The notes below the pieces were generated by a model, which was not told the DNA's origin, searched no databases, and saw only the letters and a program-made list of their open reading frames with translations. A stretch of DNA of 64,000 nt from Candidatus Gastranaerophilales bacterium (GTDB lineage Bacteria; Cyanobacteriota; Vampirovibrionia; Gastranaerophilales; Gastranaerophilaceae), in assembly GCA_944325885.1 (NCBI GenBank), contig CALVBT010000002.1, positions 1-64,000 of the forward strand, in the 5' to 3' direction. Both the position numbers and the translations under genes were made by a program. Each line of letters opens with the position of its first letter. The first letter of the stretch is position 1. Shown here piece after piece: positions 1 through 64,000 of the stretch.

Positions 1-58
1 ATTTCGTGACGCCATTTAGCACGCTTCGCCACAGCTCAGCGGCTAAAGAAGGCAAAAA

Positions 59-132
59 TAGCATAGACTGGGTTCGAACCAGTGACCTCCCGGGTATGAG
101 CCGAGCGCTCTGACCAACTGAGCTACTATGCC
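59..132 (-). tRNA. tRNA-Met (CAU anticodon)
   Basis: Read on the minus strand this folds as a full cloverleaf of 74 nt. The 7-bp acceptor stem GGCATAG/CTATGCT closes with a G-U pair. The D-arm is GCTC/GAGC, the anticodon stem CTCGG/CCGGG, the loop CTCATAC, and the T-arm ACTGG-TTCGAAC-CCAGT. The discriminator base is A and no CCA is encoded. CAU could also be the lysidine-modified tRNA-Ile2; sequence alone does not settle elongator Met against Ile2. Confidence 0.92.
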
Positions 133-255
133 ATTTCTTTTGTTGTTATTCAATTTTTTATCCAGCTCAGTTGGCCTTTAATCTAAAAGCGGCTCCGCTT
201 TCAGCTCGCCTGGTGAGCTACTATGCCATTTCGTTTGTTTCTATTTAATTATGAC
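113..255. repeat. Partial, decayed copy of the tRNA-Met 5' region
   Basis: Positions 119-137 (the first 14 nt of the tRNA plus upstream flank, on the minus strand) recur exactly at 214-232, and the flank beyond stays loosely similar to about 255. Between the copies lie an inverted D-arm-like stretch (AGCTCAGTTGG, near 164-174) and a small perfect hairpin at 187-200. This looks like remains of extra tRNA genes or of an integration event. The following stretch to about 545 is AT-rich and holds no gene that I can see. Confidence 0.6.
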
Positions 256-410
256 TATTATTATTAAATAAACAAATAAAAATTACAATAGATTTTTTGT
301 TAAGAAATATAATCAAAATATTAACTAAAGTAACAAATTTTATTTTTTTTGTCTAAAATCATTATGCTTTGCGGAACTGAAATTCTTATATCAAAATATT
401 TTGGTAAAAA

Positions 411-439
411 TTGCGTATGTATTTTCCGTTCGGCATAAT
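411..439 (+). promoter_or_regulatory. Possible sigma-70 promoter
   Basis: TTGCGT, 17 bases, then CATAAT, about 120 bases before the YopX-like gene. Both hexamers are only moderate matches to consensus, in very AT-rich DNA where chance matches are common. Confidence 0.3.
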
Positions 440-560
440 TTTTACAAAGATTTTACAAACTATATTAGAAAAACTTTTTAACTGCTATAACATAACTAGT
501 TAAATTTTTATACATTTGTACCCCATAAAAATAGTGGTTGATTGTGAAAGGGAAAAATTC

Positions 561-1055
561 ATGGAAATGTTTGTACGTTATATGTCACGTAAAGTTAATG
601 ATGAGAAAACTCTTTTGGAATTTGAACTGGATTTGAAAAAATTTATGGCATTTGCTGTCCTTGAACGAGCGGAGGCAGAAAGACAGGTTCTGTTGAATAT
701 AAATAAAATTGAACTTATGCAGTTTTTGGGATTGAAGGACAAAAAAGGTCGTATTATATATTTTGGTGATATTTTGATTGATGAATTTGATAATTTACTT
801 ACACCTGTGTGCGAAATTTCCAATTCAGAGCATATTTTGTTTTTCAAACCTATCCAATACTTAAACAAAGATATTAATATCGGCTGTAAATCTACATATA
901 GTAATACCTTGGAAGTTGTGGGTAATATATATAAAAATTCGGAATTATTTACCGGATTTAAGGATACAAATAACTTGATAAACTGGATTATGTCAGCAAA
1001 ACGTTCTGATTTTACAAAGACTATAATCCGTGTTGAATTAAACAGAGGGATTTAA
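561..1055 (+). CDS. YopX-like phage-type protein
   Basis: A 164-residue protein. The ATG at 561 is preferred because GAAAGGG sits 8 bases upstream; the frame stays open to a TTG at 516, but that has no good ribosome-binding site. The middle and end resemble the YopX family of phage and prophage proteins: GLKDKKGRIIYFGDIL is the family's glycine-lysine-aspartate / GD signature, and LEVVGNIYKNSEL matches its C-terminal GNI(Y/H)xNPEL box. The N-terminal half is a charged helical region I do not recognise. No other phage gene is nearby, so with tRNA-Ser just downstream this is probably a stranded prophage gene. The molecular role of YopX proteins is not well established. It ends 66 bases before the tRNA. 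Confidence 0.7.
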   Translation: MEMFVRYMSRKVNDEKTLLEFELDLKKFMAFAVLERAEAERQVLLNINKIELMQFLGLKDKKGRIIYFGDILIDEFDNLLTPVCEISNSEHILFFKPIQYLNKDINIGCKSTYSNTLEVVGNIYKNSELFTGFKDTNNLINWIMSAKRSDFTKTIIRVELNRGI

Positions 1056-1121
1056 TAGTCAAAATATTTTCTTGCAATATAAACTTGTAGCAAATACAAT
1101 ATTAATAGTTTAATATTGCAC

Positions 1122-1208
1122 GGAGAGGTGTCCGAGTGGTTTAAGGTGCAAACCTGGAACGTTTGTGTGGGGGCAACTCCACCGCGGGTTCGAATCCCGC
1201 CTTCTCCG
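1122..1208 (+). tRNA. tRNA-Ser (GGA anticodon)
   Basis: An 87-nt class II tRNA. The acceptor stem is GGAGAGG/CTTCTCC (one G-U), the anticodon stem CAAAC/GTTTG, and the loop CTGGAAC gives anticodon GGA. The long variable arm (TGTGGGGGCAACTCCACC) is typical of serine tRNAs. The T-arm is GCGGG-TTCGAAT-CCCGC and the discriminator is G. CCA is not encoded. Confidence 0.95.
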
Positions 1209-1215
1209 ATTTTTT

Positions 1216-1236
1216 AGACCCGTAAGGGTCTTTTTT
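1216..1236 (+). terminator. Rho-independent terminator of tRNA-Ser
   Basis: AGACCC, loop GTAA, GGGTCT, followed by a T run, 7 bases after the tRNA 3' end. Confidence 0.85.
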
Positions 1237-1308
1237 AATATGAGTGACCAAGACAATTCCTCATTCTACGGTTTTTATCTGCTGTTAGAGTTAGTTGGAT
1301 TTGTTTTA

Positions 1309-2100
1309 TTAATTATTCTGAGTTAAGTCAATAGTTTCTCCATCTTCCGGAATTAATAAATTATTGATATTATTTTTAGCTTTAAAGTCTTTAAAATCTT
1401 TTCTTGTAACAGAAAGATGGCTGACGGTATCTAAATGGCTTGCAATGATTTTTGCATCTGGAGCAGCATTCAGAACATTTTTTACATCTTCAATATTCAT
1501 TATTATGCGTTCGCCGTTTAATAGAGTTGCTGCACAGGCATTTACTACTATTACGTCCGGTTTGTATTTGCTTAAGGTGTCTTGTACTTCGCTACACCAT
1601 ATTGTGTCGCCTGCAATATATAGCGTTTTTTCATTTTGTGCTTTAAAAACAACCCCCATTGCATCATAGGGCAAACCTGCTGAATCGCATATAGGTTTTA
1701 TTATCTCTCGTTTACCATGCTGGGTGCCTGTTTTGTATAGAGTTGTACCGTTAAATTTTGTACCGGATTCTGACACTGTTTCTACATTTGTAAACCCCTT
1801 TGAGATAACGTAATCTTTATCAATATCTGACTGAACAAAAACTTTTATATTTTTATTCAATGCTTTTTCTGCGAATTCGTCCCAGTGATCAGGATGAATA
1901 TGCGTGATAATAACAGCGTCAACATCGACAATTTTTTTGATTTCAAAAGGCAGCTCCACTCTTGGCTGTCTAGTTTCAGAGTTTATTGCAATATCAAATC
2001 CCGGCATATAATCTTTTGGCATAAGCCACGGGTCAATTAAAAATTTTGTATTATTATATTCAACTATAATTGTTGCACTTCTTACTTGTGTGATTTTCAT
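1309..2100 (-). CDS. MBL-fold metal-dependent hydrolase (UlaG-like)
   Basis: A 263-residue cytoplasmic metallo-beta-lactamase-fold protein. The dinuclear metal motif HxHxDH is present as THIHPDHWD (H67, H69, D71, H72), a later metal ligand is in AGDT, and a C-terminal ASHLDT histidine follows. This subgroup, related to UlaG and other beta-lactamase-like hydrolases, acts on small metabolites; the substrate cannot be read from sequence. The start is set by a strong AAGGAGG 8 bases before the ATG at 2100; a further 21 codons are open upstream but lack such a site. It is transcribed away from the HxlR regulator, with only about 110 bases between them, so it is the likely target of that regulator. 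Confidence 0.85.
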   Translation of the reverse strand: MKITQVRSATIIVEYNNTKFLIDPWLMPKDYMPGFDIAINSETRQPRVELPFEIKKIVDVDAVIITHIHPDHWDEFAEKALNKNIKVFVQSDIDKDYVISKGFTNVETVSESGTKFNGTTLYKTGTQHGKREIIKPICDSAGLPYDAMGVVFKAQNEKTLYIAGDTIWCSEVQDTLSKYKPDVIVVNACAATLLNGERIIMNIEDVKNVLNAAPDAKIIASHLDTVSHLSVTRKDFKDFKAKNNINNLLIPEDGETIDLTQNN

Positions 2101-2148
2101 TTGAATTTCCTCCTTATGATAAAGCAATTTTATATATATGTTTTCATT

Positions 2149-2192
2149 TTGATAAGAATGCACTTTTTTGTATAATACTTACTAAAAAGTAA
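2149..2192 (+). promoter_or_regulatory. HxlR-gene promoter with palindromic operator
   Basis: TTGATA at 2149-2154, 16 bases, TATAAT at 2171-2176. Immediately after the -10 box a perfect inverted repeat TTACT-AAAA-AGTAA (2179-2192) covers the expected start of transcription. HxlR-type regulators bind short palindromes of this kind, so autorepression is a reasonable inference. Confidence 0.65.
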
Positions 2193-2208
2193 ATTAGGCG
2201 ATTTTATT

Positions 2209-2574
2209 ATGGTTAAGCATAAGAAAGATGAATATAAATGTCCGCTTGAGGCAACTATGGATATAATCGGCGGAAAATATAAGGGCGTTATAATCGGACA
2301 CCTTATAAACAAAACCTTGCGATATAATGAGCTTCAAAAGCTGATTTCTCACGCTACTCCCAAAATGCTTATTCAGCAGTTAAAAGAATTAGAAGCTGAT
2401 GGCATAATAAGCCGAAAACTTTATCCTGTGGTTCCGCCAAAGACGGAATATTCACTGACGAAAAGAGGTGAAACTCTTATCCCTGCAATTATTGAGTTAA
2501 ACAAGTGGGGTATGAACTATTTAAAAGAAGAAAATATCCCCTGTGCGTACAAAGGCGATATACCAAATTTTTAG
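2209..2574 (+). CDS. HxlR-family winged-helix regulator
   Basis: A 121-residue DNA-binding protein of the HxlR family. The opening KCPLEATMDIIGGKYKG is the family's hallmark: a cysteine at residue 11 followed by the first helix. The winged helix continues through RYNELQKLISHATPKML and the wing YPVVPPKTEYSLTKRG. The conserved N-terminal cysteine is the redox- or electrophile-sensing residue in YodB, CatR and HypR, so this protein may sense quinones or aldehydes. It is divergent from the MBL hydrolase and probably controls both. It meets the efflux operon tail to tail. Confidence 0.9.
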   Translation: MVKHKKDEYKCPLEATMDIIGGKYKGVIIGHLINKTLRYNELQKLISHATPKMLIQQLKELEADGIISRKLYPVVPPKTEYSLTKRGETLIPAIIELNKWGMNYLKEENIPCAYKGDIPNF

Positions 2575-2613
2575 TGTTTGGTTTTTAAGGGTTGGTTGTA
2601 TGCTGTTTTTGTA

Positions 2614-3729
2614 TCAGCCCAATTTTCTTTTAAATGTTCTTCCGGCAAGCGAAAGTGTCAATGCTGCAATTATAATAAGCGGTATGATATTTGTAATTAC
2701 ATCCGCAAGCCCCATCCCTTTCAAGAATATTCCCCGTGTCAGCACCATAAAAAATCTGACCGGATTCAGCCAGGTTAAATATTGCAGAAAAACCGGCATG
2801 TCCTCAATCGGAGAAATAAACCCTGACAACAATACGGCAGGCATCATAAATGTCATTGCAGATAAAATTGCCTGCTGCTGTGTGTTGCATATTGCGGAAA
2901 TATAAAGCCCCACCCCTACTATTGCGAGCAGTGAAATAAAAATGGCAATCATAAATAAAAGAAATGAGCCGGCAAACGGAATATGGAAAAATACCATAAC
3001 TATACCTGTCATAACCATTGTCAAAGCCATTGCAATCATCAGCGGCGGAATGGATTTGCCTAAAAGAATTTCGAGCGAGGATAAAGGACTTACAATAAGC
3101 TGGTCAAAAGTCCCCAGCTCCCTCTCTCTAGCAATTGACAGTGCCGTTAAAATTAAAGTTGTTACAAGTGAAAGCATTGCAACTATTACTGTCAAAATGT
3201 ACCATTTGTATTCCAGATTTGGATTAAACCAGTTGCGAACAACAGTATTTATTGCCGCACCGTTTTTTGAGGGAGAAATTTCTGCTCCGTAGCCCGTAAT
3301 AATTTGTGATGCATATCCGGAGGCTATTGATGCGGAATTTGTTTGTCTTCCGTCTGATATTACCTGAACTGTAGCTGCTTTTCCTGCTTTAATATTGCGT
3401 GAAAAGTCATTGTTTATCATTAATCCGATTTGGACTTTCTGTGCATCAAGTTTCTTTTTGAATTCCGCTTCATTATCAACATAATAAAAGTTTCTGAATC
3501 TTGTGGAATTTTCAAATCTGGATAACAGCTCTCTTGATTCGACGCTTTGAGAGCGGTCGAGGGTAACAACATCGATATTTTGGACTTCCATTGTTGCTGC
3601 ATTTGAAAAAATCAAAAGCTGCACTATGGGGAGGCCTATAATTATTCCTTTTGTTTTTGGATCATTCCATATTGTTATAAATTCTTTTTTCATTAATGCC
3701 AGAACTCGGCGGAAAAAATTTCTTATCAT
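2614..3729 (-). CDS. ABC-2 type transporter permease (YbhR-like)
   Basis: A 371-residue inner-membrane permease, last gene of the leftward efflux operon. It has the ABC-2 layout: one N-terminal membrane segment (GIIIGLPIVQLLIFSNAA), a large periplasmic domain of about 120 residues, then five membrane segments from about residue 175 on. The stretch ERELGTFDQLIVSPLSSLEILLGK is the conserved cytoplasmic loop of the family. It starts directly after the stop of its paralogous partner, so the two probably form a heterodimer with the double ATPase upstream. The substrate is unknown; drugs and other amphiphilic compounds are usual for the YbhFSR type. Confidence 0.9.
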   Translation of the reverse strand: MIRNFFRRVLALMKKEFITIWNDPKTKGIIIGLPIVQLLIFSNAATMEVQNIDVVTLDRSQSVESRELLSRFENSTRFRNFYYVDNEAEFKKKLDAQKVQIGLMINNDFSRNIKAGKAATVQVISDGRQTNSASIASGYASQIITGYGAEISPSKNGAAINTVVRNWFNPNLEYKWYILTVIVAMLSLVTTLILTALSIARERELGTFDQLIVSPLSSLEILLGKSIPPLMIAMALTMVMTGIVMVFFHIPFAGSFLLFMIAIFISLLAIVGVGLYISAICNTQQQAILSAMTFMMPAVLLSGFISPIEDMPVFLQYLTWLNPVRFFMVLTRGIFLKGMGLADVITNIIPLIIIAALTLSLAGRTFKRKLG

Positions 3730-4890
3730 TTAACCGTTCACCCGCCTTTCAGCTGCTTTTTTCTTCAAATGTTTCGTGTTTTCTTTTTCCAGTCTTGTTA
3801 AAGTGTTTTTATAAACAGCAGCAAACAAAATCAAACCGAGAATTGTCAAATATATTGCGTTTGCAATAACAATCTCAGGCACAGTGCCTGCCATAAATTC
3901 ACTTTCTATAAACGAAACATAATACCTCGGAGGCAAAATCCTTGTTAAGTGCTGGAAAAATACAGGCATGGAGTTTATAGGGAACATAAGCCCTGAAAGC
4001 ATCAATGCCGGCATAAACCCTACACTCATTGCCACCATACTGGCCAGAAATTGATTTTTTAATACAGATGAGATATTCAAACCAATGCCTAGTGAAGTAA
4101 AAAGAAATAATCCGCTCACCAGTAACAGGACAAGGTAATTCCCTCTGAAGGGGATTTGGAAAATAACAATGCAAAGAAATATATTAAAAGTTAGAGATAA
4201 CATCCCTAAAATAAAATAGGGAATATATTTTCCTAAAACAATGTGGATTGTTTTTACAGAGGTAGAGAGCATTGCCTCCATTGTTCCTCTTTCCCATTCT
4301 CTTGCGACAACAAGCGAGGTCAATAAAATTCCTATAAGTGTCATTGTAATGGCAATTGACCCCGGCACAATAAAATAATGGCTGTTTAAATCAGGGTTGT
4401 ACCATGTTCTGATTTCTGTGTTTATTGCGGGCGGGTTGGCAGAATGGCTGTATTTGCTTGTAGCGAGCCAGCTGTTGCCAATCGCCAGTGCATAACTTTG
4501 GACATAATTTGCCGTATTAACCTCAGAACCGTCTGTTATTACCAGCAAATCAGCATTTTGTCCTTTTGCGAGTTTTGTCGAAAAGTCATTCGGTATTATA
4601 ACAGCACCTTTGATTTTTGAGCGGACAATAGCGGTTTCAATATCTTTCATATTGTCAAAATATATTGAGTTAACATATTTGCTGTGGCCGAAAGATTTTA
4701 CAAGCGTTGCGACTTCCGGTGTCGGGTCATCGTTTTTAATCCCCATTGTGACTCTGACAGAATCCAGATTTATACCGTACATATAAATCATAATAGAGAT
4801 AAACGGCAGCACAAAGGCGATTATTATACTGCTGGGATCTCTTAGAATCTGTTTTATTTCTTTTTTTATCAGAGCTAAAAGTATCTTCAT
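3730..4890 (-). CDS. ABC-2 type transporter permease (YbhS-like)
   Basis: A 386-residue permease with the same topology as its downstream paralogue: membrane segment at residues 20-40 (SIIIAFVLPFISIMIYMYG), a periplasmic domain, and five C-terminal membrane segments. The loop EWERGTMEAMLSTSVKTIHI is the family signature. Its start overlaps the stop of the ATPase gene by 4 bases, a sign of translational coupling. The C-terminus is highly charged (KENTKHLKKKAAERR) and lies in the cytoplasm. Confidence 0.9.
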   Translation of the reverse strand: MKILLALIKKEIKQILRDPSSIIIAFVLPFISIMIYMYGINLDSVRVTMGIKNDDPTPEVATLVKSFGHSKYVNSIYFDNMKDIETAIVRSKIKGAVIIPNDFSTKLAKGQNADLLVITDGSEVNTANYVQSYALAIGNSWLATSKYSHSANPPAINTEIRTWYNPDLNSHYFIVPGSIAITMTLIGILLTSLVVAREWERGTMEAMLSTSVKTIHIVLGKYIPYFILGMLSLTFNIFLCIVIFQIPFRGNYLVLLLVSGLFLFTSLGIGLNISSVLKNQFLASMVAMSVGFMPALMLSGLMFPINSMPVFFQHLTRILPPRYYVSFIESEFMAGTVPEIVIANAIYLTILGLILFAAVYKNTLTRLEKENTKHLKKKAAERRVNG

Positions 4891-6371
4891 TCTCCCTCAC
4901 TTTCTTTAATAAGGGTAATAAAGGATTCTTCCATTGTTTTTGCTTTTGCTTTGTCCTTTAGCTCCTGTGGGGTGCCGAGGGCTATTGTTTCGCCGTGATA
5001 GAAAAGGCTTATTCTGTCGCAGTATTCAGCTTCGTCCATAAAGTGTGTTGTAACAAGTATGGTCACTCCTTTTTTTGCCAAAGAAGTTATGTGGTTCCAA
5101 AAATCACGGCGTGTAATCACATCTACTCCTGATGTAGGCTCATCCAAGAATAATACAGGCGGATTGTGAATAAGAGCGCAAGCCATTGACAATCTCTGTT
5201 TTAAGCCCAGAGGCAGTTCTTCGCTTTTTTGCTGTGCATAATCTTTTAAGCCGAAAACTTCAATAATTTCTTGAACTTTGGCTGCTCGGTTTTTAAATTT
5301 TATACCGTAAGCCGATGCAAAAAATTCCAGATTTTCTCTGACAGTAAGGCTTCCGTAAAGCGAAAATTTTTGTGCCATGTATCCAAGATTTGAGCGGGCT
5401 TTTTCGGGGTCTTTTGTGATATCTATGCCCATAATCCTTGCTGTTCCGTTTGTAGGCTTTGCCAGCCCGCACATCATTTTAAATGATGTTGATTTGCCGG
5501 CACCGTTAGGGCCAAGCAGTCCGAAAATTTCACCTTTTTGTATGCAGAAGGAATTGTTTTTAACAGCATAAAAATTTCCGTATCTTTTCTCCAGATTATC
5601 CGCCTCAACGGTACAATCCCGTATATCTTTGAGCAGAGTATAGTTCTCTGCAATTTTTGAGGGTTCCTGTTTGTATCCGCCCATAAGGTCAATTACTTTG
5701 TTTTCAAATTCTTGCGCAGTTTCGCCTAAATCGTGCGGTTTTCCGTTATAAATTACCCTGCCTTTGTCAATAACAATGGCTGTGTCAAAGCTGTGAGCCT
5801 CATCAAGATATGCTGTTGACCATAAAACTGTTGTTTGCGGATTTATCATCTCCCGCACCATCTTCATTAAATCTTTGCGAGAAATAGGATCAACACCGAC
5901 AGACGGCTCATCAAGGAGCAAAAATTCAGGGTTGCCAAGCAGTGTACATGCCAGCCCCAATTTCTGTTTCATCCCGCCCGACAATGCACCTGCCAGCCTG
6001 TCTTGAAACGGTGCGAGTTTTGTAAATTCCAGCATTTTTTCAAAATTGTGCGTAACGTTTTTTAAGTCAGCATAAAGTATCAAATTTTCAAGAACCGTCA
6101 AATCCTCATAAAGTCCGAATTTTTGGGGCATATATCCGATAAGCGGAGTCAATTCGTCTTTTTGTGTTACGGGATTAAACCCCAGAGCAGAAATCTCACC
6201 GCTGTCTGGGATTAAAAGGCCTGTAATAGTTCGCAGAAGAGTGGTTTTTCCGGCACCGTCAGCACCGATTAGCCCTGTGATTTTGCCTTTTTCAATATTC
6301 AAAGAAAGGTTATCAAGAGCGGTTGTCTTCCCGAAAGTTTTTGTCAGGTTTTTGATTTCAACGGTATTCAT
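4887..6371 (-). CDS. ABC transporter ATPase with two nucleotide-binding domains (YbhF-like)
   Basis: A 494-residue protein with two fused ATPase domains, residues about 1-235 and 255-490. Walker A motifs are GADGAGKTT and GPNGAGKST; Walker B motifs are LLLDEPSVGVD and LFLDEPTSGVD. The first signature is a regular LSGGMKQKL; the second is degenerate, LPLGLKQRL, lacking the SGG core, so the two ATP sites may not be equal. H-loops are seen in TTHFMDEAE for the second domain, while the first has STAYLDEAH with no histidine at that place. It powers the two permeases that follow in the operon. Confidence 0.93.
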   Translation of the reverse strand: MNTVEIKNLTKTFGKTTALDNLSLNIEKGKITGLIGADGAGKTTLLRTITGLLIPDSGEISALGFNPVTQKDELTPLIGYMPQKFGLYEDLTVLENLILYADLKNVTHNFEKMLEFTKLAPFQDRLAGALSGGMKQKLGLACTLLGNPEFLLLDEPSVGVDPISRKDLMKMVREMINPQTTVLWSTAYLDEAHSFDTAIVIDKGRVIYNGKPHDLGETAQEFENKVIDLMGGYKQEPSKIAENYTLLKDIRDCTVEADNLEKRYGNFYAVKNNSFCIQKGEIFGLLGPNGAGKSTSFKMMCGLAKPTNGTARIMGIDITKDPEKARSNLGYMAQKFSLYGSLTVRENLEFFASAYGIKFKNRAAKVQEIIEVFGLKDYAQQKSEELPLGLKQRLSMACALIHNPPVLFLDEPTSGVDVITRRDFWNHITSLAKKGVTILVTTHFMDEAEYCDRISLFYHGETIALGTPQELKDKAKAKTMEESFITLIKESEGE

Positions 6372-7223
6372 TTATTCCTCGCCGGTTAAATCGACCTTGA
6401 TTGTTACAGGCATGCCCTGACGTAAATATTCATCTATGTTATAAATGTAAACTCTTATTCGATAAACAAGATTTGTCCTTATGTCTGTTGATTGGACGGT
6501 TTTTGGCGTAAATTCCGCAACAGGTGAAATATATCCGACCTGTCCTTTGTATTCTCTTTTTTTGCCTGTTTTCGGGTCAGTCGTGTCAGTGTAAACACGT
6601 ACTGTCTGTCCGTATTTTATGTTGCCCAAATCGGTTTCGTTTACATAAGCTCTGACCCATACGGGTTTTGTCTTTGCCATTGTATAGACTGGCTGGCCTT
6701 TGGAAACATTTGCCCCCGGCTCTTGTACTCTGACCATAATTATGCCTTCTTCAGGTGCATAGATTTTTGTGTAATCAAGCTGGTTTTTTGCAAAATTCTT
6801 TTGTGCAATCGCTGCATCATAGTCGGCTTTTGATTTGTTTTTTGTGTTTAAAAGAGTATCATAATCCTGCTTTGATATAGTGTTGTCTTCAACAAGCGGT
6901 GCCTGTCGTTTAAATTTTGATTCTGCATCGTCTTTTATTGCGAGTGTTTTTTCTACATCGGCGTTGGCTTTTTCAAGATTGGAAACGTAGTCTTTGTCAT
7001 CTATAATGGCAATTAACTCGCCTGCCTTTACTGTATCGCCTTCTTCTTTCAGCATTTTTTCTATCTTGCCTGATACCTGAAAACTCAAATCCACCTGTCG
7101 GATTTCGATGTTGCCAAAGAGCGTGAGTTCATTTTGGACTTTTCTGTTTTTAAAATATAAAAAACCTAAGGTTGCGCCAATTATCAATATTAATAAGATT
7201 AAAATGACTGCTTTTTTCTTCAT
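6372..7223 (-). CDS. HlyD-type membrane fusion protein (YbhG-like)
   Basis: A 283-residue periplasmic adaptor anchored by an N-terminal membrane segment (VILILLILIIGATLGFLYF). A lipoyl half (VSFQVSGKIEKMLKEEGDTVKAG), a coiled-coil hairpin of about residues 75-145, the second lipoyl half and a beta-barrel follow, the usual order of the family. It would link the ABC permeases in the inner membrane to the TolC-like outer-membrane channel encoded just upstream. Its ATG overlaps the stop codon of that channel gene by 4 bases. Confidence 0.92.
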   Translation of the reverse strand: MKKKAVILILLILIIGATLGFLYFKNRKVQNELTLFGNIEIRQVDLSFQVSGKIEKMLKEEGDTVKAGELIAIIDDKDYVSNLEKANADVEKTLAIKDDAESKFKRQAPLVEDNTISKQDYDTLLNTKNKSKADYDAAIAQKNFAKNQLDYTKIYAPEEGIIMVRVQEPGANVSKGQPVYTMAKTKPVWVRAYVNETDLGNIKYGQTVRVYTDTTDPKTGKKREYKGQVGYISPVAEFTPKTVQSTDIRTNLVYRIRVYIYNIDEYLRQGMPVTIKVDLTGEE

Positions 7224-8539
7224 ATCTGACCTCCGACGGCTTTATACAATGTAAAATAATTTACTATTCTTTGTGTTTTTGCCTGTGTATAGTTTGTTTG
7301 TGAGTTTATCAATCTGTTTTGTTCCGTTAAAAATTCCGGCTCTGAAATCACACCTTGATGGATTTTCTTTTGAGCATTAAGGAAATTTTTCGTTTCTAGA
7401 TTTAATTCGGATTTTGTATTGTTTTCAACTTGTTTGTCGTGTTTGATTATGCAAAGAGCTGTGTTAACTTCTTTTACCGCTTCTAAATTTGTCTGGTTGT
7501 ATGTTTCAAAGAGTTCTTCATACTTTGCTTTTTGTATTTTTAAGGTAGCAATTTTCATACCGCCTTTAAAAATATCCTGTGTTGCTCCGGCTAGTATTGC
7601 AGCAAGAGAAGATTCCCAGGAGAAAAATGACCCCGGTGCGATTGTATTAAATGCCCAGATGCCTACAATGTTGAATCTCGGGAAAAATTCTTTTTTTGCA
7701 ACTCTGACATCAATTTTTGCTTTTTCAAGATTTGCTTCTGCAATTTTTACATCGGGTCTTGAAAATATTACATCAGAGCTTATAGCTTCAGGTATTTTTC
7801 CGGCATATTCAAATTTGTCAAAATCTCCTACTTTCATATCTTTTGTGTTTGCGGAGGAATTTCCTGTCAGAACAGCCAGTTGCATCATTGCTGTTTCTCG
7901 TTCTTTTTTCAGTTTTTCAAGGCTGCTTTTGCTTGCTTCTACATTTTTTTTAGCATTGTTCAGCTCGGTTGAGTTTATGACCCCACGTTCAAATTTTTTG
8001 CTGTTTCTGTTTAAAATTTCTTGCTGGTTTTTTAGCAGTGCTGTTTGTTTTTCAATCAGGTCATCGTACTGCAAAATGTTTGTATAAACCGTTGCAACAT
8101 CGCTCAACAGCGCAAGATAAATTGCCTTTTCATTAAATTGTGCAGCTTCATAGCTTTTTTTTACGGATTTGGTTTTATCTCTGTTTTTTAAAAGCAGATC
8201 TGCCTCATAGCTTGCCATAAAAGGCAGGATAAAAGCATTGTCTTTCAGTTGAAAATTATCCAGTTCAGGAACTTTTATCCCCAGATAATTTGCACTGACA
8301 CTTAAGGAGGGAAGCTCTCTGCCGAGAGAATATTTTGTCTGCTGACGGTATTGTTCGACAACATGTTTTGCTTTTTTGAGGTCGTGATTGTTATTCAGTG
8401 CATCTTGAATATAGCAGTTCAGGTATTCATCATTGAAACTGCTGAAAAAACCAATATTCAATTCCTGAAAATCAACAGCAAAACAGCTTTGCGATGTGAC
8501 CAGCAAAACTAATACAAGGAGCAAGTTTTTAATTTTCAT
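7220..8539 (-). CDS. TolC-like outer membrane efflux protein
   Basis: A 439-residue outer-membrane factor with a signal peptide (MKIKNLLLVLVLLVTSQSCFA). It shows the family's internal duplication: two long coiled-coil stretches rich in K, E, N and Q, each followed by a beta-barrel hairpin, with the SRPDVKIAEANLEKAKIDVRVAKKEFFP type stretch that marks the second half (SRPDVKIAEA is visible near residue 260). The cysteine at residue 19 is not in a clear lipobox. It overlaps the end of the TetR gene by 11 bases, so regulator and pump are one transcript. Confidence 0.9.
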   Translation of the reverse strand: MKIKNLLLVLVLLVTSQSCFAVDFQELNIGFFSSFNDEYLNCYIQDALNNNHDLKKAKHVVEQYRQQTKYSLGRELPSLSVSANYLGIKVPELDNFQLKDNAFILPFMASYEADLLLKNRDKTKSVKKSYEAAQFNEKAIYLALLSDVATVYTNILQYDDLIEKQTALLKNQQEILNRNSKKFERGVINSTELNNAKKNVEASKSSLEKLKKERETAMMQLAVLTGNSSANTKDMKVGDFDKFEYAGKIPEAISSDVIFSRPDVKIAEANLEKAKIDVRVAKKEFFPRFNIVGIWAFNTIAPGSFFSWESSLAAILAGATQDIFKGGMKIATLKIQKAKYEELFETYNQTNLEAVKEVNTALCIIKHDKQVENNTKSELNLETKNFLNAQKKIHQGVISEPEFLTEQNRLINSQTNYTQAKTQRIVNYFTLYKAVGGQI

Positions 8540-9158
8540 GTAAGCTCTCCTTTATAACAGCATTGATATATAGTTTTACATTTTCTTTTATGATTTTAAT
8601 ATCTTCTTTAGAAAAATCCTTTTGTCCGAGCTGCCTAAGGGAAAAAGCAGGTAATATTCTCGGAGAATTTACCTGAGAAAGCAAAAAAAGTGTCTTGAAT
8701 ATAACCAGCCTGTCATCAGGTTCTTTGTTTAAAACTCTTGCGACAACACTTCTCATATAATCAAGAACAGGTGATTTTACAATGAAGTCGGGTCTTTGCT
8801 GCTCTTTTAAAAGCAAAACTATTAAGTCAGAAGAAATATTTGTATAGAAGAAATCAACGAATTTGTCAGCTATTGTTGTCAATAAACTTGTACATTCATC
8901 TATACTCATATCCTTCGGGTTTTTGTTTAAATCAAGAAAACCTTTAGAATATTCAATTTGTTTTTCAAGAAGGTTTTCTATAATACCGTTATATAGTTCT
9001 TGTTTTCCGCCCCAGTAATAAGAAATCATACAGAGATTTACATTTGCCTTTTTGCAAATTTCTCTGATGCTTGTTCCGTCAAAGCCTTTTTGTGCAAAAA
9101 GAGTGGTTGCGGCTTCGAGGATTCTGGATTTTGAATTTTCGTCTTTAGGTTTTTTCAT
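8529..9158 (-). CDS. TetR-family regulator of the efflux operon (CecR-like)
   Basis: A 209-residue TetR-type repressor. The helix-turn-helix is clear in RILEAATTLFAQKGFDGTSI and REICKKANVNLCMISYYWGG (residues 12-55). The C-terminal ligand domain follows. It is the first gene of a six-gene operon encoding a complete ABC / adaptor / TolC pump, the same gene set as E. coli cecR-ybhGFSR, except that here an outer-membrane channel is added. It most likely represses its own operon until a toxic ligand binds. A palindrome sits between the promoter hexamers upstream. Confidence 0.9.
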   Translation of the reverse strand: MKKPKDENSKSRILEAATTLFAQKGFDGTSIREICKKANVNLCMISYYWGGKQELYNGIIENLLEKQIEYSKGFLDLNKNPKDMSIDECTSLLTTIADKFVDFFYTNISSDLIVLLLKEQQRPDFIVKSPVLDYMRSVVARVLNKEPDDRLVIFKTLFLLSQVNSPRILPAFSLRQLGQKDFSKEDIKIIKENVKLYINAVIKESLHEN

Positions 9159-9192
9159 AAATTTTAATAGGTGCTTCTGTTTTATATTTTAA

Positions 9193-9222
9193 ATAATAAA
9201 ACAAACGTTTGATTTTTGTCAA
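9193..9222 (-). promoter_or_regulatory. Promoter and TetR operator of the efflux operon
   Basis: On the minus strand TTGACA (9222-9217), 18 bases, TATTAT (9198-9193). The spacer contains the perfect palindrome CAAACGTTTG (9202-9211), which extends to 18 bp with one mismatched pair. A repressor bound there would cover both hexamers, the classic TetR arrangement. Confidence 0.8.
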
Positions 9223-9234
9223 GAACGTACATGC

Positions 9235-9266
9235 AAAAAAGTGTACTCTTATGCATAAGAGTACAC
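9235..9266 (-). terminator. Rho-independent terminator of the gene at 9290-9928
   Basis: A perfect 26-bp inverted repeat at 9241-9266 (11-bp arms starting GTGTACTC, loop TGCA) followed on the minus strand by six T. It lies between the end of the secreted-protein gene and the TetR promoter and insulates the efflux operon. Confidence 0.85.
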
Positions 9267-9289
9267 AAAGCTATTGATGAAACTTTTAA

Positions 9290-9928
9290 TTACAGCTGAT
9301 GATAGTCTGTGTAGACATCGCTTTCGTCATCGTGCAGTTTTGTTTTTATTATGCAGGCTTCGTTTTCTATAGGCACCATCAAAAAGACTTCTTCTTCGCC
9401 CATAGGCTCTATAGTTACTTCTCCTACAAGTTCACCGCTGATTTTTTTATATTCTTTTTTTATTTTTTTATGAGAAAAATATTCTTCTGTTTTTTGCTGC
9501 GGATAAACTCCTATAAGAGTGGCCCCCGCGCAGGCTGCTCCGGCTGAGCCAAGAATATACAAAAGACCTTTGTGTGCTTTGCCAAAAGTGTTGTCAGCCA
9601 CTTTTTCATTGTAGCTTCCTACTGCTATTTCTTTAGGCAAATCCATTAAATCTTTAATAGACAGTTTGTTGTTTAATATTTTATTTACAGCTTCATCTGC
9701 AATTGCATTCATCGGCATTATTACTTCAAGAGAGTGGTTTGTCAGATTTGTGAGTGTAACCTGAAAAACTCTGTAGTCATTTTTTAAGTCGCTTTTTAAA
9801 TCAATTTCACTTGCGCTCACAGAAACATGTTCCGGATGACATGCCCATCCTGTTGTGTCTATAGGAATGGCGAATCCTGCTTCGCATACAGATAATAAAA
9901 CCAACACTAAAGATAAGAATTTTTTCAT
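9290..9928 (-). CDS. Secreted or membrane-anchored protein, unknown function
   Basis: A 212-residue protein I do not recognise. It starts with a clear signal peptide (MKKFLSLVLVLLSVCEAGFA, then IPID). A beta-rich segment with VFQVTLTNLTNHSLEV at residues 53-68 resembles an immunoglobulin-like or DUF-type strand pattern. A hydrophobic glycine/alanine-rich stretch (GLLYILGSAGAACAGATLIG, about residues 121-140) could be a membrane helix, followed by a lysine-rich stretch and an acidic C-terminus. It stands alone between two opposite operons and has its own terminator. Confidence 0.75.
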   Translation of the reverse strand: MKKFLSLVLVLLSVCEAGFAIPIDTTGWACHPEHVSVSASEIDLKSDLKNDYRVFQVTLTNLTNHSLEVIMPMNAIADEAVNKILNNKLSIKDLMDLPKEIAVGSYNEKVADNTFGKAHKGLLYILGSAGAACAGATLIGVYPQQKTEEYFSHKKIKKEYKKISGELVGEVTIEPMGEEEVFLMVPIENEACIIKTKLHDDESDVYTDYHQL

Positions 9929-10033
9929 ACAATAATAATACTCTAAATTTTCTGTTTTGCCTACAGTATTTTTTGATGTTTTTAATTTTTGTCTTACTTG
10001 TTTTTTTACTGTTGTTGAAGGATTATCAATTGT

Positions 10034-10927
10034 ATGAACAACTCTGTTTTTAGTATTACAATTTTGTGTCTTGCTGTCGGTTTGAGAATAGTGTCAAACT
10101 GTATGAGCAATGTCTATCAAAAAAAGCTTACTTCAAAAGCTATTGACCCTCTGTTCATAAATGCGCTTACTTATACTATGCTGAGTGTTTTATGTTTGCC
10201 TTTTGTGTTTGTGACAGGGCTTTTTGAGGCTGAAAAAGGCTTTTGGCTGTATGCTGTTCTTGTTGGGATATTCGGCGCACTGGGCAACGGATTTTTGATA
10301 AAAGCATTAAAAAACGGTGATTTGTCCATACTCGGGCCGATAAACGCCTACAAACCTATTGTAAGTATTATTTTTGCTGTTATCCTGTTAAAAGAAATCC
10401 CTAATTTGTGGGGAATATTGGGGATACTGCTCGTTGTTGCCGGCAGTTATTTTGTTTTGAATACTACAGAGGAGAAGTTCTCTTTTGCATTGTTAAAAAA
10501 TAAAGAAATCAGATACAGGTTCTTGAGCCTGTTTTTCTGCGGAACAGAGGCTGTCTTTATAAAAAAGACAATATTGTTGTCCTCTGTAGAAAATGCTTTT
10601 ATTGCATGGTGCTTTTTTGGCGCATTGTTTTCTCTGTCGTTATTGGGTTTTGCACGTATAGACCTTAAAGAACAGATACCTGTTTTTGAAAAGAAAAATT
10701 TGTTTTTTGTTGCCGGAATAATTCTTTGTGTCGGAGTTATGCAGTTTACGACAAATTTTGTGTTCCGTCTTATAGATGTTGCGTATGCATTGTCTTTGTT
10801 TCAGTTAGGGGCTATTTTGAGCGTGGTTTTGGGATGGAAGTATTTTAGGGAAAAGCATATCCTTGTGAGATTGGCAGGCTCTTTTGTAATGGTTGCGGGT
10901 GCAGTTGTTATTATCCTGTATAATTAA
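10034..10927 (+). CDS. EamA / drug-metabolite transporter family permease
   Basis: A 297-residue integral membrane protein with about ten membrane helices in two five-helix repeats, the EamA (DMT) architecture. The end of the first repeat, LKNGDLSILGPINAYKPIVSIIFAVILLKE, has the conserved proline and glutamate of that family. GAAGGA lies 15 bases upstream of the ATG. The substrate is unknown; relatives move amino acids, nucleobases or sugars. The methyltransferase gene begins 4 bases after the stop. Confidence 0.88.
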   Translation: MNNSVFSITILCLAVGLRIVSNCMSNVYQKKLTSKAIDPLFINALTYTMLSVLCLPFVFVTGLFEAEKGFWLYAVLVGIFGALGNGFLIKALKNGDLSILGPINAYKPIVSIIFAVILLKEIPNLWGILGILLVVAGSYFVLNTTEEKFSFALLKNKEIRYRFLSLFFCGTEAVFIKKTILLSSVENAFIAWCFFGALFSLSLLGFARIDLKEQIPVFEKKNLFFVAGIILCVGVMQFTTNFVFRLIDVAYALSLFQLGAILSVVLGWKYFREKHILVRLAGSFVMVAGAVVIILYN

Positions 10928-10931
10928 AATT

Positions 10932-11606
10932 ATGTTTGAAGATATAAAGAATAATATAGACTTTTTTATAAGGAGCAAAACAGCATTTTCTCGCAAAAAT
11001 TATGAGGAAAAAGACGAGAACGCTCTTAATTATAATTTTTTGGAAAATTTGTACACCTTTGATGTCCTGTCTGCTTATTTTAATCCGAGTCCCCGTAACT
11101 GTGCATCTGTTCTGGATATAGGCTGCAAAAACTGGTCTTATGTAAAAGGTGAGTACAATTTTTTTAAGACATTTTGTTCGGAATTTGTTTTGGAGGGCGT
11201 GGAGATAGATGTTCATAGATTGTATAAAAATTTTTATTCAAGATATGAGTATGCAAAGTTTTATATGAAAGGGCTGAAAAATACAAATTACATAGAGGGC
11301 AATTTGCTGGATATAGAAAGGGATTATGATTTTATTATCTGGTTTTTGCCTTTTGTAACACAAAATCCTCACATATACTGGGGGCTGCCCAAAAAATTTT
11401 TTATGCCGGAAAAATTATTGCAGCACGCATACAGCCTGTTAAAAAAACAAGGTCAGCTTCTTATTGTAAATCAGGGTAAAGACGAGGCTGATATCCAAAA
11501 GCAAATGCTTGATAAACTGAATATAAAATACGAAGAAAAAGGGATTGTGAAAAGTGAATTTTTGCAGTACAAAAACGATAGATACGCATTTTTAATTGAA
11601 AAATAG
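10932..11606 (+). CDS. Putative SAM-dependent methyltransferase
   Basis: A 224-residue protein. VLDIGCKNWSYVKG (about residues 52-65) is a class I methyltransferase motif I, followed by VEIDVHRLYKNF as motif II; the acidic residue that would bind the ribose is the E or D there. YDFIIWFLPFV fits motif IV, though the family's usual catalytic sequence is not evident. The start at 10932, right after the EamA stop, is preferred over an in-frame ATG at 10893 inside the upstream gene; neither has a strong ribosome-binding site. The substrate is not predictable. Confidence 0.75.
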   Translation: MFEDIKNNIDFFIRSKTAFSRKNYEEKDENALNYNFLENLYTFDVLSAYFNPSPRNCASVLDIGCKNWSYVKGEYNFFKTFCSEFVLEGVEIDVHRLYKNFYSRYEYAKFYMKGLKNTNYIEGNLLDIERDYDFIIWFLPFVTQNPHIYWGLPKKFFMPEKLLQHAYSLLKKQGQLLIVNQGKDEADIQKQMLDKLNIKYEEKGIVKSEFLQYKNDRYAFLIEK

Positions 11607-11625
11607 TTAATCAGGAGTTTATAAA

Positions 11626-13371
11626 ATGGCTAACGATTTAAATTTTGAATTGAACCTTTCTCACGAAGAACTTGTTAAAAGAACATCAAAAGAGTGCTTG
11701 ATTCCAAAAGAAATGCTCAAAGCTGACGCCCCCGAGTATGAAGCTCTTGCTCAGGGCGATAAACAAGCACTGAAACATCTTGTCAAAGCAGCAAAAGCAA
11801 TGGATGAGGTGTTTATGATTCAGGACAATCCTGACAATCTTGCTTTTAAAGCTTTTTTGGAAGAAGAAACAGCAAAAGGCAATGAAGATGCAAAAATGAC
11901 TCTTGCTTTGTTCAATGCCCAAATCGGTATGAATGCTGTGGACTCTGAGGCGAATAAGATTTTTCTTGCAAAAAACCATGGCGAATTAGCAGGCAAAGGC
12001 TTTTATCCTGTAGATTTGACAAAAGAAGAGTTCCATAAAATTTTAATAAAAATGTTAAATGAAGGAAAAATTCAAGAGGTAAAAGATATCCTCAATCAAC
12101 GCTCTATGGTTGTGCGTGAAGGCGATATCCTCAAGGGAATCGACTATACTGAATATTTTGCAAAACAGTTTGATTATATTGCAGATGAACTGGAGGCTGC
12201 TGCAGAAGTTTCTACAAACGAGGACTTTAATAAATATCTCAAACTGCAGGCAATTGCACTTTGTGAAAACAATCCCAAAAACGATGCTTATGCAGATAAA
12301 AAATGGGCAGAATTGCAAGATACGCCTCTGGAATTTACAATTTCACGTGAACAGTATGCAGATGAATTGACCGGCACTGTTGTAGAAAACGAAGAACTGA
12401 AAGCATTGCTGGACAAAAATGGAATAGAACCTATTTCAAAAGATTCTCTCGGCATAAGAGTGGGTATTGTTAATAAAGAAGGCACAGAAAAACTTTTGGA
12501 AATAAAAAAATATATGCCTGTTCTTGCTGAAAATATGCCATATAAAGAAGAATACGAACAAAATATCTCTCAGGACAATGACGAAAAACAGACAATGGTC
12601 GACGTTGATATTGTTACATTGAGAGGGGATGAAGGAACTTATAGAGGCGGTATTACACTTGCGCAAAACCTTCCTAACAATGACAAACCCTCACTCAAAA
12701 TCGGCGGCGGCAGAAGAAATGTTTACCACCGTCAGATAAGAATTTCCACAAGCCCTGAAGCAAAAGAAAGACGTCAGAAAAGACTCGATGCTACACTGGC
12801 TAAAGATTTTCATAAATATTACAATCAAGAAGCAGACCACTGGTTTACAATCGGGCATGAAAATGTGCATTCTCTCGGCCCAAAATCAGGCACGGAGGCT
12901 CTTGGAAAATATAAAAATATTATAGAAGAAAACAAGGCTGATATGGGTTCTCTTGCTCTTCTTGATGTGCTTGTTGACCTGGGTATGTACAGCGAAGAAG
13001 AAAAGAAACAAATCATTGTTACTTATGCAGCTGACAATTTCTTGAAAGCAAAGCCCACACTCTCTCAGGCGCACAGAGTGAGAACCGTTATGCAGACAAA
13101 ATATTTTCTGGAAAACAATGCAATATCTCTCAACAGTGACGGGCTATTGGAAATTGATATGGACAAAATGGTTCCGACTGCACAAAAAATGCTTGCAGAA
13201 ATTGTAAGAGTCCAGCTGTCCAAAGATTTTGCCTCAGGCGAAAAATATGTTCTGGACAATTTTGTCTGGACAGATGAGATGGAAATTATTTCCAAAAAAC
13301 TGAAAGAAATCGACAAATCTTTAAACGGCACGCTTGTTACACCTCTGGCAGACAAGCTCGCTCAAGAATAG
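11626..13371 (+). CDS. M49-like (dipeptidyl-peptidase III type) zinc metallopeptidase
   Basis: A 581-residue protein without signal peptide, so probably cytoplasmic. The zinc site is H411-E412-N-V-H415 in IGHENVHSLGP, and the third ligand is in the helix EENKAD at residues 434-439. HExxH followed about 20 residues later by EExKAD is the layout of bacterial M49-like peptidases, whose classical members have HExxGH and EExRAE; the one-residue-shorter HExxH is the form seen in the bacterial branch. It would trim di- or tripeptides from peptide N-termini. SD sequence AGGAG lies 10 bases before the ATG. The first 240 residues are helical. Confidence 0.8.
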   Translation: MANDLNFELNLSHEELVKRTSKECLIPKEMLKADAPEYEALAQGDKQALKHLVKAAKAMDEVFMIQDNPDNLAFKAFLEEETAKGNEDAKMTLALFNAQIGMNAVDSEANKIFLAKNHGELAGKGFYPVDLTKEEFHKILIKMLNEGKIQEVKDILNQRSMVVREGDILKGIDYTEYFAKQFDYIADELEAAAEVSTNEDFNKYLKLQAIALCENNPKNDAYADKKWAELQDTPLEFTISREQYADELTGTVVENEELKALLDKNGIEPISKDSLGIRVGIVNKEGTEKLLEIKKYMPVLAENMPYKEEYEQNISQDNDEKQTMVDVDIVTLRGDEGTYRGGITLAQNLPNNDKPSLKIGGGRRNVYHRQIRISTSPEAKERRQKRLDATLAKDFHKYYNQEADHWFTIGHENVHSLGPKSGTEALGKYKNIIEENKADMGSLALLDVLVDLGMYSEEEKKQIIVTYAADNFLKAKPTLSQAHRVRTVMQTKYFLENNAISLNSDGLLEIDMDKMVPTAQKMLAEIVRVQLSKDFASGEKYVLDNFVWTDEMEIISKKLKEIDKSLNGTLVTPLADKLAQE

Positions 13372-13403
13372 ATTTAATTTATTTTTTTTAACAGGCAATT
13401 TTT

Positions 13404-13445
13404 CCCTTTAAAATGTTTTTATATATATAAGGATATTTTAAAGGG
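13404..13445 (+). promoter_or_regulatory. Hairpin that hides the glucosaminidase ribosome-binding site
   Basis: Perfect 11-bp inverted repeat CCCTTTAAAAT (13404-13414) and ATTTTAAAGGG (13435-13445) with a 20-base AU-rich loop. The right arm contains the only Shine-Dalgarno sequence, AAAGGG, 7 bases before the ATG at 13453. The folded RNA should block initiation. Confidence 0.65.
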
Positions 13446-13452
13446 ATTTTCT

Positions 13453-14172
13453 ATGAGTTTTGATTCGTTAGGAAATATGAATTTTAACTATAATTTCATG
13501 ACGGCACCCGGCATGTTTAATACTTATGCATTGCCGGATTATTCGAATTATACGATTATCCCGCCTATGGATTTTGGATTTCCGAATGTAGATTTATCAA
13601 AAATGTTTGAAACTGTGCTGGGTCTTTATAATCAGCAGCAGTCATTATTCGCAAAAAATCTGGAATCACTAACAGCTGCAATGGATACCTTTAGTTTTTC
13701 AAATGCAAATTACGGCAATTACAATTATGATATTTCAACGGAATTTAAAGGTACGGCCGCAGATTTGGACAAACATCTGGACGGTGTCTTAAAAGGAAAG
13801 GGTGCAAAACTCCTTGAACTGCAGAAAAAATACGGAGTCAGTGCCTCTATCCTGGCCGCAATTGCAATCCATGAAAGCGCAAACGGTACAAGTGATGCAG
13901 CCAAGAACAAAAATAATGTCGGCGGTGTTATGTCTGCCTCGAGCGGTTTTAAAGAACTTGCAACATTTGACAGTGTCGATGAGTGCTTGGAAGCAATGGC
14001 CAGCAATTTAAAAAGAAATTATATCGGTCAAGGATTGAGATCAATTTCACAGGTCTTCCAAAAATATTGTCCAATAGGAGCGCATAATGATCCGAATGGT
14101 TTAAACAGCAGCTGGGGTGCAAGAGTCGATTATTATAACAGACAGATTTTGAATTCGGCTTCTGTTGCTTAG
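13453..14172 (+). CDS. Glucosaminidase-domain peptidoglycan hydrolase
   Basis: A 239-residue protein. The C-terminal half (about residues 105-235) is a glucosaminidase / lysozyme-like domain of the FlgJ / LytG type: ASILAAIAIHESANGTSDAA carries the catalytic glutamate E141, then NNVGGV (the usual NNxxGI), FDSVDECLEAMASNLKRNYI, and the C-terminal W-x-x-R-V-D-Y-Y pattern. It should cut the glycan backbone of peptidoglycan. The first 90 residues are rich in Y, N and F and have no classical signal peptide, so how it reaches the wall is unclear. Its ribosome-binding site sits in a hairpin. Confidence 0.85.
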   Translation: MSFDSLGNMNFNYNFMTAPGMFNTYALPDYSNYTIIPPMDFGFPNVDLSKMFETVLGLYNQQQSLFAKNLESLTAAMDTFSFSNANYGNYNYDISTEFKGTAADLDKHLDGVLKGKGAKLLELQKKYGVSASILAAIAIHESANGTSDAAKNKNNVGGVMSASSGFKELATFDSVDECLEAMASNLKRNYIGQGLRSISQVFQKYCPIGAHNDPNGLNSSWGARVDYYNRQILNSASVA

Positions 14173-14175
14173 CTT

Positions 14176-15216
14176 TTATTTTACGTCACGTACTTTTTTC
14201 CATGCAGCAGGCAGATAGATATCTCTGTAGCGTATATACGCTTTGTGTGAAGGTATCAGACAGTAATATGCAGGCTCAAATCCATTTTCTCTTAATGCAA
14301 TATGAACTGGAGATGTGTCAAATACTCTTACCTGTTTGTTGTTGATATATTTCAGATGAGTTTCATCTTCAAGTTCAAAAGAATAAATATGGTCTGACGG
14401 CAGTACTCCTAAAACAAAAAGTCCGTTTTGGGGTAAAACTTTATTTATTTTTTTGAATATGTCTTCAGCTTCACTTATGTTAGTTAGGCTGGATAGTTCA
14501 AAATCATAGTCATCACTCTTGCTCAAAATATGATAAAGAGCGTTTTGGAATATAACAACCCCTGTTTTTTTAGGTTCTAGAATTTTGTCTATATCTTTTA
14601 TATTTCCGGATTTAAATTGAATTAAATCTTTTGTTTTTTGTTTGTTTGGTGTTACAACAATATTGTTTTTATCAAACAATTTGTTGTAATGGTTTTTTAG
14701 CCCCTCTCCATAATAAGAATAAGGTATAAATGTATTAAAGTATGTATAAAATTTATCTCTTATAGAATCTGCTGTTTCTTTTTTTACCGGCTTTTCTATA
14801 AATACTGATTTTTCAGGATATGTCGGGAAGAGTATCTGTTCTTCTTCTGAATATTGAGAAACACCGTATAGAGGTTTTCCGTGTTCGTTTATTTGTTTTA
14901 TAACTTCGGGAAAATCATAGCCCGTAATTTTATATTTTTTATTTTTATTTATTTCATCAAGGACAATAAGCAGACTGTAGCTCTTCTGCCCTAATGAACA
15001 GCCGAATTCTGCAATGTTTGTGCCGTTAGGAAAGTATTTTTTTAAATAATCTTTTGTAAATTCAAGTGTGGAAAAGTCCCGCATAAAGGCAGTATAATTG
15101 TTGACGTTTTTTGTTTTTCCGTCATCTTTATGCACTTGTGTATAGGCCATATGTGCTTTGAAAGCAACAGGCGGGGTTTGTTTATTGTACATTGATGCAG
15201 TAGATATGTTTAACAT
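14176..15216 (-). CDS. CheR-like methyltransferase-fold protein with N-terminal FKA motif
   Basis: A 346-residue protein. IAEFGCSLGQKSYSLLIVLDE (near residue 68) is a methyltransferase motif I of the CheR-like kind, where EIAxxGCSxGxExYSLAM is typical. YKITGYDFPEVI gives motif II and TGVVIFQNALYHIL motif IV, matching CheR's D-x-I-x-x-R-N-V-L region. There is no sign of other chemotaxis genes, so the substrate is unlikely to be a chemoreceptor. The N-terminus holds the short motif VAFKA (F19-K20-A21) shared with several unrelated proteins in this window. No strong ribosome-binding site is visible; ATG at residue 9 is an alternative start. Confidence 0.7.
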   Translation of the reverse strand: MLNISTASMYNKQTPPVAFKAHMAYTQVHKDDGKTKNVNNYTAFMRDFSTLEFTKDYLKKYFPNGTNIAEFGCSLGQKSYSLLIVLDEINKNKKYKITGYDFPEVIKQINEHGKPLYGVSQYSEEEQILFPTYPEKSVFIEKPVKKETADSIRDKFYTYFNTFIPYSYYGEGLKNHYNKLFDKNNIVVTPNKQKTKDLIQFKSGNIKDIDKILEPKKTGVVIFQNALYHILSKSDDYDFELSSLTNISEAEDIFKKINKVLPQNGLFVLGVLPSDHIYSFELEDETHLKYINNKQVRVFDTSPVHIALRENGFEPAYYCLIPSHKAYIRYRDIYLPAAWKKVRDVK

Positions 15217-15230
15217 ATTTGTGCTAAAAC

Positions 15231-15261
15231 TTGAAAATAAAAAATTTTGCTATGTTATAAT
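15231..15261 (+). promoter_or_regulatory. Extended -10 promoter of the prenyl synthase-lepB pair
   Basis: TGTTATAAT (extended -10, hexamer 15256-15261) with TTGAAA at 15231-15236, spacing 19. Transcription would begin near 15268, which rules out the in-frame TTG at 15261 as the start codon and supports the TTG at 15288. Confidence 0.6.
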
Positions 15262-15287
15262 TGAAAAAAATACAGGGGTGTAATATA

Positions 15288-16289
15288 TTGGCGGATTTGG
15301 CTTTTAACGACAATTATAAAAAAATAATCTTACCTGTTCAAAAAGATTTGGAATTGTTTGAAGAAACAATTTTAAAATATTTTTCAAAACAGGAGAAAGA
15401 ACAAAAAGGCGAGTATAGCCAGATTTTGCCTATCATAAAAGAGTTTTTGTCTAATAAAGGCAAAAGGCTCAGACCTGTTTTGATATTTTTGTTTGCAAGA
15501 GCATTGGGAAATGATGTTGATTCGGAGTGTATAAAACTGGCGGTCATAAATGAACTTATACATAATGCAACCCTTATACATGACGATATTATAGATTGTG
15601 CCGCAATACGAAGAGGCAAAAAAACTTTGAACTTTGACTATGACAGCAAACTAGCCGTTCTTGCCGGAGATTATCTTTTGAGTGAAGTTTTAAATATTAT
15701 GTCTGATATTTCTGATGACGAAATCCGAAAGCTTCATTCAAAAGCTGTGTCCAAAATTATCCTTGGCGAACTCAACCAGTATTTTAACCGTTTTAAATTA
15801 TTTTCCATAGAAGATTATGTGAAAAAATCAAAAGATAAAACCGCAAGACTCTTTGAGGCGGGATTGTTGTCTGTATATTATTCTCTAAAAGATGACATAA
15901 ATTATACTGAAGAAATAAAGGATAATATAAAAAATTTTGCTGACAATTTCGGTATAGGTTTTCAGATTTCGAATGACATAGAAAACTTTAATACACCGGA
16001 TAAAGTCAATGAAGACGCTCATAACGGGGATTTTAGCGCACCTTTTATATATTATGCACAGCAAAAATTAGGAAATGAAACTGCTGCTATCAACAATATT
16101 GCACTCGCCGTGAAAACAATCAGACAGGACAAAAATTGTGATGCGCTGCCAAAATCAAAAAAACTTGCGCAAAATTACCTGAACTTGGCTATTGAAAATA
16201 TATCTTTTCTTGAGGATAATCTTTATAAAAAAGCAATCATAGATTTGTGTAATTTATATTCAGGCAAAATAAACAGTAATGATGGATAA
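15288..16289 (+). CDS. Polyprenyl diphosphate synthase family protein
   Basis: A 333-residue trans-isoprenyl diphosphate synthase homologue. The start is a TTG at 15288, with AGGGGTG 7 bases upstream. GKRLRP and the first aspartate-rich motif HDDIID are intact. The second aspartate-rich motif, normally DDxxD, reads SNDIENF, and the lysine-rich tail motif that follows is also eroded (NEDAHNGDFSAP instead of GKxxGxDxxxGKxTxP). Relatives make the lipid chains for quinones or undecaprenyl carriers. With the second site altered it could be a slow enzyme, or a partner subunit of a heterodimer. It overlaps lepB by 11 bases. Confidence 0.82.
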   Translation: MADLAFNDNYKKIILPVQKDLELFEETILKYFSKQEKEQKGEYSQILPIIKEFLSNKGKRLRPVLIFLFARALGNDVDSECIKLAVINELIHNATLIHDDIIDCAAIRRGKKTLNFDYDSKLAVLAGDYLLSEVLNIMSDISDDEIRKLHSKAVSKIILGELNQYFNRFKLFSIEDYVKKSKDKTARLFEAGLLSVYYSLKDDINYTEEIKDNIKNFADNFGIGFQISNDIENFNTPDKVNEDAHNGDFSAPFIYYAQQKLGNETAAINNIALAVKTIRQDKNCDALPKSKKLAQNYLNLAIENISFLEDNLYKKAIIDLCNLYSGKINSNDG

Positions 16290-16959
16290 TACGGAACAAA
16301 AACAACCACAGCCTCAAAAAGAGCTGACAAAAAAGGAAAAATTTATAGCAATGCTTAAAGAAACTGTAGAAACAGTTGTCTTTGTAATTGTTATGGTAGT
16401 TATAATAAGATTTTTTATAGGCGAAATCAGATGGATTCCTTCTGCGTCAATGCGTCCGACATTGATAGAAGGCGATAGGATTTTTGTTGAAAGGTTTTCC
16501 CGTTTTTATTCTGCTCCAAAAAGAGGCGATATTATGGTCTTTTATCCGCCTGAAGAAGATATAAAAACAGATCCTCTTTCCGTGATAGAAAGATTGACCG
16601 GATTTTTCTGCAAAGATGTTGCATATATAAAAAGAGTTATCGGTGTACCCGGTGACAAACTTGAAGTAAAAGAACACGTGGACGGAACATACGAAGTTTA
16701 TATTAATGACGAACCGTTAAATGAGCCTTATATAATGAGTCCTGATGATTATATCCCCTGCAGCTCTGAAATGTTTTGCGGCCCTATGAAAATTCCTGCA
16801 GGCAACTATTTTATGATGGGTGACAATAGAGGAAACTCTCAGGATTCCAGATTCTGGGGATTTTTACCAAAAGAACGTTTTATCGGAAGAGCCGTATTTT
16901 TATTCTGGCCTCCGACAAGACTCCATATCTTTACCAGACCGCATTATGACTTAAAGTAA
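16279..16959 (+). CDS. lepB: Signal peptidase I
   Basis: A 226-residue inner-membrane peptidase that removes signal peptides from exported proteins. One membrane segment (TVVFVIVMVVIIRFFIG, residues 32-48) precedes the catalytic domain. The nucleophile S57 is in PSASMRPTL, the general base K118 in IKRVIGVPGD, and the C-terminal box is GDNRGNSQDSRFWG. The N-terminal extension is short and charged. Two adjacent ATG codons (16279 and 16282) are possible; both overlap the prenyl synthase end. Confidence 0.95.
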   Translation: MMDNTEQKQPQPQKELTKKEKFIAMLKETVETVVFVIVMVVIIRFFIGEIRWIPSASMRPTLIEGDRIFVERFSRFYSAPKRGDIMVFYPPEEDIKTDPLSVIERLTGFFCKDVAYIKRVIGVPGDKLEVKEHVDGTYEVYINDEPLNEPYIMSPDDYIPCSSEMFCGPMKIPAGNYFMMGDNRGNSQDSRFWGFLPKERFIGRAVFLFWPPTRLHIFTRPHYDLK

Positions 16960-18468
16960 TTAATTTCTTGTTCTTATTACATTTTCAAAAATGTGATAAA
17001 CATTGTTAGTGTAATCATAAGCCGCCGGATCAGAGTCAAAAACTCCGTCCCAGTGTCTTTCGCATTTTGTCCATGCGTCGTAGGCTTCCATTTTTTTTGC
17101 ACCCATCATCAGCTCGTGAGTGTTTGTGTACGGTGAAAGCGGAAAAATGTCTGTAAGCTGCATATAAGAAGGCAGTTTGTCCTCTTTGTAATTGTATCCG
17201 AACAGGCATGAGTTTATCCTGTTGAGCCTTTTTCCTGCCTCATACTTTGTACAGCCCATATCATTGTCGTTAGAAACCTCAGGCCCTGCTGCATATTCTC
17301 TTGAATATTTCTGGTTTTCAGCTTCATATCTTACGCTGGAAAAATCATCAGCTCTTCCCCAGTCGGTGCCGGCTGTGTAGCCCATGTTTTTAAAATCCCA
17401 GTCGTTGTTGCATTTTTCTCCGACAAAAGAGATGTCGTGTCTTCCTGTTTGTTCTCTTATTTTGTATAGAATGTACGCCATTTGACCGTGGCTGGGCAAA
17501 TCCCCGACGCCAATATATCCGTTTCTGTCTTTTATGTGCTTTGCACTGTCAAAATAAATCGCATCAAATCCGAGTTCTATTCCCCAGACACAGGCGTCAA
17601 TAAAGGCTTTCTCGTCTTTATACCAGTTGAATTCGTGGTCTTTTACCCTCAGCTGTCCGGCAGATAAAGGCATTCTAAAGCCTGTTTTGAACCCGAGCAG
17701 GTGTGCCATGTCATTAAAAGCTTTTACCTGTTCATCGGCACCCATTTTGTTGTACAAGCCGTCAGCAGTCAGAGTCTGGCTTATGCCTTTATGAAGGTTT
17801 GCACAATACAAAGAAGCGGCATCTTCATATCCGTCGCCATACAGGGAAGGATAAAGCTGCGAAAGCATTATACAGTTTGCAAAAGGCCCCGGAGAGGTCG
17901 GGATTGCCGGTAAAAGTTTCATTGTGTTGAGCAGTCCGTCTGTGAGCCTGTTGCTGTTGTTGTGATAGGTTGCCACAATTCTCGGGTTGATTTCTATATA
18001 GTTTGCGTGTCTGCCCCATTTGTCGCCAAAATTTGGTGAAGGTATATATGGCGGAAATCCCGGGTATTGTTCATTCGGTTTTATTAATGTGCATAATGAT
18101 TGGAGCATTTGTTCCGTGCTTCTTCTCAATAGCTCCTGCGGTCTGGCATTTACCCATTTTTTTGTACCGACTTGATATAGATGATTCTTTGTCCAGTTGT
18201 CTTCATATACATCGTTTCTGCCTGTGGATATCCAGAAAAGTTTTTTTAATGGCTGGCTGTCGCCGTAATAACCTTTGAAGGAAATTAGTGATTTGTTCAG
18301 TGCAGCACGGTTTGCATCAAACATTGCAAAGCTGTTTGATACATTATTTTTTGTTGCAGCAGGCATGCTGCTTTTTATATTTTTGTTTTTTGAAGATGGC
18401 AAAGACGCAGTCTTGTATTGCTTTTCCAGACCTGCTCCCGCAATCGTCGATAAAATTGCACCAATCAT
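16960..18468 (-). CDS. GH13-like (alpha-amylase superfamily) protein with N-terminal FKG motif
   Basis: A 502-residue protein counted from the ATG at 18468; a TTG six codons earlier is possible, and neither has a good ribosome-binding site. A TIM-barrel glycosidase is suggested by GFDAIYFDSAKHI (D307 in the place of the GH13 nucleophile, normally GFxxxRxDAAKH), DISFVGEK (E351 as acid/base) and SPYTNTHELM in the place of the NHD motif. The arginine two residues before the nucleophile in true GH13 enzymes is missing (YFD instead of RxD), so activity or specificity may differ. After a hydrophobic start and a low-complexity linker comes SFKGYYGD (F64-K65-G66), the short motif shared with other proteins here. 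Confidence 0.6.
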   Translation of the reverse strand: MIGAILSTIAGAGLEKQYKTASLPSSKNKNIKSSMPAATKNNVSNSFAMFDANRAALNKSLISFKGYYGDSQPLKKLFWISTGRNDVYEDNWTKNHLYQVGTKKWVNARPQELLRRSTEQMLQSLCTLIKPNEQYPGFPPYIPSPNFGDKWGRHANYIEINPRIVATYHNNSNRLTDGLLNTMKLLPAIPTSPGPFANCIMLSQLYPSLYGDGYEDAASLYCANLHKGISQTLTADGLYNKMGADEQVKAFNDMAHLLGFKTGFRMPLSAGQLRVKDHEFNWYKDEKAFIDACVWGIELGFDAIYFDSAKHIKDRNGYIGVGDLPSHGQMAYILYKIREQTGRHDISFVGEKCNNDWDFKNMGYTAGTDWGRADDFSSVRYEAENQKYSREYAAGPEVSNDNDMGCTKYEAGKRLNRINSCLFGYNYKEDKLPSYMQLTDIFPLSPYTNTHELMMGAKKMEAYDAWTKCERHWDGVFDSDPAAYDYTNNVYHIFENVIRTRN

Positions 18469-18531
18469 ATTAGCAGTAAAACACAAACAAAAATATTTTT
18501 GCTATTTTGTTTTGTGTTGGTCAGAATAATG

Positions 18532-18568
18532 TATATGAGTTGAGAACTCATATAATAAATGTTATAAT
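18532..18568 (+). promoter_or_regulatory. Prepilin promoter with palindrome over the -35 box
   Basis: TTGAGA (18540-18545), 17 bases, TATAAT (18563-18568). A perfect inverted repeat with 10-bp arms TATATGAGTT / AACTCATATA (18532-18541 and 18545-18554) straddles the -35 hexamer. It could be a regulator site, or part of the divergent control region with the GH13-like gene. Confidence 0.6.
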
Positions 18569-18606
18569 TTGAAATAGTAATGGATAGTTGTAAAGTGAAG
18601 AAAAAT

Positions 18607-19371
18607 ATGAAAAAAATATTAGCATTTACATTAGCAGAAGTTCTTATATCATTAACAATTCTCGGTGTTATAGCCGCATTAACAATTCCTGTTATAATGA
18701 ATAACTCGCAGCAAAAAGCAAACGCTATTGCTTATCGCAGAATTATTACCGTATTAAACGAAACCGTTGAACGTTCTGTTGCAGAAACAAGATTTTTGCC
18801 TCAGCCAAGATGTTTTTACTGGGATAAAAACCCTTATGGCGGTGGACGTTGTGTTGAGTGGACAGAAAGCGGTGATTGCAAAAAATATGAGTTGAGCAAT
18901 GGTAATCCATTGCCGAGTGATTACAACGGCAGCTTTACACAATGCGGTGATTTGCTTGCATTTATGAAGAAAAATCTTCTGGTTCAAAAAGAGTGTGCCA
19001 GCGGCTATAGTGACGGCTGCTTGCCTGAGTATGACGGTAATGACACAAATTATAAAGATAGCCATCCGGATGCCGGAGATGTGGATGTTAATAAAGCAAC
19101 TAGCGGCTGTGGTAATTTTAGAAAGGCAAATATTAAAACAAGACCGGCTTTTGTTCTGGATGACGGTACAATTATCTTTGTATACAGCAGTGCGCAGCTT
19201 ATGGCTGTTGATGTTAACGGCAAAAAAGGTCCGAATAAATGGGGTCATGACCTTTGGCCCATACAGCTAAAAGGTAATTATACAACAATTCCTCAATATG
19301 CTCCGGGCGGTTGTGATATTGTTCAAAAAGGCGGTATTGGCGCATCAGCTGCATATAATATGTTTAAATAG
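18607..19371 (+). CDS. Type IV pilin-like / pseudopilin protein
   Basis: A 254-residue prepilin. The class III signal MKKILA-FTLAEVLISLTILGVIAAL (read as the leader MKKILA, cleavage before F, and E5 of the mature protein) is typical, followed by the 20-residue hydrophobic helix. The globular domain has several cysteines (CFYWD, GGRCVEW, GDCKKYE, ECASG, GCLPE, GCGNF), which could form disulfides. The DDGTIIFVYSSAQLMAVDVNGKKGPNKWGHDLW segment is typical of large prepilins of this lineage. ATG 18607 is preferred over 18580, which lies only 12 bases after the -10 box. No assembly ATPase or prepilin peptidase is in the window. Confidence 0.9.
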   Translation: MKKILAFTLAEVLISLTILGVIAALTIPVIMNNSQQKANAIAYRRIITVLNETVERSVAETRFLPQPRCFYWDKNPYGGGRCVEWTESGDCKKYELSNGNPLPSDYNGSFTQCGDLLAFMKKNLLVQKECASGYSDGCLPEYDGNDTNYKDSHPDAGDVDVNKATSGCGNFRKANIKTRPAFVLDDGTIIFVYSSAQLMAVDVNGKKGPNKWGHDLWPIQLKGNYTTIPQYAPGGCDIVQKGGIGASAAYNMFK

Positions 19372-19377
19372 TTTTTA

Positions 19378-19412
19378 AATCGGCCTTGCATAATATGTGC
19401 AGGGCTGATTTG
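19378..19412 (+). terminator. Terminator-like hairpin after the prepilin gene
   Basis: 13-bp arms (19378-19390 and 19398-19410) with two G-U pairs, loop TAATATG, then a weak T/A-rich tail. Confidence 0.6.
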
Positions 19413-19452
19413 TAATAAAAATTTCGTATTTTTTAAGGATTCTTTCATATTT

Positions 19453-20448
19453 ATGTCGATTTATGATAAAAATATGAGCTGTCTTAAAAATAAAATTTTT
19501 AAAAAGTTTGGTGTACTTTTAGTTCTGGGTGTATTTGTTTTAATGCAGATTGCTCCCTGCTGCAAAGTAATAGCAGAAGAGCAACTGCCGGATTTGCCGG
19601 AGCTTCCGGAGTTTGATACAGTGCTGCCGCCAAGCGGAATAGATGCTTTTGCGCCGTCGTCCACTCCGTCACAGGTAGCTGCTCCTTCAAAAAATTCAAC
19701 GGTTACACAAGCAGCAACCCAAAAAGCTGTGCAGCAAGAAGTGCAAAAACATACTCAGCCTGCCAATGCGCCAAAAGAAATTATTACCCAGCAGCCTGTT
19801 GTAGTCCCAAAAACACCTGCTGTTAAAAATAACACAATCTCTAAAAGCAATATAAACACAAATTCTTACGTAATTCCAAAAGGTAAAAAATTCAAAGTAA
19901 GACTTCAACAGACCGTATCTGACAGAACAGCAGAAGGGTCAAGAATAAGTTTTGTCAGTGTGTATCCTGAAACTGCTACCTATATCACCATCCCGTCAGG
20001 TACTGTTTTTAGAGGCAGAGTTTCAAACACTCACCCGCCTTATATTACAGGTAATGGCGGTCTGATTGTAATAAATGTGGATCAGATGGTTTATAAAGGC
20101 AAAACTTATGAAATAGATGCAAAGGTCAGCGTTGCTAATGACAAACGTATATTTTTTAACAATATCAAGGGCAAACGAATGTATTTTCAAAGCATTCCAA
20201 AAGCTATGAAACCGGGTACAAAGTTCTTTAAAAAGATGTGGAAAGTGACCTGCAATCTTGCCCGCAATGACAGCGGTGTTGAAATTATTCTTACTCCGTT
20301 TTCTTTTGTTACGGGGACAGTTGTTTATGTAGTGAATCTGGCACTTTCACCGGTTCTTGCTATTTTTTATAAGGGAAAATCTATTACTATTCCTAAAAAT
20401 TCACCTTTTACAATCCAGCTCAGAGAAGATGTTGTTGTTTTTAAATAA
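19453..20448 (+). CDS. Exported protein with proline-rich linker and beta domain, unknown function
   Basis: A 331-residue protein. After a basic start, the segment FGVLLVLGVFVLMQIAPCCKVIA is a signal peptide or membrane anchor; the two cysteines at its end do not make a perfect lipobox. Residues about 45-140 are a P/Q/T/A-rich low-complexity linker. Residues 141-250 form a beta-rich domain (IPKGKKFKVRLQQTVSDRTAEG, IPSGTVFRGRVSNTHPP), which recalls the C-terminal domains of VirB10 / TrbI-type or SLBB-type envelope proteins, but I cannot assign a family. A hydrophobic stretch, VTGTVVYVVNLALSPVLAIFY, lies near the end. AAGGA is 14 bases from the ATG, unusually far. Confidence 0.7.
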   Translation: MSIYDKNMSCLKNKIFKKFGVLLVLGVFVLMQIAPCCKVIAEEQLPDLPELPEFDTVLPPSGIDAFAPSSTPSQVAAPSKNSTVTQAATQKAVQQEVQKHTQPANAPKEIITQQPVVVPKTPAVKNNTISKSNINTNSYVIPKGKKFKVRLQQTVSDRTAEGSRISFVSVYPETATYITIPSGTVFRGRVSNTHPPYITGNGGLIVINVDQMVYKGKTYEIDAKVSVANDKRIFFNNIKGKRMYFQSIPKAMKPGTKFFKKMWKVTCNLARNDSGVEIILTPFSFVTGTVVYVVNLALSPVLAIFYKGKSITIPKNSPFTIQLREDVVVFK

Positions 20449-20450
20449 TG

Positions 20451-20480
20451 AGGGCCTTGTATTTAAAAGGCCCTTTGTTG
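20451..20480. terminator. Terminator-like hairpin between convergent genes
   Basis: AGGGCCTT (20451-20458) and AAGGCCCT (20467-20474) with a T-rich tail; it begins 3 bases after the stop of the exported-protein gene and lies just before the stop of the minus-strand gene at 20482. Confidence 0.7.
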
Positions 20481-20481
20481 G

Positions 20482-20790
20482 TTAATTTATTACACAATTG
20501 TTCAGGTATTCGATTGTGTTTACCTTGTTTTCGTACAAGTATTTTAAAAAATCAAGGTGTTCTTTGCTAAAGGATGATACAACTAGATTTATTTCAAACC
20601 CGTCTGAGCAAAAGGGTTCATAGTCGTATATTACATAACTGTTATATTTACTTTTCCATTCTTTTCTATCGATTTTGCAGTTGTTTTCGACGGCAACATC
20701 TTCCAGCCACGGCAAAATTTCTTTACTTACATTGTTGAATTCTGCCTGATATCGTTGATTTATGCCGTCTATATATCTTTCAGTAAGCAT
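20482..20790 (-). CDS. Small hypothetical protein
   Basis: A 102-residue acidic protein of unknown function. The start is set by GAGAGGAG 7 bases before the ATG at 20790; the frame stays open for 40 more codons with no such site. No signal peptide or membrane segment. Visible features are KIDRKEWKSKYNSYVIYDYEPFCSDGFEINLVVSSF and a C-terminal CVIN. It stands alone between an exported protein and metX, in convergent and divergent orientation respectively. Confidence 0.7.
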   Translation of the reverse strand: MLTERYIDGINQRYQAEFNNVSKEILPWLEDVAVENNCKIDRKEWKSKYNSYVIYDYEPFCSDGFEINLVVSSFSKEHLDFLKYLYENKVNTIEYLNNCVIN

Positions 20791-20973
20791 TACAAGACTC
20801 CTCTCTGTGATATCCTTTATCAGTCTAAAATCCTTTTGCAAAATTAAAAATAGACCAATGTATAATAATTTGTCGTAAAAAAGTGCAATCTTTTTTTGTT
20901 CAAAATGCATAACCGACTAAACTTTGTGCTATGATTCTGTTCAGGCCGTAAGGGAAGAAAGAGGCAAAGATTT

Positions 20974-22107
20974 ATGGAGAAAAATCCTGCTTCTGTCGGG
21001 ATTGTAAAGACAGAGTATTTTACCATAGAGGAAAAAATTCAACTTGAGTCAGGCGTGCAGTTCGGGCCTGTTCAGGTTGCGTACGAAACTTATGGAGTCT
21101 TAAACGAGCAAAAAGACAATGCTATATTGCTGCTGCATGCACTTACAGGCGATGCCCATGCAGCTGGATATAATAGCGAAAATGACAAAAAGCCCGGCTG
21201 GTGGGATGATATGGTCGGCCCTGGCAAGGCATTTGATACAAACAAATATTTTGTAATTTCCTCGAATATGCTGGGCGGATGCAGCGGCACGACAGGCCCC
21301 TGTTCCATAAATCCTGACACCGGCAAACCTTACGGACTGGATTTTCCTGTAATTACAATTGAAGATGCCGTTAAAGTTCAAAAAAAACTGGTTGATTTTC
21401 TCGGAGTAAAAAAACTTATTGTCGCAGGCGGATCTATGGGCGGAATGCAGGCATTGGAGTGGTCTATTGCACATCCGGATATGGTGGATGCCGTAATCAT
21501 TATAGCTTCGACAAGCCGTTTGACCGCACAGGGTATTGCCTTTAATGCAGTTGGCAGAAATGCTATTTTGTCCGACCCTGATTTTAACAACGGGGATTAC
21601 TACGACAAAGAAAAACAGCCGGAAAGAGGACTCGCTATTGCAAGAATGGTCGGGCATATTACATATCTTTGCGAAGAATCTATGCACAATAAATTCGGCA
21701 GACGTTTTCAGCACAGTGACAGGCCAAATTTTGACTTTAATGTAGATTTTCAAGTAGAGAGCTATCTTGAGCATCAGGGACGTGTTTTTGTTGACAGATT
21801 TGATGCAAACAGCTATCTGTATATTACAAAAGCAGTGGATTACTTTGATTTGGCGGCAAAATACGGCTCTTTAAAAAATGCTTTTGAAAAAACAAACGCA
21901 CGTTTTCTTGTGATGTCTTTTACTTCGGACTGGTTATTCCCAACATCACAGTCAAAAGAAATTGTTCAGGCACTTATCAAAGCCGGAAAAGATGTATCTT
22001 TTTGCGAGATAGAATCTCCCTGCGGGCATGATGCATTTTTGTTAGAGTTTGAAACACAGACCAAAATTGTAAAAAGTTTTCTTGCAAAGGGGGAGCCAAA
22101 TGACTGA
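20974..22107 (+). CDS. metX: Homoserine O-acetyltransferase
   Basis: A 377-residue alpha/beta-hydrolase-fold acyltransferase that activates homoserine for methionine synthesis. The nucleophile S154 is in AGGSMGGMQALEW, the aspartate in SFTSDWLFPT and the histidine in ESPCGHDAFLLE. WWDDMVGPGKAFDTNKYFVI and SSNMLGGCSGTTGP are MetX-specific boxes. Length and order match the family. Whether acetyl- or succinyl-CoA is used cannot be read with certainty. An extended -10 TGCTATGAT lies at about 20928-20935. metW follows with a 4-codon overlap. Confidence 0.95.
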   Translation: MEKNPASVGIVKTEYFTIEEKIQLESGVQFGPVQVAYETYGVLNEQKDNAILLLHALTGDAHAAGYNSENDKKPGWWDDMVGPGKAFDTNKYFVISSNMLGGCSGTTGPCSINPDTGKPYGLDFPVITIEDAVKVQKKLVDFLGVKKLIVAGGSMGGMQALEWSIAHPDMVDAVIIIASTSRLTAQGIAFNAVGRNAILSDPDFNNGDYYDKEKQPERGLAIARMVGHITYLCEESMHNKFGRRFQHSDRPNFDFNVDFQVESYLEHQGRVFVDRFDANSYLYITKAVDYFDLAAKYGSLKNAFEKTNARFLVMSFTSDWLFPTSQSKEIVQALIKAGKDVSFCEIESPCGHDAFLLEFETQTKIVKSFLAKGEPND

Positions 22108-22714
22108 TACAAAAGACTCTTTACACGTAAATTATTCTGTCATAACAGAATTTATCGAAAAAGGCTCCAGAGTTTTGGATTTGGGCTGCGGTGAGGGCGG
22201 TTTGTTAAAAATGCTTATTGATAAAAAGCACTGCAGCGGCTCAGGTATAGAAATTGACCAGAACAATGTTATTTCTTCTATTCAAAAAGGACTGTCAGTT
22301 GTACAGGGCGATATTGATGAGGGGCTAAAAGAATTTATGGACAATGAGTATGACTATGTGATACTAAACCAGACCCTGCAATCAACTGAAAAACCTGATT
22401 ATGTAATAGAAGAAATGCTCAGAGTCGGAAAAAAGTGTGTTGTTAGTTTCCCGAATTTCGGATACTGGAGAGTAAGATTCTATCTTTTCTTTAAAGGCCG
22501 TATGCCAAAATCCAGAATGCTTCCGTTTTGCTGGTATGACACGCCTAATATTCACCTTTTGACAGTAGAGGATTTTTTTGATTTTTGCAAACAGCGAAAT
22601 ATAAATATCAAAAAACAGGTTTATATAAAAAGAGGTAAAATCAGCAAAAATCCGTTTACCGGATTTTTGACGAATCTTCTTTGCGAAGAGGCAGTTTTTG
22701 TAATTGAGAGATAA
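22100..22714 (+). CDS. metW: Methionine biosynthesis protein MetW
   Basis: A 204-residue methyltransferase-fold protein of the MetW family, which accompanies MetX and in characterised cases is needed for, or activates, homoserine acylation. VLDLGCGEGGLL is motif I; GIEIDQNNV follows, then the MetW boxes VQGDIDEGL, DYVILNQTLQ and VSFPNFGYWRVR. The ATG at 22100 lies inside the end of metX, with AAAGGGGGAG as ribosome-binding site, so translation is coupled. Confidence 0.93.
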   Translation: MTDTKDSLHVNYSVITEFIEKGSRVLDLGCGEGGLLKMLIDKKHCSGSGIEIDQNNVISSIQKGLSVVQGDIDEGLKEFMDNEYDYVILNQTLQSTEKPDYVIEEMLRVGKKCVVSFPNFGYWRVRFYLFFKGRMPKSRMLPFCWYDTPNIHLLTVEDFFDFCKQRNINIKKQVYIKRGKISKNPFTGFLTNLLCEEAVFVIER

Positions 22715-22832
22715 AAATATTATTCGAAATTTTTAATTTAGTCCAATAATATGTATAAAAATATTGCGAAAAATGCTATTATTATAAATATTAAAATTGA
22801 GATTAGTTTACATTTTTTAAGAAGGGACAAGA

Positions 22833-24821
22833 ATGACAAACATTGAACAAAAGACCGTCAATGCAATACGCATTTTGGCGGCAGATGCAATCCAAAAAGC
22901 AAACTCAGGACATCCGGGATTACCGTTAGGTGCTGCACCTATGGCTTATGAACTTTTTAGAAACTATCTCAATTTTAGCTATAAAAATCCATACTGGGCA
23001 AATCGTGACCGATTTATCTTGTCCGCAGGACACGGTTCTGCTCTTTTGTATGCGCTGAATCATCTTTTTGGCTGCGGAATTTCGCTGCAGGATATAAAGG
23101 ATTTTCGTCAATTCGGCTCAAAGACTCCGGGACACCCCGAGTATTTGCACACACCGTTTGTTGAAGCTACAACAGGCCCGCTGGGTGCAGGTATTGGTAT
23201 GGCTGTTGGTATGGCAATGGCGCAGGCTCATATAGCTTCTGTTTTTAACAAGCCGGAGTTTCCGATTGTTGACAATTATACATACGTGCTGTGCGGCGAC
23301 GGGTGTATGATGGAGGGAATTTCATCAGAAGCCTTCTCTATGGCAGGCACTCTTAAGCTGGACAAACTCATTGTCCTTTATGACAGCAATAAAATCACTA
23401 TCGAAGGGTCTACTGATTTGACCTTTACTGAGGATGTTGAAAAACGTATGCAGGCATTCGGATTCCAGACCTTAACAGTAGAGGACGGAACTGACATGGC
23501 TGCAATAGGAAAGGCTATTGCACAGGCAAAAGCTGAAAAAACAAAACCTTCGTTCATTACTGTAAAAACCCAAATAGGTTACGGCTGTCCTGCAAAACAG
23601 GGCAAAGCAAACTCCCATGGCGAACCTCTCGGCGAAGAAAATATCGTAGAAATGAGAAAATGCCTCGGCTGGGAGTATGAAGAACCTTTCTTTGTTCCGG
23701 AAGATGTATATGAAAATTGCAAGAAAATTGCACTGCAAAAATCAGAAAAAGAAGATGAATGGAACAGGCTGTTTGCTGATTACTGTGCAAAATTCCCTGA
23801 AATGAAGACTCTTTGGGATAAATACCATGATGAAAATTCTGCCTCAAATCTTATTAGCAATCAGGATTTCTGGGAAGCAGGCGATTCTGCTTGTGCAACA
23901 AGAGCGGCTTCCGGTAATATTTTGAACAAGGTCAAAGATATTTTGCCGAACCTTATGGGCGGAAGTGCTGATTTGGGACCTTCAAACAAAACTTATCTTA
24001 AAGATGCAGGAACATTTTGTTCTGAGGATTACAGCGGACGTAATATCCACTTTGGCGTGCGTGAGCAGGCTATGGCAGCAATCGCCAACGGAATGCTGTT
24101 GTATGGCGGATTGAGAGTCTACTGCGCAACATTTTTTGTGTTCAGTGATTATCTAAAACCAATGGCAAGACTGTCTTCTTTAATGGAATTGCCTTTGACT
24201 TATGTATTCTCTCACGACAGTATCGGTGTCGGTGAGGACGGGCCTACCCATCAGCCTGTAGAACAGCTTGCTATGCTGCGCTCTATGCCGAATTTTACTA
24301 CTTTTAGACCGGCAGATTCTACAGAAACAGCGGCGGGCTGGTATTATGCACTGAACAGTAAAAAAACACCGTGCGCACTCATTCTGACAAGACAGAATGT
24401 CCCTGTGTGCGCTAATTCTAAAAAAGAAGGTGCGCTAAAAGGTGCTTATATCATAGAAAATGAAACAAAAGCTATTCCAGATGCTATTATCATAGCGTCT
24501 GGTTCTGAGGTTGAACTTTCAATAAAGGCACGTCAGGAACTGTTGAAAGACAACATAGATGTGCGTGTTGTTAGTATGCCTTCTATGGAAATTTTTGATG
24601 CGCAGCCTCAGGAATACAGAGAAGCAGTTTTGCCAAAAGCTGTCAGAAAAAGAGTTGCTGTTGAGGCTCTTTCTTCTTTTGGCTGGTCAAAATATGTCGG
24701 ACTCGACGGAAAAACAGTTACAATGGACACATTCGGTGCTTCTGCTCCTGCAAAAGTGCTGTTTGAAAAATTCGGCTTTACTGTCGACAACGTTGTAAAA
24801 CAGGTAAAATCTATTTTATAA
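22833..24821 (+). CDS. tkt: Transketolase
   Basis: A 662-residue thiamine diphosphate enzyme of the pentose phosphate pathway, moving two-carbon units between sugar phosphates. Seen: RILAADAIQKANSGHPGLPLG at the N-terminus, the TPP motif GDGCMMEGISSEAFSMAGTLKLDKLIVLYDSN, the glutamate in HFGVREQAMAAI, and the substrate-site histidine in HDSIGVGEDGPTHQPVE. Full length for the family. Good SD GAAGGGAC. Together with the PPi-PFK elsewhere in this window it outlines the central sugar metabolism. Confidence 0.97.
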   Translation: MTNIEQKTVNAIRILAADAIQKANSGHPGLPLGAAPMAYELFRNYLNFSYKNPYWANRDRFILSAGHGSALLYALNHLFGCGISLQDIKDFRQFGSKTPGHPEYLHTPFVEATTGPLGAGIGMAVGMAMAQAHIASVFNKPEFPIVDNYTYVLCGDGCMMEGISSEAFSMAGTLKLDKLIVLYDSNKITIEGSTDLTFTEDVEKRMQAFGFQTLTVEDGTDMAAIGKAIAQAKAEKTKPSFITVKTQIGYGCPAKQGKANSHGEPLGEENIVEMRKCLGWEYEEPFFVPEDVYENCKKIALQKSEKEDEWNRLFADYCAKFPEMKTLWDKYHDENSASNLISNQDFWEAGDSACATRAASGNILNKVKDILPNLMGGSADLGPSNKTYLKDAGTFCSEDYSGRNIHFGVREQAMAAIANGMLLYGGLRVYCATFFVFSDYLKPMARLSSLMELPLTYVFSHDSIGVGEDGPTHQPVEQLAMLRSMPNFTTFRPADSTETAAGWYYALNSKKTPCALILTRQNVPVCANSKKEGALKGAYIIENETKAIPDAIIIASGSEVELSIKARQELLKDNIDVRVVSMPSMEIFDAQPQEYREAVLPKAVRKRVAVEALSSFGWSKYVGLDGKTVTMDTFGASAPAKVLFEKFGFTVDNVVKQVKSIL

Positions 24822-24841
24822 AATTTCTAAAGCTTTTTTCT

Positions 24842-26011
24842 TTAGGTAATTGTATAAACTTTTCTGTAATACAAAATCCAGCCCAGTATTGTTAGTATGA
24901 TATTGGGTATCCACGCTGCGAGGAATGGCGATATTGCCATAGTTTCGCCCAGTGATATGGACAAAGCTCTTAAAAGATAATATAAAAATATAATTAAAAT
25001 ACTGAATAAGAAACCTCTGTTGTAGCGTACTCTTGGCGGGGTAATGGCCAGCGGCACACCTAATAAAACGAGTACAATAGTGGTAATCGGGAAGGCAAAT
25101 TTGTTGTGCAGTTCGATTTTGAATATTGAATGCGTTTTCGGGTCTGCCTTTTTGGCATTCTTTTCTACGTATTTCCACAGCGCAATAACATTGTATTGTG
25201 TTGCCTCTTCTTCTGTGAGGGCATCTTTTACATCCATACCAAAATCAACTATTGATTGTCCAAACCATGTTGTGTTTAGTATTTTTCCGTCTTTATTGAT
25301 GGTATAAACAGCCCCTCTGTTAAACTGCCAGCCTTCCGGACTTGTTTTTCCCGTTTGTGATTGTATAACCTGAATAGTTTTTTCGTTAGAAAAATCAACA
25401 ACGGAAACATTCTTAAGGGTATTGTCTTCGCAGCGTTGTACAAAGAACAACCTTTTCATCGATTTGTGTCCGTTTTCATCTTCTTTTATTTCTTTAAAGG
25501 TAAAATTCTGTTTTCCGTTAGGTATGTTTTTTTGTCCCAATGCCCATACAGCAAGAGTCTTTGATTGAGAGTTTGTAATAGGTACGATTGTTTCGTTTAC
25601 TATAAAGGTCAAAAGGGTCATTGTTGTAGCAAAGATAAAAATAGGTTTTGCTATTCTGTTTAGCCCTATACCACAGGCTCTCATTACTGTGATTTCCGAA
25701 GAAAGACTCAATCTGTTGAGTGTCATAACTGTAGAAAACAGTACACTCATAGGTATTGCCATAACAATAACCTGAGGCAAATTGAGCAGTACAATCATCA
25801 GTGCTATATTAAAAGGAATCCCGTACAGGGTAATTTGTTTTATGAGGGTAATAAACGTATCTGACGCAAAAATAATAGAGGTAAAAATAACAATACCCAT
25901 TATAAAAATTTCCAATACCTGCAGCAAAATATATCTGTCAAGTATGGTTAACCTGCCAAAAATTTTGTCAAATATTTTCTTTTCCGCATCAGTTATTGTG
26001 TTCAATTTCAT
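24842..26011 (-). CDS. LptF/LptG (YjgP/YjgQ) family permease
   Basis: A 389-residue inner-membrane protein. Three N-terminal membrane segments (YILLQVLEIFIMGIVIFTS..., MIVLLNLPQVIVMAIPMSVLF...), a periplasmic beta-jellyroll-like domain of about 170 residues, and three C-terminal segments are the layout of LptF and LptG, which extract lipopolysaccharide from the inner membrane with the ATPase LptB. Conserved LNRLSLSSEITVMRACGIGL and LGVPLAIT are present. Cyanobacteria and relatives often have a single LptF/G-type gene, so I do not choose between the two names. It supports a diderm envelope. Confidence 0.9.
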   Translation of the reverse strand: MKLNTITDAEKKIFDKIFGRLTILDRYILLQVLEIFIMGIVIFTSIIFASDTFITLIKQITLYGIPFNIALMIVLLNLPQVIVMAIPMSVLFSTVMTLNRLSLSSEITVMRACGIGLNRIAKPIFIFATTMTLLTFIVNETIVPITNSQSKTLAVWALGQKNIPNGKQNFTFKEIKEDENGHKSMKRLFFVQRCEDNTLKNVSVVDFSNEKTIQVIQSQTGKTSPEGWQFNRGAVYTINKDGKILNTTWFGQSIVDFGMDVKDALTEEEATQYNVIALWKYVEKNAKKADPKTHSIFKIELHNKFAFPITTIVLVLLGVPLAITPPRVRYNRGFLFSILIIFLYYLLRALSISLGETMAISPFLAAWIPNIILTILGWILYYRKVYTIT

Positions 26012-26309
26012 CTTGTTTAATAAAATTACATTGTGCTTCTAGTTTTTTGTCTTCCATATTTTTTATCAGGTCTTGTATACAATTGATTTTGCCCAGCGCA
26101 AATCCTGTTTCTGCATACAAAACGCAATCATTGCAGATTCTGATTCCGTCATAAACAACAGAACCGGCAATAGATTTTTCTTCTCCGCAGCACTGGCAGT
26201 CAAACATCTCAAACTCACAGTCCGGATTTTCTTCAATGTCGTCGGCCTTCATTTGTTCAACAACTGCCTGCATATCTTCAACAATTTTTAATTCTTCATT
26301 TTTATCCAT
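25989..26309 (-). CDS. Small CxxC zinc-ribbon-like protein
   Basis: A 106-residue acidic protein. The middle part FDCQCCGEEKSIAGSVVYDGIRICNDCVLYAETGF holds CxxC (CQCC) and CNDC about 20 residues apart, a likely four-cysteine zinc site. It overlaps the start of the LptF/G gene by 23 bases, so the two are probably co-transcribed. No known family recognised. Confidence 0.75.
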   Translation of the reverse strand: MDKNEELKIVEDMQAVVEQMKADDIEENPDCEFEMFDCQCCGEEKSIAGSVVYDGIRICNDCVLYAETGFALGKINCIQDLIKNMEDKKLEAQCNFIKQDEIEHNN

Positions 26310-26436
26310 AACTCATATTATAGCGTAAAAAAGTAACAGTTGACTATAATTTTAAAATTATAATATATTATTAACTGAACTTTCTGTAATAATGGATGCT
26401 CTGGAATAGCTAAATATATAAAAAGCAGAATAGAGT

Positions 26437-28026
26437 ATGGAAAATATTGAAACAATAGATGATACACCGAAGATAAACCCGTGGCTCACTACAATAGCCG
26501 TAATGACTGCCACTTTTATATTTGTGCTGGACGGTACGATTGCAAACGTTGCACTGCCGCAAATGGCAGGGAGTTTTTCTTCCAGCAATGATGAGGCTAC
26601 CTGGATATTGACAAGTTATTTGATTGCCAGCGGTATAGTTGTGCCTTCTGTTGACTGGTTTTCAAAGTTTTTTGGCAGAAAAGCATTTTTTATTTTTTGT
26701 ATCTTGCTTTTTACTGTTGCATCATTGCTGTGCGGCATGTCCACATCTTTAGAGATGATGATATTTTCGAGAATTTTACAGGGTCTGGGCGGCGGTGCGC
26801 TGTTGCCTGTTTCTCAGGCGATTTTGCTTGAGGCTTTTCCTCTGGAAAAACGTGCGCTCGCAATGTCTATTTTCGGCTTCGGGGTTGTCGTTGCGCCTGT
26901 TATAGGGCCTATATTGGGCGGCTGGCTCACTGACAACTGGTCCTGGAATTGGATTTTCTTTATTAATATTCCTTTTGGTATTCTTGCTGCTGTTACATCA
27001 AAACTCTGGATTTTTGACCCGCCTTATGCAAGAAAACAATCCAATGCCAAAATTGACTATATCGGTTTTGCGCTGCTTACTGTTTGGCTCGTTACTTTTC
27101 AGGTCTTTCTGGACAAGGGTAACAACGCAGACTGGTTCGGTTCTGAGTGGATATGCTGGACTTTTGGAATTTCAATGGTCGCTATGGTGCTTTTTGTTTA
27201 TTCACAAATGGTTCAAAAAAATTCCATAATTGATTTAAAGGTTTTTAAAGACAGAAACTTTTTACTCGGGACAGTTATCCTTGTAATAGCAAATATGGTC
27301 TTGTATGCATCGACTACTATTATGCCTCTGTTTTTGCAGAATCTTATGGGGTACAATGCGTTTTGGAGCGGGTATTCTCTGATGCCGAGAGGCTTTGGCT
27401 CTGTTGCTGCAATTTTTCTTTACAGCGTTATGAATAAAGTGCTGGATTTTAGGGTGTTTACTGCAATAGGAATTACATTGCTCGGAGTTTCCGGACTGAT
27501 GTTCGGGCATTTGAATCTTGAGTTTTCCATGATTAATATTGTTATTCCTAATATAATTTTTGGTTTTTCAGTCGGGTTAACAATTACTGTTTTGACAACG
27601 GCATCTATGGAAACTATCTCTAATGCGCAAATGACAAATGCCAGCGGGGTGCAGAATCTTATAAAAAACCTCGGTGCGGCTATTGGTACATCACTTGTGA
27701 CAACAATGGTGTCCAGATATTCACAGGCTTTTCAGCACAATATGGTAGGCTTTTTGGACATGAATAATATTTCTTATGCAGAAAAACTTTCTGCCCTAAC
27801 CGCTTTTTTCAGCCAGTATGAAGTGTATGCGGTTGCGTTTCAAAAAGCACAGGGGATGTTATACAACCAGCTTATACAGCAATCGACACTGTGTGCTTAT
27901 ATAGAAACTTTCAGGGTCTGGGGGATTGTGACGTTTGTTTGTATACCGCTTTTGCTGTTGTACAAACGCAAACTGCAAAAAGCAAATCTTGCACAGGTTG
28001 CACTGCCTGAAAAAGCTGATGATTAG
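26437..28026 (+). CDS. MFS multidrug exporter, DHA2 (EmrB/QacA) family
   Basis: A 529-residue inner-membrane antiporter with about 14 membrane helices. FVLDGTIANVALPQMAGSF is the DHA2 motif D1, WILTSYLIASGIVVPSVDWFSKFFGRK gives motif A, and FGFGVVVAPVIGPILGGWLTDNWSWNWIFFINIPFG is motif C plus the EmrB signature. It should export hydrophobic compounds using the proton gradient. No EmrA-type adaptor is adjacent, but the TolC-like system at 7.2 kb exists in the same genome. Confidence 0.93.
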   Translation: MENIETIDDTPKINPWLTTIAVMTATFIFVLDGTIANVALPQMAGSFSSSNDEATWILTSYLIASGIVVPSVDWFSKFFGRKAFFIFCILLFTVASLLCGMSTSLEMMIFSRILQGLGGGALLPVSQAILLEAFPLEKRALAMSIFGFGVVVAPVIGPILGGWLTDNWSWNWIFFINIPFGILAAVTSKLWIFDPPYARKQSNAKIDYIGFALLTVWLVTFQVFLDKGNNADWFGSEWICWTFGISMVAMVLFVYSQMVQKNSIIDLKVFKDRNFLLGTVILVIANMVLYASTTIMPLFLQNLMGYNAFWSGYSLMPRGFGSVAAIFLYSVMNKVLDFRVFTAIGITLLGVSGLMFGHLNLEFSMINIVIPNIIFGFSVGLTITVLTTASMETISNAQMTNASGVQNLIKNLGAAIGTSLVTTMVSRYSQAFQHNMVGFLDMNNISYAEKLSALTAFFSQYEVYAVAFQKAQGMLYNQLIQQSTLCAYIETFRVWGIVTFVCIPLLLLYKRKLQKANLAQVALPEKADD

Positions 28027-28027
28027 A

Positions 28028-28597
28028 TTAATCTTTATTGGATTTGAACACCATATAATACTTTACATCTCCGTAATAAAGTACAATAAGGTACATATTC
28101 CCTTCGATATTTTCGGTAATTATGTATGAATTAGGCGGCGGAGCTTTTCTGGAAGAATTGCGAAATACCGTGTAGAACCCATCTCTGACTTTTTTGCAAA
28201 ATCCCTGCCATTTTGTGAGTTTTGGTGTAGGCAGATTGTTGTGATAAAAGTCTACAGGAACAAGTTCTTTTTTCACAACCGGTATTATATATTTAACTTT
28301 TCCCGCTTCTTTAAAGAATACATAATCCCTATCTTTCATTACACGTGGTGTGAGTATGTAATAGCCTGCAGGGATTGTCTGATTTTTAAAATAAACATCA
28401 GAACTCAGTCTAAACAGCGGAAACGGCGACAATGCATATTTTTGATAGTCTTCATTCTGGTACGGGTCAATGTTGTGTACCAGTTCAAAATCCGGAACCT
28501 GTGCTTTTTCATACAGAGTTGCATAGTCGGTTGCGGCAAATGCAGCCGTGCTGAAAAGTAGTGAGGATAAGAATAATAGTAATAGTATTTTCTTCAT
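28028..28597 (-). CDS. Exported protein, unknown function
   Basis: A 189-residue protein with a clear signal peptide (MKKILLLLFLSSLLFSTAAFA). The mature part is beta-rich with many aromatic residues: FPLFRLSSDVYFKNQTIPAGYYILTPR, then KEAGKVKYIIPVVKKELVPVDFY. No lipobox and no known family seen. It is convergent with the MFS exporter, the stops being only 1 base apart. Confidence 0.75.
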   Translation of the reverse strand: MKKILLLLFLSSLLFSTAAFAATDYATLYEKAQVPDFELVHNIDPYQNEDYQKYALSPFPLFRLSSDVYFKNQTIPAGYYILTPRVMKDRDYVFFKEAGKVKYIIPVVKKELVPVDFYHNNLPTPKLTKWQGFCKKVRDGFYTVFRNSSRKAPPPNSYIITENIEGNMYLIVLYYGDVKYYMVFKSNKD

Positions 28598-28665
28598 AAT
28601 TTTATAATAATGTATTTTTGTTAAAAATCAATTTGTAATTTTGTTAATAGTAGCAAATTTTCTTA

Positions 28666-28694
28666 TTGACGGATTTTAGTGTTGACAGTATAGT
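28666..28694 (+). promoter_or_regulatory. Promoter of the 28857 gene and its leader
   Basis: TTGACG (28666-28671), 17 bases, TATAGT (28689-28694). Transcription would start near 28701, leaving a leader of about 155 nt. Confidence 0.65.
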
Positions 28695-28700
28695 TGAATT

Positions 28701-28856
28701 ATGAACAGCATTAATAATTTAAAATTGAATAATTGTTGGTGGCGCCTGTATTAATAGTACAGGTTCGAGTGTTTTTCAATTATTTCAATTTTGATTTTTA
28801 TAATTTAACCTGTACTAAGCTCTTTAGTCACAGTTAAGTTATAAGGAATCGCAATA
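28701..28856 (+). ncRNA. Structured 5' leader, possible cis-regulatory RNA
   Basis: A long stem joins 28721-28735 to 28777-28792 (15 pairs, one bulged base). Inside it lies an asymmetric loop TTGGTGGCG, then a perfect inner hairpin CCTGTA-TTAATAG-TACAGG (28745-28763). The interior loops are richer in G than the surrounding AT-rich DNA. The ribosome-binding site (AAGGAATC) lies about 50 bases after the structure. I do not recognise a known riboswitch class; the GGTTCGAGTG piece resembles a tRNA T-arm, but no cloverleaf can be made. Confidence 0.5.
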
Positions 28857-30104
28857 ATGTCTATCACACTAATAAATACACTGGCACAACCGCTAAAAAC
28901 AGCAGCAAAATTTATAAACCATAATGAACAGCCCTCAGGACTGTCGACTTCCCGTTTTATTCAGGATACCGGTACATGTCTTGTTCCAAAGGCTGTTTTT
29001 GCAAGAAGCAAGGCTGACCTTGCAGAAAACGCATTTCTTGAACTTGCAGAAAGCGGACTTGTTTATTTTGTTCCGGCGTTGATTGGTGAAAAAATTGCAA
29101 GAAAAGCTTTTTCAAAGAATTTAAATGCGCAGGCAAAAAATATGGTCGCAACGAGCGCATCTGCTTTGATGGAACAAAAAAATTCTCTTTCAAAACAGGT
29201 TCTGCCTGTAAAAGCAGCCATTGCACTGAGTGCGCTTCTTATCCCCTTGACGGAGTTTACTTTAAATTATTTTAAAAATTTAATGACGCTTAAAGTCTTT
29301 AAAAAAGGCGATTTTAACAATATTGCAAATCTTACAAAAGAAAAAGAAGACAAGTCAGTACAAACAAGAGTGGAAAAAAGTGCAATAAAAAATATTAAAC
29401 GTGCCGCAGCTGTTTTTTTAGGCAGTTTGGGGCTGGGTGTTTTGATAGCAAAAAAAGGCGCAAATTCTAAAACTCTGCAGCATATCTCCGAAACTATTCT
29501 CGCTCCGGGGTCAAAGTTCTTTTCTAAAAATGAAAAGGCAAAAAACTTTTTTAATAAATATTTTTCTCTGGATTTTGCGTCTGAGAACGGAAAACTTGTT
29601 TTAAGCAAAGGGCAGCTGACTTCTTGCGTTGTTGTAGGCGGTGCAGGATATTTTGGCGCATCAAAAGACAGAGGCAAACAAAACTTTTTGGAAACTCTTT
29701 TCAGATTCCCTGTTGTAGGTTTTTATATAATTACCGGTTCTGAATTGTTTGAAAAAGGCTTTAAAAAACTGCTTAAAAAGTCCGGCAAATGCAAAGAAAC
29801 GCTAATAGGCAAAAATCTGGAAACTCCCACTTTTGACAAACTCGAAGCAATAGCAAAAGAACTCGCTAAAAAGAACAAAACCACTGTAGAGTCCGAGTTT
29901 AAAAAACTGGCAAAACAAAAAGTTCTTATCTCCGGTGTTCCGTTCCTTTTCAGCATAGGTTTTATGGGATTTTTTGTTGCGGGTGTATCAAATGCCTTTA
30001 CAAGATACCGTTATAACAAAGAAAAGAAAAATGCACAGGCAGCTGCAGCTTCTGTGATGAATTATCACAAGCCGTCACCTGCATTTAAAAAATTTATGAT
30101 TTAA
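28857..30104 (+). CDS. Multi-pass membrane protein, unknown function
   Basis: A 415-residue protein rich in lysine, alanine and phenylalanine. Likely membrane segments are around residues 120-140 (AAIALSALLIPLTEFTLNYF), 183-200 (AAVFLGSLGLGVLIA), 260-275, 285-300 and 365-382 (FLFSIGFMGFFVAGVSNAF). Cytoplasmic loops are very basic. I recognise no family. It has its own promoter and a structured leader, so its expression is probably controlled. Confidence 0.75.
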   Translation: MSITLINTLAQPLKTAAKFINHNEQPSGLSTSRFIQDTGTCLVPKAVFARSKADLAENAFLELAESGLVYFVPALIGEKIARKAFSKNLNAQAKNMVATSASALMEQKNSLSKQVLPVKAAIALSALLIPLTEFTLNYFKNLMTLKVFKKGDFNNIANLTKEKEDKSVQTRVEKSAIKNIKRAAAVFLGSLGLGVLIAKKGANSKTLQHISETILAPGSKFFSKNEKAKNFFNKYFSLDFASENGKLVLSKGQLTSCVVVGGAGYFGASKDRGKQNFLETLFRFPVVGFYIITGSELFEKGFKKLLKKSGKCKETLIGKNLETPTFDKLEAIAKELAKKNKTTVESEFKKLAKQKVLISGVPFLFSIGFMGFFVAGVSNAFTRYRYNKEKKNAQAAAASVMNYHKPSPAFKKFMI

Positions 30105-30170
30105 ATTTTTAAATAAATAAAATATTTTTGTGTTATTATAAATCCGTTCTATGCATAAGGAGAAACGGTT

Positions 30171-31745
30171 ATGAAATCCTTCTGGTCTGTGATTTTGGTA
30201 GTAGCAACTTTTTTGTCTTTTCAAAGCAATGCTCTGGCTGACAATGCCTCTCACAAGCAGCTTGTTACAAAAGCAACCGCAGCATTAAAAGACACTGCAA
30301 AAAATAAAGCTGTGAATAAATCACAGTGGTATCCGTCTTTCCACTTTGCTTCGCAGGCAGGCTGGATGAATGACCCGAACGGACTGATATTTTTTAATGG
30401 AGAGTATCACCTTTTCTATCAGCACAATCCATATTCCGCAAAACATGAAAATATGCACTGGGGTCACGCAGCCAGCCCTGATATGGTAAACTGGAGATAT
30501 TTGCCGGTTGCTCTTGCTCCGTCAGAAGATTACGACAAAAACGGTGTTTTTTCAGGCTCTGCAATTGTACATGACGGTATTTTGAGCCTTTTGTATACGG
30601 GCAATGTCGAAAATAAAGTTAATGACAAGGTAGAAAAACATCAAACACAGAACCTTGCGATAAGTAAAGACGGAATAAATTTTGGTAAATCTGCAAACAA
30701 TCCTGTTATAAAAATGGCCCCTCATTATTCTTCTTATGTGTTTTCCAGAGCGGATTTCAGAGATCCTTTTGTATGGATGCAGGATGAACATTACTATGCG
30801 CTAATAGGTACTCAGTATGAAAAAACAAAAGACGGTGCTGTGTTATTGTTCAAGAGCAAAGATTTGAGAAACTGGGTGTTTATTAATATCACTGCAATAG
30901 GTTCAAAAGGTGAAATGGGCTATATGTGGGAATGCCCGAACTTTACTCATCTGGGCGGTGAAGATGTTTTGATGATTTCTCCTCAGGGAATCAAGCCTAA
31001 CGGAAAACAGTTTTTGAACAAGTATCAGGCTGGCTGGTTCGTCGGAAAATTGGACTATAATTCCGGAAGATTTAAACAGTCAAGTCCTTTCGGGTTGTTT
31101 GATTACGGGTTCGATTTTTATGCTCCTCAGGTTATGAAAACTCCTGACGGACGCAGTGTAATAATAGGCTGGCTCGATATGTGGGATACAAAAATGCCGG
31201 AACAATCTCACGGCTGGGCAGGCATGATGAGTTTGCCTAGAGAAATGAAAATTGTAAACGGTCGTGTTGTTACGCTTCCGGTAGCTGAGTTGAAGGCTTT
31301 AAGGACAGATGTTGAATGTTTGAGAAATATTGCTTTTAAGGGAACCAAGTCTTTTAACAATGTTAAAGGTGAGGTTTATGAGATGGAATTGCAGGCAGAT
31401 TTGGCTAAGGCTTCAAAATTTGAATTAAAGCTCAGAGCTTCTCAACATCAAGAAACTCTTCTTGTTTATGACAAAACAGCAGGTGTTCTAAAACTCAATC
31501 GTGACAAATCAGGACAGGGTTTGACCGGCGAAAGAGAGGTAAAGCTGCCTTTAGTTAATAACAAGTTAAAACTTCATATTTTTGTGGACAAGTCTTCCAT
31601 AGAGGTTTTTGCTCAGGACGGAAAGGCTGTTATGAGCAGCAGAATTTATCCTGACAAAACATCTCAGGCTGTACATTTTGTGTCTGACAATGATATGGTA
31701 CTTGATTATTTGAATTTTTATAAGTTAAAATCTATACATAACTAG
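30171..31745 (+). CDS. Secreted GH32 fructan hydrolase (levanase / inulinase type)
   Basis: A 524-residue glycoside hydrolase family 32 enzyme. The signal peptide MKSFWSVILVVATFLSFQSNALA sends it out of the cytoplasm, unlike intracellular sucrases. The three catalytic acids are D68 in GWMNDPNG (nucleophile), D198 in FRDPF (transition-state stabiliser) and E254 in WECPNF (acid/base). The five-blade propeller is followed by the usual C-terminal beta-sandwich (IFVDKSSIEVFAQDGKAVMSS). It should release fructose from levan, inulin or sucrose. AAGGAG is 9 bases from the ATG. No fructose transporter or fructokinase is next to it. Confidence 0.93.
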   Translation: MKSFWSVILVVATFLSFQSNALADNASHKQLVTKATAALKDTAKNKAVNKSQWYPSFHFASQAGWMNDPNGLIFFNGEYHLFYQHNPYSAKHENMHWGHAASPDMVNWRYLPVALAPSEDYDKNGVFSGSAIVHDGILSLLYTGNVENKVNDKVEKHQTQNLAISKDGINFGKSANNPVIKMAPHYSSYVFSRADFRDPFVWMQDEHYYALIGTQYEKTKDGAVLLFKSKDLRNWVFINITAIGSKGEMGYMWECPNFTHLGGEDVLMISPQGIKPNGKQFLNKYQAGWFVGKLDYNSGRFKQSSPFGLFDYGFDFYAPQVMKTPDGRSVIIGWLDMWDTKMPEQSHGWAGMMSLPREMKIVNGRVVTLPVAELKALRTDVECLRNIAFKGTKSFNNVKGEVYEMELQADLAKASKFELKLRASQHQETLLVYDKTAGVLKLNRDKSGQGLTGEREVKLPLVNNKLKLHIFVDKSSIEVFAQDGKAVMSSRIYPDKTSQAVHFVSDNDMVLDYLNFYKLKSIHN

Positions 31746-31755
31746 TTTTGTGGAC

Positions 31756-31828
31756 GCCGGTGTAGCTCAGCTGGTAGAGCAGGTCATTCGTAATGATCAG
31801 GTCGCAGGTTCGAACCCCGTCACCGGCT
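31756..31828 (+). tRNA. tRNA-Thr (CGU anticodon)
   Basis: 73 nt: acceptor GCCGGTG/CACCGGC, D-arm GCTC/GAGC, anticodon stem GGTCA/TGATC (one G-U) with loop TTCGTAA (anticodon CGT), T-arm GCAGG-TTCGAAC-CCCGT with one mismatch, discriminator T. CCA is not encoded. It marks the left edge of the AT-rich cassette. Confidence 0.92.
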
Positions 31829-31947
31829 TTGTTTAACAAATAATATTAACAAATGTAAAAAATTGTGTTTTAATGCGTAGTTTAATAGCAAACAATTCGT
31901 TTTTTATCATTTATTCATATAAGTTTAGATATGGATAAAAAATTTTT

Positions 31948-34422
31948 ATGTTGATTTCATCAGTACTTCCAATAAGGGAAAAAACAAATATTATACACAA
32001 ATCAACGTGCAATAATATTCAGGATAATACCAAATATAACAAAAATTTTAATAATGAATTAAAAAATAGCAATTATTTGAATGTTTTTTATATACCTAAT
32101 TTTAAAGGTAATATTAATCCTGTTTGTAATTATATATCGAGTGCAGATGCTTTAAAAATCCAAACAACAGAATTTGTATATGAAATTGAAAGGGATTTAT
32201 CACCACAAAAATATGCACAAAAAGCTATACATAAAATCTTTGAGAAAGATTGTCGATTTTTAGATAAACATTATTTTTCAATTTCTGATAATTATGATAA
32301 ATTTTCTAAATTAGGTTTTATTGATAAATATTTAAATTTTAATCAGGAAATTTTAGATTTTTTAAATAGAACAAATCAACGAAAATTGGCAAATGTTTAT
32401 GATGATTTTTTTAATAAAAATCTTAAATCTTTAGAAAAAGTTTCAAAAGGAGATGTCTCTTATACCAATTTGTTTTTAACTAATAAAATTGGAAATAAAT
32501 ATATAGTGGATTTGTGGTTGGACTTTTTGGGAAACAATGATATTTTAAACAATGATATAAAGATTGATATCCTCAACAAAAAATTGAAGGAAAAATATAA
32601 AAATAGCGGGACAATAGATGACATAGCAATAAAAACAATAGAAACATATTTTTGTAACTTATTACACCCTATCCAAGTTAAAACAGAGGATAGTGATTTG
32701 GCTTTATCTTTAAATAATCTTTTAAATATTAAAAACAAATTGTCTGAAATTTTGAAGGATAATGTTGTTGATGATGATGAATTTAAAAAAATAATAAATG
32801 ATAAAAAATTTATTAATTTTAAAATAAAGGATAAAACATTAAAAAGTATTCTTTTATCCCAATTAAATCAAAAATTTATTGATGACATGGGGGAAAATTT
32901 GCAAGATGAATTGCTAGAAGAAATTTATGAAGATTCCTATCTCAGAAAACAAGTTGTATTGAATACTCTCAGTTTTGTAAGAAAAAATATTATTAGTTTG
33001 AAAATAAAAATTGAAAAAGAAAAACAATCAAATAATTTAGAATTTAACAATGAATTTAAGAATTTTGATAAAACATTAGCTACAGAATTATTTGTGAATA
33101 ATTCCAATGAAAAAGCTAAAAATGTAATTAATAATATTAAGGTTTTTGAACAAGCTGCAGAAAAATTGTTTAGTCAAATGATTGAACAAAACCCTTTTTC
33201 TTCATCGAATAATAGAAATGTTAATGAAAAATTAAATATAGTATTTTCTTTAATAGATGAATCATTGAGGACAGCCGATAATGCAGATTATGTTAAAGAG
33301 TGTCTTGAAAAATTAGCCGATTTATCAGAAGCTTTAGACAATAATAACATTACACTTGCTAATGAAATATGGAATAACAGCTTATTAAATTTTGCTGTTA
33401 ATCAATGGAAGTCAACACATTTGCCAAATATAATAAAAAATAAACAAAATAGTTATATTGTTTTAGAAAATTTTTATAATAAAAAGAAAACAAATGAATT
33501 ATTAAAAACAGGAATAATAGATACATTTTTCAATTCAGATATTGTGACATTAGAACAAAAAGTATTTTTGGCAACTAAGAGTGATTCTTCTGAATTTATA
33601 AGTTTGTGTAATTTTTTAAACAAACATGTTCCAAGCAATCAACAACGTAAAGTGATTATTGATAAATTAATAGATAATGAACGTATTACGCTTAATAGCT
33701 ATGATACATTTAAAAATTATTTTATTTCAGATGTAAGAGCAATGAATGAAAAAAGTCTTATATACAATAAAATAATACAAGGGTCAAAGTTATGTGATTT
33801 AGTACTAGAGCAATTTGTGGATGATACCGCTGTATTTGATGAAAAACAAAAAATTTCATTTTTAAATAATCTTACTGATGAAGAATTATCGCAAGCTTTT
33901 GAAAATATTAAACCATTATATGTTGAGCAACAATTTAATTGTGCGGTAAAAAAACTTTCGGACAAATATGATGTAGCTAAACAATCAGAAAAAATTTTAG
34001 AGAATTTAGTAATTGAATTAAATGGACAAACTTATAATTTATTTGATGTTATGGATAAAGATTTTTCTTATATGTCTAATATTATAAATAATTCTAATTA
34101 CATACAACAAGAAAAATTGGATGAAGTTATAAAATTATTAATTATAGACAAGGATTTGTCAGAAAATGTATATAAAACAATAAATTTACTGCTGGATAAG
34201 ATGATAGCCGCTTCACCGGCAAATACAAATAATATACAAATGACAAGATCTCACATAGATAAAATTTTTACAGCACTCAAAAAATCATCGCCGTCTATTG
34301 TATATTCTTTAATTTCATATCTGATAACTCAACATCCTGTAGTATGTGTACCCAGTATAATAACAACTGCCTTTAATATTATTGAACAATATTCTAAAAA
34401 AAATTTAATACATAATTATTAG
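31948..34422 (+). CDS. Large AT-rich cassette protein, unknown function, with N-terminal NFKG motif
   Basis: An 824-residue protein, first of four genes in one direction. It is almost wholly alpha-helical and very rich in N, K, I, L, D and S, with no signal peptide or membrane segment that I can see before a weakly hydrophobic stretch at the end (HPVVCVPSIITTAFNIIEQY). The short motif PNFKGNINP lies at residues 50-58 (F52-K53-G54). Base composition is more AT-rich than in the neighbours, and A/T-ending codons dominate, as in recently acquired or fast-evolving genes. No enzyme motif was found. The ATG has no clear ribosome-binding site (GGAT at 13 bases). Confidence 0.75.
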   Translation: MLISSVLPIREKTNIIHKSTCNNIQDNTKYNKNFNNELKNSNYLNVFYIPNFKGNINPVCNYISSADALKIQTTEFVYEIERDLSPQKYAQKAIHKIFEKDCRFLDKHYFSISDNYDKFSKLGFIDKYLNFNQEILDFLNRTNQRKLANVYDDFFNKNLKSLEKVSKGDVSYTNLFLTNKIGNKYIVDLWLDFLGNNDILNNDIKIDILNKKLKEKYKNSGTIDDIAIKTIETYFCNLLHPIQVKTEDSDLALSLNNLLNIKNKLSEILKDNVVDDDEFKKIINDKKFINFKIKDKTLKSILLSQLNQKFIDDMGENLQDELLEEIYEDSYLRKQVVLNTLSFVRKNIISLKIKIEKEKQSNNLEFNNEFKNFDKTLATELFVNNSNEKAKNVINNIKVFEQAAEKLFSQMIEQNPFSSSNNRNVNEKLNIVFSLIDESLRTADNADYVKECLEKLADLSEALDNNNITLANEIWNNSLLNFAVNQWKSTHLPNIIKNKQNSYIVLENFYNKKKTNELLKTGIIDTFFNSDIVTLEQKVFLATKSDSSEFISLCNFLNKHVPSNQQRKVIIDKLIDNERITLNSYDTFKNYFISDVRAMNEKSLIYNKIIQGSKLCDLVLEQFVDDTAVFDEKQKISFLNNLTDEELSQAFENIKPLYVEQQFNCAVKKLSDKYDVAKQSEKILENLVIELNGQTYNLFDVMDKDFSYMSNIINNSNYIQQEKLDEVIKLLIIDKDLSENVYKTINLLLDKMIAASPANTNNIQMTRSHIDKIFTALKKSSPSIVYSLISYLITQHPVVCVPSIITTAFNIIEQYSKKNLIHNY

Positions 34423-34435
34423 TAAAGGAGAATTT

Positions 34436-34759
34436 ATGTATATATCAAGTATTTCTGTGACACGATCTTTAAAAAGTAACTTTAAACAAAATCAAGATTC
34501 GATTTTATATAGCCATATAAGAAACGCAATGTCAGAAAATTTTGATAGTATGCTTGAAGAAGCCAAAAATAGAGCAAAAAAGGGCATTAAAGATGAGTTC
34601 TATGACGAATTTAATAAAAAAATTGAAGATAACTCAAAATCATTGAGTAATCCGGAGATAAAAAGCATATTAGTAACTCTAATGGACGCATATAAAAAGG
34701 CAAATTTATATACCGATTCAAATGCTATTAACCATTATATTCAAGAAAAAAATTTATAA
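34436..34759 (+). CDS. Small AT-rich cassette protein, unknown function
   Basis: A 107-residue, charged, helical protein, 13 bases after the preceding gene with a good AAAGGAG site. KSNFKQN (F16-K17-Q18) near the start is a loose version of the motif seen in the neighbours. The centre is coiled-coil-like (MLEEAKNRAKKGIKDEFYDEFNKKIEDNSKS). The size and position would fit a chaperone- or partner-type protein for the large first gene; this is a guess from layout only. Confidence 0.7.
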   Translation: MYISSISVTRSLKSNFKQNQDSILYSHIRNAMSENFDSMLEEAKNRAKKGIKDEFYDEFNKKIEDNSKSLSNPEIKSILVTLMDAYKKANLYTDSNAINHYIQEKNL

Positions 34760-34778
34760 TCTAGAAAGAAAGTTTATT

Positions 34779-35432
34779 ATGAATATTTTACCATTAGTAA
34801 AAAGTAATATAAATTTTAATAATTCTCATATATCTTTTTCTTCTCAATCTGTTGTTCAAAATGATTTATACAGTATAGATAATAAATTGTTTATAAAAAA
34901 TAAGGTAAATGAAATAATAAATGAAAGAAGAAAGAACACTGTTGCTCTTATTTCTGATTATGCAGTAAGTGATTTGAAAAATAATCTTTTAAATAAACTA
35001 AATAATACAAAAAAATTGGATGATATTAATAACAAAGTTTTTTTATTGGAAGAGATAGCTAATAGTTATTCAAAAATTAATATAGAAAAAGCTTTTGCAA
35101 TAAAAATACAAACAGCTTATGAAATATTAAACTGTAAAAATTTAAATAAACCAGAAAAGCTAAATTTGATAAAAACTATACGACTACCAGATACAGCTGA
35201 TAAATATGTTAATTCTTCATTCGTAAAAACTGTTAAGTATGAAGGCCTACCCTTTAAAGAATATAATACTTCTTTGATATTGAACTTTGAAGTATTATCA
35301 TACAAATTTAAAGATATATACGGATATGACATTTTTAATGGAAAAAGTGATGAACTTAAACGAAATACTATATTTTTTCCATATGAGGTAGCAAAAAACA
35401 CTTTAATGAAGATGATGCATGGAAATATATAA
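34779..35432 (+). CDS. AT-rich cassette protein, unknown function
   Basis: A 217-residue soluble, helical protein. The ATG at 34779, preceded by GAAAGAAAG, is preferred over an ATG at 34722 inside the previous gene. Near the start is HISFSSQ (F20-S21-S22), again close to the shared motif. The rest has no recognisable domain; DIYGYDIFNGKSDELKRNTIFFPYEVAKNTL is the most complex stretch. Confidence 0.68.
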   Translation: MNILPLVKSNINFNNSHISFSSQSVVQNDLYSIDNKLFIKNKVNEIINERRKNTVALISDYAVSDLKNNLLNKLNNTKKLDDINNKVFLLEEIANSYSKINIEKAFAIKIQTAYEILNCKNLNKPEKLNLIKTIRLPDTADKYVNSSFVKTVKYEGLPFKEYNTSLILNFEVLSYKFKDIYGYDIFNGKSDELKRNTIFFPYEVAKNTLMKMMHGNI

Positions 35433-35449
35433 AGAAAGGAAATCTGCTT

Positions 35450-36544
35450 ATGAAAGTATCAATTATTAATTTTAATTCATATATTGCTAATAAAAATTGT
35501 CCTGTATTAAATAGTATTAACAATACCAATGTATTCTCTTTCGGTAATAGAAAGTATGATTTTTTTGAAAGGGCAATTAATGAAGAGGAGCATATTAAAT
35601 ATGAAAATAGGATGAAAAAAAATAAAGCAAATACTGAAACTAACTTAGGCTCAGTAAATAATGAGTATGTTGCTGTGTCTCAGAATACAAATTTAGCCAA
35701 TGGCTTAGAAATGGCTGGTCTTGTTGGAATTCCTTTGATTTTGAGCATAGCATTGGCCTCTGCTATTGCGAGAGGTACTGAATCTCCAGAAGACATATTT
35801 CTCCCTGATGGTACTTATTTTTGTAATGCTAGAGATCTTGCTGTAAAATCATCAAAATTAGAAGCGGATGGCAATGATGGTATATTAAAAATAAAAGGTA
35901 CCGGAATTCAAATTGATAAATCAAGGTATGATGAAGATTTGTCAGATCCAACAAAAGGTGTATTTAAAAGTGCAGATGGTAATTTAGATATTGACCTTAT
36001 AAACAATAAGTATATTGATAAAACCAACGGCATTATTGTTGATCAATCTCATTCAATTTCTGCATTTATGACTGAAGATGGAACATTTAAGCAAATACCA
36101 CTTGTTAATTTTAGTGGTTCATGGAGTCCATCAAATTCTTCTGCTATGCCGTCTAATGAAGATTATGAATTGATTGAATCTCTTTGTGAAAGATTAAGAA
36201 ATCAAGAATTTCATGATAAATGGGATGGAATATTAGATAGATATAAAGATACTGTAACTGATATAAATAAGACAAATGTACAAGTCGAAAAAAATGCAGA
36301 AATCGACAATTATGTAAATCAACATAATCTTGAGCCAGAAAGCGTAAACCAAATTATTGATTATGCTGATAATTTAAGATTAAAAGAGTATATGTTGGAT
36401 AATTATCCTGACTTATCATCAAAAGTTAGTCTTGATAGTATAGATGAGTTTATTCAAAATCTTCATATGGAAGGCACTGATTTTGATACAGCAAGTGGAC
36501 TAATTGATATTATCAATGATGTGAGTGATATGTCTTTCATCTAA
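35450..36544 (+). CDS. AT-rich cassette membrane protein, unknown function
   Basis: A 364-residue protein, last of the cassette. AAAGGAAA precedes the ATG. VFSFGNRKYDFFE (F31-G32-N33) is the shared motif. One membrane helix lies at about residues 88-108 (LEMAGLVGIPLILSIALASAIA). After it comes a beta-rich region with repeating strands (LPDGTYFCNARDLAVKSSKLEADGND, GILKIKGTGIQIDKS, FKSADGNLDIDLINNKYIDKTNGIIV), like a small solenoid or an auto-transported passenger, and then a helical acidic C-terminus. No known family. Confidence 0.7.
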   Translation: MKVSIINFNSYIANKNCPVLNSINNTNVFSFGNRKYDFFERAINEEEHIKYENRMKKNKANTETNLGSVNNEYVAVSQNTNLANGLEMAGLVGIPLILSIALASAIARGTESPEDIFLPDGTYFCNARDLAVKSSKLEADGNDGILKIKGTGIQIDKSRYDEDLSDPTKGVFKSADGNLDIDLINNKYIDKTNGIIVDQSHSISAFMTEDGTFKQIPLVNFSGSWSPSNSSAMPSNEDYELIESLCERLRNQEFHDKWDGILDRYKDTVTDINKTNVQVEKNAEIDNYVNQHNLEPESVNQIIDYADNLRLKEYMLDNYPDLSSKVSLDSIDEFIQNLHMEGTDFDTASGLIDIINDVSDMSFI

Positions 36545-36568
36545 AATTTAAAATGTATTGTGTCTAAT

Positions 36569-36602
36569 AAAAAGCCCTGTTTTTATAAACAGGGCTTTTT
36601 TA
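36569..36602. terminator. Bidirectional terminator closing the cassette
   Basis: AAGCCCTGTTT / AAACAGGGCTT arms with a T run on the right and an A run on the left; it serves both the cassette and the convergent minus-strand gene. Confidence 0.9.
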
Positions 36603-36618
36603 GAATGTTGTTTCAGAG

Positions 36619-37215
36619 TTATTTTAAAAAATCTTCAAACTGTTCTTTTTTTAGTTCAAAGTTTTGGTATCTAATGTTTGAGCCTGTTTCGGGCATTTTT
36701 ATTTTTTGCAGAAACCTTGCTTCAGAAGGTTCTTGTGCTATTGCTACAACTCTTTCTACATTTGTTTTTTTATTTATCATTTCGACGAATTTTTTCACAA
36801 GCGTACTGCCCAGATGTTTTATTTCACGTTTGTTTTTGTGTTGTTCGTATGCGTGTTCCGGAGAAACACCAATTCTAAAAATTTCTGCAGTTTCTGCACC
36901 TTTTTCAAATCTGTTTGTAGTCATTAATGCTTTGATTTTTTTAGGGTCAAGGTTTCTGAAATTTGCACTCTGTGTAGTTATTGCAAAAACAGGGTCATTG
37001 CATATTGCTGATTGTTCCTGCATAGAGGCTGAGAGGTTTTTTCCGTTCCACAAATTTTTAACTTCTTCAAGTGCTAATCTGTCACTCGGATTTTCTTTTG
37101 CATGAAGCCTTACAAAGCTCATTGGAATTTCTTTCCATTGTTTATCTATCTTTGCGGGAACTTTTACCATTCCTAATCTTGTTGCTTTAAATGATACATT
37201 GTTGTTTGTTTGCAT
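36619..37215 (-). CDS. GNAT-like protein with N-terminal SFKA motif
   Basis: A 198-residue protein. The start MQTNNNVSFKATRLG carries the shared motif (F9-K10-A11) within the first eleven residues. HLGSTLVKKFVEMI followed by VERVVAIAQEPSEARFLQKIKMPETG resembles the C-terminal half of GNAT acetyltransferases: the acetyl-CoA loop with a G-S in place of GxGxG/A, strand, then the FLxKxGF-type end. The similarity is faint and the acetyl-CoA loop is incomplete, so activity is uncertain. It stands alone with its own terminator. Confidence 0.6.
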   Translation of the reverse strand: MQTNNNVSFKATRLGMVKVPAKIDKQWKEIPMSFVRLHAKENPSDRLALEEVKNLWNGKNLSASMQEQSAICNDPVFAITTQSANFRNLDPKKIKALMTTNRFEKGAETAEIFRIGVSPEHAYEQHKNKREIKHLGSTLVKKFVEMINKKTNVERVVAIAQEPSEARFLQKIKMPETGSNIRYQNFELKKEQFEDFLK

Positions 37216-37321
37216 ATTATATTTCCTCTTTGTGTTGTAATCAGATAATATCTGTGAAGAAAATAATTTGCTAGCTTGTAAATAAATTTTACAAAACAGA
37301 GGCTAAATTGAGCGCAATATT

Positions 37322-37348
37322 AAAAAAAACGGCACTAAACCGTTTTTT
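37322..37348 (-). terminator. Terminator of the peroxiredoxin-thioredoxin operon
   Basis: AAAAAACGG / CCGTTTTTT arms; on the minus strand the stem ends in a T run. The thioredoxin stop codon lies in the loop, so translation ends inside the hairpin. Confidence 0.75.
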
Positions 37349-37670
37349 CTCCATGTTTTTTGACAAGAGCCTTTAGTTCATCAATTTGTTGCAAACCCGA
37401 TTTTTGTTCTACAAGTTTTCCGTTTTTAAAAACCAGAATAGCCGGAATCCCGCTGATAAAAAATCTGGCAGCTGTTTCTCTGTTTTCATCAACGTTGATT
37501 TTTGCAACGGTTGCCTTGCCGTCAAGTTCTTCTGCCAGCTTTTCTATAATCGGCCCCTGCGTTCTGCAATGTCCGCACCATGGTGCAAAAAAATCTACAA
37601 CAATCGGGTCTTTTTCGCTTTTTATTTCAATATCAAAATTTTCGTCCGTGAATTCTAAAACTTTTGACAT
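37335..37670 (-). CDS. Thioredoxin with CGHC active site
   Basis: A 111-residue thioredoxin-fold protein. FFAPWCGHCRTQGP has the redox pair C32-C35, with histidine instead of the usual proline (CGPC); CGHC is typical of protein disulfide isomerases and raises the redox potential. The cis-proline is in ISGIPAILVFKNG. No signal peptide, so cytoplasmic. The start is set by AAAGGAG 7 bases upstream of the ATG at 37670. The peroxiredoxin is 11 bases upstream in the same operon, so it probably recycles that enzyme. Confidence 0.92.
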   Translation of the reverse strand: MSKVLEFTDENFDIEIKSEKDPIVVDFFAPWCGHCRTQGPIIEKLAEELDGKATVAKINVDENRETAARFFISGIPAILVFKNGKLVEQKSGLQQIDELKALVKKHGEKTV

Positions 37671-37681
37671 ATATTTCTCCT

Positions 37682-38446
37682 TTAATTTTCGCAAATATTA
37701 CATTGTTTATAAAGAATTTTTTCTTCTATAGAATCTTTGGGCAGTTTTTTAAAACACAAAAACCAGTCATAGCACTGGACATTGTCCATTTTTTCGAGCC
37801 TTTCTATTGCCTCTTCTTTTGAGACGGGCGGCGGGATAATTACTTCGTCACCTGCTTCCCAGTTGCAGGGCGTTACTACATTAAATTCGTCCGTAGTTTG
37901 TAGTGCAGTGAGCAGACGTTTGATTTCGTCTATATTTCTGCCTGTTGTCTGCGGGTAATACAAAATCGCCCTGATTATGCTCTGCGGGTCTATGATAAAA
38001 ACTGCTCTGACAGTTTTTGTGTTGTCTGATTCGGGTTGTATCATTCCGTATTTTCTTGCTATTTCTCCGTTCAGGTCGTCTATTACAGGAAAATCAACAT
38101 CAATGTCGCTGTCTATTTTTTCTTTTATGTCTTTAAACCACGCCAAATGAGTGTTTATGCTGTCTACAGAAAGTCCGAGCAGCTTTGTGTTGAGTTTTGC
38201 AAACTCTTCTTTCATCGCTTCAAAAGTCATAAATTCTGTTGTGCAAACAGGAGTAAAGTCCGCCGGATGTGAAAAGAAAATTGTCCAGCTGCCTTCAAAG
38301 TCACGTGGAAAATTTATGTATCCCTTTGTGCTTTTTGCCCTAAATGACGGAGCTTTTGCCCCTAGAGAGGGGTGTTGTTTTCGCTCTTTTAATAATCCAA
38401 ATACAAGTGCAGTAACAACTGCAGGAAACAATATTTTTTTTAGCAT
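37682..38446 (-). CDS. Membrane-anchored 1-Cys peroxiredoxin (Prx6 type)
   Basis: A 254-residue peroxiredoxin. The peroxidatic cysteine C68 is in SHPADFTPVCTTEF. VVTPCNWEAGDEVIIPPPVS is the box of the Prx6 subfamily. An N-terminal hydrophobic segment (ILFPAVVTALVFGLL, residues 5-19) looks like an uncleaved anchor, unusual for this otherwise cytosolic family. Three further cysteines cluster at the C-terminus (YDWFLCFKK, QCNICEN), which might serve as resolving residues. It would reduce peroxides, with electrons from the neighbouring thioredoxin. AAAGGA precedes the ATG. Confidence 0.9.
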   Translation of the reverse strand: MLKKILFPAVVTALVFGLLKERKQHPSLGAKAPSFRAKSTKGYINFPRDFEGSWTIFFSHPADFTPVCTTEFMTFEAMKEEFAKLNTKLLGLSVDSINTHLAWFKDIKEKIDSDIDVDFPVIDDLNGEIARKYGMIQPESDNTKTVRAVFIIDPQSIIRAILYYPQTTGRNIDEIKRLLTALQTTDEFNVVTPCNWEAGDEVIIPPPVSKEEAIERLEKMDNVQCYDWFLCFKKLPKDSIEEKILYKQCNICEN

Positions 38447-38618
38447 ACATATTCCTTTCAGAGTCAGATTGTTAATTTAATCTTTGATTGACAGGGCTGT
38501 TTTTACATTGCCTTTTAGGATTATGCTTTTGTTTCTTTTTCTGTGTGTATAAGTTTGAATTACTTGACAAATTGTTAGGCTAGACTTACATTTGTAATTG
38601 TAGTTTTTGGAGAGAAGT

Positions 38619-39095
38619 ATGAATATAGCACCTGTTTTTGGATTTTATAAATCAAAAGGTATTTCTTTTGATAAAAATAATAGGTCTTCGGCGGTGGTTG
38701 CTTTTGGTGCAAAACTTGTCCCGCCGGCAGAACAGTTTAATGAATTGAGAGTCTTTTATCATCACATATATGAGTATAAAAAGGGCTTGCGCAGTCTTGT
38801 ATTGACTACGGAAAAAAGCTATAACAAACCATTTATAGAAGACAGGTTGAAAAGAGAAAAAATTCCTTATGTAATCAATAAGGTAAGTGAAAAGGCTATA
38901 AATGTATTTTTTGGCAACAAGGATTGTATAAGGATAGTAAAAACTTTTGACAAACGGCTGGACAAAATTACTCCGGAGCAGGATTTTATGCTTGGCATAA
39001 TGCTCGGATATGATAAAATTTTACAGTGTAAACGGTATTTTGTTATGCAAAATAAGTTTTTGAAAAAAGCACTGGATAAGGCAAAATCGAGATGA
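38619..39095 (+). CDS. Small protein with N-terminal FGA motif, unknown function
   Basis: A 158-residue basic protein. GGAGAG just upstream supports the ATG at 38619. The N-terminus holds two versions of the motif: GISFDK (F17) and VVAFGAKLVPP (F29-G30-A31). The remainder (residues 45-155) is a small alpha/beta domain: LVLTTEKSYNKPFIEDRLKREKIPYVINK, then INVFFGNKDCIRIVKTF. The last gene codon overlaps the ybaK start (ATGA). Confidence 0.72.
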   Translation: MNIAPVFGFYKSKGISFDKNNRSSAVVAFGAKLVPPAEQFNELRVFYHHIYEYKKGLRSLVLTTEKSYNKPFIEDRLKREKIPYVINKVSEKAINVFFGNKDCIRIVKTFDKRLDKITPEQDFMLGIMLGYDKILQCKRYFVMQNKFLKKALDKAKSR

Positions 39096-39577
39096 GTAGT
39101 TCAAAATCTGATTACAAAACAAATGTTATGCGAGTTTTGGATAAGTTGAAAATCCCATACAATCATTATTGTTATGCCGATACTGACGCAATTAGCGGAG
39201 TAGAGGTGGCGGCTGCGCTGGGGCAAAATCCTGATAAAGTTTTTAAAACTCTCGTGACTGTGTCAAAATCAAAAAAATATTATGTTTTTATGGTGCCTGT
39301 TGCAAAAGAATTGAATTTAAAGAAAGCAGCCCACGCTGTCGGTGAAAAATCTGTAGAAATGCTGCCTTTAAAGGAATTGCTCCCGCTGACGGGTTATGTC
39401 CACGGCGGTTGTTCTCCAATTGGTATGAAAAAACAGTTTGTCACGGTTGCGGACGAATCTGCAAAAGCTTTTGATACAATCATATTCAGTGCGGGAAAGA
39501 TTGGTTATCAGGTGGAATTAAGTTTTGATAATCTGAAAAAGGCAATAAACCTTTCCGCTGCATCTATCGTTGATTAG
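39092..39577 (+). CDS. ybaK: YbaK/EbsC-family aminoacyl-tRNA deacylase
   Basis: A 161-residue protein of the YbaK family, which clears Cys-tRNA(Pro) made by mistake by prolyl-tRNA synthetase. DPDKVFKTLVTVS (here NPDKVFKTLVTVSKSKKYYVFMVP), KAAHAVGEKSVEMLP and TGYVHGGCSPIGMKKQF are diagnostic; K46-like lysine in VFKTL is the catalytic one. It starts inside the stop codon of the gene before, so the two are co-translated. Confidence 0.92.
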   Translation: MSSSKSDYKTNVMRVLDKLKIPYNHYCYADTDAISGVEVAAALGQNPDKVFKTLVTVSKSKKYYVFMVPVAKELNLKKAAHAVGEKSVEMLPLKELLPLTGYVHGGCSPIGMKKQFVTVADESAKAFDTIIFSAGKIGYQVELSFDNLKKAINLSAASIVD

Positions 39578-39578
39578 T

Positions 39579-41483
39579 TTAACGGATATTTGGTCTTAAT
39601 GCTCTTAGAGAATTTAATACCGCAATGAGCGTGACACCTACGTCCGCAAATACTGCGCCCCACATTGTAATAAAGCCGAATGCCCCTAAAATAAGGAACA
39701 AGATTTTGATGCCGATTGCAAAAGCAATGTTCTGTCTTACAATTGACATTGTTGTTTGTGCAATTTTGATTGCTGTCGGAATTTTGGATGGTTTGTCATC
39801 CATAATCACTACATCAGCGGCTTCTATTGCCGCGTCAGAACCCAATGCACCCATTGCAATGCCGATATCTGCTCTTGTCAGTACAGGTGCATCATTTATA
39901 CCGTCGCCTGTGAATATTACGGTCTGGCCTTTTTCCTTTTGAGAAATTATTTCTTCTATTTTTGTTACTTTGTCAGCGGGCAAAAGTTGTGCATAGTATT
40001 TGTCCAGACCGAGTTTTTCTGCAATGTATTTTGCCGTGGAAGCAGAGTCGCCTGTGAGCATAACAGTTTGTTTTGTCAGTTTTTTTAGTGCTGTTATTGC
40101 TTTTTGAGAGTCGTCTTTTACTTCGTCGGAAATTACAATGTAGCCTGTATAGGTCCAGTTATTATTTAATTTTATTGCTACATAAACAATAGTGCCTGAC
40201 TCTTTTGCCTGTTCGTATTGAAGATTGAATCTGTTCATTAATTTGTCATTGCCGGCAAGTACGTCAGTTCCTTTAACATTAGCTTTTATTCCGTTTCCTG
40301 CAATTTCTTCTACCTCGGTGATTGTGTTTGAGTCAATATGTTGCCCGTAAGCGGATTTTAAAGACAATGCGATAGGATGATTGGAATAATTTTCTGCATA
40401 CGCTGCATATTCAAGCAGCTGCTCTTTTGATATTCCTTCTTTCGGAACAATATTTGTAACGTTGAAAGTGCCTTTTGTCAGAGTGCCAGTCTTGTCGAAC
40501 ACAACTGCATAGGGCTTTGACAGTGCTTCTAAGTAGCTGCTGCCTTTTATCAAAATGCCGTTTCTTGAGGCACCGCCTATGCCCGCAAAAAAGCTGAGCG
40601 GTACGGATATCACAAGGGCGCACGGGCAGGATATGACAAGGAATGTCAATGCTCTTTGCAGCCAGAGGGTGAAGTTTGCCATTGTCCAGCCTGTCACAAT
40701 AGGCGGTAATACTGCCAGCAAAAGTGCGCCCAATACAACTACTGGAGTGTAGTATCTTGCAAATTTTGTAATAAAGTTTTCTGCTTTTGCTTTTCTTGCG
40801 CTTGCGTTTTCTACAAGTTTTAAGATTTTAGAAACAGTAGATTCGCCAAATTCTTTTTCAACACGGATTTTAACGAGTCCGTTTGTGTTAATACAGCCGC
40901 TTATTGCACTGTCGCCTTCTTTTATTTTTCTCGGCACGGATTCACCTGTCAGCGCAGATGTGTCAACGGTTGCGCAGCCTTCTGTTACGGTTCCGTCGAG
41001 CGGAATTTTTTCTCCTGTTTTTACAACAATTACATCGCCTATATTTATGCTTTCGGGAGATTTTTTTATAAGGCTGCCGTTTTCTTCAATGTTTGCATAA
41101 TCAGGTCTTATGTCCATCAATTCGGCAATGGAGCTGCGTGATTTTTCAACAGCCTTGTGCTGCAAAAATTCTCCGATTTGATAAAGAATCATAACCATAA
41201 CGGCTTCGGGGTATTCTTTTATAGCAAAGGCACCCAGAGTGGCAACGCCCATAAGAAAATTTTCGTCGAACATATCGCCCTTGAGAATGTTTTTAAGAGC
41301 AGTTAAAAGAACATCGCCGCCTGCAAGCATATAAGCAGCAAAAAACACAAGAAATTTTTGCAACCCGCTAAGGTGCAAAACCATGCCTGCACTAAAAATA
41401 ATAATAGCTGCAGAGACTCTAATGATAGTCAGTTTGTGGTTTTCGTGTTCGTGTTCATTGCAGTGGTCGTGATGTTCGCACAT
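39579..41483 (-). CDS. Zinc/cadmium-exporting P1B-type ATPase
   Basis: A 634-residue heavy-metal pump. The start is the ATG at 41483, preceded by GAGGTAAT. It has no HMA domain; instead the first 16 residues are MCEHHDHCNEHEHENH, a histidine-rich metal-binding tail. The transmembrane metal site is SCPCALVISVP, the phosphorylated aspartate is in DKTGTLTKG, the phosphatase loop TALTGESVP, the nucleotide-domain histidine HPIALS and the hinge GDGINDAPVLTRADIGIAM. CPC is the motif for Zn/Cd/Pb (or Cu) export. The divergent ArsR-type gene with a zinc-type alpha-5 site argues for zinc. Confidence 0.93.
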   Translation of the reverse strand: MCEHHDHCNEHEHENHKLTIIRVSAAIIIFSAGMVLHLSGLQKFLVFFAAYMLAGGDVLLTALKNILKGDMFDENFLMGVATLGAFAIKEYPEAVMVMILYQIGEFLQHKAVEKSRSSIAELMDIRPDYANIEENGSLIKKSPESINIGDVIVVKTGEKIPLDGTVTEGCATVDTSALTGESVPRKIKEGDSAISGCINTNGLVKIRVEKEFGESTVSKILKLVENASARKAKAENFITKFARYYTPVVVLGALLLAVLPPIVTGWTMANFTLWLQRALTFLVISCPCALVISVPLSFFAGIGGASRNGILIKGSSYLEALSKPYAVVFDKTGTLTKGTFNVTNIVPKEGISKEQLLEYAAYAENYSNHPIALSLKSAYGQHIDSNTITEVEEIAGNGIKANVKGTDVLAGNDKLMNRFNLQYEQAKESGTIVYVAIKLNNNWTYTGYIVISDEVKDDSQKAITALKKLTKQTVMLTGDSASTAKYIAEKLGLDKYYAQLLPADKVTKIEEIISQKEKGQTVIFTGDGINDAPVLTRADIGIAMGALGSDAAIEAADVVIMDDKPSKIPTAIKIAQTTMSIVRQNIAFAIGIKILFLILGAFGFITMWGAVFADVGVTLIAVLNSLRALRPNIR

Positions 41484-41499
41484 ATTAATTACCTCACAA

Positions 41500-41548
41500 T
41501 TGAATAATTGTTCAACTATATAAGTATTATAATTGAGCAACTGTTCAA
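41500..41548 (-). promoter_or_regulatory. Two ArsR-type operators before the zinc ATPase
   Basis: TTGAATAATTGTTCAA at 41500-41515 and TTGAGCAACTGTTCAA at 41533-41548, centres 33 bases apart (about three helix turns). They resemble the imperfect palindromes bound by SmtB/CzrA-type repressors. Confidence 0.7.
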
Positions 41549-41592
41549 TTGTCAAGTGTTTTAAATAATAATTGTTAACAAAGTTAATATAG

Positions 41593-41620
41593 TTGAACAA
41601 CTGTTCATTTATGATATAAT
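41593..41620 (+). promoter_or_regulatory. Promoter and third operator of the ArsR gene
   Basis: TTGAAC (41593-41598), 16 bases, TATAAT (41615-41620). The -35 box is the left part of the operator TTGAACAACTGTTCAT (41593-41608). The ATG at 41627 is only 7 bases from the -10 box, so transcription should begin at or next to the start codon. Confidence 0.72.
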
Positions 41621-41626
41621 AATGTT

Positions 41627-41974
41627 ATGGATAAAAAATCTGATTGTGAACCCATTAATATAGATATTGTAAACAAAGTAAAGCCCAATATGCCGGATAT
41701 GAATTTGTTGTATGAGCTGTCCGACTTTTTTAAGGTAATGGGTGACAGTACTCGTATCCAGCTTTTGTGGGCTTTGGAAGAAAGTGAGATGTGCGTTGGT
41801 GACCTTGCCGTATTATTGAATATGACAAAATCGGCTGTTTCTCATCAATTAAAGGTCTTGCGTACAGCAAAACTGGTGCGTGCGGAAAAAAAGGGTAAAA
41901 ATGTCTATTACGCACTCAATGACCACCATGTAAAATCTATATTAGAAAAAGCTCTGGAACATGTCTGTGAGTAA
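41627..41974 (+). CDS. ArsR/SmtB-family zinc-responsive repressor
   Basis: A 115-residue winged-helix metal sensor. ELSDFFKVMGDSTRIQLLWALEESEMCVGDLA and MTKSAVSHQLKVLRTAKLV are the family core. The C-terminal helix reads D99-x-H101-x10-H112-x2-E115, exactly the alpha-5 zinc site of SmtB and CzrA. The alpha-3 site used by CadC for cadmium/lead is incomplete: C56 is there but its partner is glycine (CVGD), and one N-terminal cysteine remains (C7). So the likely effector is zinc. It is divergent from the exporter, with three matching palindromes between. The mRNA looks leaderless. Confidence 0.93.
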   Translation: MDKKSDCEPINIDIVNKVKPNMPDMNLLYELSDFFKVMGDSTRIQLLWALEESEMCVGDLAVLLNMTKSAVSHQLKVLRTAKLVRAEKKGKNVYYALNDHHVKSILEKALEHVCE

Positions 41975-41990
41975 TTTTATTTTTTTATTT

Positions 41991-42575
41991 TTAATATCTG
42001 CCGTATTTGTATTTATCGGCTTCTGTGAGCGGTCTTATTACTTTGCAGGGGTTGCCAGCTGCTATTACATTTGAGGGTATGTCTTTTAGTACCACACTGC
42101 CTGCTCCGATGACTGTGTTGTCCCCTATAGTGACTCCGGGCATAACGCTTACATCCGCACCTATCCAGACATTGTTGCCTACTGTTATGGGTTTTGCAAA
42201 TTCAACGAGGGTATTTCTCTCTTCTGCGTCTATCGGGTGTCCCGCACAGTAAAAGCCGCAGTTTGGCGCAATAAATACATTGTCACCGAATTTTACTTTT
42301 GCACAGTCTAAAATAGTCAGGTTGTGGTTTGCGTAAAAATTGTCGCCTATTTCTATGTTGTAGCCGTAATCACAGTACAAAGTTGAACGGATATAGGAGT
42401 TGTTTCCTATTTTTCCGAGCAGTTTTTTTAGTATTTCCAGTTTTTCCGCATTTTTAGAGGGCGGAAGATTGTTGAATTTAAAGTACAGCTCTTCTGCTGC
42501 AAAACGTTCTTCTTCCAGCTGTTTGTCCGTTGCATCGTACATCAGTCCTTTTAGCATTCTCTCTTTTTCGTTCAT
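41991..42575 (-). CDS. Maltose/galactoside O-acetyltransferase-like hexapeptide-repeat protein
   Basis: A 194-residue left-handed beta-helix acetyltransferase. The N-terminal EKERMLKGLMYDATDKQLEEER is the Maa/LacA/NodL-type cap. The helix coils contain the catalytic histidine in GFYCAGHPIDAEER, and VTIGDNTVIGAGSVVLKDIPSNVIAAGNPCKVIRPL ends the fold. It transfers acetyl from acetyl-CoA to a sugar hydroxyl; the natural substrate is often unknown. AGAGGAT precedes the ATG. Confidence 0.92.
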   Translation of the reverse strand: MNEKERMLKGLMYDATDKQLEEERFAAEELYFKFNNLPPSKNAEKLEILKKLLGKIGNNSYIRSTLYCDYGYNIEIGDNFYANHNLTILDCAKVKFGDNVFIAPNCGFYCAGHPIDAEERNTLVEFAKPITVGNNVWIGADVSVMPGVTIGDNTVIGAGSVVLKDIPSNVIAAGNPCKVIRPLTEADKYKYGRY

Positions 42576-42622
42576 TATTTTATCCTCTATGCGTTGCTTT
42601 TTTATGAATTATAGCAGATAAA

Positions 42623-42946
42623 TTAATCAATGAGCTTTTTGTATGCTTTTTTCAGGCTCATTTCTTTGGGCTTTTCTCCCATATAATATTCGACGTTTCT
42701 TCTAAACTCGGACATAGAACCCTGTATCTTTTCTAAAAATTTATCAAGATGTTTGTCACTAAAAAGATATAGAATGCGTTTTTCGCCCTTAGTATCTTTT
42801 TCATCTTTTACTGCGAGTGTCAAAAAGTCTTCACTTTTGTGGTTTAAATTTTTTCTAAAATCATGAACTTCTTTTTTTGTACAGTCTTTAATTTTGATAA
42901 ATTTGCCAAAAGACGGTGCTGCTTGAGTTTTGTTTATACCTGTCAT
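42623..42946 (-). CDS. Small basic protein with N-terminal SFGK motif, unknown function
   Basis: A 107-residue basic protein. The start MTGINKTQAAPSFGKFIKIKD is supported by AAGGA 9 bases upstream of the ATG at 42946; it carries the shared motif at F13-G14-K15. The rest is alpha/beta: FLTLAVKDEKDTKGEKRILYLFSDKHLDKFLEKIQ, then a helical end. No family recognised. It is cytoplasmic by sequence. Confidence 0.68.
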   Translation of the reverse strand: MTGINKTQAAPSFGKFIKIKDCTKKEVHDFRKNLNHKSEDFLTLAVKDEKDTKGEKRILYLFSDKHLDKFLEKIQGSMSEFRRNVEYYMGEKPKEMSLKKAYKKLID

Positions 42947-43114
42947 AGTTTTTCCTTGTTTTGTTCTAGTGTAGTAAACATCAATAATAAAATTTTTTGC
43001 TCGTGCTGGCAAAATTATTTTTAATTATTTACATTTATTAAGATTAAATACTGGTAATGCTGGTATTTTATATTTATAATCTGTATAAGCAATAGAAAAA
43101 CGGAAGAGGAAGTT

Positions 43115-44290
43115 ATGAATATAAACGAGAATTATACAAAACTTGAAGAGAGCTATTTATTCTCTACTGTAGCAAAAAAGGTAAGTGAATTTGCTGAAAA
43201 AAATCCTGATAAAAAGATAATAAAACTGGGTATCGGCGATGTTACACTGCCGTTGTGCAGCGTAGTCGTTGATGCTTTGCACAAAGCTGTCGATGAAATG
43301 GGTGTGCAGGCTACTTTTAGAGGTTACGGGCCGGAGCAGGGCTATGACTTTTTAAGAGAGGCTGTAAAAAATTATTATAAAACTCATAACGTAGAACTGG
43401 ATATGGACGAGATTTTTATATCTGACGGTGCAAAAAGCGACCTCGGCAATATTCTGGATTTGTTTGCCGGTGACAATACAGTGCTTGTGCCTGACCCTGT
43501 GTATCCTGTTTATGTAGATACAAATGTTATGGCAGGCAGAAAAGTTATTTTTGCTAATGCAAATCAGGACAATGAATTTTTGCCGCTGCCGGATGAATCA
43601 CAAAAGGCTGATATTATTTATATCTGCTCTCCTAACAATCCGACAGGTGCTGTGTACAACAAAGAACAGCTCAAAAAATGGGTTGATTATGCAAAATCTA
43701 TGAATGCAATAATTCTTTTTGATGCCGCTTATGAATGCTTTATTTCTGATGACAGTCTGCCAAAAAGCATTTTTGAAATAGAAGGTGCAAAAGATTGTGC
43801 TATAGAATTTTGTTCACTGTCAAAGACAGCAGGCTTTACCGGCACAAGATGCGGTTATACTGTCGTTCCTAAAGCACTGGGCAAACTCAATAAATTCTGG
43901 CTTCGCCGTCAGACTACAAAATTTAACGGTGTACCTTATATTGTACAAAGAGGTGCTGCTGCTGTATTTTCTGAGGAAGGTCAAAAGGAAATTAAGGAAA
44001 ATATCAATTATTATAAGGAAAATGCTAGAGTCATCTCTGATACTCTTACAAAATGCGGTATCTGGCATGTGGGTGGAAAACATTCTCCTTATATCTGGCT
44101 AAAATGTCCGAATAATATGACTTCTTGGGATTTCTTTGATTATTTGTTAGAAAATATTCAGGTAGTCGGCACTCCGGGGGCAGGATTCGGCAAAAACGGC
44201 GAGGGGTATTTCCGTTTGACATCTTTCGGGTCAAAAGAAAATACTCAGGAAGCTATGCAGCGTTTTGAGATGCTTTTTGGTACAAAGTAA
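43115..44290 (+). CDS. dapL: LL-diaminopimelate aminotransferase
   Basis: A 391-residue PLP enzyme of the class I/II aminotransferase fold that makes LL-diaminopimelate directly from tetrahydrodipicolinate, for lysine and peptidoglycan. NENYTKLEESYLFSTVAKKV, IIKLGIGDVTLPL, TFRGYGPEQGYDFLREAV and the PLP lysine in FCSLSKTAGFTGTRCGY are typical of DapL. CSPNNPTGAVY and YIWLKCPNN follow. DapL is the route of plants, cyanobacteria, chlamydiae and some anaerobes, in line with the suggested lineage. SD GAAGAGGAAG. Confidence 0.96.
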   Translation: MNINENYTKLEESYLFSTVAKKVSEFAEKNPDKKIIKLGIGDVTLPLCSVVVDALHKAVDEMGVQATFRGYGPEQGYDFLREAVKNYYKTHNVELDMDEIFISDGAKSDLGNILDLFAGDNTVLVPDPVYPVYVDTNVMAGRKVIFANANQDNEFLPLPDESQKADIIYICSPNNPTGAVYNKEQLKKWVDYAKSMNAIILFDAAYECFISDDSLPKSIFEIEGAKDCAIEFCSLSKTAGFTGTRCGYTVVPKALGKLNKFWLRRQTTKFNGVPYIVQRGAAAVFSEEGQKEIKENINYYKENARVISDTLTKCGIWHVGGKHSPYIWLKCPNNMTSWDFFDYLLENIQVVGTPGAGFGKNGEGYFRLTSFGSKENTQEAMQRFEMLFGTK

Positions 44291-44368
44291 AGACAGCCTA
44301 TTCGGCAAACATTTTGACTATTCTATAAAGAAGTTGTTTTTTAACAAAGACTAGCTCTTGTTTTTATT

Positions 44369-44400
44369 ATCATTCATAATGATTTTGCTATATATATAAT
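44369..44400 (+). promoter_or_regulatory. Fur-like palindrome and -10 box before feoAB
   Basis: ATCATT-CAT-AATGAT (44369-44383) is a perfect inverted repeat resembling the core of iron-regulator boxes; TATAAT follows at 44395-44400. Which metalloregulator binds cannot be told from sequence. Confidence 0.55.
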
Positions 44401-44445
44401 AATTATTGTAAAATATTGTCAGAATGATATTAATTGGAGATTTGT

Positions 44446-46821
44446 GTGGATAGTACGGTAAATGTAATAACTCTGGATAAGCTGGAAACAGGCAAAGACG
44501 CTATAGTGCAGTCTATAAATTGTGAAGATATTGCACTGCGCAAACATATCATTGATATGGGGCTGACTCCGGGGGTGGAAGTTACTCTGATAAAAACCGC
44601 ACCAATGGGCGACCCTCTGGAAATCAGGCTCCGTGGCTATGAATTGACCTTGAGAAAAGCCGATGCCTCAAAAATCGTTGTAACAGATATACATGATACA
44701 AATACATGTCCCAGAATTAACAGCAGATTCCAGAATATAGAACACTCAAAACTCGGCGAAACACGCACCTATCCAACACGAAAATTGTCCAATGCAATTT
44801 TTAAAACAAAACTCAGATTTGCTTTGGCTGGAAACCAGAATTGCGGCAAAACTACTCTTTTCAACAAACTGACAGGCTCTCACCAGCATGTGGGGAATTT
44901 CCCCGGCGTTACTGTTGATAGGACAGAGGGCTTTGTTAACGGCAACAAAAACTATATCATTACTGATTTGCCGGGGATTTATTCGCTTTCGCCATACAGC
45001 AGCGAAGAAATTATCACAAGAAATTTTATATTAAACGAAAAACCTGACGGCATTATCAATATTATTGATGCAACGAATATTGAAAGAAATCTGCTTTTGA
45101 CAATGCAGTTGATAGAGCTGGATGTGCCGATGGTAATTGCTCTAAATATGATGGATGAAGTTGAAGCCTCAGGCGGTGCAATAGATATAAACGGGCTGGA
45201 AGCTGCATTGGGCGTGCCTGTTGTTCCGATTTCCGCTTCCAAAGGGCAGGGGATAGAAGAACTCGTAGAGCATGCGATAAATGTCGCAAAATACAATGAG
45301 CATCCGGGTCGTCTGGATTTTTGCGATGCAAATGTCGAAAACGAAAAAAGCGTACACAAATGCATCCATTCTCTTATTCACCTTATAGAAGACGAGGCAA
45401 AGTTTAATAATATCCCTGTGCGTTTTGCTGCAACAAAATTGGCAGAGGATGACTCTTTGATAAAACAAACTTTTAACTTTGATAACAACAAGCTCGCTAC
45501 AATTGAAAAAATTGTTTGCGAAATGGAAAAAGAAAGAGGGCTGGATAGACAGGCAGCTATTGCAGATTCGAGATTTTCGTTTATAGAGAGGCTGTGTGCC
45601 AATTTTGTACAAAAAGAAGAAGAATCTCCATCACGCAGAATAACAAACAACATCGATAAAATTTTGACAGGAAAATACACTGCGTTTGTTGCATTTTTGC
45701 TGATAATGTCTTTGATTTTTTATTTTACATTCGGGCCTGTTGGTACTTTCCTTTCTGATTTGATGGAATATGTAATAGATTATGGCACTGATTTTGTCAA
45801 TTATATGCTTACAGCATACGGATTGAACCCTGTTGTTAAATCATTGATTATAGACGGTATTTTTGCTGGGGTTGGCAGTGTTTTGAGCTTTTTGCCGGTT
45901 ATTGTTGTTTTGTTTTTCTTTTTATCAATACTGGAAGATACCGGCTATATGGCAAGAGTGGCCTTTGTTATGGATAAATTGCTTCGAAAAATCGGGCTTT
46001 CCGGAAGAAGTTTTGTTCCTATGCTGATAGGATTCGGGTGTTCTGTACCTGCTATTATGGCTACAAGGACGCTGCCATCAGAACGTGACAGAAAAATGAC
46101 AATATTTTTGACTCCGTTTATGAGTTGTTCCGCAAAATTGCCTATATATGCTCTGTTTACCGCTGCGTTTTTTAAAGAAAATCAGGTGCAGGTTATACTG
46201 GGGCTGTATTTGCTTGGTATATTTGTTGGGATTATTTTTGCTTTTATACTGAAGCTTTTTGTTTTTAAGGGTGAGCCTGTTCCTTTTGTTATGGAACTGC
46301 CAAATTACAGATTCCCAAGCCCTATAAATGTTTACAGACTGATTATGGTCAAGGCAAAAGACTTTGCGACAAAAGCATTTACAATAATTTTCTGGGCAAC
46401 TATTGCTGTGTGGTTTTTACAAAACTTTGATGCAAAATTGAATATGGTGCAGAATTCGGCAGGGAGTTTGCTCGCTGTACTTGGTAATTTTCTTGTTCCT
46501 GTTTTTGAACCGCTTGGTATCAGTGATTGGCGTGTTACAACAGCATTTATTACCGGTTTTATGGCAAAAGAAAGTGTGGTCAGCACATTGAGCGTGCTCT
46601 TGGGCGGTGATGTGGAAAAACTGCCGTTGCTGTTTACAAACCTTACTGCGTTTGTGTTTCTTGTTTTTTCATTGCTTTATACACCGTGTGTGGCAACAAT
46701 AGCAATGGTGAAAAGAGAACTCGGTTTGCGGTATGCATTTTTAGTCATTTTGCTGCAGTGTTCTATCGCATGGCTTGTTGCTCTTGTGATTTATCATATC
46801 GGCAGGGCTTTTTGCGGATAA
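44446..46821 (+). CDS. feoB: FeoA-FeoB fusion, ferrous iron transporter
   Basis: A 791-residue inner-membrane Fe(II) importer. The GTG at 44446 is the likely start, with GGAG 6 bases upstream. Residues about 10-78 are a FeoA (SH3-like) domain (LETGKDAIVQSINCEDIALRKHIIDMGLTPGVEVTLIKTAPMGDPLEIRLRGYELTLRKADA). A short linker leads to the G-protein domain: G1 GNQNCGKTTLF, G2 in NFPGVTVDRTEG, G3 DLPGIYSL, G4 NMMDE. The membrane part has both Gate boxes (CSVPAIMATRTLP; ITGFMAKESVVSTLSVLLGG). FeoA and FeoB are usually separate; fusions occur in some anaerobes. Confidence 0.96.
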   Translation: MDSTVNVITLDKLETGKDAIVQSINCEDIALRKHIIDMGLTPGVEVTLIKTAPMGDPLEIRLRGYELTLRKADASKIVVTDIHDTNTCPRINSRFQNIEHSKLGETRTYPTRKLSNAIFKTKLRFALAGNQNCGKTTLFNKLTGSHQHVGNFPGVTVDRTEGFVNGNKNYIITDLPGIYSLSPYSSEEIITRNFILNEKPDGIINIIDATNIERNLLLTMQLIELDVPMVIALNMMDEVEASGGAIDINGLEAALGVPVVPISASKGQGIEELVEHAINVAKYNEHPGRLDFCDANVENEKSVHKCIHSLIHLIEDEAKFNNIPVRFAATKLAEDDSLIKQTFNFDNNKLATIEKIVCEMEKERGLDRQAAIADSRFSFIERLCANFVQKEEESPSRRITNNIDKILTGKYTAFVAFLLIMSLIFYFTFGPVGTFLSDLMEYVIDYGTDFVNYMLTAYGLNPVVKSLIIDGIFAGVGSVLSFLPVIVVLFFFLSILEDTGYMARVAFVMDKLLRKIGLSGRSFVPMLIGFGCSVPAIMATRTLPSERDRKMTIFLTPFMSCSAKLPIYALFTAAFFKENQVQVILGLYLLGIFVGIIFAFILKLFVFKGEPVPFVMELPNYRFPSPINVYRLIMVKAKDFATKAFTIIFWATIAVWFLQNFDAKLNMVQNSAGSLLAVLGNFLVPVFEPLGISDWRVTTAFITGFMAKESVVSTLSVLLGGDVEKLPLLFTNLTAFVFLVFSLLYTPCVATIAMVKRELGLRYAFLVILLQCSIAWLVALVIYHIGRAFCG

Positions 46822-46840
46822 TATGTCTGAGGCGGCTTCG

Positions 46841-46988
46841 CTTGTAGAAGTGTACACGGAGTGCGAGTGACGCCAAGTCTAGCATTTTGCGGAAGTGACC
46901 CCATGCACTTGTTGCCTGTGCCGGACTTGTTTAACAAAACGGACTTGCCAAATGCACAGGTTCTACAAGTAGTCGGAGTCAGTTGACT
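46841..46988. other. Structured, GC-richer intergenic element
   Basis: CTTGTAGAA (46841-46849) pairs with TTCTACAAG (46961-46969), and CCTGTGC (46914-46920) with GCACAGG (46954-46960). A perfect palindrome AGTCA-GT-TGACT lies at 46977-46988. The piece is clearly richer in G+C than the genes around it and contains no reading frame of note. CGAGTGACGCCA (46864-46875) is echoed at positions 4-14 of the window. Candidate structured RNA or repeat family. Confidence 0.45.
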
Positions 46989-46997
46989 ATATGAAAT

Positions 46998-48406
46998 TTA
47001 TTGATAAAACCTCAGCACAATGCTGACAAGCCCCGTGAATAGTATGAGGTTTATTATGCAGATGTTAATATACGGCAGTAGGTTTGTTTTTAATGCCGGC
47101 AGTTTGTTGTTGTGTAAGGTAAGAAACAGCACCGGTGCTATTGGTATATAGTATCTGCCAAAATGACAGATGAGCTTTCCTGTATGGCTTATTCCAAATA
47201 CAAGAAAAAGAATTGTACAAAGAAAAATCGTGTAAGTAATATAGATAAAAATGAAAGATAATTTGTCTGTTAGACTAAAAATTGTTGTTTTCAAATCTGT
47301 TTTTAAATTGCATAATGCAAAAGATATGAGTACAAAATAGTATAAATAACCGGCAATAGCAGGGATTCTGCATTCTCCCCAGCCAAAAAGGCCTATAAAT
47401 CCGACCAGAAAGTATTTCATTTCTACAATCAGGGTATACAACATTGCTTTTATGAAAATTGTCGGGTTGTGAAACAGTGTGTAAAAATACATATTTTGTG
47501 CAAACACGTCATCAGAGGCTTTTATCAACAGTCTTGTGTATAGATAATAGCCTGCTGTAATGTATATTGTCATTAAAAGTATTATTGAAAAAATTGTGTA
47601 TTGTTGTTTTTTGTTTTTAAATTTGTGCGAAGGAATTAAAAAGAAAAGAAAAATCATCGGCGCATAAGCAAATTTGCAGATAAGAAAACAGGTTAATACC
47701 AGAATATAGAGCGCAGTTTGTTTTGTTGTTATTTGTTTTACCTTTTCATCAAAGGCCAGATACAGCGTGAATGCAGCAAAAATAAACCCGAAACCGATTG
47801 TTATTCCGTCAGTATTTACTGTAGAGGCCTGATATATGGAAGTTGGCATTAGTGCAAGTGCAGCAAAGAGCCATTTTTTTGTCGGGGTTAGGGTTATTGC
47901 GGTATAAATAAGAGCCGTGTATGTAATCAAAGAAACAATCCTCAGAATATACAGCATTATACCTGGGTTTATGTTGGCTATTGTCATCAGTTTCATCAAA
48001 ATTACTGACGGAAGATAGGACAATACTGTGTATGAAGGCACAGGAAATGTATTAAAAACTTTGTTGCCTTTTTCCAGCGGATAACTCAAAATTTCTTTTG
48101 TGTTATCAAAACTTGTTTTTACGCCCTGTGTGCCTCTCAGGTTGATGTTTTTGTATCCTGCTTTTACCATTCCAAACGGTATGTATTCACCGGATTGGTT
48201 TAGTATTTTTCCTGTCGGGACACCGAGCAGGACATCAGAGGTCAAAACAGAATTGCCAAAGCTGCCTTCTGACAGCATATAAATTTTCCAAAAATGGCTT
48301 ATTTCATCTGCAGCAGTAAACGGCGGAGATAATAAAGCATACAAAAAGCCCCAGAATAGACAAATAATAACAAAAATTTTGCTTGGATTGATTTCTGATT
48401 TTGTCA
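46998..48406 (-). CDS. DUF2142-like multi-pass membrane protein
   Basis: A 469-residue protein from the ATG at 48406 (a TTG eight codons earlier is possible). About twelve membrane helices. The N-terminal FWGFLYALLSPPFTAADEISHFWKIYMLSEG fits the DUF2142 family, where PPDExxHF is an acidic box like that of GT-C fold glycosyltransferases. Proteins of this type are thought to act in surface polysaccharide or lipid-linked sugar assembly. The periplasmic loop at residues about 50-110 is long. It is followed by the acyltransferase gene on the same strand upstream (42 bases). Confidence 0.75.
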
Positions 48407-48447
48407 TAACCGAAAAATAATATTGTGCCAAATTATTTTAGCATAAA

Positions 48448-49566
48448 TTAAGCGTCTATCATACTTAATGTGATACTTTCTTCCAGTTTTGAACAGAGAA
48501 GTTTTGTTATATTTGAGATAGTTTTTTTAGAGTCTGCTTTTCCGAGCGGGATTTTTTCTTCTGAATTTTTTATATAAAATATTTCGTCATTTATTTTGTT
48601 AAAATTTAGACTTTCGCCAATATGGATGGAACCCATACTGTTTTTTGTTTCTTTATAAGACAGCCCGAGCGGTACGACTTTTACCTCATCTTTTGAGTCC
48701 AGAATATTTTTGACTATTCTTGATACACCGGGTTGGAATTTTTCTTGAAGTGTTTTGTTTTTGTAGACAGAATTGTTTCCCTCAGGGAAAATAAACAGGT
48801 TGCATTTTTGGTTAATAAATCTGAGTATTATTGATTTTACAGGCACTACATTGTTGTCAAATTTTCGCTCTACCATGTTTGCGTCAACAGGAATGAGTCC
48901 CATTTTTTCGTACAGGTTGCGGAATTTTGAGCCGGCAATTTTCATAAAATTTTTGCTCACCAGTATATTGGGCCTCGGGCAGTCGTTTTGTTTCCCGAAG
49001 GCTGTATAGGCATAATTAAGAAATGAGTTAAAAATCGGGTAGATAAATTTGTCACGTTCAGGGTTGTCGTGGTTTAGTATAAATATTACGGATTCTCCTG
49101 ATTGTGCTATTTTTTCGATTCTTTCGTCTTCTATGTTCATATTAATAAATTTGTTGTGAACGGAGTTTCCTATTTTTGCCCACTCTTCAATATACTGAGG
49201 AGATGCAGGCGTCATTTTTTTTATCATACTCAATGATTTGTAAAAGGATTTTGCGTGGCCGAGTATAAGAATTTTGCTGGCAACAGCGCGCAATTTGTTC
49301 GCTGCAACAAAGCTCTTTCTCAGCAGTTTCCTTTTTAGCCTTGAATTATCGGGTTTTTCCTGCTCTTTTCGGATTCTGTTTTTTATCTTTATAGAAAGCT
49401 CATCCAGATTTTTTTTAGACTTGGATTCTTTATAAAAAAAATCCATGGGGCTTGCGCTATACAGTATGTCTGTCTTTTGCGGTAAGTTTAAAAGCCCTTT
49501 GTCAGAAAGTTTTATGCGTATGCCAAAGCTTATCTTGCTGTTTGTGTTGGTGTAATTGTTATACAT
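48448..49566 (-). CDS. PlsC-like acyltransferase with N-terminal SFGI motif
   Basis: A 372-residue protein. VIFILNHDNPERDKF resembles acyltransferase motif I, but the spacing is H166-x5-D172 instead of H-x4-D. LFIFPEGNNSVYKNK is motif III (FPEG), and VKVVPLGLSYKE motif IV with its proline. So it probably belongs to the lysophosphatidate acyltransferase superfamily, with one extra residue in the active-site loop. The first 20 residues hold KISFGIRIKL (F14-G15-I16), the shared motif, and are followed by a basic helical region and no membrane segment. Confidence 0.72.
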   Translation of the reverse strand: MYNNYTNTNSKISFGIRIKLSDKGLLNLPQKTDILYSASPMDFFYKESKSKKNLDELSIKIKNRIRKEQEKPDNSRLKRKLLRKSFVAANKLRAVASKILILGHAKSFYKSLSMIKKMTPASPQYIEEWAKIGNSVHNKFINMNIEDERIEKIAQSGESVIFILNHDNPERDKFIYPIFNSFLNYAYTAFGKQNDCPRPNILVSKNFMKIAGSKFRNLYEKMGLIPVDANMVERKFDNNVVPVKSIILRFINQKCNLFIFPEGNNSVYKNKTLQEKFQPGVSRIVKNILDSKDEVKVVPLGLSYKETKNSMGSIHIGESLNFNKINDEIFYIKNSEEKIPLGKADSKKTISNITKLLCSKLEESITLSMIDA

Positions 49567-49608
49567 ATTTCAGATAAACCGTGTAAAAAATTTTTTTGCT
49601 AGCAAAAG

Positions 49609-51120
49609 TTATTTTATTAAATTAAGATATTTTGCTTTTGATACGGTTTCGTCTATTGGCTCTGAAAAGTCTGTAAAATCTACTCTCAGCAATCTTTTGT
49701 AGAAATCTTCTTTTGTTATTTTTTTTGTTTCTGTTGTGTCGTATGGATCAATCAGGTATACATAATCTTTGTCCTGTGACTTAAATACATAAGCGTGACC
49801 TAGAGAAGATGAGTTTTCTTCTGATAGTGAGAGTATCAGAAGGTTGTTCGGGTTTTCCAAATGTTTGTTAACAGTAGCTTCGTCGAGTTTACCCTGTTTT
49901 AATTTATTATTTTCAAGGTAGTAGTTGTTATTCTGAGTCGATGTCAAAGAGGTAACTTTTTTGCCTGTTAATACCTCTATTGCATTTCTTGGCACTCCTG
50001 CAAACAGGTAATTTTCTTCGGTGTACATATTGAGAAAATACATACTTAAAAAGTTGTTGGATGAAATATTATTATTTTCAATATTTTCTTTTCTGAATTT
50101 TTCAAAAGCTATTTCTACAGCGATAGTATCAATATCGCCGGTTGCATATTTTTGAGTCTTTATTGCGGACTCTAGTTCTTGTCTTGTTATTGTATATTCT
50201 TTTTGCGGGCCTTTTAGCGTTACTGTTGTATTTCCGTTGTCATCAACTTTTATAAGGTCTTTAAAGATAGCATTATTATGCGTTGTTATGCCGTATAATG
50301 ATGATAACAACCAGCAATCATCTTTCTTGCCTTGTTTTATATTTGAAATATTACCATCCGGTGCTTCTTTTAATAGTTTTTCTTCTTCAATCTTCGGCCC
50401 GAATGCTTCAAAGGTCTTTGTTTCTTTATTCCATTTGTAATAGACTCCGGATATTTTATCGTCACTGTAAATCCCGGGAGTTTTTAGTTCTATATAGCCA
50501 TTTTTATTTGCAGTGAATTTTTCTTCAGTAGTCGGTCTATTAAGAAAATCAAAATACTTGTCACCTTTTTTGTAGTAAGAACCTTGTGTTACGTCGTCAA
50601 TATCTGATTTTACAAATGAATTTGTTTTGTCATCCCAGATTTTGTAGCAGTTATCGTTTTTGTCTAAAAATACAAATTTTTTGCCTGTCTTTTCCAGTCC
50701 ATAGACAGATGCCATTACATTTGGTAAATTGTAGCCGATTTCTTTTTGCGGCTGCAAAGAGTTGTATTCATTTTTGACTATTAATTCGCCGTCAGGTGCT
50801 AAGAAGGAGCCTTTTTTTGTTTGGCAATAGCCTGTTTTTAGTACTTCTTTTATGTCTTTTGCTTTTTCAAATTTATTTTTGTCCGCATTCCATCTGTAAT
50901 AGGTGTTTTTTTCTTTGCTGTAATATATATTAGAGTTGGCTGTTTTTAAAAGGTTGTTCAGCTTTGCAAGAGTTTCTTTATTTTCGGATTCAGAATTTTC
51001 CTCGCTTATGTTTTGAATATCTATTCCCCAGCAGGATATATCCGCATCATTTTTCATTGTTAATGCAGCTGTAGCGGAATAGTTTGTTTTTTGAGTTGTA
51101 TTAAGGCTTTTTATTTCCAT
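49609..51120 (-). CDS. Calpain-like cysteine protease with repeated beta modules
   Basis: A 503-residue protein; the ATG at 51120 follows AGGGTG. The catalytic triad of papain-fold calpains is visible: C269 in IKQGKKDDCWLLSSL (calpains: QGxxGDCWLLAA), H442 in LGHAYVF, and D458 in LIDPYDTTE where calpains have asparagine in NPWG. The N-terminal 245 residues have three modules of the pattern YYxWNxxxxxFxxxxxI (about residues 66-92, 148-176, 218-240), which look like small beta repeats. No signal peptide. Next to it on the same strand lies a second calpain-like gene. Confidence 0.78.
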   Translation of the reverse strand: MEIKSLNTTQKTNYSATAALTMKNDADISCWGIDIQNISEENSESENKETLAKLNNLLKTANSNIYYSKEKNTYYRWNADKNKFEKAKDIKEVLKTGYCQTKKGSFLAPDGELIVKNEYNSLQPQKEIGYNLPNVMASVYGLEKTGKKFVFLDKNDNCYKIWDDKTNSFVKSDIDDVTQGSYYKKGDKYFDFLNRPTTEEKFTANKNGYIELKTPGIYSDDKISGVYYKWNKETKTFEAFGPKIEEEKLLKEAPDGNISNIKQGKKDDCWLLSSLYGITTHNNAIFKDLIKVDDNGNTTVTLKGPQKEYTITRQELESAIKTQKYATGDIDTIAVEIAFEKFRKENIENNNISSNNFLSMYFLNMYTEENYLFAGVPRNAIEVLTGKKVTSLTSTQNNNYYLENNKLKQGKLDEATVNKHLENPNNLLILSLSEENSSSLGHAYVFKSQDKDYVYLIDPYDTTETKKITKEDFYKRLLRVDFTDFSEPIDETVSKAKYLNLIK

Positions 51121-51238
51121 AAACACACCCTGTCATTTCATCTTATTTATATAAAAATTTTTTTAACCTTAAAAATTCAAGCTGTATAAAAATGTTTACA
51201 TATTTTTATCTTTATTTAGTTTGGATATAAAAAGGGTT

Positions 51239-53302
51239 TTACAGTTTCAACATATTTATCATTTGTGCAGAATTCATAAAGTCAGCTAAGCTTATTTGCA
51301 CCTCTTTTGTCGAATCCCAGGGATTGATAAGAATAACTTTGTCATCTTTTATCGCTTTGATTGTAAAGGCGTGATTTTCTCCAATAACTTTTTGACCTTT
51401 AATAGCTTGGTTTGTAATTGGTAGTGATACTTCTGCTATATAATTTTTAAATGTCCCATCTTGTTGTGTATTTTTTTTCAAAATTTTAATTACTTTATCA
51501 ATATTATCATAACGCTTGTCAAATACATTTGACTCTTCTTTTATTAAATTAGTGTTCCATGACGAACTGCTGTTTTCTATTGCTGACAAATTGCCATTTG
51601 AATCTATAAAACAGACGGGATGCTCTTGTGATTTACTAAAATACGCATCAGATTTTTTGCCTGTATATAAATACATAGTTAATCCAAGCAAACCACCATC
51701 TCCCATGCTTTCTATATCTGCACCCCAACTTCTTGCGACATCTAAGCCGGCAATTAATGCATTTGAATAATCGATTACAGAATATTGTTCATTATTTTCT
51801 CTTATTGTTTTTGCTACATTCTTTCTATGTTTGGCGTAGGCAATTTCTTGTAACAGTATATCTTTGTCACCGCTCGAATAATCTTTTCCTGCTTTTAGGG
51901 CTGCTTCTTTTAATTCTTCTTCTGTAATAGTATATTCAGGTTGTATATAAATTTTTTCTTTTGGAAATTTTCTTATTCCTTGATTTAAATCTTCTATTAC
52001 TTTAGGTATGCCATCAAATTTAACTTTATAAAATAAATGTGTATTTCCATTTTCATCTGTAGAAGTGTATTTTGATATCGTGTTGTTTAATATTTCTTGT
52101 CCGGCGGGATTTGTTTTTAATGTATTTAATGTTGTTAGTAAAAAACAGTTACCAATACCTCCTTGAGATGCGTTTTCAACAACACCGTTTACGGAGCTGT
52201 AATCATATTCTTTGGTTGTATTGTTTTTGTTATCCGTTACAATTTTTTTTATCAAAATACCGTCTTTATCAAACTCATTTATTACGCTTGATTTTAACAA
52301 TCCTGATTGTTTGTCATATACAAAAGATTTTGTCGGTAAATAGTTTAGTCTATTAATCATATTGGCACCATCATACTCTTCAACAAGTATGATATCTGCT
52401 TTTTCGTTCTGTACTCTTTTGCTGATTATGGTTTCGCCATCATCACCGTATTTTATTAATTCATTTTTGTTCATTTCATCTGTTAAGTATGAAATAGATT
52501 TTTCTAAAGCTTGTCCATCCTCTGAGTATGTTGTTATTTCTTTTGTTTTATTTTTTGTTTTTAAATCATTATGCACATCATATTTTTTAATAAGATTTCC
52601 GTTTTTGTTATATTCAAATGTGCTAAATTCAGAAAAAGGGTTTCTATGTTTGTCGCCTCTGTATAAACAATACTGCTCTAGTACATTGCCTTCATTATTG
52701 TAAATAATATGAGTTGTTATGTTTTTATCTGTTGATTCAAAATTTTTACCTTCTCTTATATCACAATTTGTAGAAGTTATTACTTCTTTGGGTTTTCCAT
52801 TATTTGAAAAAAATTCTATTCTATAAGCATCTTCATTATTTGCTTTAAAAAATTGAACTTTTACACCATAACCGTCATCATTTATAGATGAGATTGTTTT
52901 TTCATTATCCGCTAGTGTCTGTATTTTAAAGTTTTCAGGTCTGTTTTTTAATGCAACAATGAGAGCTTTAAATAAAGCCGTATTTTTTTCAGAAAGTTCT
53001 GTTGTCTTTTCTGATTTAGTTAAGAGTTTGTTTAATTCTTTTTTTTCAAGAATCTCATCTTCTCCGGCTGCATTAATTATTGCTTTTTGGAATGAAAGCA
53101 TTTCTGTTTTGCTGAGTATTTTATCCCCATCAGTATCATAGTCTTTTAAAATATCGGAAAATACTTCTTCTATAGCAAATCCATTGCCGAATATGCTTGT
53201 AGAAAAAGATTCTTGTCCATTTTCTATAGATAGAGTTTTATCTTTACTATAGTCTTTAAAAGAGGTATCTATATTTTTGTCTTGTTTAATATATCTAAAC
53301 AT
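51239..53302 (-). CDS. Calpain-like cysteine protease with EF-hand-like N-terminus
   Basis: A 687-residue protein. The papain-fold triad is C386 in ASQGGIGNCFLLTTL, H644 in GENHAFTIKAI and N660 in VILINPWDST, the NPW(D/G) box of calpains. An EF-hand-like loop D56-x-D58-x-D60...E67 (DTDGDKILSKTE) is followed by a degenerate second one near residues 78-89. Residues 140-375 contain repeating FxxNGxxxxxxxxDxxG-type strands (YNNEGNVLEQY, YNKNGNLIKKY, YSEDGQALEKS, FDKDGILIKKI), like toxin-type YD/RHS-like repeats. No signal peptide. Calcium control of the protease is a fair guess. Confidence 0.8.
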   Translation of the reverse strand: MFRYIKQDKNIDTSFKDYSKDKTLSIENGQESFSTSIFGNGFAIEEVFSDILKDYDTDGDKILSKTEMLSFQKAIINAAGEDEILEKKELNKLLTKSEKTTELSEKNTALFKALIVALKNRPENFKIQTLADNEKTISSINDDGYGVKVQFFKANNEDAYRIEFFSNNGKPKEVITSTNCDIREGKNFESTDKNITTHIIYNNEGNVLEQYCLYRGDKHRNPFSEFSTFEYNKNGNLIKKYDVHNDLKTKNKTKEITTYSEDGQALEKSISYLTDEMNKNELIKYGDDGETIISKRVQNEKADIILVEEYDGANMINRLNYLPTKSFVYDKQSGLLKSSVINEFDKDGILIKKIVTDNKNNTTKEYDYSSVNGVVENASQGGIGNCFLLTTLNTLKTNPAGQEILNNTISKYTSTDENGNTHLFYKVKFDGIPKVIEDLNQGIRKFPKEKIYIQPEYTITEEELKEAALKAGKDYSSGDKDILLQEIAYAKHRKNVAKTIRENNEQYSVIDYSNALIAGLDVARSWGADIESMGDGGLLGLTMYLYTGKKSDAYFSKSQEHPVCFIDSNGNLSAIENSSSSWNTNLIKEESNVFDKRYDNIDKVIKILKKNTQQDGTFKNYIAEVSLPITNQAIKGQKVIGENHAFTIKAIKDDKVILINPWDSTKEVQISLADFMNSAQMINMLKL

Positions 53303-53413
53303 AAGAATCTCTATAATGAGTGTGCTAGTTAATATATCGGTATATTTTTTATAATAGTTAAAAAAATAGATTAAATTGTTACAAGTCTTAATATTTAATT
53401 TTTATAGCAAAAA

Positions 53414-53502
53414 AGTATCGTTTTTCGAGAGGGGATTCGAAGAATCCTTCTGCAAAAACAAAAAGCCCTCTATCGAGAGCTTTTTATTGGCTGGGGCGGA
53501 AG
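53414..53502. repeat. Direct repeat, left copy (tRNA-Gln 3' end and terminator)
   Basis: 89 bp, 87 identical to 53679-53767. It copies the last 12 nt of tRNA-Gln (minus strand), the terminator hairpin and 40 more bases, but no tRNA body follows. In the 109 bases after it (53503-53611) I see only GC-rich sequence with GCTCGCTCGCG twice. Confidence 0.9.
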
Positions 53503-53611
53503 TGTCTTGCTCGCTCGCGTTTAACGGCGTTTCAGCCCCTGCCTACGCACGGGCTTTCAGCCTCGGCTCGCTCGCGTGATTCTCACCTACGGTTCTCATC
53601 CTATCGCTAAA

Positions 53612-53651
53612 AGCCATAAAAAAAGAGCCAAACGGCTCTTTTTTTATGGCT
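53612..53651. terminator. Perfect 18-bp inverted repeat, terminator-like
   Basis: Arms AGCCATAAAAAAAGAGCC and its exact complement, loop AAAC, with A/T runs inside the stem. It is next to a third copy of GGCTGGGGC (53648-53656), the tRNA end plus linker sequence, so it may be the terminator of a lost tRNA gene. Confidence 0.65.
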
Positions 53652-53678
53652 GGGGCACTCTGCCGAGAAAAACGATTG

Positions 53679-53767
53679 AGTATCGTTTTTCGAGAGGGGA
53701 TTCGAAGAATCCTTCTGCAAAAACAAAAAGCCCTCTTGCGAGAGCTTTTTATTGGCTGGGGCGGAAG
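53679..53767. repeat. Direct repeat, right copy (tRNA-Gln 3' end and terminator)
   Basis: The copy belonging to the intact tRNA-Gln; 265 bp from the left copy. A duplicated tRNA 3' end of this type is what site-specific integration at a tRNA leaves (attL/attR), but tandem gene duplication and decay would also explain it. Confidence 0.9.
53720..53750 (-). terminator. Terminator of tRNA-Gln
   Basis: On the minus strand AAAAAGCTCTC, loop GCAA, GAGGGCTTTTT, 6 bases after the tRNA. The same hairpin stands in the left repeat at 53460-53485. Confidence 0.8.
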
Positions 53768-53828
53768 GATTCGAACCTCCGGAATGGCTGGACCAAAACC
53801 AGCTGCCTTACCACTTGGCGACGCCCCA
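53756..53828 (-). tRNA. tRNA-Gln (UUG anticodon)
   Basis: 73 nt on the minus strand: acceptor TGGGGCG/CGCCCCA, anticodon stem GCTGG/CCAGC with loop TTTTGGT (anticodon TTG), T-arm GGAGG-TTCGAAT-CCTTC, discriminator G. The U1-A72 end is typical of tRNA-Gln. CCA is not encoded. Confidence 0.95.
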
Positions 53829-53907
53829 ATATTGTTGTAGCTTGTTGCTATATCTTGTGTCTGTATTATATATATTATTAGGCACATACCATGATGTCAA
53901 GCCGTTG

Positions 53908-54102
53908 TTATTTGAACAGCCCGAGTTGTTTGCCGCTGCAGGATTTTTTGTAGATTTCATAGTCAAAACAGCCTATGTCGTTGTATGCAACAGGGTTGTC
54001 CACAAGGTCTTGAATCCTGCCTTGTCCTACAGTGCAGCGTTTTATGTACCTGCAAAAGCTGCAAATCTTCCACTTTTCATCAAGTTTGTTCATTTTTGCC
54101 AT
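53908..54102 (-). CDS. Small cysteine-rich protein, unknown function
   Basis: A 64-residue protein with five cysteines: KICSFCRYIKRC (C14, C17, C23), then DIGCFDYE and KSCSGKQ. CxxC plus two further cysteines suggests a metal site or iron-sulfur cluster. The ribosome-binding site is weak (GCGGTAAAA). It is divergent from the DUF4013-like gene with about 70 bases between. The cysteine pattern and the composition make a real gene likely, but not certain. Confidence 0.55.
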   Translation of the reverse strand: MAKMNKLDEKWKICSFCRYIKRCTVGQGRIQDLVDNPVAYNDIGCFDYEIYKKSCSGKQLGLFK

Positions 54103-54171
54103 AGAAAAATTTTACCGCATAATCGTAAAATATGCTAAAATAATTCAGTATTTTTTAATAGGAGTTTTTTT

Positions 54172-54987
54172 ATGGGTTTAAATATTGAAAGTGCAATCAA
54201 ATATATGTTTAAAGATAAGGATTGCAAAAAGAAATTGTTAATCGGTTCTTTGTTTATGATAGGTATGGCTGTGCTTAATGTTATGAGCAAGGTTGCGGAA
54301 CTCATAGGCGATATGAAAGAAGAACAGCTAAAGGCATATATGCATCTTTTGCCGCAGTTTTTAATAATAGGTTCTGTAATATTTATTGGCGCAAGTATTC
54401 TTAATATCTTTTCCAGCGGATATTTTGCAAAAAACATAAACTTGCGTATTTTTAAGCCTGACGCAGAATTGTTGGAATGGACTGACTGGGGCAATATGTT
54501 TTTGGTTGGGATAAAATCCACAATTGCTGTTTGTATTTATATTGCTGTGTTTTTGTTGATACTTATGATACCCGTATTTTTTATTGTACTTTCTGCTGCT
54601 GTTTTTAATAAAGGTGCTGTAATATTATGTATAATAGTGTTTATATTGTTGTGTTTGATTTTATCTGTTTTTGCGGCAATATTTTTTTCTGCGGCATCGC
54701 TTGCTTTCTGTACTAATTTAAAATTCGCTTCTTATTTTAATTTTCCTCTTATAACCAAGTTTGTGACAAAGAACTTTTTGGAATTCTTTATTTACGTGCT
54801 GCTAATATTTGCGCTTTCAACAATGGCAAATATTGTGAACGGAATACTTGCTTTGACGATTGTTGGAATAGTGGCAATCCCATTTGTGCTGTTTTATCAG
54901 CTGCTTGTCGCAAATGACCTTGCGGCGCAGTTTGTTAGAAATACTCTTGATATGAACGAATCTGCTCAAGAACAGCAAAACAGCTAA
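54172..54987 (+). CDS. DUF4013-like multi-pass membrane protein
   Basis: A 271-residue integral membrane protein with about six helices. The opening IESAIKYMFKDKDCKKKLLIGSLFMIGMAVLN is the DUF4013 pattern (helix, then KDPDWxKKLLIG-like). GYFAKNINLRIFKPDAELLEWTDWGNMFLVGIK is the family's conserved cytoplasmic loop. Function is not known. TAGGAG stands before the ATG. It ends at a bidirectional terminator shared with pfp. Confidence 0.85.
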   Translation: MGLNIESAIKYMFKDKDCKKKLLIGSLFMIGMAVLNVMSKVAELIGDMKEEQLKAYMHLLPQFLIIGSVIFIGASILNIFSSGYFAKNINLRIFKPDAELLEWTDWGNMFLVGIKSTIAVCIYIAVFLLILMIPVFFIVLSAAVFNKGAVILCIIVFILLCLILSVFAAIFFSAASLAFCTNLKFASYFNFPLITKFVTKNFLEFFIYVLLIFALSTMANIVNGILALTIVGIVAIPFVLFYQLLVANDLAAQFVRNTLDMNESAQEQQNS

Positions 54988-55008
54988 CCGTTTTGGATTT
55001 ATAAATAA

Positions 55009-55045
55009 TAAAGCGGTAGAGGAATTTACCTTTACCGCTTTTATT
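55009..55045. terminator. Bidirectional terminator
   Basis: AAAGCGGTA (55010-55018) and TACCGCTTT (55033-55041), 14-base loop, T run on the right and A-rich left side, between two convergent genes. Confidence 0.8.
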
Positions 55046-55065
55046 ATTATATTTGTAAACTGCTG

Positions 55066-56739
55066 TTATTTTTTAGCAGCTTCTCTTTCGAGTTTGAGTG
55101 TTTGTGTTGTAATGTCACAAACTTCACTAGGTCCCCAGTATTGGATAGAGCCGGGGAATACGTATTCGTCGTTCATAGCCCAGTTTTCTCTGTTTGCTTC
55201 GAGTTTTTTGAATACAGGGCCGTCCAGTCTGACAAGAGCTTTTTGAATAACAGGTTTCATGTGACCGTGACGTTTTTCCATATTCATCATCATAGTGAGC
55301 GGTACACCGCCAGCAACCCATTGAGGAGAAGGTGCTGTGAGGTTTCTTACAGAAGAAAGATATCCTGTCAAACCTGATTGAATCAGTGCATAAGCATTGA
55401 AACCTAAAGCATAGCAGTAGTTTGCATCAAAGTTTGACGGGAATGCACATCTGCCTTCGTAACCGAAGAAATGGCACTGGTCAGAGAATTTGCCCATAAA
55501 TTCGCCCTGTGTTTTCATTTCATCAAGTTTAACTTTAATCATTTCGATTAACAGTTTTTCTGTTTCGATTTTAGAAACTTGAACATTGCCGTGCGGATCT
55601 CTGTCCATGAGCAATTGAGCTTTAATCAATACAGGCAGTGATTCAAACACTTTTGCATTTTCAGGTTCGAGTCTGCTTTCGATAAAGTTGAATCTGTCAG
55701 CAGGTACTGTCAGTTTGTTGTAAGAAGCATCCTGCTCAAGAGTAGACATTACATCGTTGAGGTTTGCAATCATTGTTTTCATTTCAGGGATAAATTCAAT
55801 CAGCCCTTCAGGAATCAAAGCAACACCAAAGTTTTTGCCAGCGTTTGCACGTCTGGCAATGATGTCTGCCATATAGTCAACGATTTGTTTCAATGACATT
55901 TTCTTTTCTTCAACTTCTTCTGAAATCAAAGTAATGTTCGGCTGTGTTTGCAAAGCTACTTCCAGAGCTACGTGAGTAGCACTTCTGCCCATAACTTTAA
56001 CAAAGTGCCAGTATTTTTTAGCGGAGTTTACATCTCTTTGAATGTTTCCTACGAGTTCTGCATAAGTTTTTGTAGCAGTATCAAAACCGAAGGAAATCTC
56101 GATTTGTTCATTTTTCAAGTCGCCGTCAATTGTTTTCGGGCATCCGATAACCTGAATGTTTGCATTTTTTGAAACAAACCATTCTGCGAGCATTGCAGCG
56201 TTTGTGTTAGAATCGTCACCGCCGATAATAACAATGCCAGAAATGTTCAATTTTTTGCAGTTTGCTAAAGATTTTTCAAACTGTTCTTCTGTTTCCAGTT
56301 TTGTTCTGCCGGAACCTATGATGTCAAAACCGCCGGTGTTTCTGTATGCATCAATGATTTCGTCAGTAAATTCAATGTATTGTCCGTCGATAATACCGGA
56401 TGGCCCGCCTAAGAAGCCATAGAGTTTGCTTTGCGGGTTAGCCTGTTTTAGTGCATCGTAAAGACCTGCAACAACGTTGTGTCCGCCGGGAGCCTGTCCG
56501 CCGGAGAGGATTACGCCGACATTTCTTGCTTCATAGTTTTTTTCTTCACCGGATTTGAATGTTACAGTGCATTTTCCGTATGTGTTTTCAAACAGTTTTT
56601 TGATTTGTTCCTGATCTTTTACGCATTCTGTTTTGTCGCCTTCGATAACAGCGATTTTTTTAATGCCTGCAGCCAGTGTGGATGGCAATACGGGTTTGAA
56701 CTCCAGTCTTGCCTTTTGTAAAGGTGATAATTCTACCAT
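55066..56739 (-). CDS. pfp: Pyrophosphate-dependent phosphofructokinase
   Basis: A 557-residue PPi--fructose-6-phosphate 1-phosphotransferase of the long (plant beta-subunit / spirochaete-like) group. [18 protein letters not shown] is the N-terminal phosphate loop. GGDDSNTNA, with aspartate where ATP-dependent enzymes have glycine (GGDG), and [11 protein letters not shown], with lysine in the PPi-specific position, mark PPi as phosphoryl donor. [20 protein letters not shown] holds the sugar-phosphate site. The reaction is reversible and saves ATP in fermentative glycolysis. Confidence 0.96.
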
Positions 56740-56859
56740 AATTTAATAACCTCATATCTGTTAATAATTACATTTTTGATTTTACCATGAATACAGTGAA
56801 TAGCATTGCAAAAAGATATTGTTAAGAATTGTTAACAGAAAATAACATAAAAAGGCAAT

Positions 56860-56927
56860 TTTACAGAAGAAATATTTTTTATATATATACAGGAACGAGG
56901 AATCCAAAAAAGACTGCAAAAGTCTTT
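56860..56927 (+). promoter_or_regulatory. Promoter and leader hairpin of the 56962 gene
   Basis: TTTACA (56860-56865), 18 bases, TATATA (56884-56889). A perfect small hairpin AAAGACT-GCAAA-AGTCTTT (56909-56927) lies at the 5' end of the expected mRNA, a place where hairpins usually stabilise transcripts. A strong AGGGGAT site follows before the ATG. Confidence 0.6.
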
Positions 56928-56961
56928 AGTTTACTAAGAGGAATTATTAGGGGATAAGATT

Positions 56962-58299
56962 ATGGCAGATTCATTAAGCGTAAATGCAAGAAAAGCTTGG
57001 ACAGTAAATGTACCTACACCGAGTGTTGTTGCTAGCAATTTATATCAATATGATTTGTTTCCGACAGGCACATCAAGAGCTGTTATGTATCCTCAAGATA
57101 GCCTCGGAGTAATGAACGACAGTATGTTGTACAATTTCGATTGTGACGCATCAAATCTCTTAAACGGTTCAGCTAGCTTGTTCAATCAGGTTATGCCGCT
57201 GCTTCAAAAATGGCAGGCTCAACAGGCTGCATTGTATCAAAAGATGATGATGGCTATTTCTGGCGGTACAAATACAAATATCAATATTACTGATAATACA
57301 AATGTAGATAATGACGGCAAAAAGAAAATTGACGGCAAAAAAGTTATAAGCGAAACAGAAGTTTCTTCTACACTTCAACGTAAAATTATGTCAGACCCGA
57401 CATGGTCTAAAATCTTTACATCAAATGACTTTGAATACACTGATAAAGATGGTAAAAAACAAACTACATCATTGCTCAGAAGATTAATCGGTCTTTGTGA
57501 TGATTATATGAAAAATCTCAAAGATCCTGAATTAAGCACAGAAAATTATGAAAAAATCTGGGATATCGCAGGCAGATATGCAAAAACTGGCAAATTGTCC
57601 AGAGAAGACTATGCAACATTAGTTCAAATTGCACAAAATCCTGGCGGCCCCGGCGCATACAAAGCTGATGATGAGGATGATGATGATACAGATGTAAAAT
57701 CATCCGCACGCTCTCAGGCTAACATAATTGAAAGAGCTAATGCAGCTAACGGTTATAAGAAAACTGCAGAAAACTACTTTGAAGCTATGGATGGTGCAGG
57801 TACAGACAAAAAATTAATGGCAAAAGCTTCAAAAGCAGTAACAAAAGATAATGTTATAGAAACAATACAAGCCTTTAATGAACATAATGAAATGGAAGGC
57901 GACGGCTTGACTCTTGTAGAAAAAATCTTTGATGAATGTAACAACTGGGGTACAGGCAACAACCACGGCTGGTTGACAACAAACGGCTGGGGCGACGATG
58001 ACGCAAAACCTTATGTTAAGAAAATCAAAGAAGCTTTAGTTGAAAGAGCTGAAGAATTCGTTGAAGACAAAGCATGCTCTGAAGAAACAGCAAAAGCTAT
58101 TAAAGATGCAATTACAAATCTTGAAACAAGATTCAATGCAGTAACAAAAGGCGACCTGTCTAAGAATGACAAAGAAGCTGTTTCAGAAGCAGTAAACAAA
58201 CTCTACGAAACATTACTCAAAGCAGAAAAAGAAACTTATAAAGAATTTGATAAAGAGTACAATATTACAGATGAACAAGTCCTGAGCGGACAAGAATAA
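56962..58299 (+). CDS. Probably abundant protein with an annexin-like GxGTD segment
   Basis: A 445-residue protein with no signal peptide. Residues 1-100 are N/L/Q-rich, followed by a low-complexity TNTNINITDNTNVDND linker. Around residue 275, YFEAMDGAGTDKKLMAKASKAVTKDNVIETIQAFNEH matches the annexin repeat pattern (xAMxGxGTDExxLIxIL...I...Y), with the calcium-loop residues G278-A-G-T-D282. Only one such repeat is clear, against four in true annexins. An acidic run DDEDDDDTD (near residue 237) may bind cations. The strong ribosome-binding site and the leader hairpin suggest high expression. No other family recognised. Confidence 0.65.
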   Translation: MADSLSVNARKAWTVNVPTPSVVASNLYQYDLFPTGTSRAVMYPQDSLGVMNDSMLYNFDCDASNLLNGSASLFNQVMPLLQKWQAQQAALYQKMMMAISGGTNTNINITDNTNVDNDGKKKIDGKKVISETEVSSTLQRKIMSDPTWSKIFTSNDFEYTDKDGKKQTTSLLRRLIGLCDDYMKNLKDPELSTENYEKIWDIAGRYAKTGKLSREDYATLVQIAQNPGGPGAYKADDEDDDDTDVKSSARSQANIIERANAANGYKKTAENYFEAMDGAGTDKKLMAKASKAVTKDNVIETIQAFNEHNEMEGDGLTLVEKIFDECNNWGTGNNHGWLTTNGWGDDDAKPYVKKIKEALVERAEEFVEDKACSEETAKAIKDAITNLETRFNAVTKGDLSKNDKEAVSEAVNKLYETLLKAEKETYKEFDKEYNITDEQVLSGQE

Positions 58300-58347
58300 T
58301 AAGTCAATAATTTATTCCTCGGTTTATAATAGGTATGGTAGGTTTTC

Positions 58348-58377
58348 AAGGACACGAAATGTGTCCTTTATTTTTTT
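58348..58377 (+). terminator. Terminator of the 56962 gene
   Basis: AAGGACAC, loop GAAAT, GTGTCCTT, followed by seven or more T. Confidence 0.88.
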
Positions 58378-58379
58378 GT

Positions 58380-58412
58380 AAAACAAAACGGGCTTTGTTT
58401 TAAGCCTGTTTT
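58380..58412 (-). terminator. Terminator of the Skp-like gene
   Basis: On the minus strand AAAACAGGCTT / AAGCCCGTTTT arms (58412-58402 and 58395-58385) with one mismatch, then a T-rich tail. Confidence 0.7.
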
Positions 58413-58428
58413 AGTTTGAGTATAAAAT

Positions 58429-58902
58429 TTATTTTGCAGGTTTAAACTTGCCTGAGTTGAGGTAGTTTATTACATCTTGCGAAATATCTATTCCGCCTGT
58501 GAAAATTACTCTGTAATCAAGCACAACATCAATTTTTTTGTCTGCTGCAACTGCTTTTGTTGCTTGCAGGATGTTGTTTTCTACTTCCTGCGCTCTTTTT
58601 AGTTTGAGCTTGTCAAATTCTTCGTTTTTAACTTTGAAATCTTTTTGCACCTGATCTTCAAAGTTCTTTTTGTTTATTGGAGATTCAATATTTTTGTATT
58701 GTTTTTCTTTATCCATCAAATATTGCTGCAATTCCAGATATTTTGTATCGATTTCTTTATAGGCCTGTTTTGCATATTCATAATTGGATTCTACTGTTTT
58801 GTAGTTTACATAGCCTATTGTTTGAGCTTGCGCAGTATTGTGTGCAGCGTTGAACATAAATAAAGCTGCTGCTGCAATAAATAATGCTCTTAATTTTTTC
58901 AT
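58429..58902 (-). CDS. OmpH/Skp-family periplasmic chaperone
   Basis: A 157-residue exported protein. The start at 58902 gives a clean signal peptide (MKKLRALFIAAAALFMFNAAHNTAQA), preceded by GGGAG. The mature part begins QTIGYVNYKTVESNYEYAKQ, the usual Skp start (xIGxVDxxxVxxxxxxxK), then a long coiled coil, and ends in VAADKKIDVVLDYRVIFTGGIDISQDVINYLN, the C-terminal beta part of the OmpH family. It would hold outer-membrane proteins in the periplasm. Consistent with a diderm cell. Confidence 0.9.
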   Translation of the reverse strand: MKKLRALFIAAAALFMFNAAHNTAQAQTIGYVNYKTVESNYEYAKQAYKEIDTKYLELQQYLMDKEKQYKNIESPINKKNFEDQVQKDFKVKNEEFDKLKLKRAQEVENNILQATKAVAADKKIDVVLDYRVIFTGGIDISQDVINYLNSGKFKPAK

Positions 58903-59037
58903 AATTTTATATACTCCCATTATACCTTTTTGCTTATCCTTCTAGTAAAAAATTTTAACAACAATCATATGTAAAGACAAGTGAAAAATATTCAGGTTGA
59001 TTATATAATAATTTTTATCAGATTAAAAAATATAATA

Positions 59038-62000
59038 ATGTCAAAAACACCAGAAAATATAATTAAAATTTTAATAATAACGGTAATAGTTCTTGTTGCA
59101 CTGATAGAGGGAGTGTACTTGTTTGTCGTGCCTTCTGTTATCAACGGTATTTTTGACAGTAATAAAGCAGCCGCTTTCGTTAAGGAAAAAACAGGGCTTA
59201 CTCTGATATACAAAACTGCAAAAATCAAGACCTATCCTTCTTTTTCTATGAAATTTGAGGCTTCTGATGTTTTGCTCAAGGATAAAAAGTCTAACAAAAT
59301 ATTTTCTGCAAGAAATTTTGAAACAAAAATAGGTCTGCCTTCTTTGTTTGTAAAGAAAGTAACTGTAAAAACACTTCTTGCTAATAATTTGAATTTCTCA
59401 TTTTCTCGAAATAAAGACAAAAAGTTTTATCTCGGGGATTATCTGCTGAATTTTGATCCTAAAAAAGAAGTAAACATTGACATAAACAAATTGAATGTGA
59501 CTGACAGCAGCATTACTTTTGATGATAAATTAATAAATCAAAAGACAGTTGCAAAAATTAAAGATGCAAACCTTTCGTACAAGAAGAATAAATCAATAAA
59601 AACAGATTTAATAGCGGTGATTTTTGTTAATAATAAAAAGAAAACGCTTATAAATTTTGAACTGGATTCAAAATTGCCGCTGTCAAAGGGACTGAAATCA
59701 GATAAGGTTCGCTGTAACGGATTTATCAAAGATTTGGATCTTTCTGATTATTCCGGATATTTTGCATATCTTCTGGATGAAGAGGTTGTATCTGCATCGG
59801 GCTTAATTAATGCAAGGGTAGACGGGGATAAAAAAGGTAACTTTAATGTATCTGCGAGTATGAAGGATTTTGCTGTGAATATGAAAAATCCTCTGGATTC
59901 CATACGCTCTGAAGATGCGGTCGAGCTGGTTTCTATTTTGAATTTTGAGAAAAATAATTTAAAAGTAAACAAAGCACAAATAAAATCTAACAAATGGTGC
60001 ATCAATATTGAAGGGAATATAAAAAACTATCTCTCTAAAAAAGCTGTATTGGATTTGCTCGTAGATATTCCGGAGTCGGATATACACTCTCTTTACTGGC
60101 TTGTTCCGTCAATAAAGGATGACCCGCTTGATGTTATGCAAAAATTCAAAAAATACGGTGCTTGGGGCAAAGCTGCAGGCAGGATTATCGTTAAGGGCAA
60201 GGCTTCTCTTCCTGAAATTTACGGTGATTTGACGGCTTCGGATGTGTATATAGTCAAGGACAATCCTCTTGTCCCTCATTGTAAGATTTTTGCAAAATTT
60301 TTGGGACATCAGGTAAAAGTTACAACAAGAGTCTTTGCCGGTCATGGTGAATATGTTGATATTGACGGTGTGGCAGAAATGAAAATCTACGGTGCAGGTG
60401 ATTTTCACGTTGTTTCTTCTGACAATGTTGATTTGTCTACTGCTGATTATATGCTGGTGCCAGTACATGAGGTTGTGGGCTTTGATTTGGGGCCTGTTCC
60501 TTATATGGATATTACAGGCAAAGGTAATATTGATATCCGTACACGTGGTACTGTTCTTGACGGTGAGGTTTTTGGAAAATTCAACTTTAAAAATACAAAT
60601 GCCTCTCTTCAGGGATTGAATACAACTATCCAAAAAGCTAACGGTACACTGGAGTTTGACCGTAAAAATATGCATTTTTACACAACTTCTGCAAGAATCA
60701 ATAATCAGCCGATAAAAATTGACGGCAGGGCTAATCTTTCCGGTGATATAGATTTTGATATTACGTCAGATTCTATAGACCTTGCTGATTTGTTCAGCAT
60801 TTTGACAACAAGCTCTATTCTCGAATCCAAAAAGGTACTCGTTGAACCTATAGAAAAACTTTCCGGTAAGGTTAAAACAGCTATTAAGGTAAAAGGATTT
60901 GCTAAAGATTTTGGGGCATTGTTAAAAAATCCTAATCTTTTAATTTCAGGTGTAATAGATTTGAAAGATTGCACAGGAAAGACAAAATATTCTCCTTTGT
61001 ATGCAAAAAAACTCAACGGCGTTATCAAGTTCCATGATATGGAATGGTCTGCTAATATGAAAGGTCTGGTCGGAACTTCTGATATTTCAATAAACGGGGA
61101 AAGTAAAGCCGGCAGAACCAATATTCTGGTAAATGCCCCTGCGCTAAAAACTGATGAACTCATAGATATTATTTATACAAGTCAAAGCAAAAATACTAAA
61201 TTGCCCAGATTGCCAAAGACTCATTCTTTGATGTCAATAAATGCGAAGTATCAGTCTGATAAGCAAAAATTCGACTTGAACAATTTAAGTGCAAAAGGTA
61301 TGTTTAAGCCTGCTGCAGACGGCAAAGACAGCCCTGAATTTTTTATTGCGTCAGGTAGTTTTAATCTTGCGCACGGAAATTTGGCTGTGAAGAATTTTAA
61401 TGCCAGATTGTTTAATTCAAAAATAATTGCTGATGGGAAAGTGGCCGATGTATTCTCTCAAAATTACAGTGCAGACGGACGTTTGAATATTTCGGATTTT
61501 GATATTTCCGCTTTTAATTCTATAAAAAATATGAACTTTTTGCCTGTTTATGTAAAAAAACTCTTGCAGGCGTATGAAAACTATCAGGGCCGTGCAGATG
61601 TGGATGTTGTCTGCAACAATAACAGATTAAAGGGTAAAATTAACCTTAGAGAGATTAAATTCAACCATAGCTATTTTAAAACACCTGTTACGGTAGAAAG
61701 AGGGATGGTTTTTCTTGACGGTACAAAAATCACTCTGCATTCGATTGTTGCGCAGGTGGACAACACTCCTGTTTTTATGAATGTGTCTGTTTGGGATTTG
61801 GATAAAACTCTAAAATTTAGCGGCTATTTTACGACAAAGCTAACGGAATATTTTGCAAATAAATATATAAACAGCTTTTTGACTTATCCTATAAAACCCA
61901 GAGGCGATATCACCGTCACTGCTGATATAGACGGAAATCTTAACAATTTCAGATTAAGACCAAAATTAAAATTTGCACAGGATGCAGATATCTATTATAT

Positions 62001-63519
62001 GGGCGCAAACCTCGGCGATGATACGGAAGATAGAGAAATAAAGGCAGAAATCAATATAGGTGCCAATAATGTCTATTATCTCAAAAAACTTGATTATACA
62101 CGGTTTATGACCTCTCAAAACAACAAGATATATCCGTTGACTGTCTTGAGAGCAAATGGGGTGTTCCAATCAAATAAGAAAAAAATATATATAAGAAATT
62201 TAAATATCGAAACCTTGAACAATGCTAATGTGAAAATGTTTAATGTCATTTTCAAAAAATCCGTACTCAAAAACGGAATGTTCAACTGTAAACTGAATAT
62301 AAAAGGCTATGTGGACAATCCTCATATCAGAGGTTCAGTATTTATGGACAATCTTGATATGCCGTTGTATGACACAATAATAAAAGGTGTCGTGCTGCAT
62401 TTTAAGGAAAAGTCTGTTGATATAAAAGCCAGCGGGGTGGCTTTTGCATCGGATTTTGTATTGACTACAACGATACAAAACCATATAAAACCGCCTATAG
62501 TCATCGAAGATATGACCCTAAAATCTCAAAAATTCAATCTGGATACTTTGATAGACTCACTTACAAGAATCCCTACACCGGATACATCTATCAGGCTGGT
62601 TGATCAATCAAAAAATTCAACAAAACTGCCTTTGGACATTTCTGATTTTCAGATAAAAAAAGGTACACTGATGGCAGATGAGGTTGTTATAAGAAATTTG
62701 ACAGCAACAAATTACCTTGCTAATTTTTCTATGACAAAAGATATGCTTCTCAATCTTAATAAGATGAGCTTTGATGTTACTACAGGCAAAATTCTCGGTA
62801 CAGCATCTTACGATTTTTCTAACGGTCTAATAAAAGCAAATCTGTCTGCATTAAATGTAGACGCAAATAAAATAGCTTCATCGTTTTTTGATTTCAGCGA
62901 TCAGATTTTTGGAACATCAAACGGAAACATTGTTATAACTACCTCAGGCAATTCCGAAATAGAACGTATAAAAAATATGTTCGGCTATGTTTATTTTGAA
63001 ATAGCCGACGGCAAAATGCCAAAACTCGGCTCTGTTGAGTATCTCTTAAAGGCAGGCAATTTTATAAAAAGCGGCATAACAGGTGCAAGTATTAGCAATT
63101 TTATCGATTTGATTGCTCCTATAAAAACAGGCTATTTTGAATCAATAAAAGGCAGTTTTGCATTGAAAAACGGTGTTGCTCAAAATATAGAAATCTATTC
63201 AAAAGGCGAAAATCTCAATATTTATATAAACGGAGAATATGATATTTTGCAAAATTATGCAAACCTGAGAGTCTTTGGCCGTTTGACAAAACGTGCGACA
63301 AACATTCTCGGTGCTGTGGGCAATATTTCTTTCAATACTTTGTTGAACAAAATTCCGGGCTTTAAACTCGGAAAAGAAGATAAACTAAGACTGATTAAAG
63401 ACCTCAATAAAATCCCCGGGGTAGAGCTGAGCGACCAGCAGTACAGAGTGTTTACTGCAAAAATCGACGGAAATATTAACGAAAATAAATATGTAAAAAA
63501 TTTCAGATGGATAGAGTAA
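59038..63519 (+). CDS. Giant AsmA-like envelope protein
   Basis: A 1,493-residue protein from the ATG at 59038; a GTG at 58981 is in frame, but a -10 box TATAAT (59004-59009) lies between, so the later start is preferred although it has no clear ribosome-binding site. One N-terminal membrane anchor (IIKILIITVIVLVALIEGVYLFVV) is followed by a very long beta-rich periplasmic region. The start TGLTLIYKTAKIKTYPSFSMKFEASDVLLKDKKSNKIFSARNFE is the AsmA signature. The C-terminal AsmA/DUF3971-type part (LNADVDANKIASSFFDFSDQIFGTSNGN-like, G.(I/V)...SG...) is present. Relatives (TamB, YhdP, AsmA) form grooves that carry phospholipids to the outer membrane. Confidence 0.9.
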   Translation: MSKTPENIIKILIITVIVLVALIEGVYLFVVPSVINGIFDSNKAAAFVKEKTGLTLIYKTAKIKTYPSFSMKFEASDVLLKDKKSNKIFSARNFETKIGLPSLFVKKVTVKTLLANNLNFSFSRNKDKKFYLGDYLLNFDPKKEVNIDINKLNVTDSSITFDDKLINQKTVAKIKDANLSYKKNKSIKTDLIAVIFVNNKKKTLINFELDSKLPLSKGLKSDKVRCNGFIKDLDLSDYSGYFAYLLDEEVVSASGLINARVDGDKKGNFNVSASMKDFAVNMKNPLDSIRSEDAVELVSILNFEKNNLKVNKAQIKSNKWCINIEGNIKNYLSKKAVLDLLVDIPESDIHSLYWLVPSIKDDPLDVMQKFKKYGAWGKAAGRIIVKGKASLPEIYGDLTASDVYIVKDNPLVPHCKIFAKFLGHQVKVTTRVFAGHGEYVDIDGVAEMKIYGAGDFHVVSSDNVDLSTADYMLVPVHEVVGFDLGPVPYMDITGKGNIDIRTRGTVLDGEVFGKFNFKNTNASLQGLNTTIQKANGTLEFDRKNMHFYTTSARINNQPIKIDGRANLSGDIDFDITSDSIDLADLFSILTTSSILESKKVLVEPIEKLSGKVKTAIKVKGFAKDFGALLKNPNLLISGVIDLKDCTGKTKYSPLYAKKLNGVIKFHDMEWSANMKGLVGTSDISINGESKAGRTNILVNAPALKTDELIDIIYTSQSKNTKLPRLPKTHSLMSINAKYQSDKQKFDLNNLSAKGMFKPAADGKDSPEFFIASGSFNLAHGNLAVKNFNARLFNSKIIADGKVADVFSQNYSADGRLNISDFDISAFNSIKNMNFLPVYVKKLLQAYENYQGRADVDVVCNNNRLKGKINLREIKFNHSYFKTPVTVERGMVFLDGTKITLHSIVAQVDNTPVFMNVSVWDLDKTLKFSGYFTTKLTEYFANKYINSFLTYPIKPRGDITVTADIDGNLNNFRLRPKLKFAQDADIYYMGANLGDDTEDREIKAEINIGANNVYYLKKLDYTRFMTSQNNKIYPLTVLRANGVFQSNKKKIYIRNLNIETLNNANVKMFNVIFKKSVLKNGMFNCKLNIKGYVDNPHIRGSVFMDNLDMPLYDTIIKGVVLHFKEKSVDIKASGVAFASDFVLTTTIQNHIKPPIVIEDMTLKSQKFNLDTLIDSLTRIPTPDTSIRLVDQSKNSTKLPLDISDFQIKKGTLMADEVVIRNLTATNYLANFSMTKDMLLNLNKMSFDVTTGKILGTASYDFSNGLIKANLSALNVDANKIASSFFDFSDQIFGTSNGNIVITTSGNSEIERIKNMFGYVYFEIADGKMPKLGSVEYLLKAGNFIKSGITGASISNFIDLIAPIKTGYFESIKGSFALKNGVAQNIEIYSKGENLNIYINGEYDILQNYANLRVFGRLTKRATNILGAVGNISFNTLLNKIPGFKLGKEDKLRLIKDLNKIPGVELSDQQYRVFTAKIDGNINENKYVKNFRWIE

Positions 63520-63614
63520 TACCATTTAATTTGCTGTAATATTTCTTATTATTACACTTACAATAAGCGTGCGTTCAGTTTATAATATATTTGCAATAAT
63601 GAGAGGTCAGAAAA

Positions 63615-63932
63615 ATGCAAGTTGCCACGCTAAGCAGAAATAATTATTCTTCTCAAAAAGCTTTTGTGAAAAATTATTCTTCACAGTCGTTTCGTGCTGC
63701 GGATAATAATTCCTCAGCTGCTGATACTTTTTCTGCCTCTAAAGAGGATGTTAGCAAAAAACAGTTGAAAAATGCTGCAAATTTGATTACAAAAATGGCA
63801 ATAGGCGGCGTTGTCATAGCTGCATTGTGGATACACGGAATTGTCCAGAAAAGAAAAATTGACGATATGTCTGTTATGATTGAAAAATTGTCAAAAGAGC
63901 TTGAGCAGCTAATGGCAGCAGTTAACAAATAG
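63615..63932 (+). CDS. Small membrane protein with N-terminal SFRA motif
   Basis: A 105-residue protein. SD GAGAGG is 7 bases from the ATG. The N-terminal 60 residues are S/N/A-rich and contain SSQSFRAADNN (F26-R27-A28), the shared motif. One membrane helix (ITKMAIGGVVIAALWIHGIV, about residues 62-81) is followed by a coiled coil (IDDMSVMIEKLSKELEQLMAAV). Function unknown. Confidence 0.75.
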   Translation: MQVATLSRNNYSSQKAFVKNYSSQSFRAADNNSSAADTFSASKEDVSKKQLKNAANLITKMAIGGVVIAALWIHGIVQKRKIDDMSVMIEKLSKELEQLMAAVNK

Positions 63933-63936
63933 TTTT

Positions 63937-63999
63937 TTATATTGCCGGTTTTTGTTGTACGTCTATTTTAAAATCTGACGGTTTTGAAAACAGTTTGTG
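63937..63999 (-). CDS. Partial gene, C-terminal end only
   Basis: On the minus strand the window edge opens a frame of 20 codons ending in TAA at 63937 (…KLFSKPSDFKIDVQQKPAI). Stop 4 bases from that of the convergent gene. Too short to identify; another frame could be right. Confidence 0.35.
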   Translation of the reverse strand, partial: HKLFSKPSDFKIDVQQKPAI

Positions 64000-64000
64000 T

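Follow-up and report, generated by a model that had tools for sequence, protein, structure and literature searches.

What are the four AT-rich genes that lie together beside a tRNA-Thr gene in Candidatus Gastranaerophilales bacterium, an uncultured relative of cyanobacteria from the gut, how did they come to be there, and what might they do? A sequence-only reading of the window (the whole 64,000-nucleotide stretch of DNA that was analysed) had put them forward as an undescribed multi-component system. The cassette consists of four co-directional genes on the + strand (31948-36544), placed between tRNA-Thr and a bidirectional terminator-like repeat. Its features are as follows.

31756..31828, + strand: tRNA-Thr (CGT), called by ARAGORN; left border of the insertion, with orthologous sites that lack the cassette in genomes G022 and G013.
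31948..34422, + strand: g1, 824 aa, all-helical with a hydrophobic C-terminal segment; open reading frame (ORF), homologues co-located with g4, helical AlphaFold2 model.
32098..32109, + strand: NFKG motif of g1, residues 51-54; sequence and motif enrichment.
34436..34759, + strand: g2, 107 aa, charged and helical; ORF, paralogue of the N-terminal domain of the family to which g3 belongs (the "third" family).
34475..34489, + strand: loose motif SNFKQ of g2, residues 14-18; sequence.
34779..35432, + strand: g3, 217 aa, short member of the variable third family; ORF from the ATG at 34779, profile matches.
34830..34844, + strand: looser motif ISFSS of g3, residues 18-22; sequence.
35450..36544, + strand: g4, 364 aa, membrane-anchored, the most widespread component; ORF, alignments of relatives.
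35531..35548, + strand: motif VFSFGN of g4, residues 28-33; sequence, with VSFKG in relatives.
35693..35773, + strand: predicted membrane helix of g4, residues 82-108; Kyte-Doolittle (KD) peak, helix in a low-confidence model.
35792..36094, + strand: conserved beta-rich region of g4, residues 115-215; invariant alignment columns, strands in a low-confidence model.
36569..36600, no strand: bidirectional terminator-like inverted repeat, found by repeat search; right border, between convergent genes.

The ORF coordinates agreed with the sizes, shared direction and 13-19 nt spacing that had been described, with gaps of 13, 19 and 17 nt at g1/g2, g2/g3 and g3/g4, respectively, and ARAGORN placed the end of tRNA-Thr 119 nt before g1, as claimed. 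The terminator expected at the far end is an inverted repeat whose 14-bp arms match perfectly, with tracts of A and of T, and it divides g4 from a convergent gene; a consensus terminator scan did not pick it up, and a promoter scan gave hits no more numerous than in shuffled sequence. The cassette was also, as reported, more AT-rich than its neighbours. The GC contents of g1, g2, g3 and g4 were 0.229, 0.265, 0.220 and 0.298, and their GC3 0.14-0.22, against 0.368 ± 0.034 and 0.335 ± 0.048 for the 44 other ORFs of the window, so that g1 and g3 lie ∼4 standard deviations out in composition.

The sequence-only reading had suggested checking the presence or absence of the cassette relative to tRNA-Thr. 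Two congeners, G022 and G013, share the flanks (levanase, tRNA-Thr and a gene for a 198-aa protein) with an empty site between them, where the interval measures 174 and 345 nt, respectively, versus 4790 nt in the window; the cassette is therefore an insertion. It resembles tRNA-integrated genomic islands in lying just downstream of a tRNA gene that is unoccupied in relatives. Unlike them, it carries no integrase (ORF list and Pfam), and a repeat search found no tRNA-derived direct repeat or attachment repeat at the right border. No Mu-type transposition or morphogenesis genes adjoin the window locus. Together the genes make up a single accessory cassette gained by horizontal transfer, the short version of a module that, in the genomes surveyed, is confined to this Gastranaerophilales family.

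We then followed the module across genomes. A single-sequence g4 scan of genome contigs returned no match; an alignment-based g4 scan did yield matches. Homologues of g4 were present in 36 of 288 genomes of the family, with strong g1 matches in 11, and in 10 of these 11 genomes g4 stood at the same locus. In a 97-genus search, homologues were restricted to one Gastranaerophilales family. The order g1-g2-third-g4 recurs in three genera (that of the window and two others), and elsewhere g4 heads larger versions that encode AAA and degenerate-AAA proteins. The dN/dS ratios in relatives (0.04-0.34) show that these are under purifying selection. None of g1-g4 matched Pfam, PHROGs or NCBIfam, nor any PADLOC-DB 2.0 family at E 0.01, and PDB profile searches with g4 and g1 were equally empty, in line with the claim that no known domain is present; sub-threshold Pfam matches (YutD-like, Phage_TTP_13, B domain) fell far below cut-offs and were rejected. 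Literature searches on the lineage turned up no description. None of the findings named beforehand as refuting came about: the genes are not core, known domains are absent from them, and in other genomes they keep related neighbours. Joint travel between genera, recurring order, purifying selection and the lack of known relatives support well the proposal of an undescribed multi-component system; the cassette is real and mobile, and both its mobility and its modularity are evident from these comparisons.

The g1 protein is 36-37% identical to the G120 and G199 copies over nearly its full length. Profile-profile comparison aligned g2 with the N-terminus of the third family (probability 82%, E 1.3e-6; controls < 1%). 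The 217-residue g3 product had been called soluble; rather than a generic soluble protein, it is better named the short form of a larger variable family, since a profile built from other third proteins retrieved it at E 2.1e-12 and hhalign matched it to the family across residues 1-217 (probability 87%). Third proteins elsewhere are 320-717 aa long. The family lacks a membrane segment and joins a constant g2-like N-terminus to variable C-termini that are HEAT-like, degenerate AAA, of other kinds, or nearly absent. Between G120 and G199, the C-terminal half of the third protein is only 30-47% identical, whereas g1, g2 and g4 are 82-87% identical. For g4, hydropathy bore out the single membrane helix (KD peak 2.24, window from residue 88), which is followed by a beta-rich region that opens with invariant P113, I116, F117, D120, G121 and Y123 in two alignments of relatives. 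AlphaFold2 models of g4 (13 sequences, pLDDT 34.7) and g1 (6 sequences, helical, pLDDT 54.4) were too poor to interpret and were set aside as structural evidence; Foldseek with the g1 model gave no match at E ≤ 0.001. A relation of g1 to the AAA protein that replaces it in the large version was also considered, and hhalign gave no match.

All four proteins carry the N-terminal motif in strict or loose form, as had been noted: PNFKGN in g1 (residues 50-55), and SNFKQ, ISFSS and VFSFGN in g2, g3 and g4. Its consensus near the N-terminus is [IVL][SN]FK[GS], with a fuller form MK[IV]...[IVL][SN]FK[GS]. The motif was strongly enriched in the module, with 71 of 136 module proteins versus 15 of 156 control proteins. 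In ∼354 kb of sequence outside the module, sampled from the window, its genome and relatives, it was carried by ∼4% of ORFs, among proteins unconnected with defence. The source genome holds another motif-bearing AAA operon, whose AAA gene is present in 8 of 23 genus genomes.

Next, we considered what surrounds the relatives. Several directly follow Mu-like gpG/gpF/MuA genes, and Mu-type genes adjoin relatives in G004, G120, G161, G218, G228, G261 and Fusobacterium sp. CAG:439. One slot lies between gpG (79% identical) and the type III Res gene (94% identical); in G120 it is filled by a short cassette and in CAG:439 by a large one of the AAA type, and comparable loci carry other contents. Neighbours of relatives include type III restriction-modification (R-M), SspC/SspD, TIR and DUF2326 genes; among the matches listed, R-M/Ssp-type proteins made up about 9 of 105 flanking proteins, a set whose members are not mutually independent, and none was clear in 105 controls. 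The window copy has ordinary neighbours with no R-M, Ssp or TIR genes nearby, and many copies, this one included, lie among ordinary genes without an adjoining mobile-element gene.

This genomic context favours element conflict or defence as a candidate function; of the roles first listed (surface, secretion, defence or host interaction), it leans toward defence. Like prophage- and island-borne defence cargo, the cassette is patchy, AT-rich and swapped within one prophage/R-M slot, and several of its relatives adjoin type III R-M, Ssp and TIR genes; it differs in that no component falls in a catalogued PADLOC-DB family and in the ordinary neighbours of the window copy, and a defence role stays putative. 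AAA companions in the larger versions weakly match models of the anti-phage ATPases IetA/IteA and of TRIP13, but score far below family cut-offs (25 bits, against an IteA cut-off of 510, for an AAA protein from another part of the genome), no protease partner was seen, and Pfam detected no AAA domain in g1-g4. The motif-bearing AAA protein of the source genome best matches the classical unfoldase models CdvC, PAN and CDC48 (E 1e-8 to 4e-10); here too no score comes near the subfamily cut-offs, the nucleotide-binding sites of several companions are degenerate, and no such protein is encoded in the window cassette. The constant N-terminus and exchanged C-terminal parts of the third protein recall polymorphic toxins and effectors, but we found no toxin domain (Pfam, NCBIfam and PADLOC scans), immunity gene or secretion signal.

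We tentatively propose, at somewhat short of even chances, a mobile accessory system that forms a membrane-attached complex, serves most likely in element conflict (defence), and uses the third protein as its variable recognition or effector part. In such a complex, g4 would act as the anchor and cross the membrane once, the motif-bearing N-terminus facing the cytoplasm and the beta-rich region lying outside; g1 would be an extended helical scaffold whose tail associates with the membrane, and g2 and g3 might dock to one common partner via their shared helical domain. The N-terminal motif, which is specific to the lineage, is proposed to be the docking signal that the components have in common. 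Motif-bearing AAA and degenerate-AAA proteins may power or remodel the larger versions, a task that in the AAA-less short one could fall to AAA proteins from other loci. The third protein, with a C-terminal part that diversifies far faster than its neighbours, could be the recognition or effector component, and the outcome could be anti-phage or anti-element defence or the exclusion of competing elements. Against defence stand the absence of any PADLOC match, the many copies among ordinary genes and a short version without an enzyme or recognisable effector, as well as the motif carriers outside the cassettes among proteins that have nothing to do with defence; moreover, mobile regions in general accumulate R-M genes, so that lying next to them does not establish a function. 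The poor models and the empty g1 Foldseek search lend no structural support. If the defence reading is true, this would be an undescribed defence family. The four-gene version is the shortest and could be transferred to laboratory hosts for testing. An anonymous AT-rich patch is now resolved into a definite group of protein families that travel together, in a gut lineage that is poorly understood.

A further-reaching proposal is possible but doubtful: a categorically new, lineage-restricted mobile machine in which a shared N-terminal short linear motif would assemble the parts of a membrane-anchored complex, which range from soluble helical proteins to AAA ATPases, with exchangeable specificity or effector modules on the third component. 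If the motif reading is true, proteins destined for one assembly would be marked in a way not seen before.

We regard as rather unlikely a surface or host-interaction complex, in which g4 would display its beta-rich domain outside on a cytoplasmic base of g1-g3 and variants would be exchanged between gut strains as other surface traits are. The lineage is host-associated, in g4 one membrane helix precedes a conserved beta-rich region, and some comparable Mu-linked slots contain clusters of glycosyltransferase genes or an operon for type I secretion. Yet g4 varies less than the membrane-free third protein, the reverse of what is expected of a host-selected surface trait, neither an adhesin nor a signal peptide or secretion domain was found, and R-M, Ssp and TIR genes are frequent beside relatives. 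Less probable is an ordinary machine for the envelope or for trafficking, specific to the lineage and often gained and lost, with AAA-driven handling of motif-bearing clients. It would suit the motif in other ORFs, the classical AAA domains of larger versions and the second AAA operon found in part of the genus, but a housekeeping machine is expected in most strains, and g4 occurs in 7 of the 23 genomes of the genus (source genome counted), the other AAA gene in 8. It is improbable, too, that the module serves not the host but the Mu-like or recombinase-linked element on which it travels, maintaining or regulating that element through superinfection immunity or by controlling its replication or transposition. 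Several copies do come straight after Mu-like genes, and the AAA-type cassette of G161 is flanked by two small tyrosine-recombinase-like genes; against this, many copies have no such gene beside them, and neither 50,697 phage records (one g4 query) nor IMG/VR viral contigs scanned with g4 contained a homologue. Very unlikely is the idea that the window copy is what remains of a larger AAA-driven system in decay, as the shortened g3 and missing AAA genes might suggest, for none of the four frames is interrupted, the gene spacing and the terminator are preserved, the order is that of G120 and G199, which likewise lack adjoining AAA genes of this family, and g1, g2 and g4 of those two genomes have dN/dS of 0.12-0.24.

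The cassette comprises four genes, g1 to g4, which lie between a tRNA-Thr gene and an inverted repeat.

31756-31828, tRNA-Thr(CGT) gene; g1 begins 119 nt after it
31948-34422, + strand, g1, ORF of 824 aa
34436-34759, + strand, g2, ORF of 107 aa
34779-35432, + strand, g3, ORF of 217 aa
35450-36544, + strand, g4, ORF of 364 aa; ends before the repeat
36569-36600, perfect 14-bp inverted repeat with A and T tracts on its sides

This arrangement, with 13, 19, and 17 nt separating successive genes, agrees with the sequence-only reading of four closely spaced genes in one direction after tRNA-Thr, and the inverted repeat is consistent with the terminator proposed at their end. The GC contents of g1 to g4 were 0.229, 0.265, 0.220, and 0.298, versus 0.368 ± 0.034 for 44 other ORFs in the window, confirming that the cassette is more AT-rich than its neighbors. 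The four proteins had also been thought to lack known domains, and we found no convincing match in Pfam, PHROGs, PADLOC, or NCBIfam; likewise, neither g1 nor g4 had a match in PDB profile searches. The module protein families are without known relatives in the libraries searched. Structure models of module proteins were too poor for use as support.

The order of levanase, tRNA-Thr, and a 198-aa gene is common to the window and two congeners, G022 and G013; however, the tRNA and the 198-aa gene are 174 and 345 nt apart in G022 and G013, respectively, and 4790 nt apart in the window. The proposed check at tRNA-Thr thus yielded the same flanks without the cassette in both congeners, from which we conclude that the cassette is an insertion in the window genome. 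Insertion is favored over loss from both G022 and G013 because of the low GC content and the patchy spread. We observed neither an integrase in the window cassette nor a duplicated tRNA end at its far border. At the empty sites (L138:9898-10071 in G022; L139:9168-9512 in G013), the interval separating the tRNA from the gene that follows carries repeated copies of a fragment derived from the tRNA-Thr 3' end (CCCCGTCACCGGCTTTTTTAACAAATTTTATGCGAACCTGCGACC...), which are absent from the window; these repeats are reminiscent of RtT-type repeats. At five loci (the window, L092, L021, L100, and L104), a tRNA gene is found no more than about 600 nt from a cassette border.

Homologue-bearing contigs were from Candidatus Gastranaerophilales, and a class-wide search (97 genera) restricted g4 to one family. 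Among 23 genomes of the genus, including the window's own, g1 occurred in 5 and g4 in 7. The genes are not core (core status would have spoken against the earlier reading): only 36 of 288 family genomes (13 of 41 genera) carry g4, and 11 gave a strong g1 match. In all of these 11 except G003, g4 was at the same locus. In relatives, dN/dS values of 0.04-0.34 indicate purifying selection. Synteny, also suggested earlier as a check, resolved into three recurring layouts. Layout I begins with g4 and g1, followed in many cases by a small protein, then g2, a "third" protein (the family of g3), and often a degenerate AAA protein and facing AAA genes. Layout I-short, seen in the window, in G120, and in G199, which represent three genera, consists of g1, sometimes the small protein, g2, the third protein, and g4, without AAA genes of the module's AAA family. 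In layout II, g4 is followed by a 700-850 aa AAA protein replacing g1 and a small protein, opposite a degenerate-AAA and an AAA gene. The best AAA domain match among these companions was 6.9e-21 (Pfam). The cassette is a real, mobile, undescribed module with clear modular anatomy.

A near-[IVL][SN]FK[GS] pattern was found within the first 80 residues of 71 of 136 module proteins, compared to 12 of 106 stretches internal to those same proteins and, among controls, 15 of 156 proteins (p 5e-16, a value inflated, like the other motif p values, by kinship among module proteins). The strict form occurred in 39 of 136 module proteins versus 13 of 288 other ORFs, and an MK[IV] start was common among module proteins. 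In g4, the motif is N-terminal to the membrane helix, and g4 relatives have a lysine-rich stretch ahead of this helix; by the positive-inside rule, the g4 motif is probably cytoplasmic. A docking signal therefore fits better than an export signal. An N-terminal [IVL][SN]F[KG] motif is not confined to the module: about 4% of ordinary ORFs carry it, among them the cassette-adjoining 198-aa gene (window 36619-37215), as does a 4-alpha-glucanotransferase-like enzyme of a relative (L092:4036-5937). Elsewhere in the window's genome (contig C10, L127:626-10180), another operon of motif-bearing proteins includes two AAA ATPases and stops 198 nt from tRNA-Met; its second AAA gene was matched in 8 of 23 genus genomes.

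A profile built without g3 found g3 at E 2.1e-12 as a short form of the third family. By hhalign, g3 residues 1-217 aligned with about the N-terminal 260 residues of that family (87% probability), and g2 is a paralogue of its first about 110 residues (82%, E 1.3e-6, with control pairs scoring below 1%). Between G120 and G199, g1, g2, and g4 are 82%, 87%, and 82% identical, whereas for the third protein the figure is about 80% in the first 120 residues and drops to 30-47% across most of its C-terminal half. This half varies in kind: in the G120/G199 pair, a HEAT_2 match fell just short of the cut-off (6.7e-6), G005 and G012 have a degenerate AAA domain, and G003 (L022:5930-7624) appears on reading to have a repeat-like, tyrosine/aspartate-rich end, unlike the HEAT or AAA ends elsewhere. 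In the window, g3 lacks it almost entirely. With one constant, docking end and one variable end, the third protein may be a recognition or effector subunit.

Several relatives directly follow Mu-like genes (MuA, MuB, gpF, and gpG). The slot between gpG and a type III restriction subunit (79% and 94% identical between the two genomes) holds a short cassette in G120 and a type II cassette in Fusobacterium sp. CAG:439; at comparable loci the contents differ and include recombinase-like genes or other unrelated genes. PADLOC placed type III R-M, SspC/SspD, and a TIR protein beside relatives. About nine of 105 flanking proteins, among the matches listed, were of R-M or Ssp type, whereas 105 control proteins from the same bacterial family gave helicase-like and generic matches only (Fisher p about 0.003); as the count covers the listed matches and the flanking loci are not fully independent, the enrichment is suggestive only.

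The cassette's status as mobile accessory cargo is established. Its most likely role, which we hold tentatively, is in conflict between mobile elements; in contention with this reading are a surface or host-interaction module, a cargo serving its element, and a trafficking machine. In a possible working, g4 would anchor a complex in the membrane, its motif end inside and its beta-rich region outside; g1 would supply the helical body and its hydrophobic tail; one site would bind both g2 and g3; and AAA proteins, which larger versions carry and the window's genome encodes elsewhere, would remodel the complex.

Of 269 family genomes, 50 carry remnants of Mu-like elements that end in gpG. The sequence beyond gpG (L214, L215, L217-L222, and L224-L226) is highly variable cargo, with type III R-M, glycosyltransferases, genes for type I secretion, and AAA cassettes among its contents. 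A short tyrosine-recombinase-like gene of ~180 aa often comes first, and two such genes flank an AAA cassette in L224. The window's genome has its own Mu-like remnant (contig C3, L213:8102-13658) with gpG, a D12 methylase, gpF, and a cytosine methylase, adjoining an apparent operon for type I secretion and a repeat-rich protein of the NDTxFGG type.
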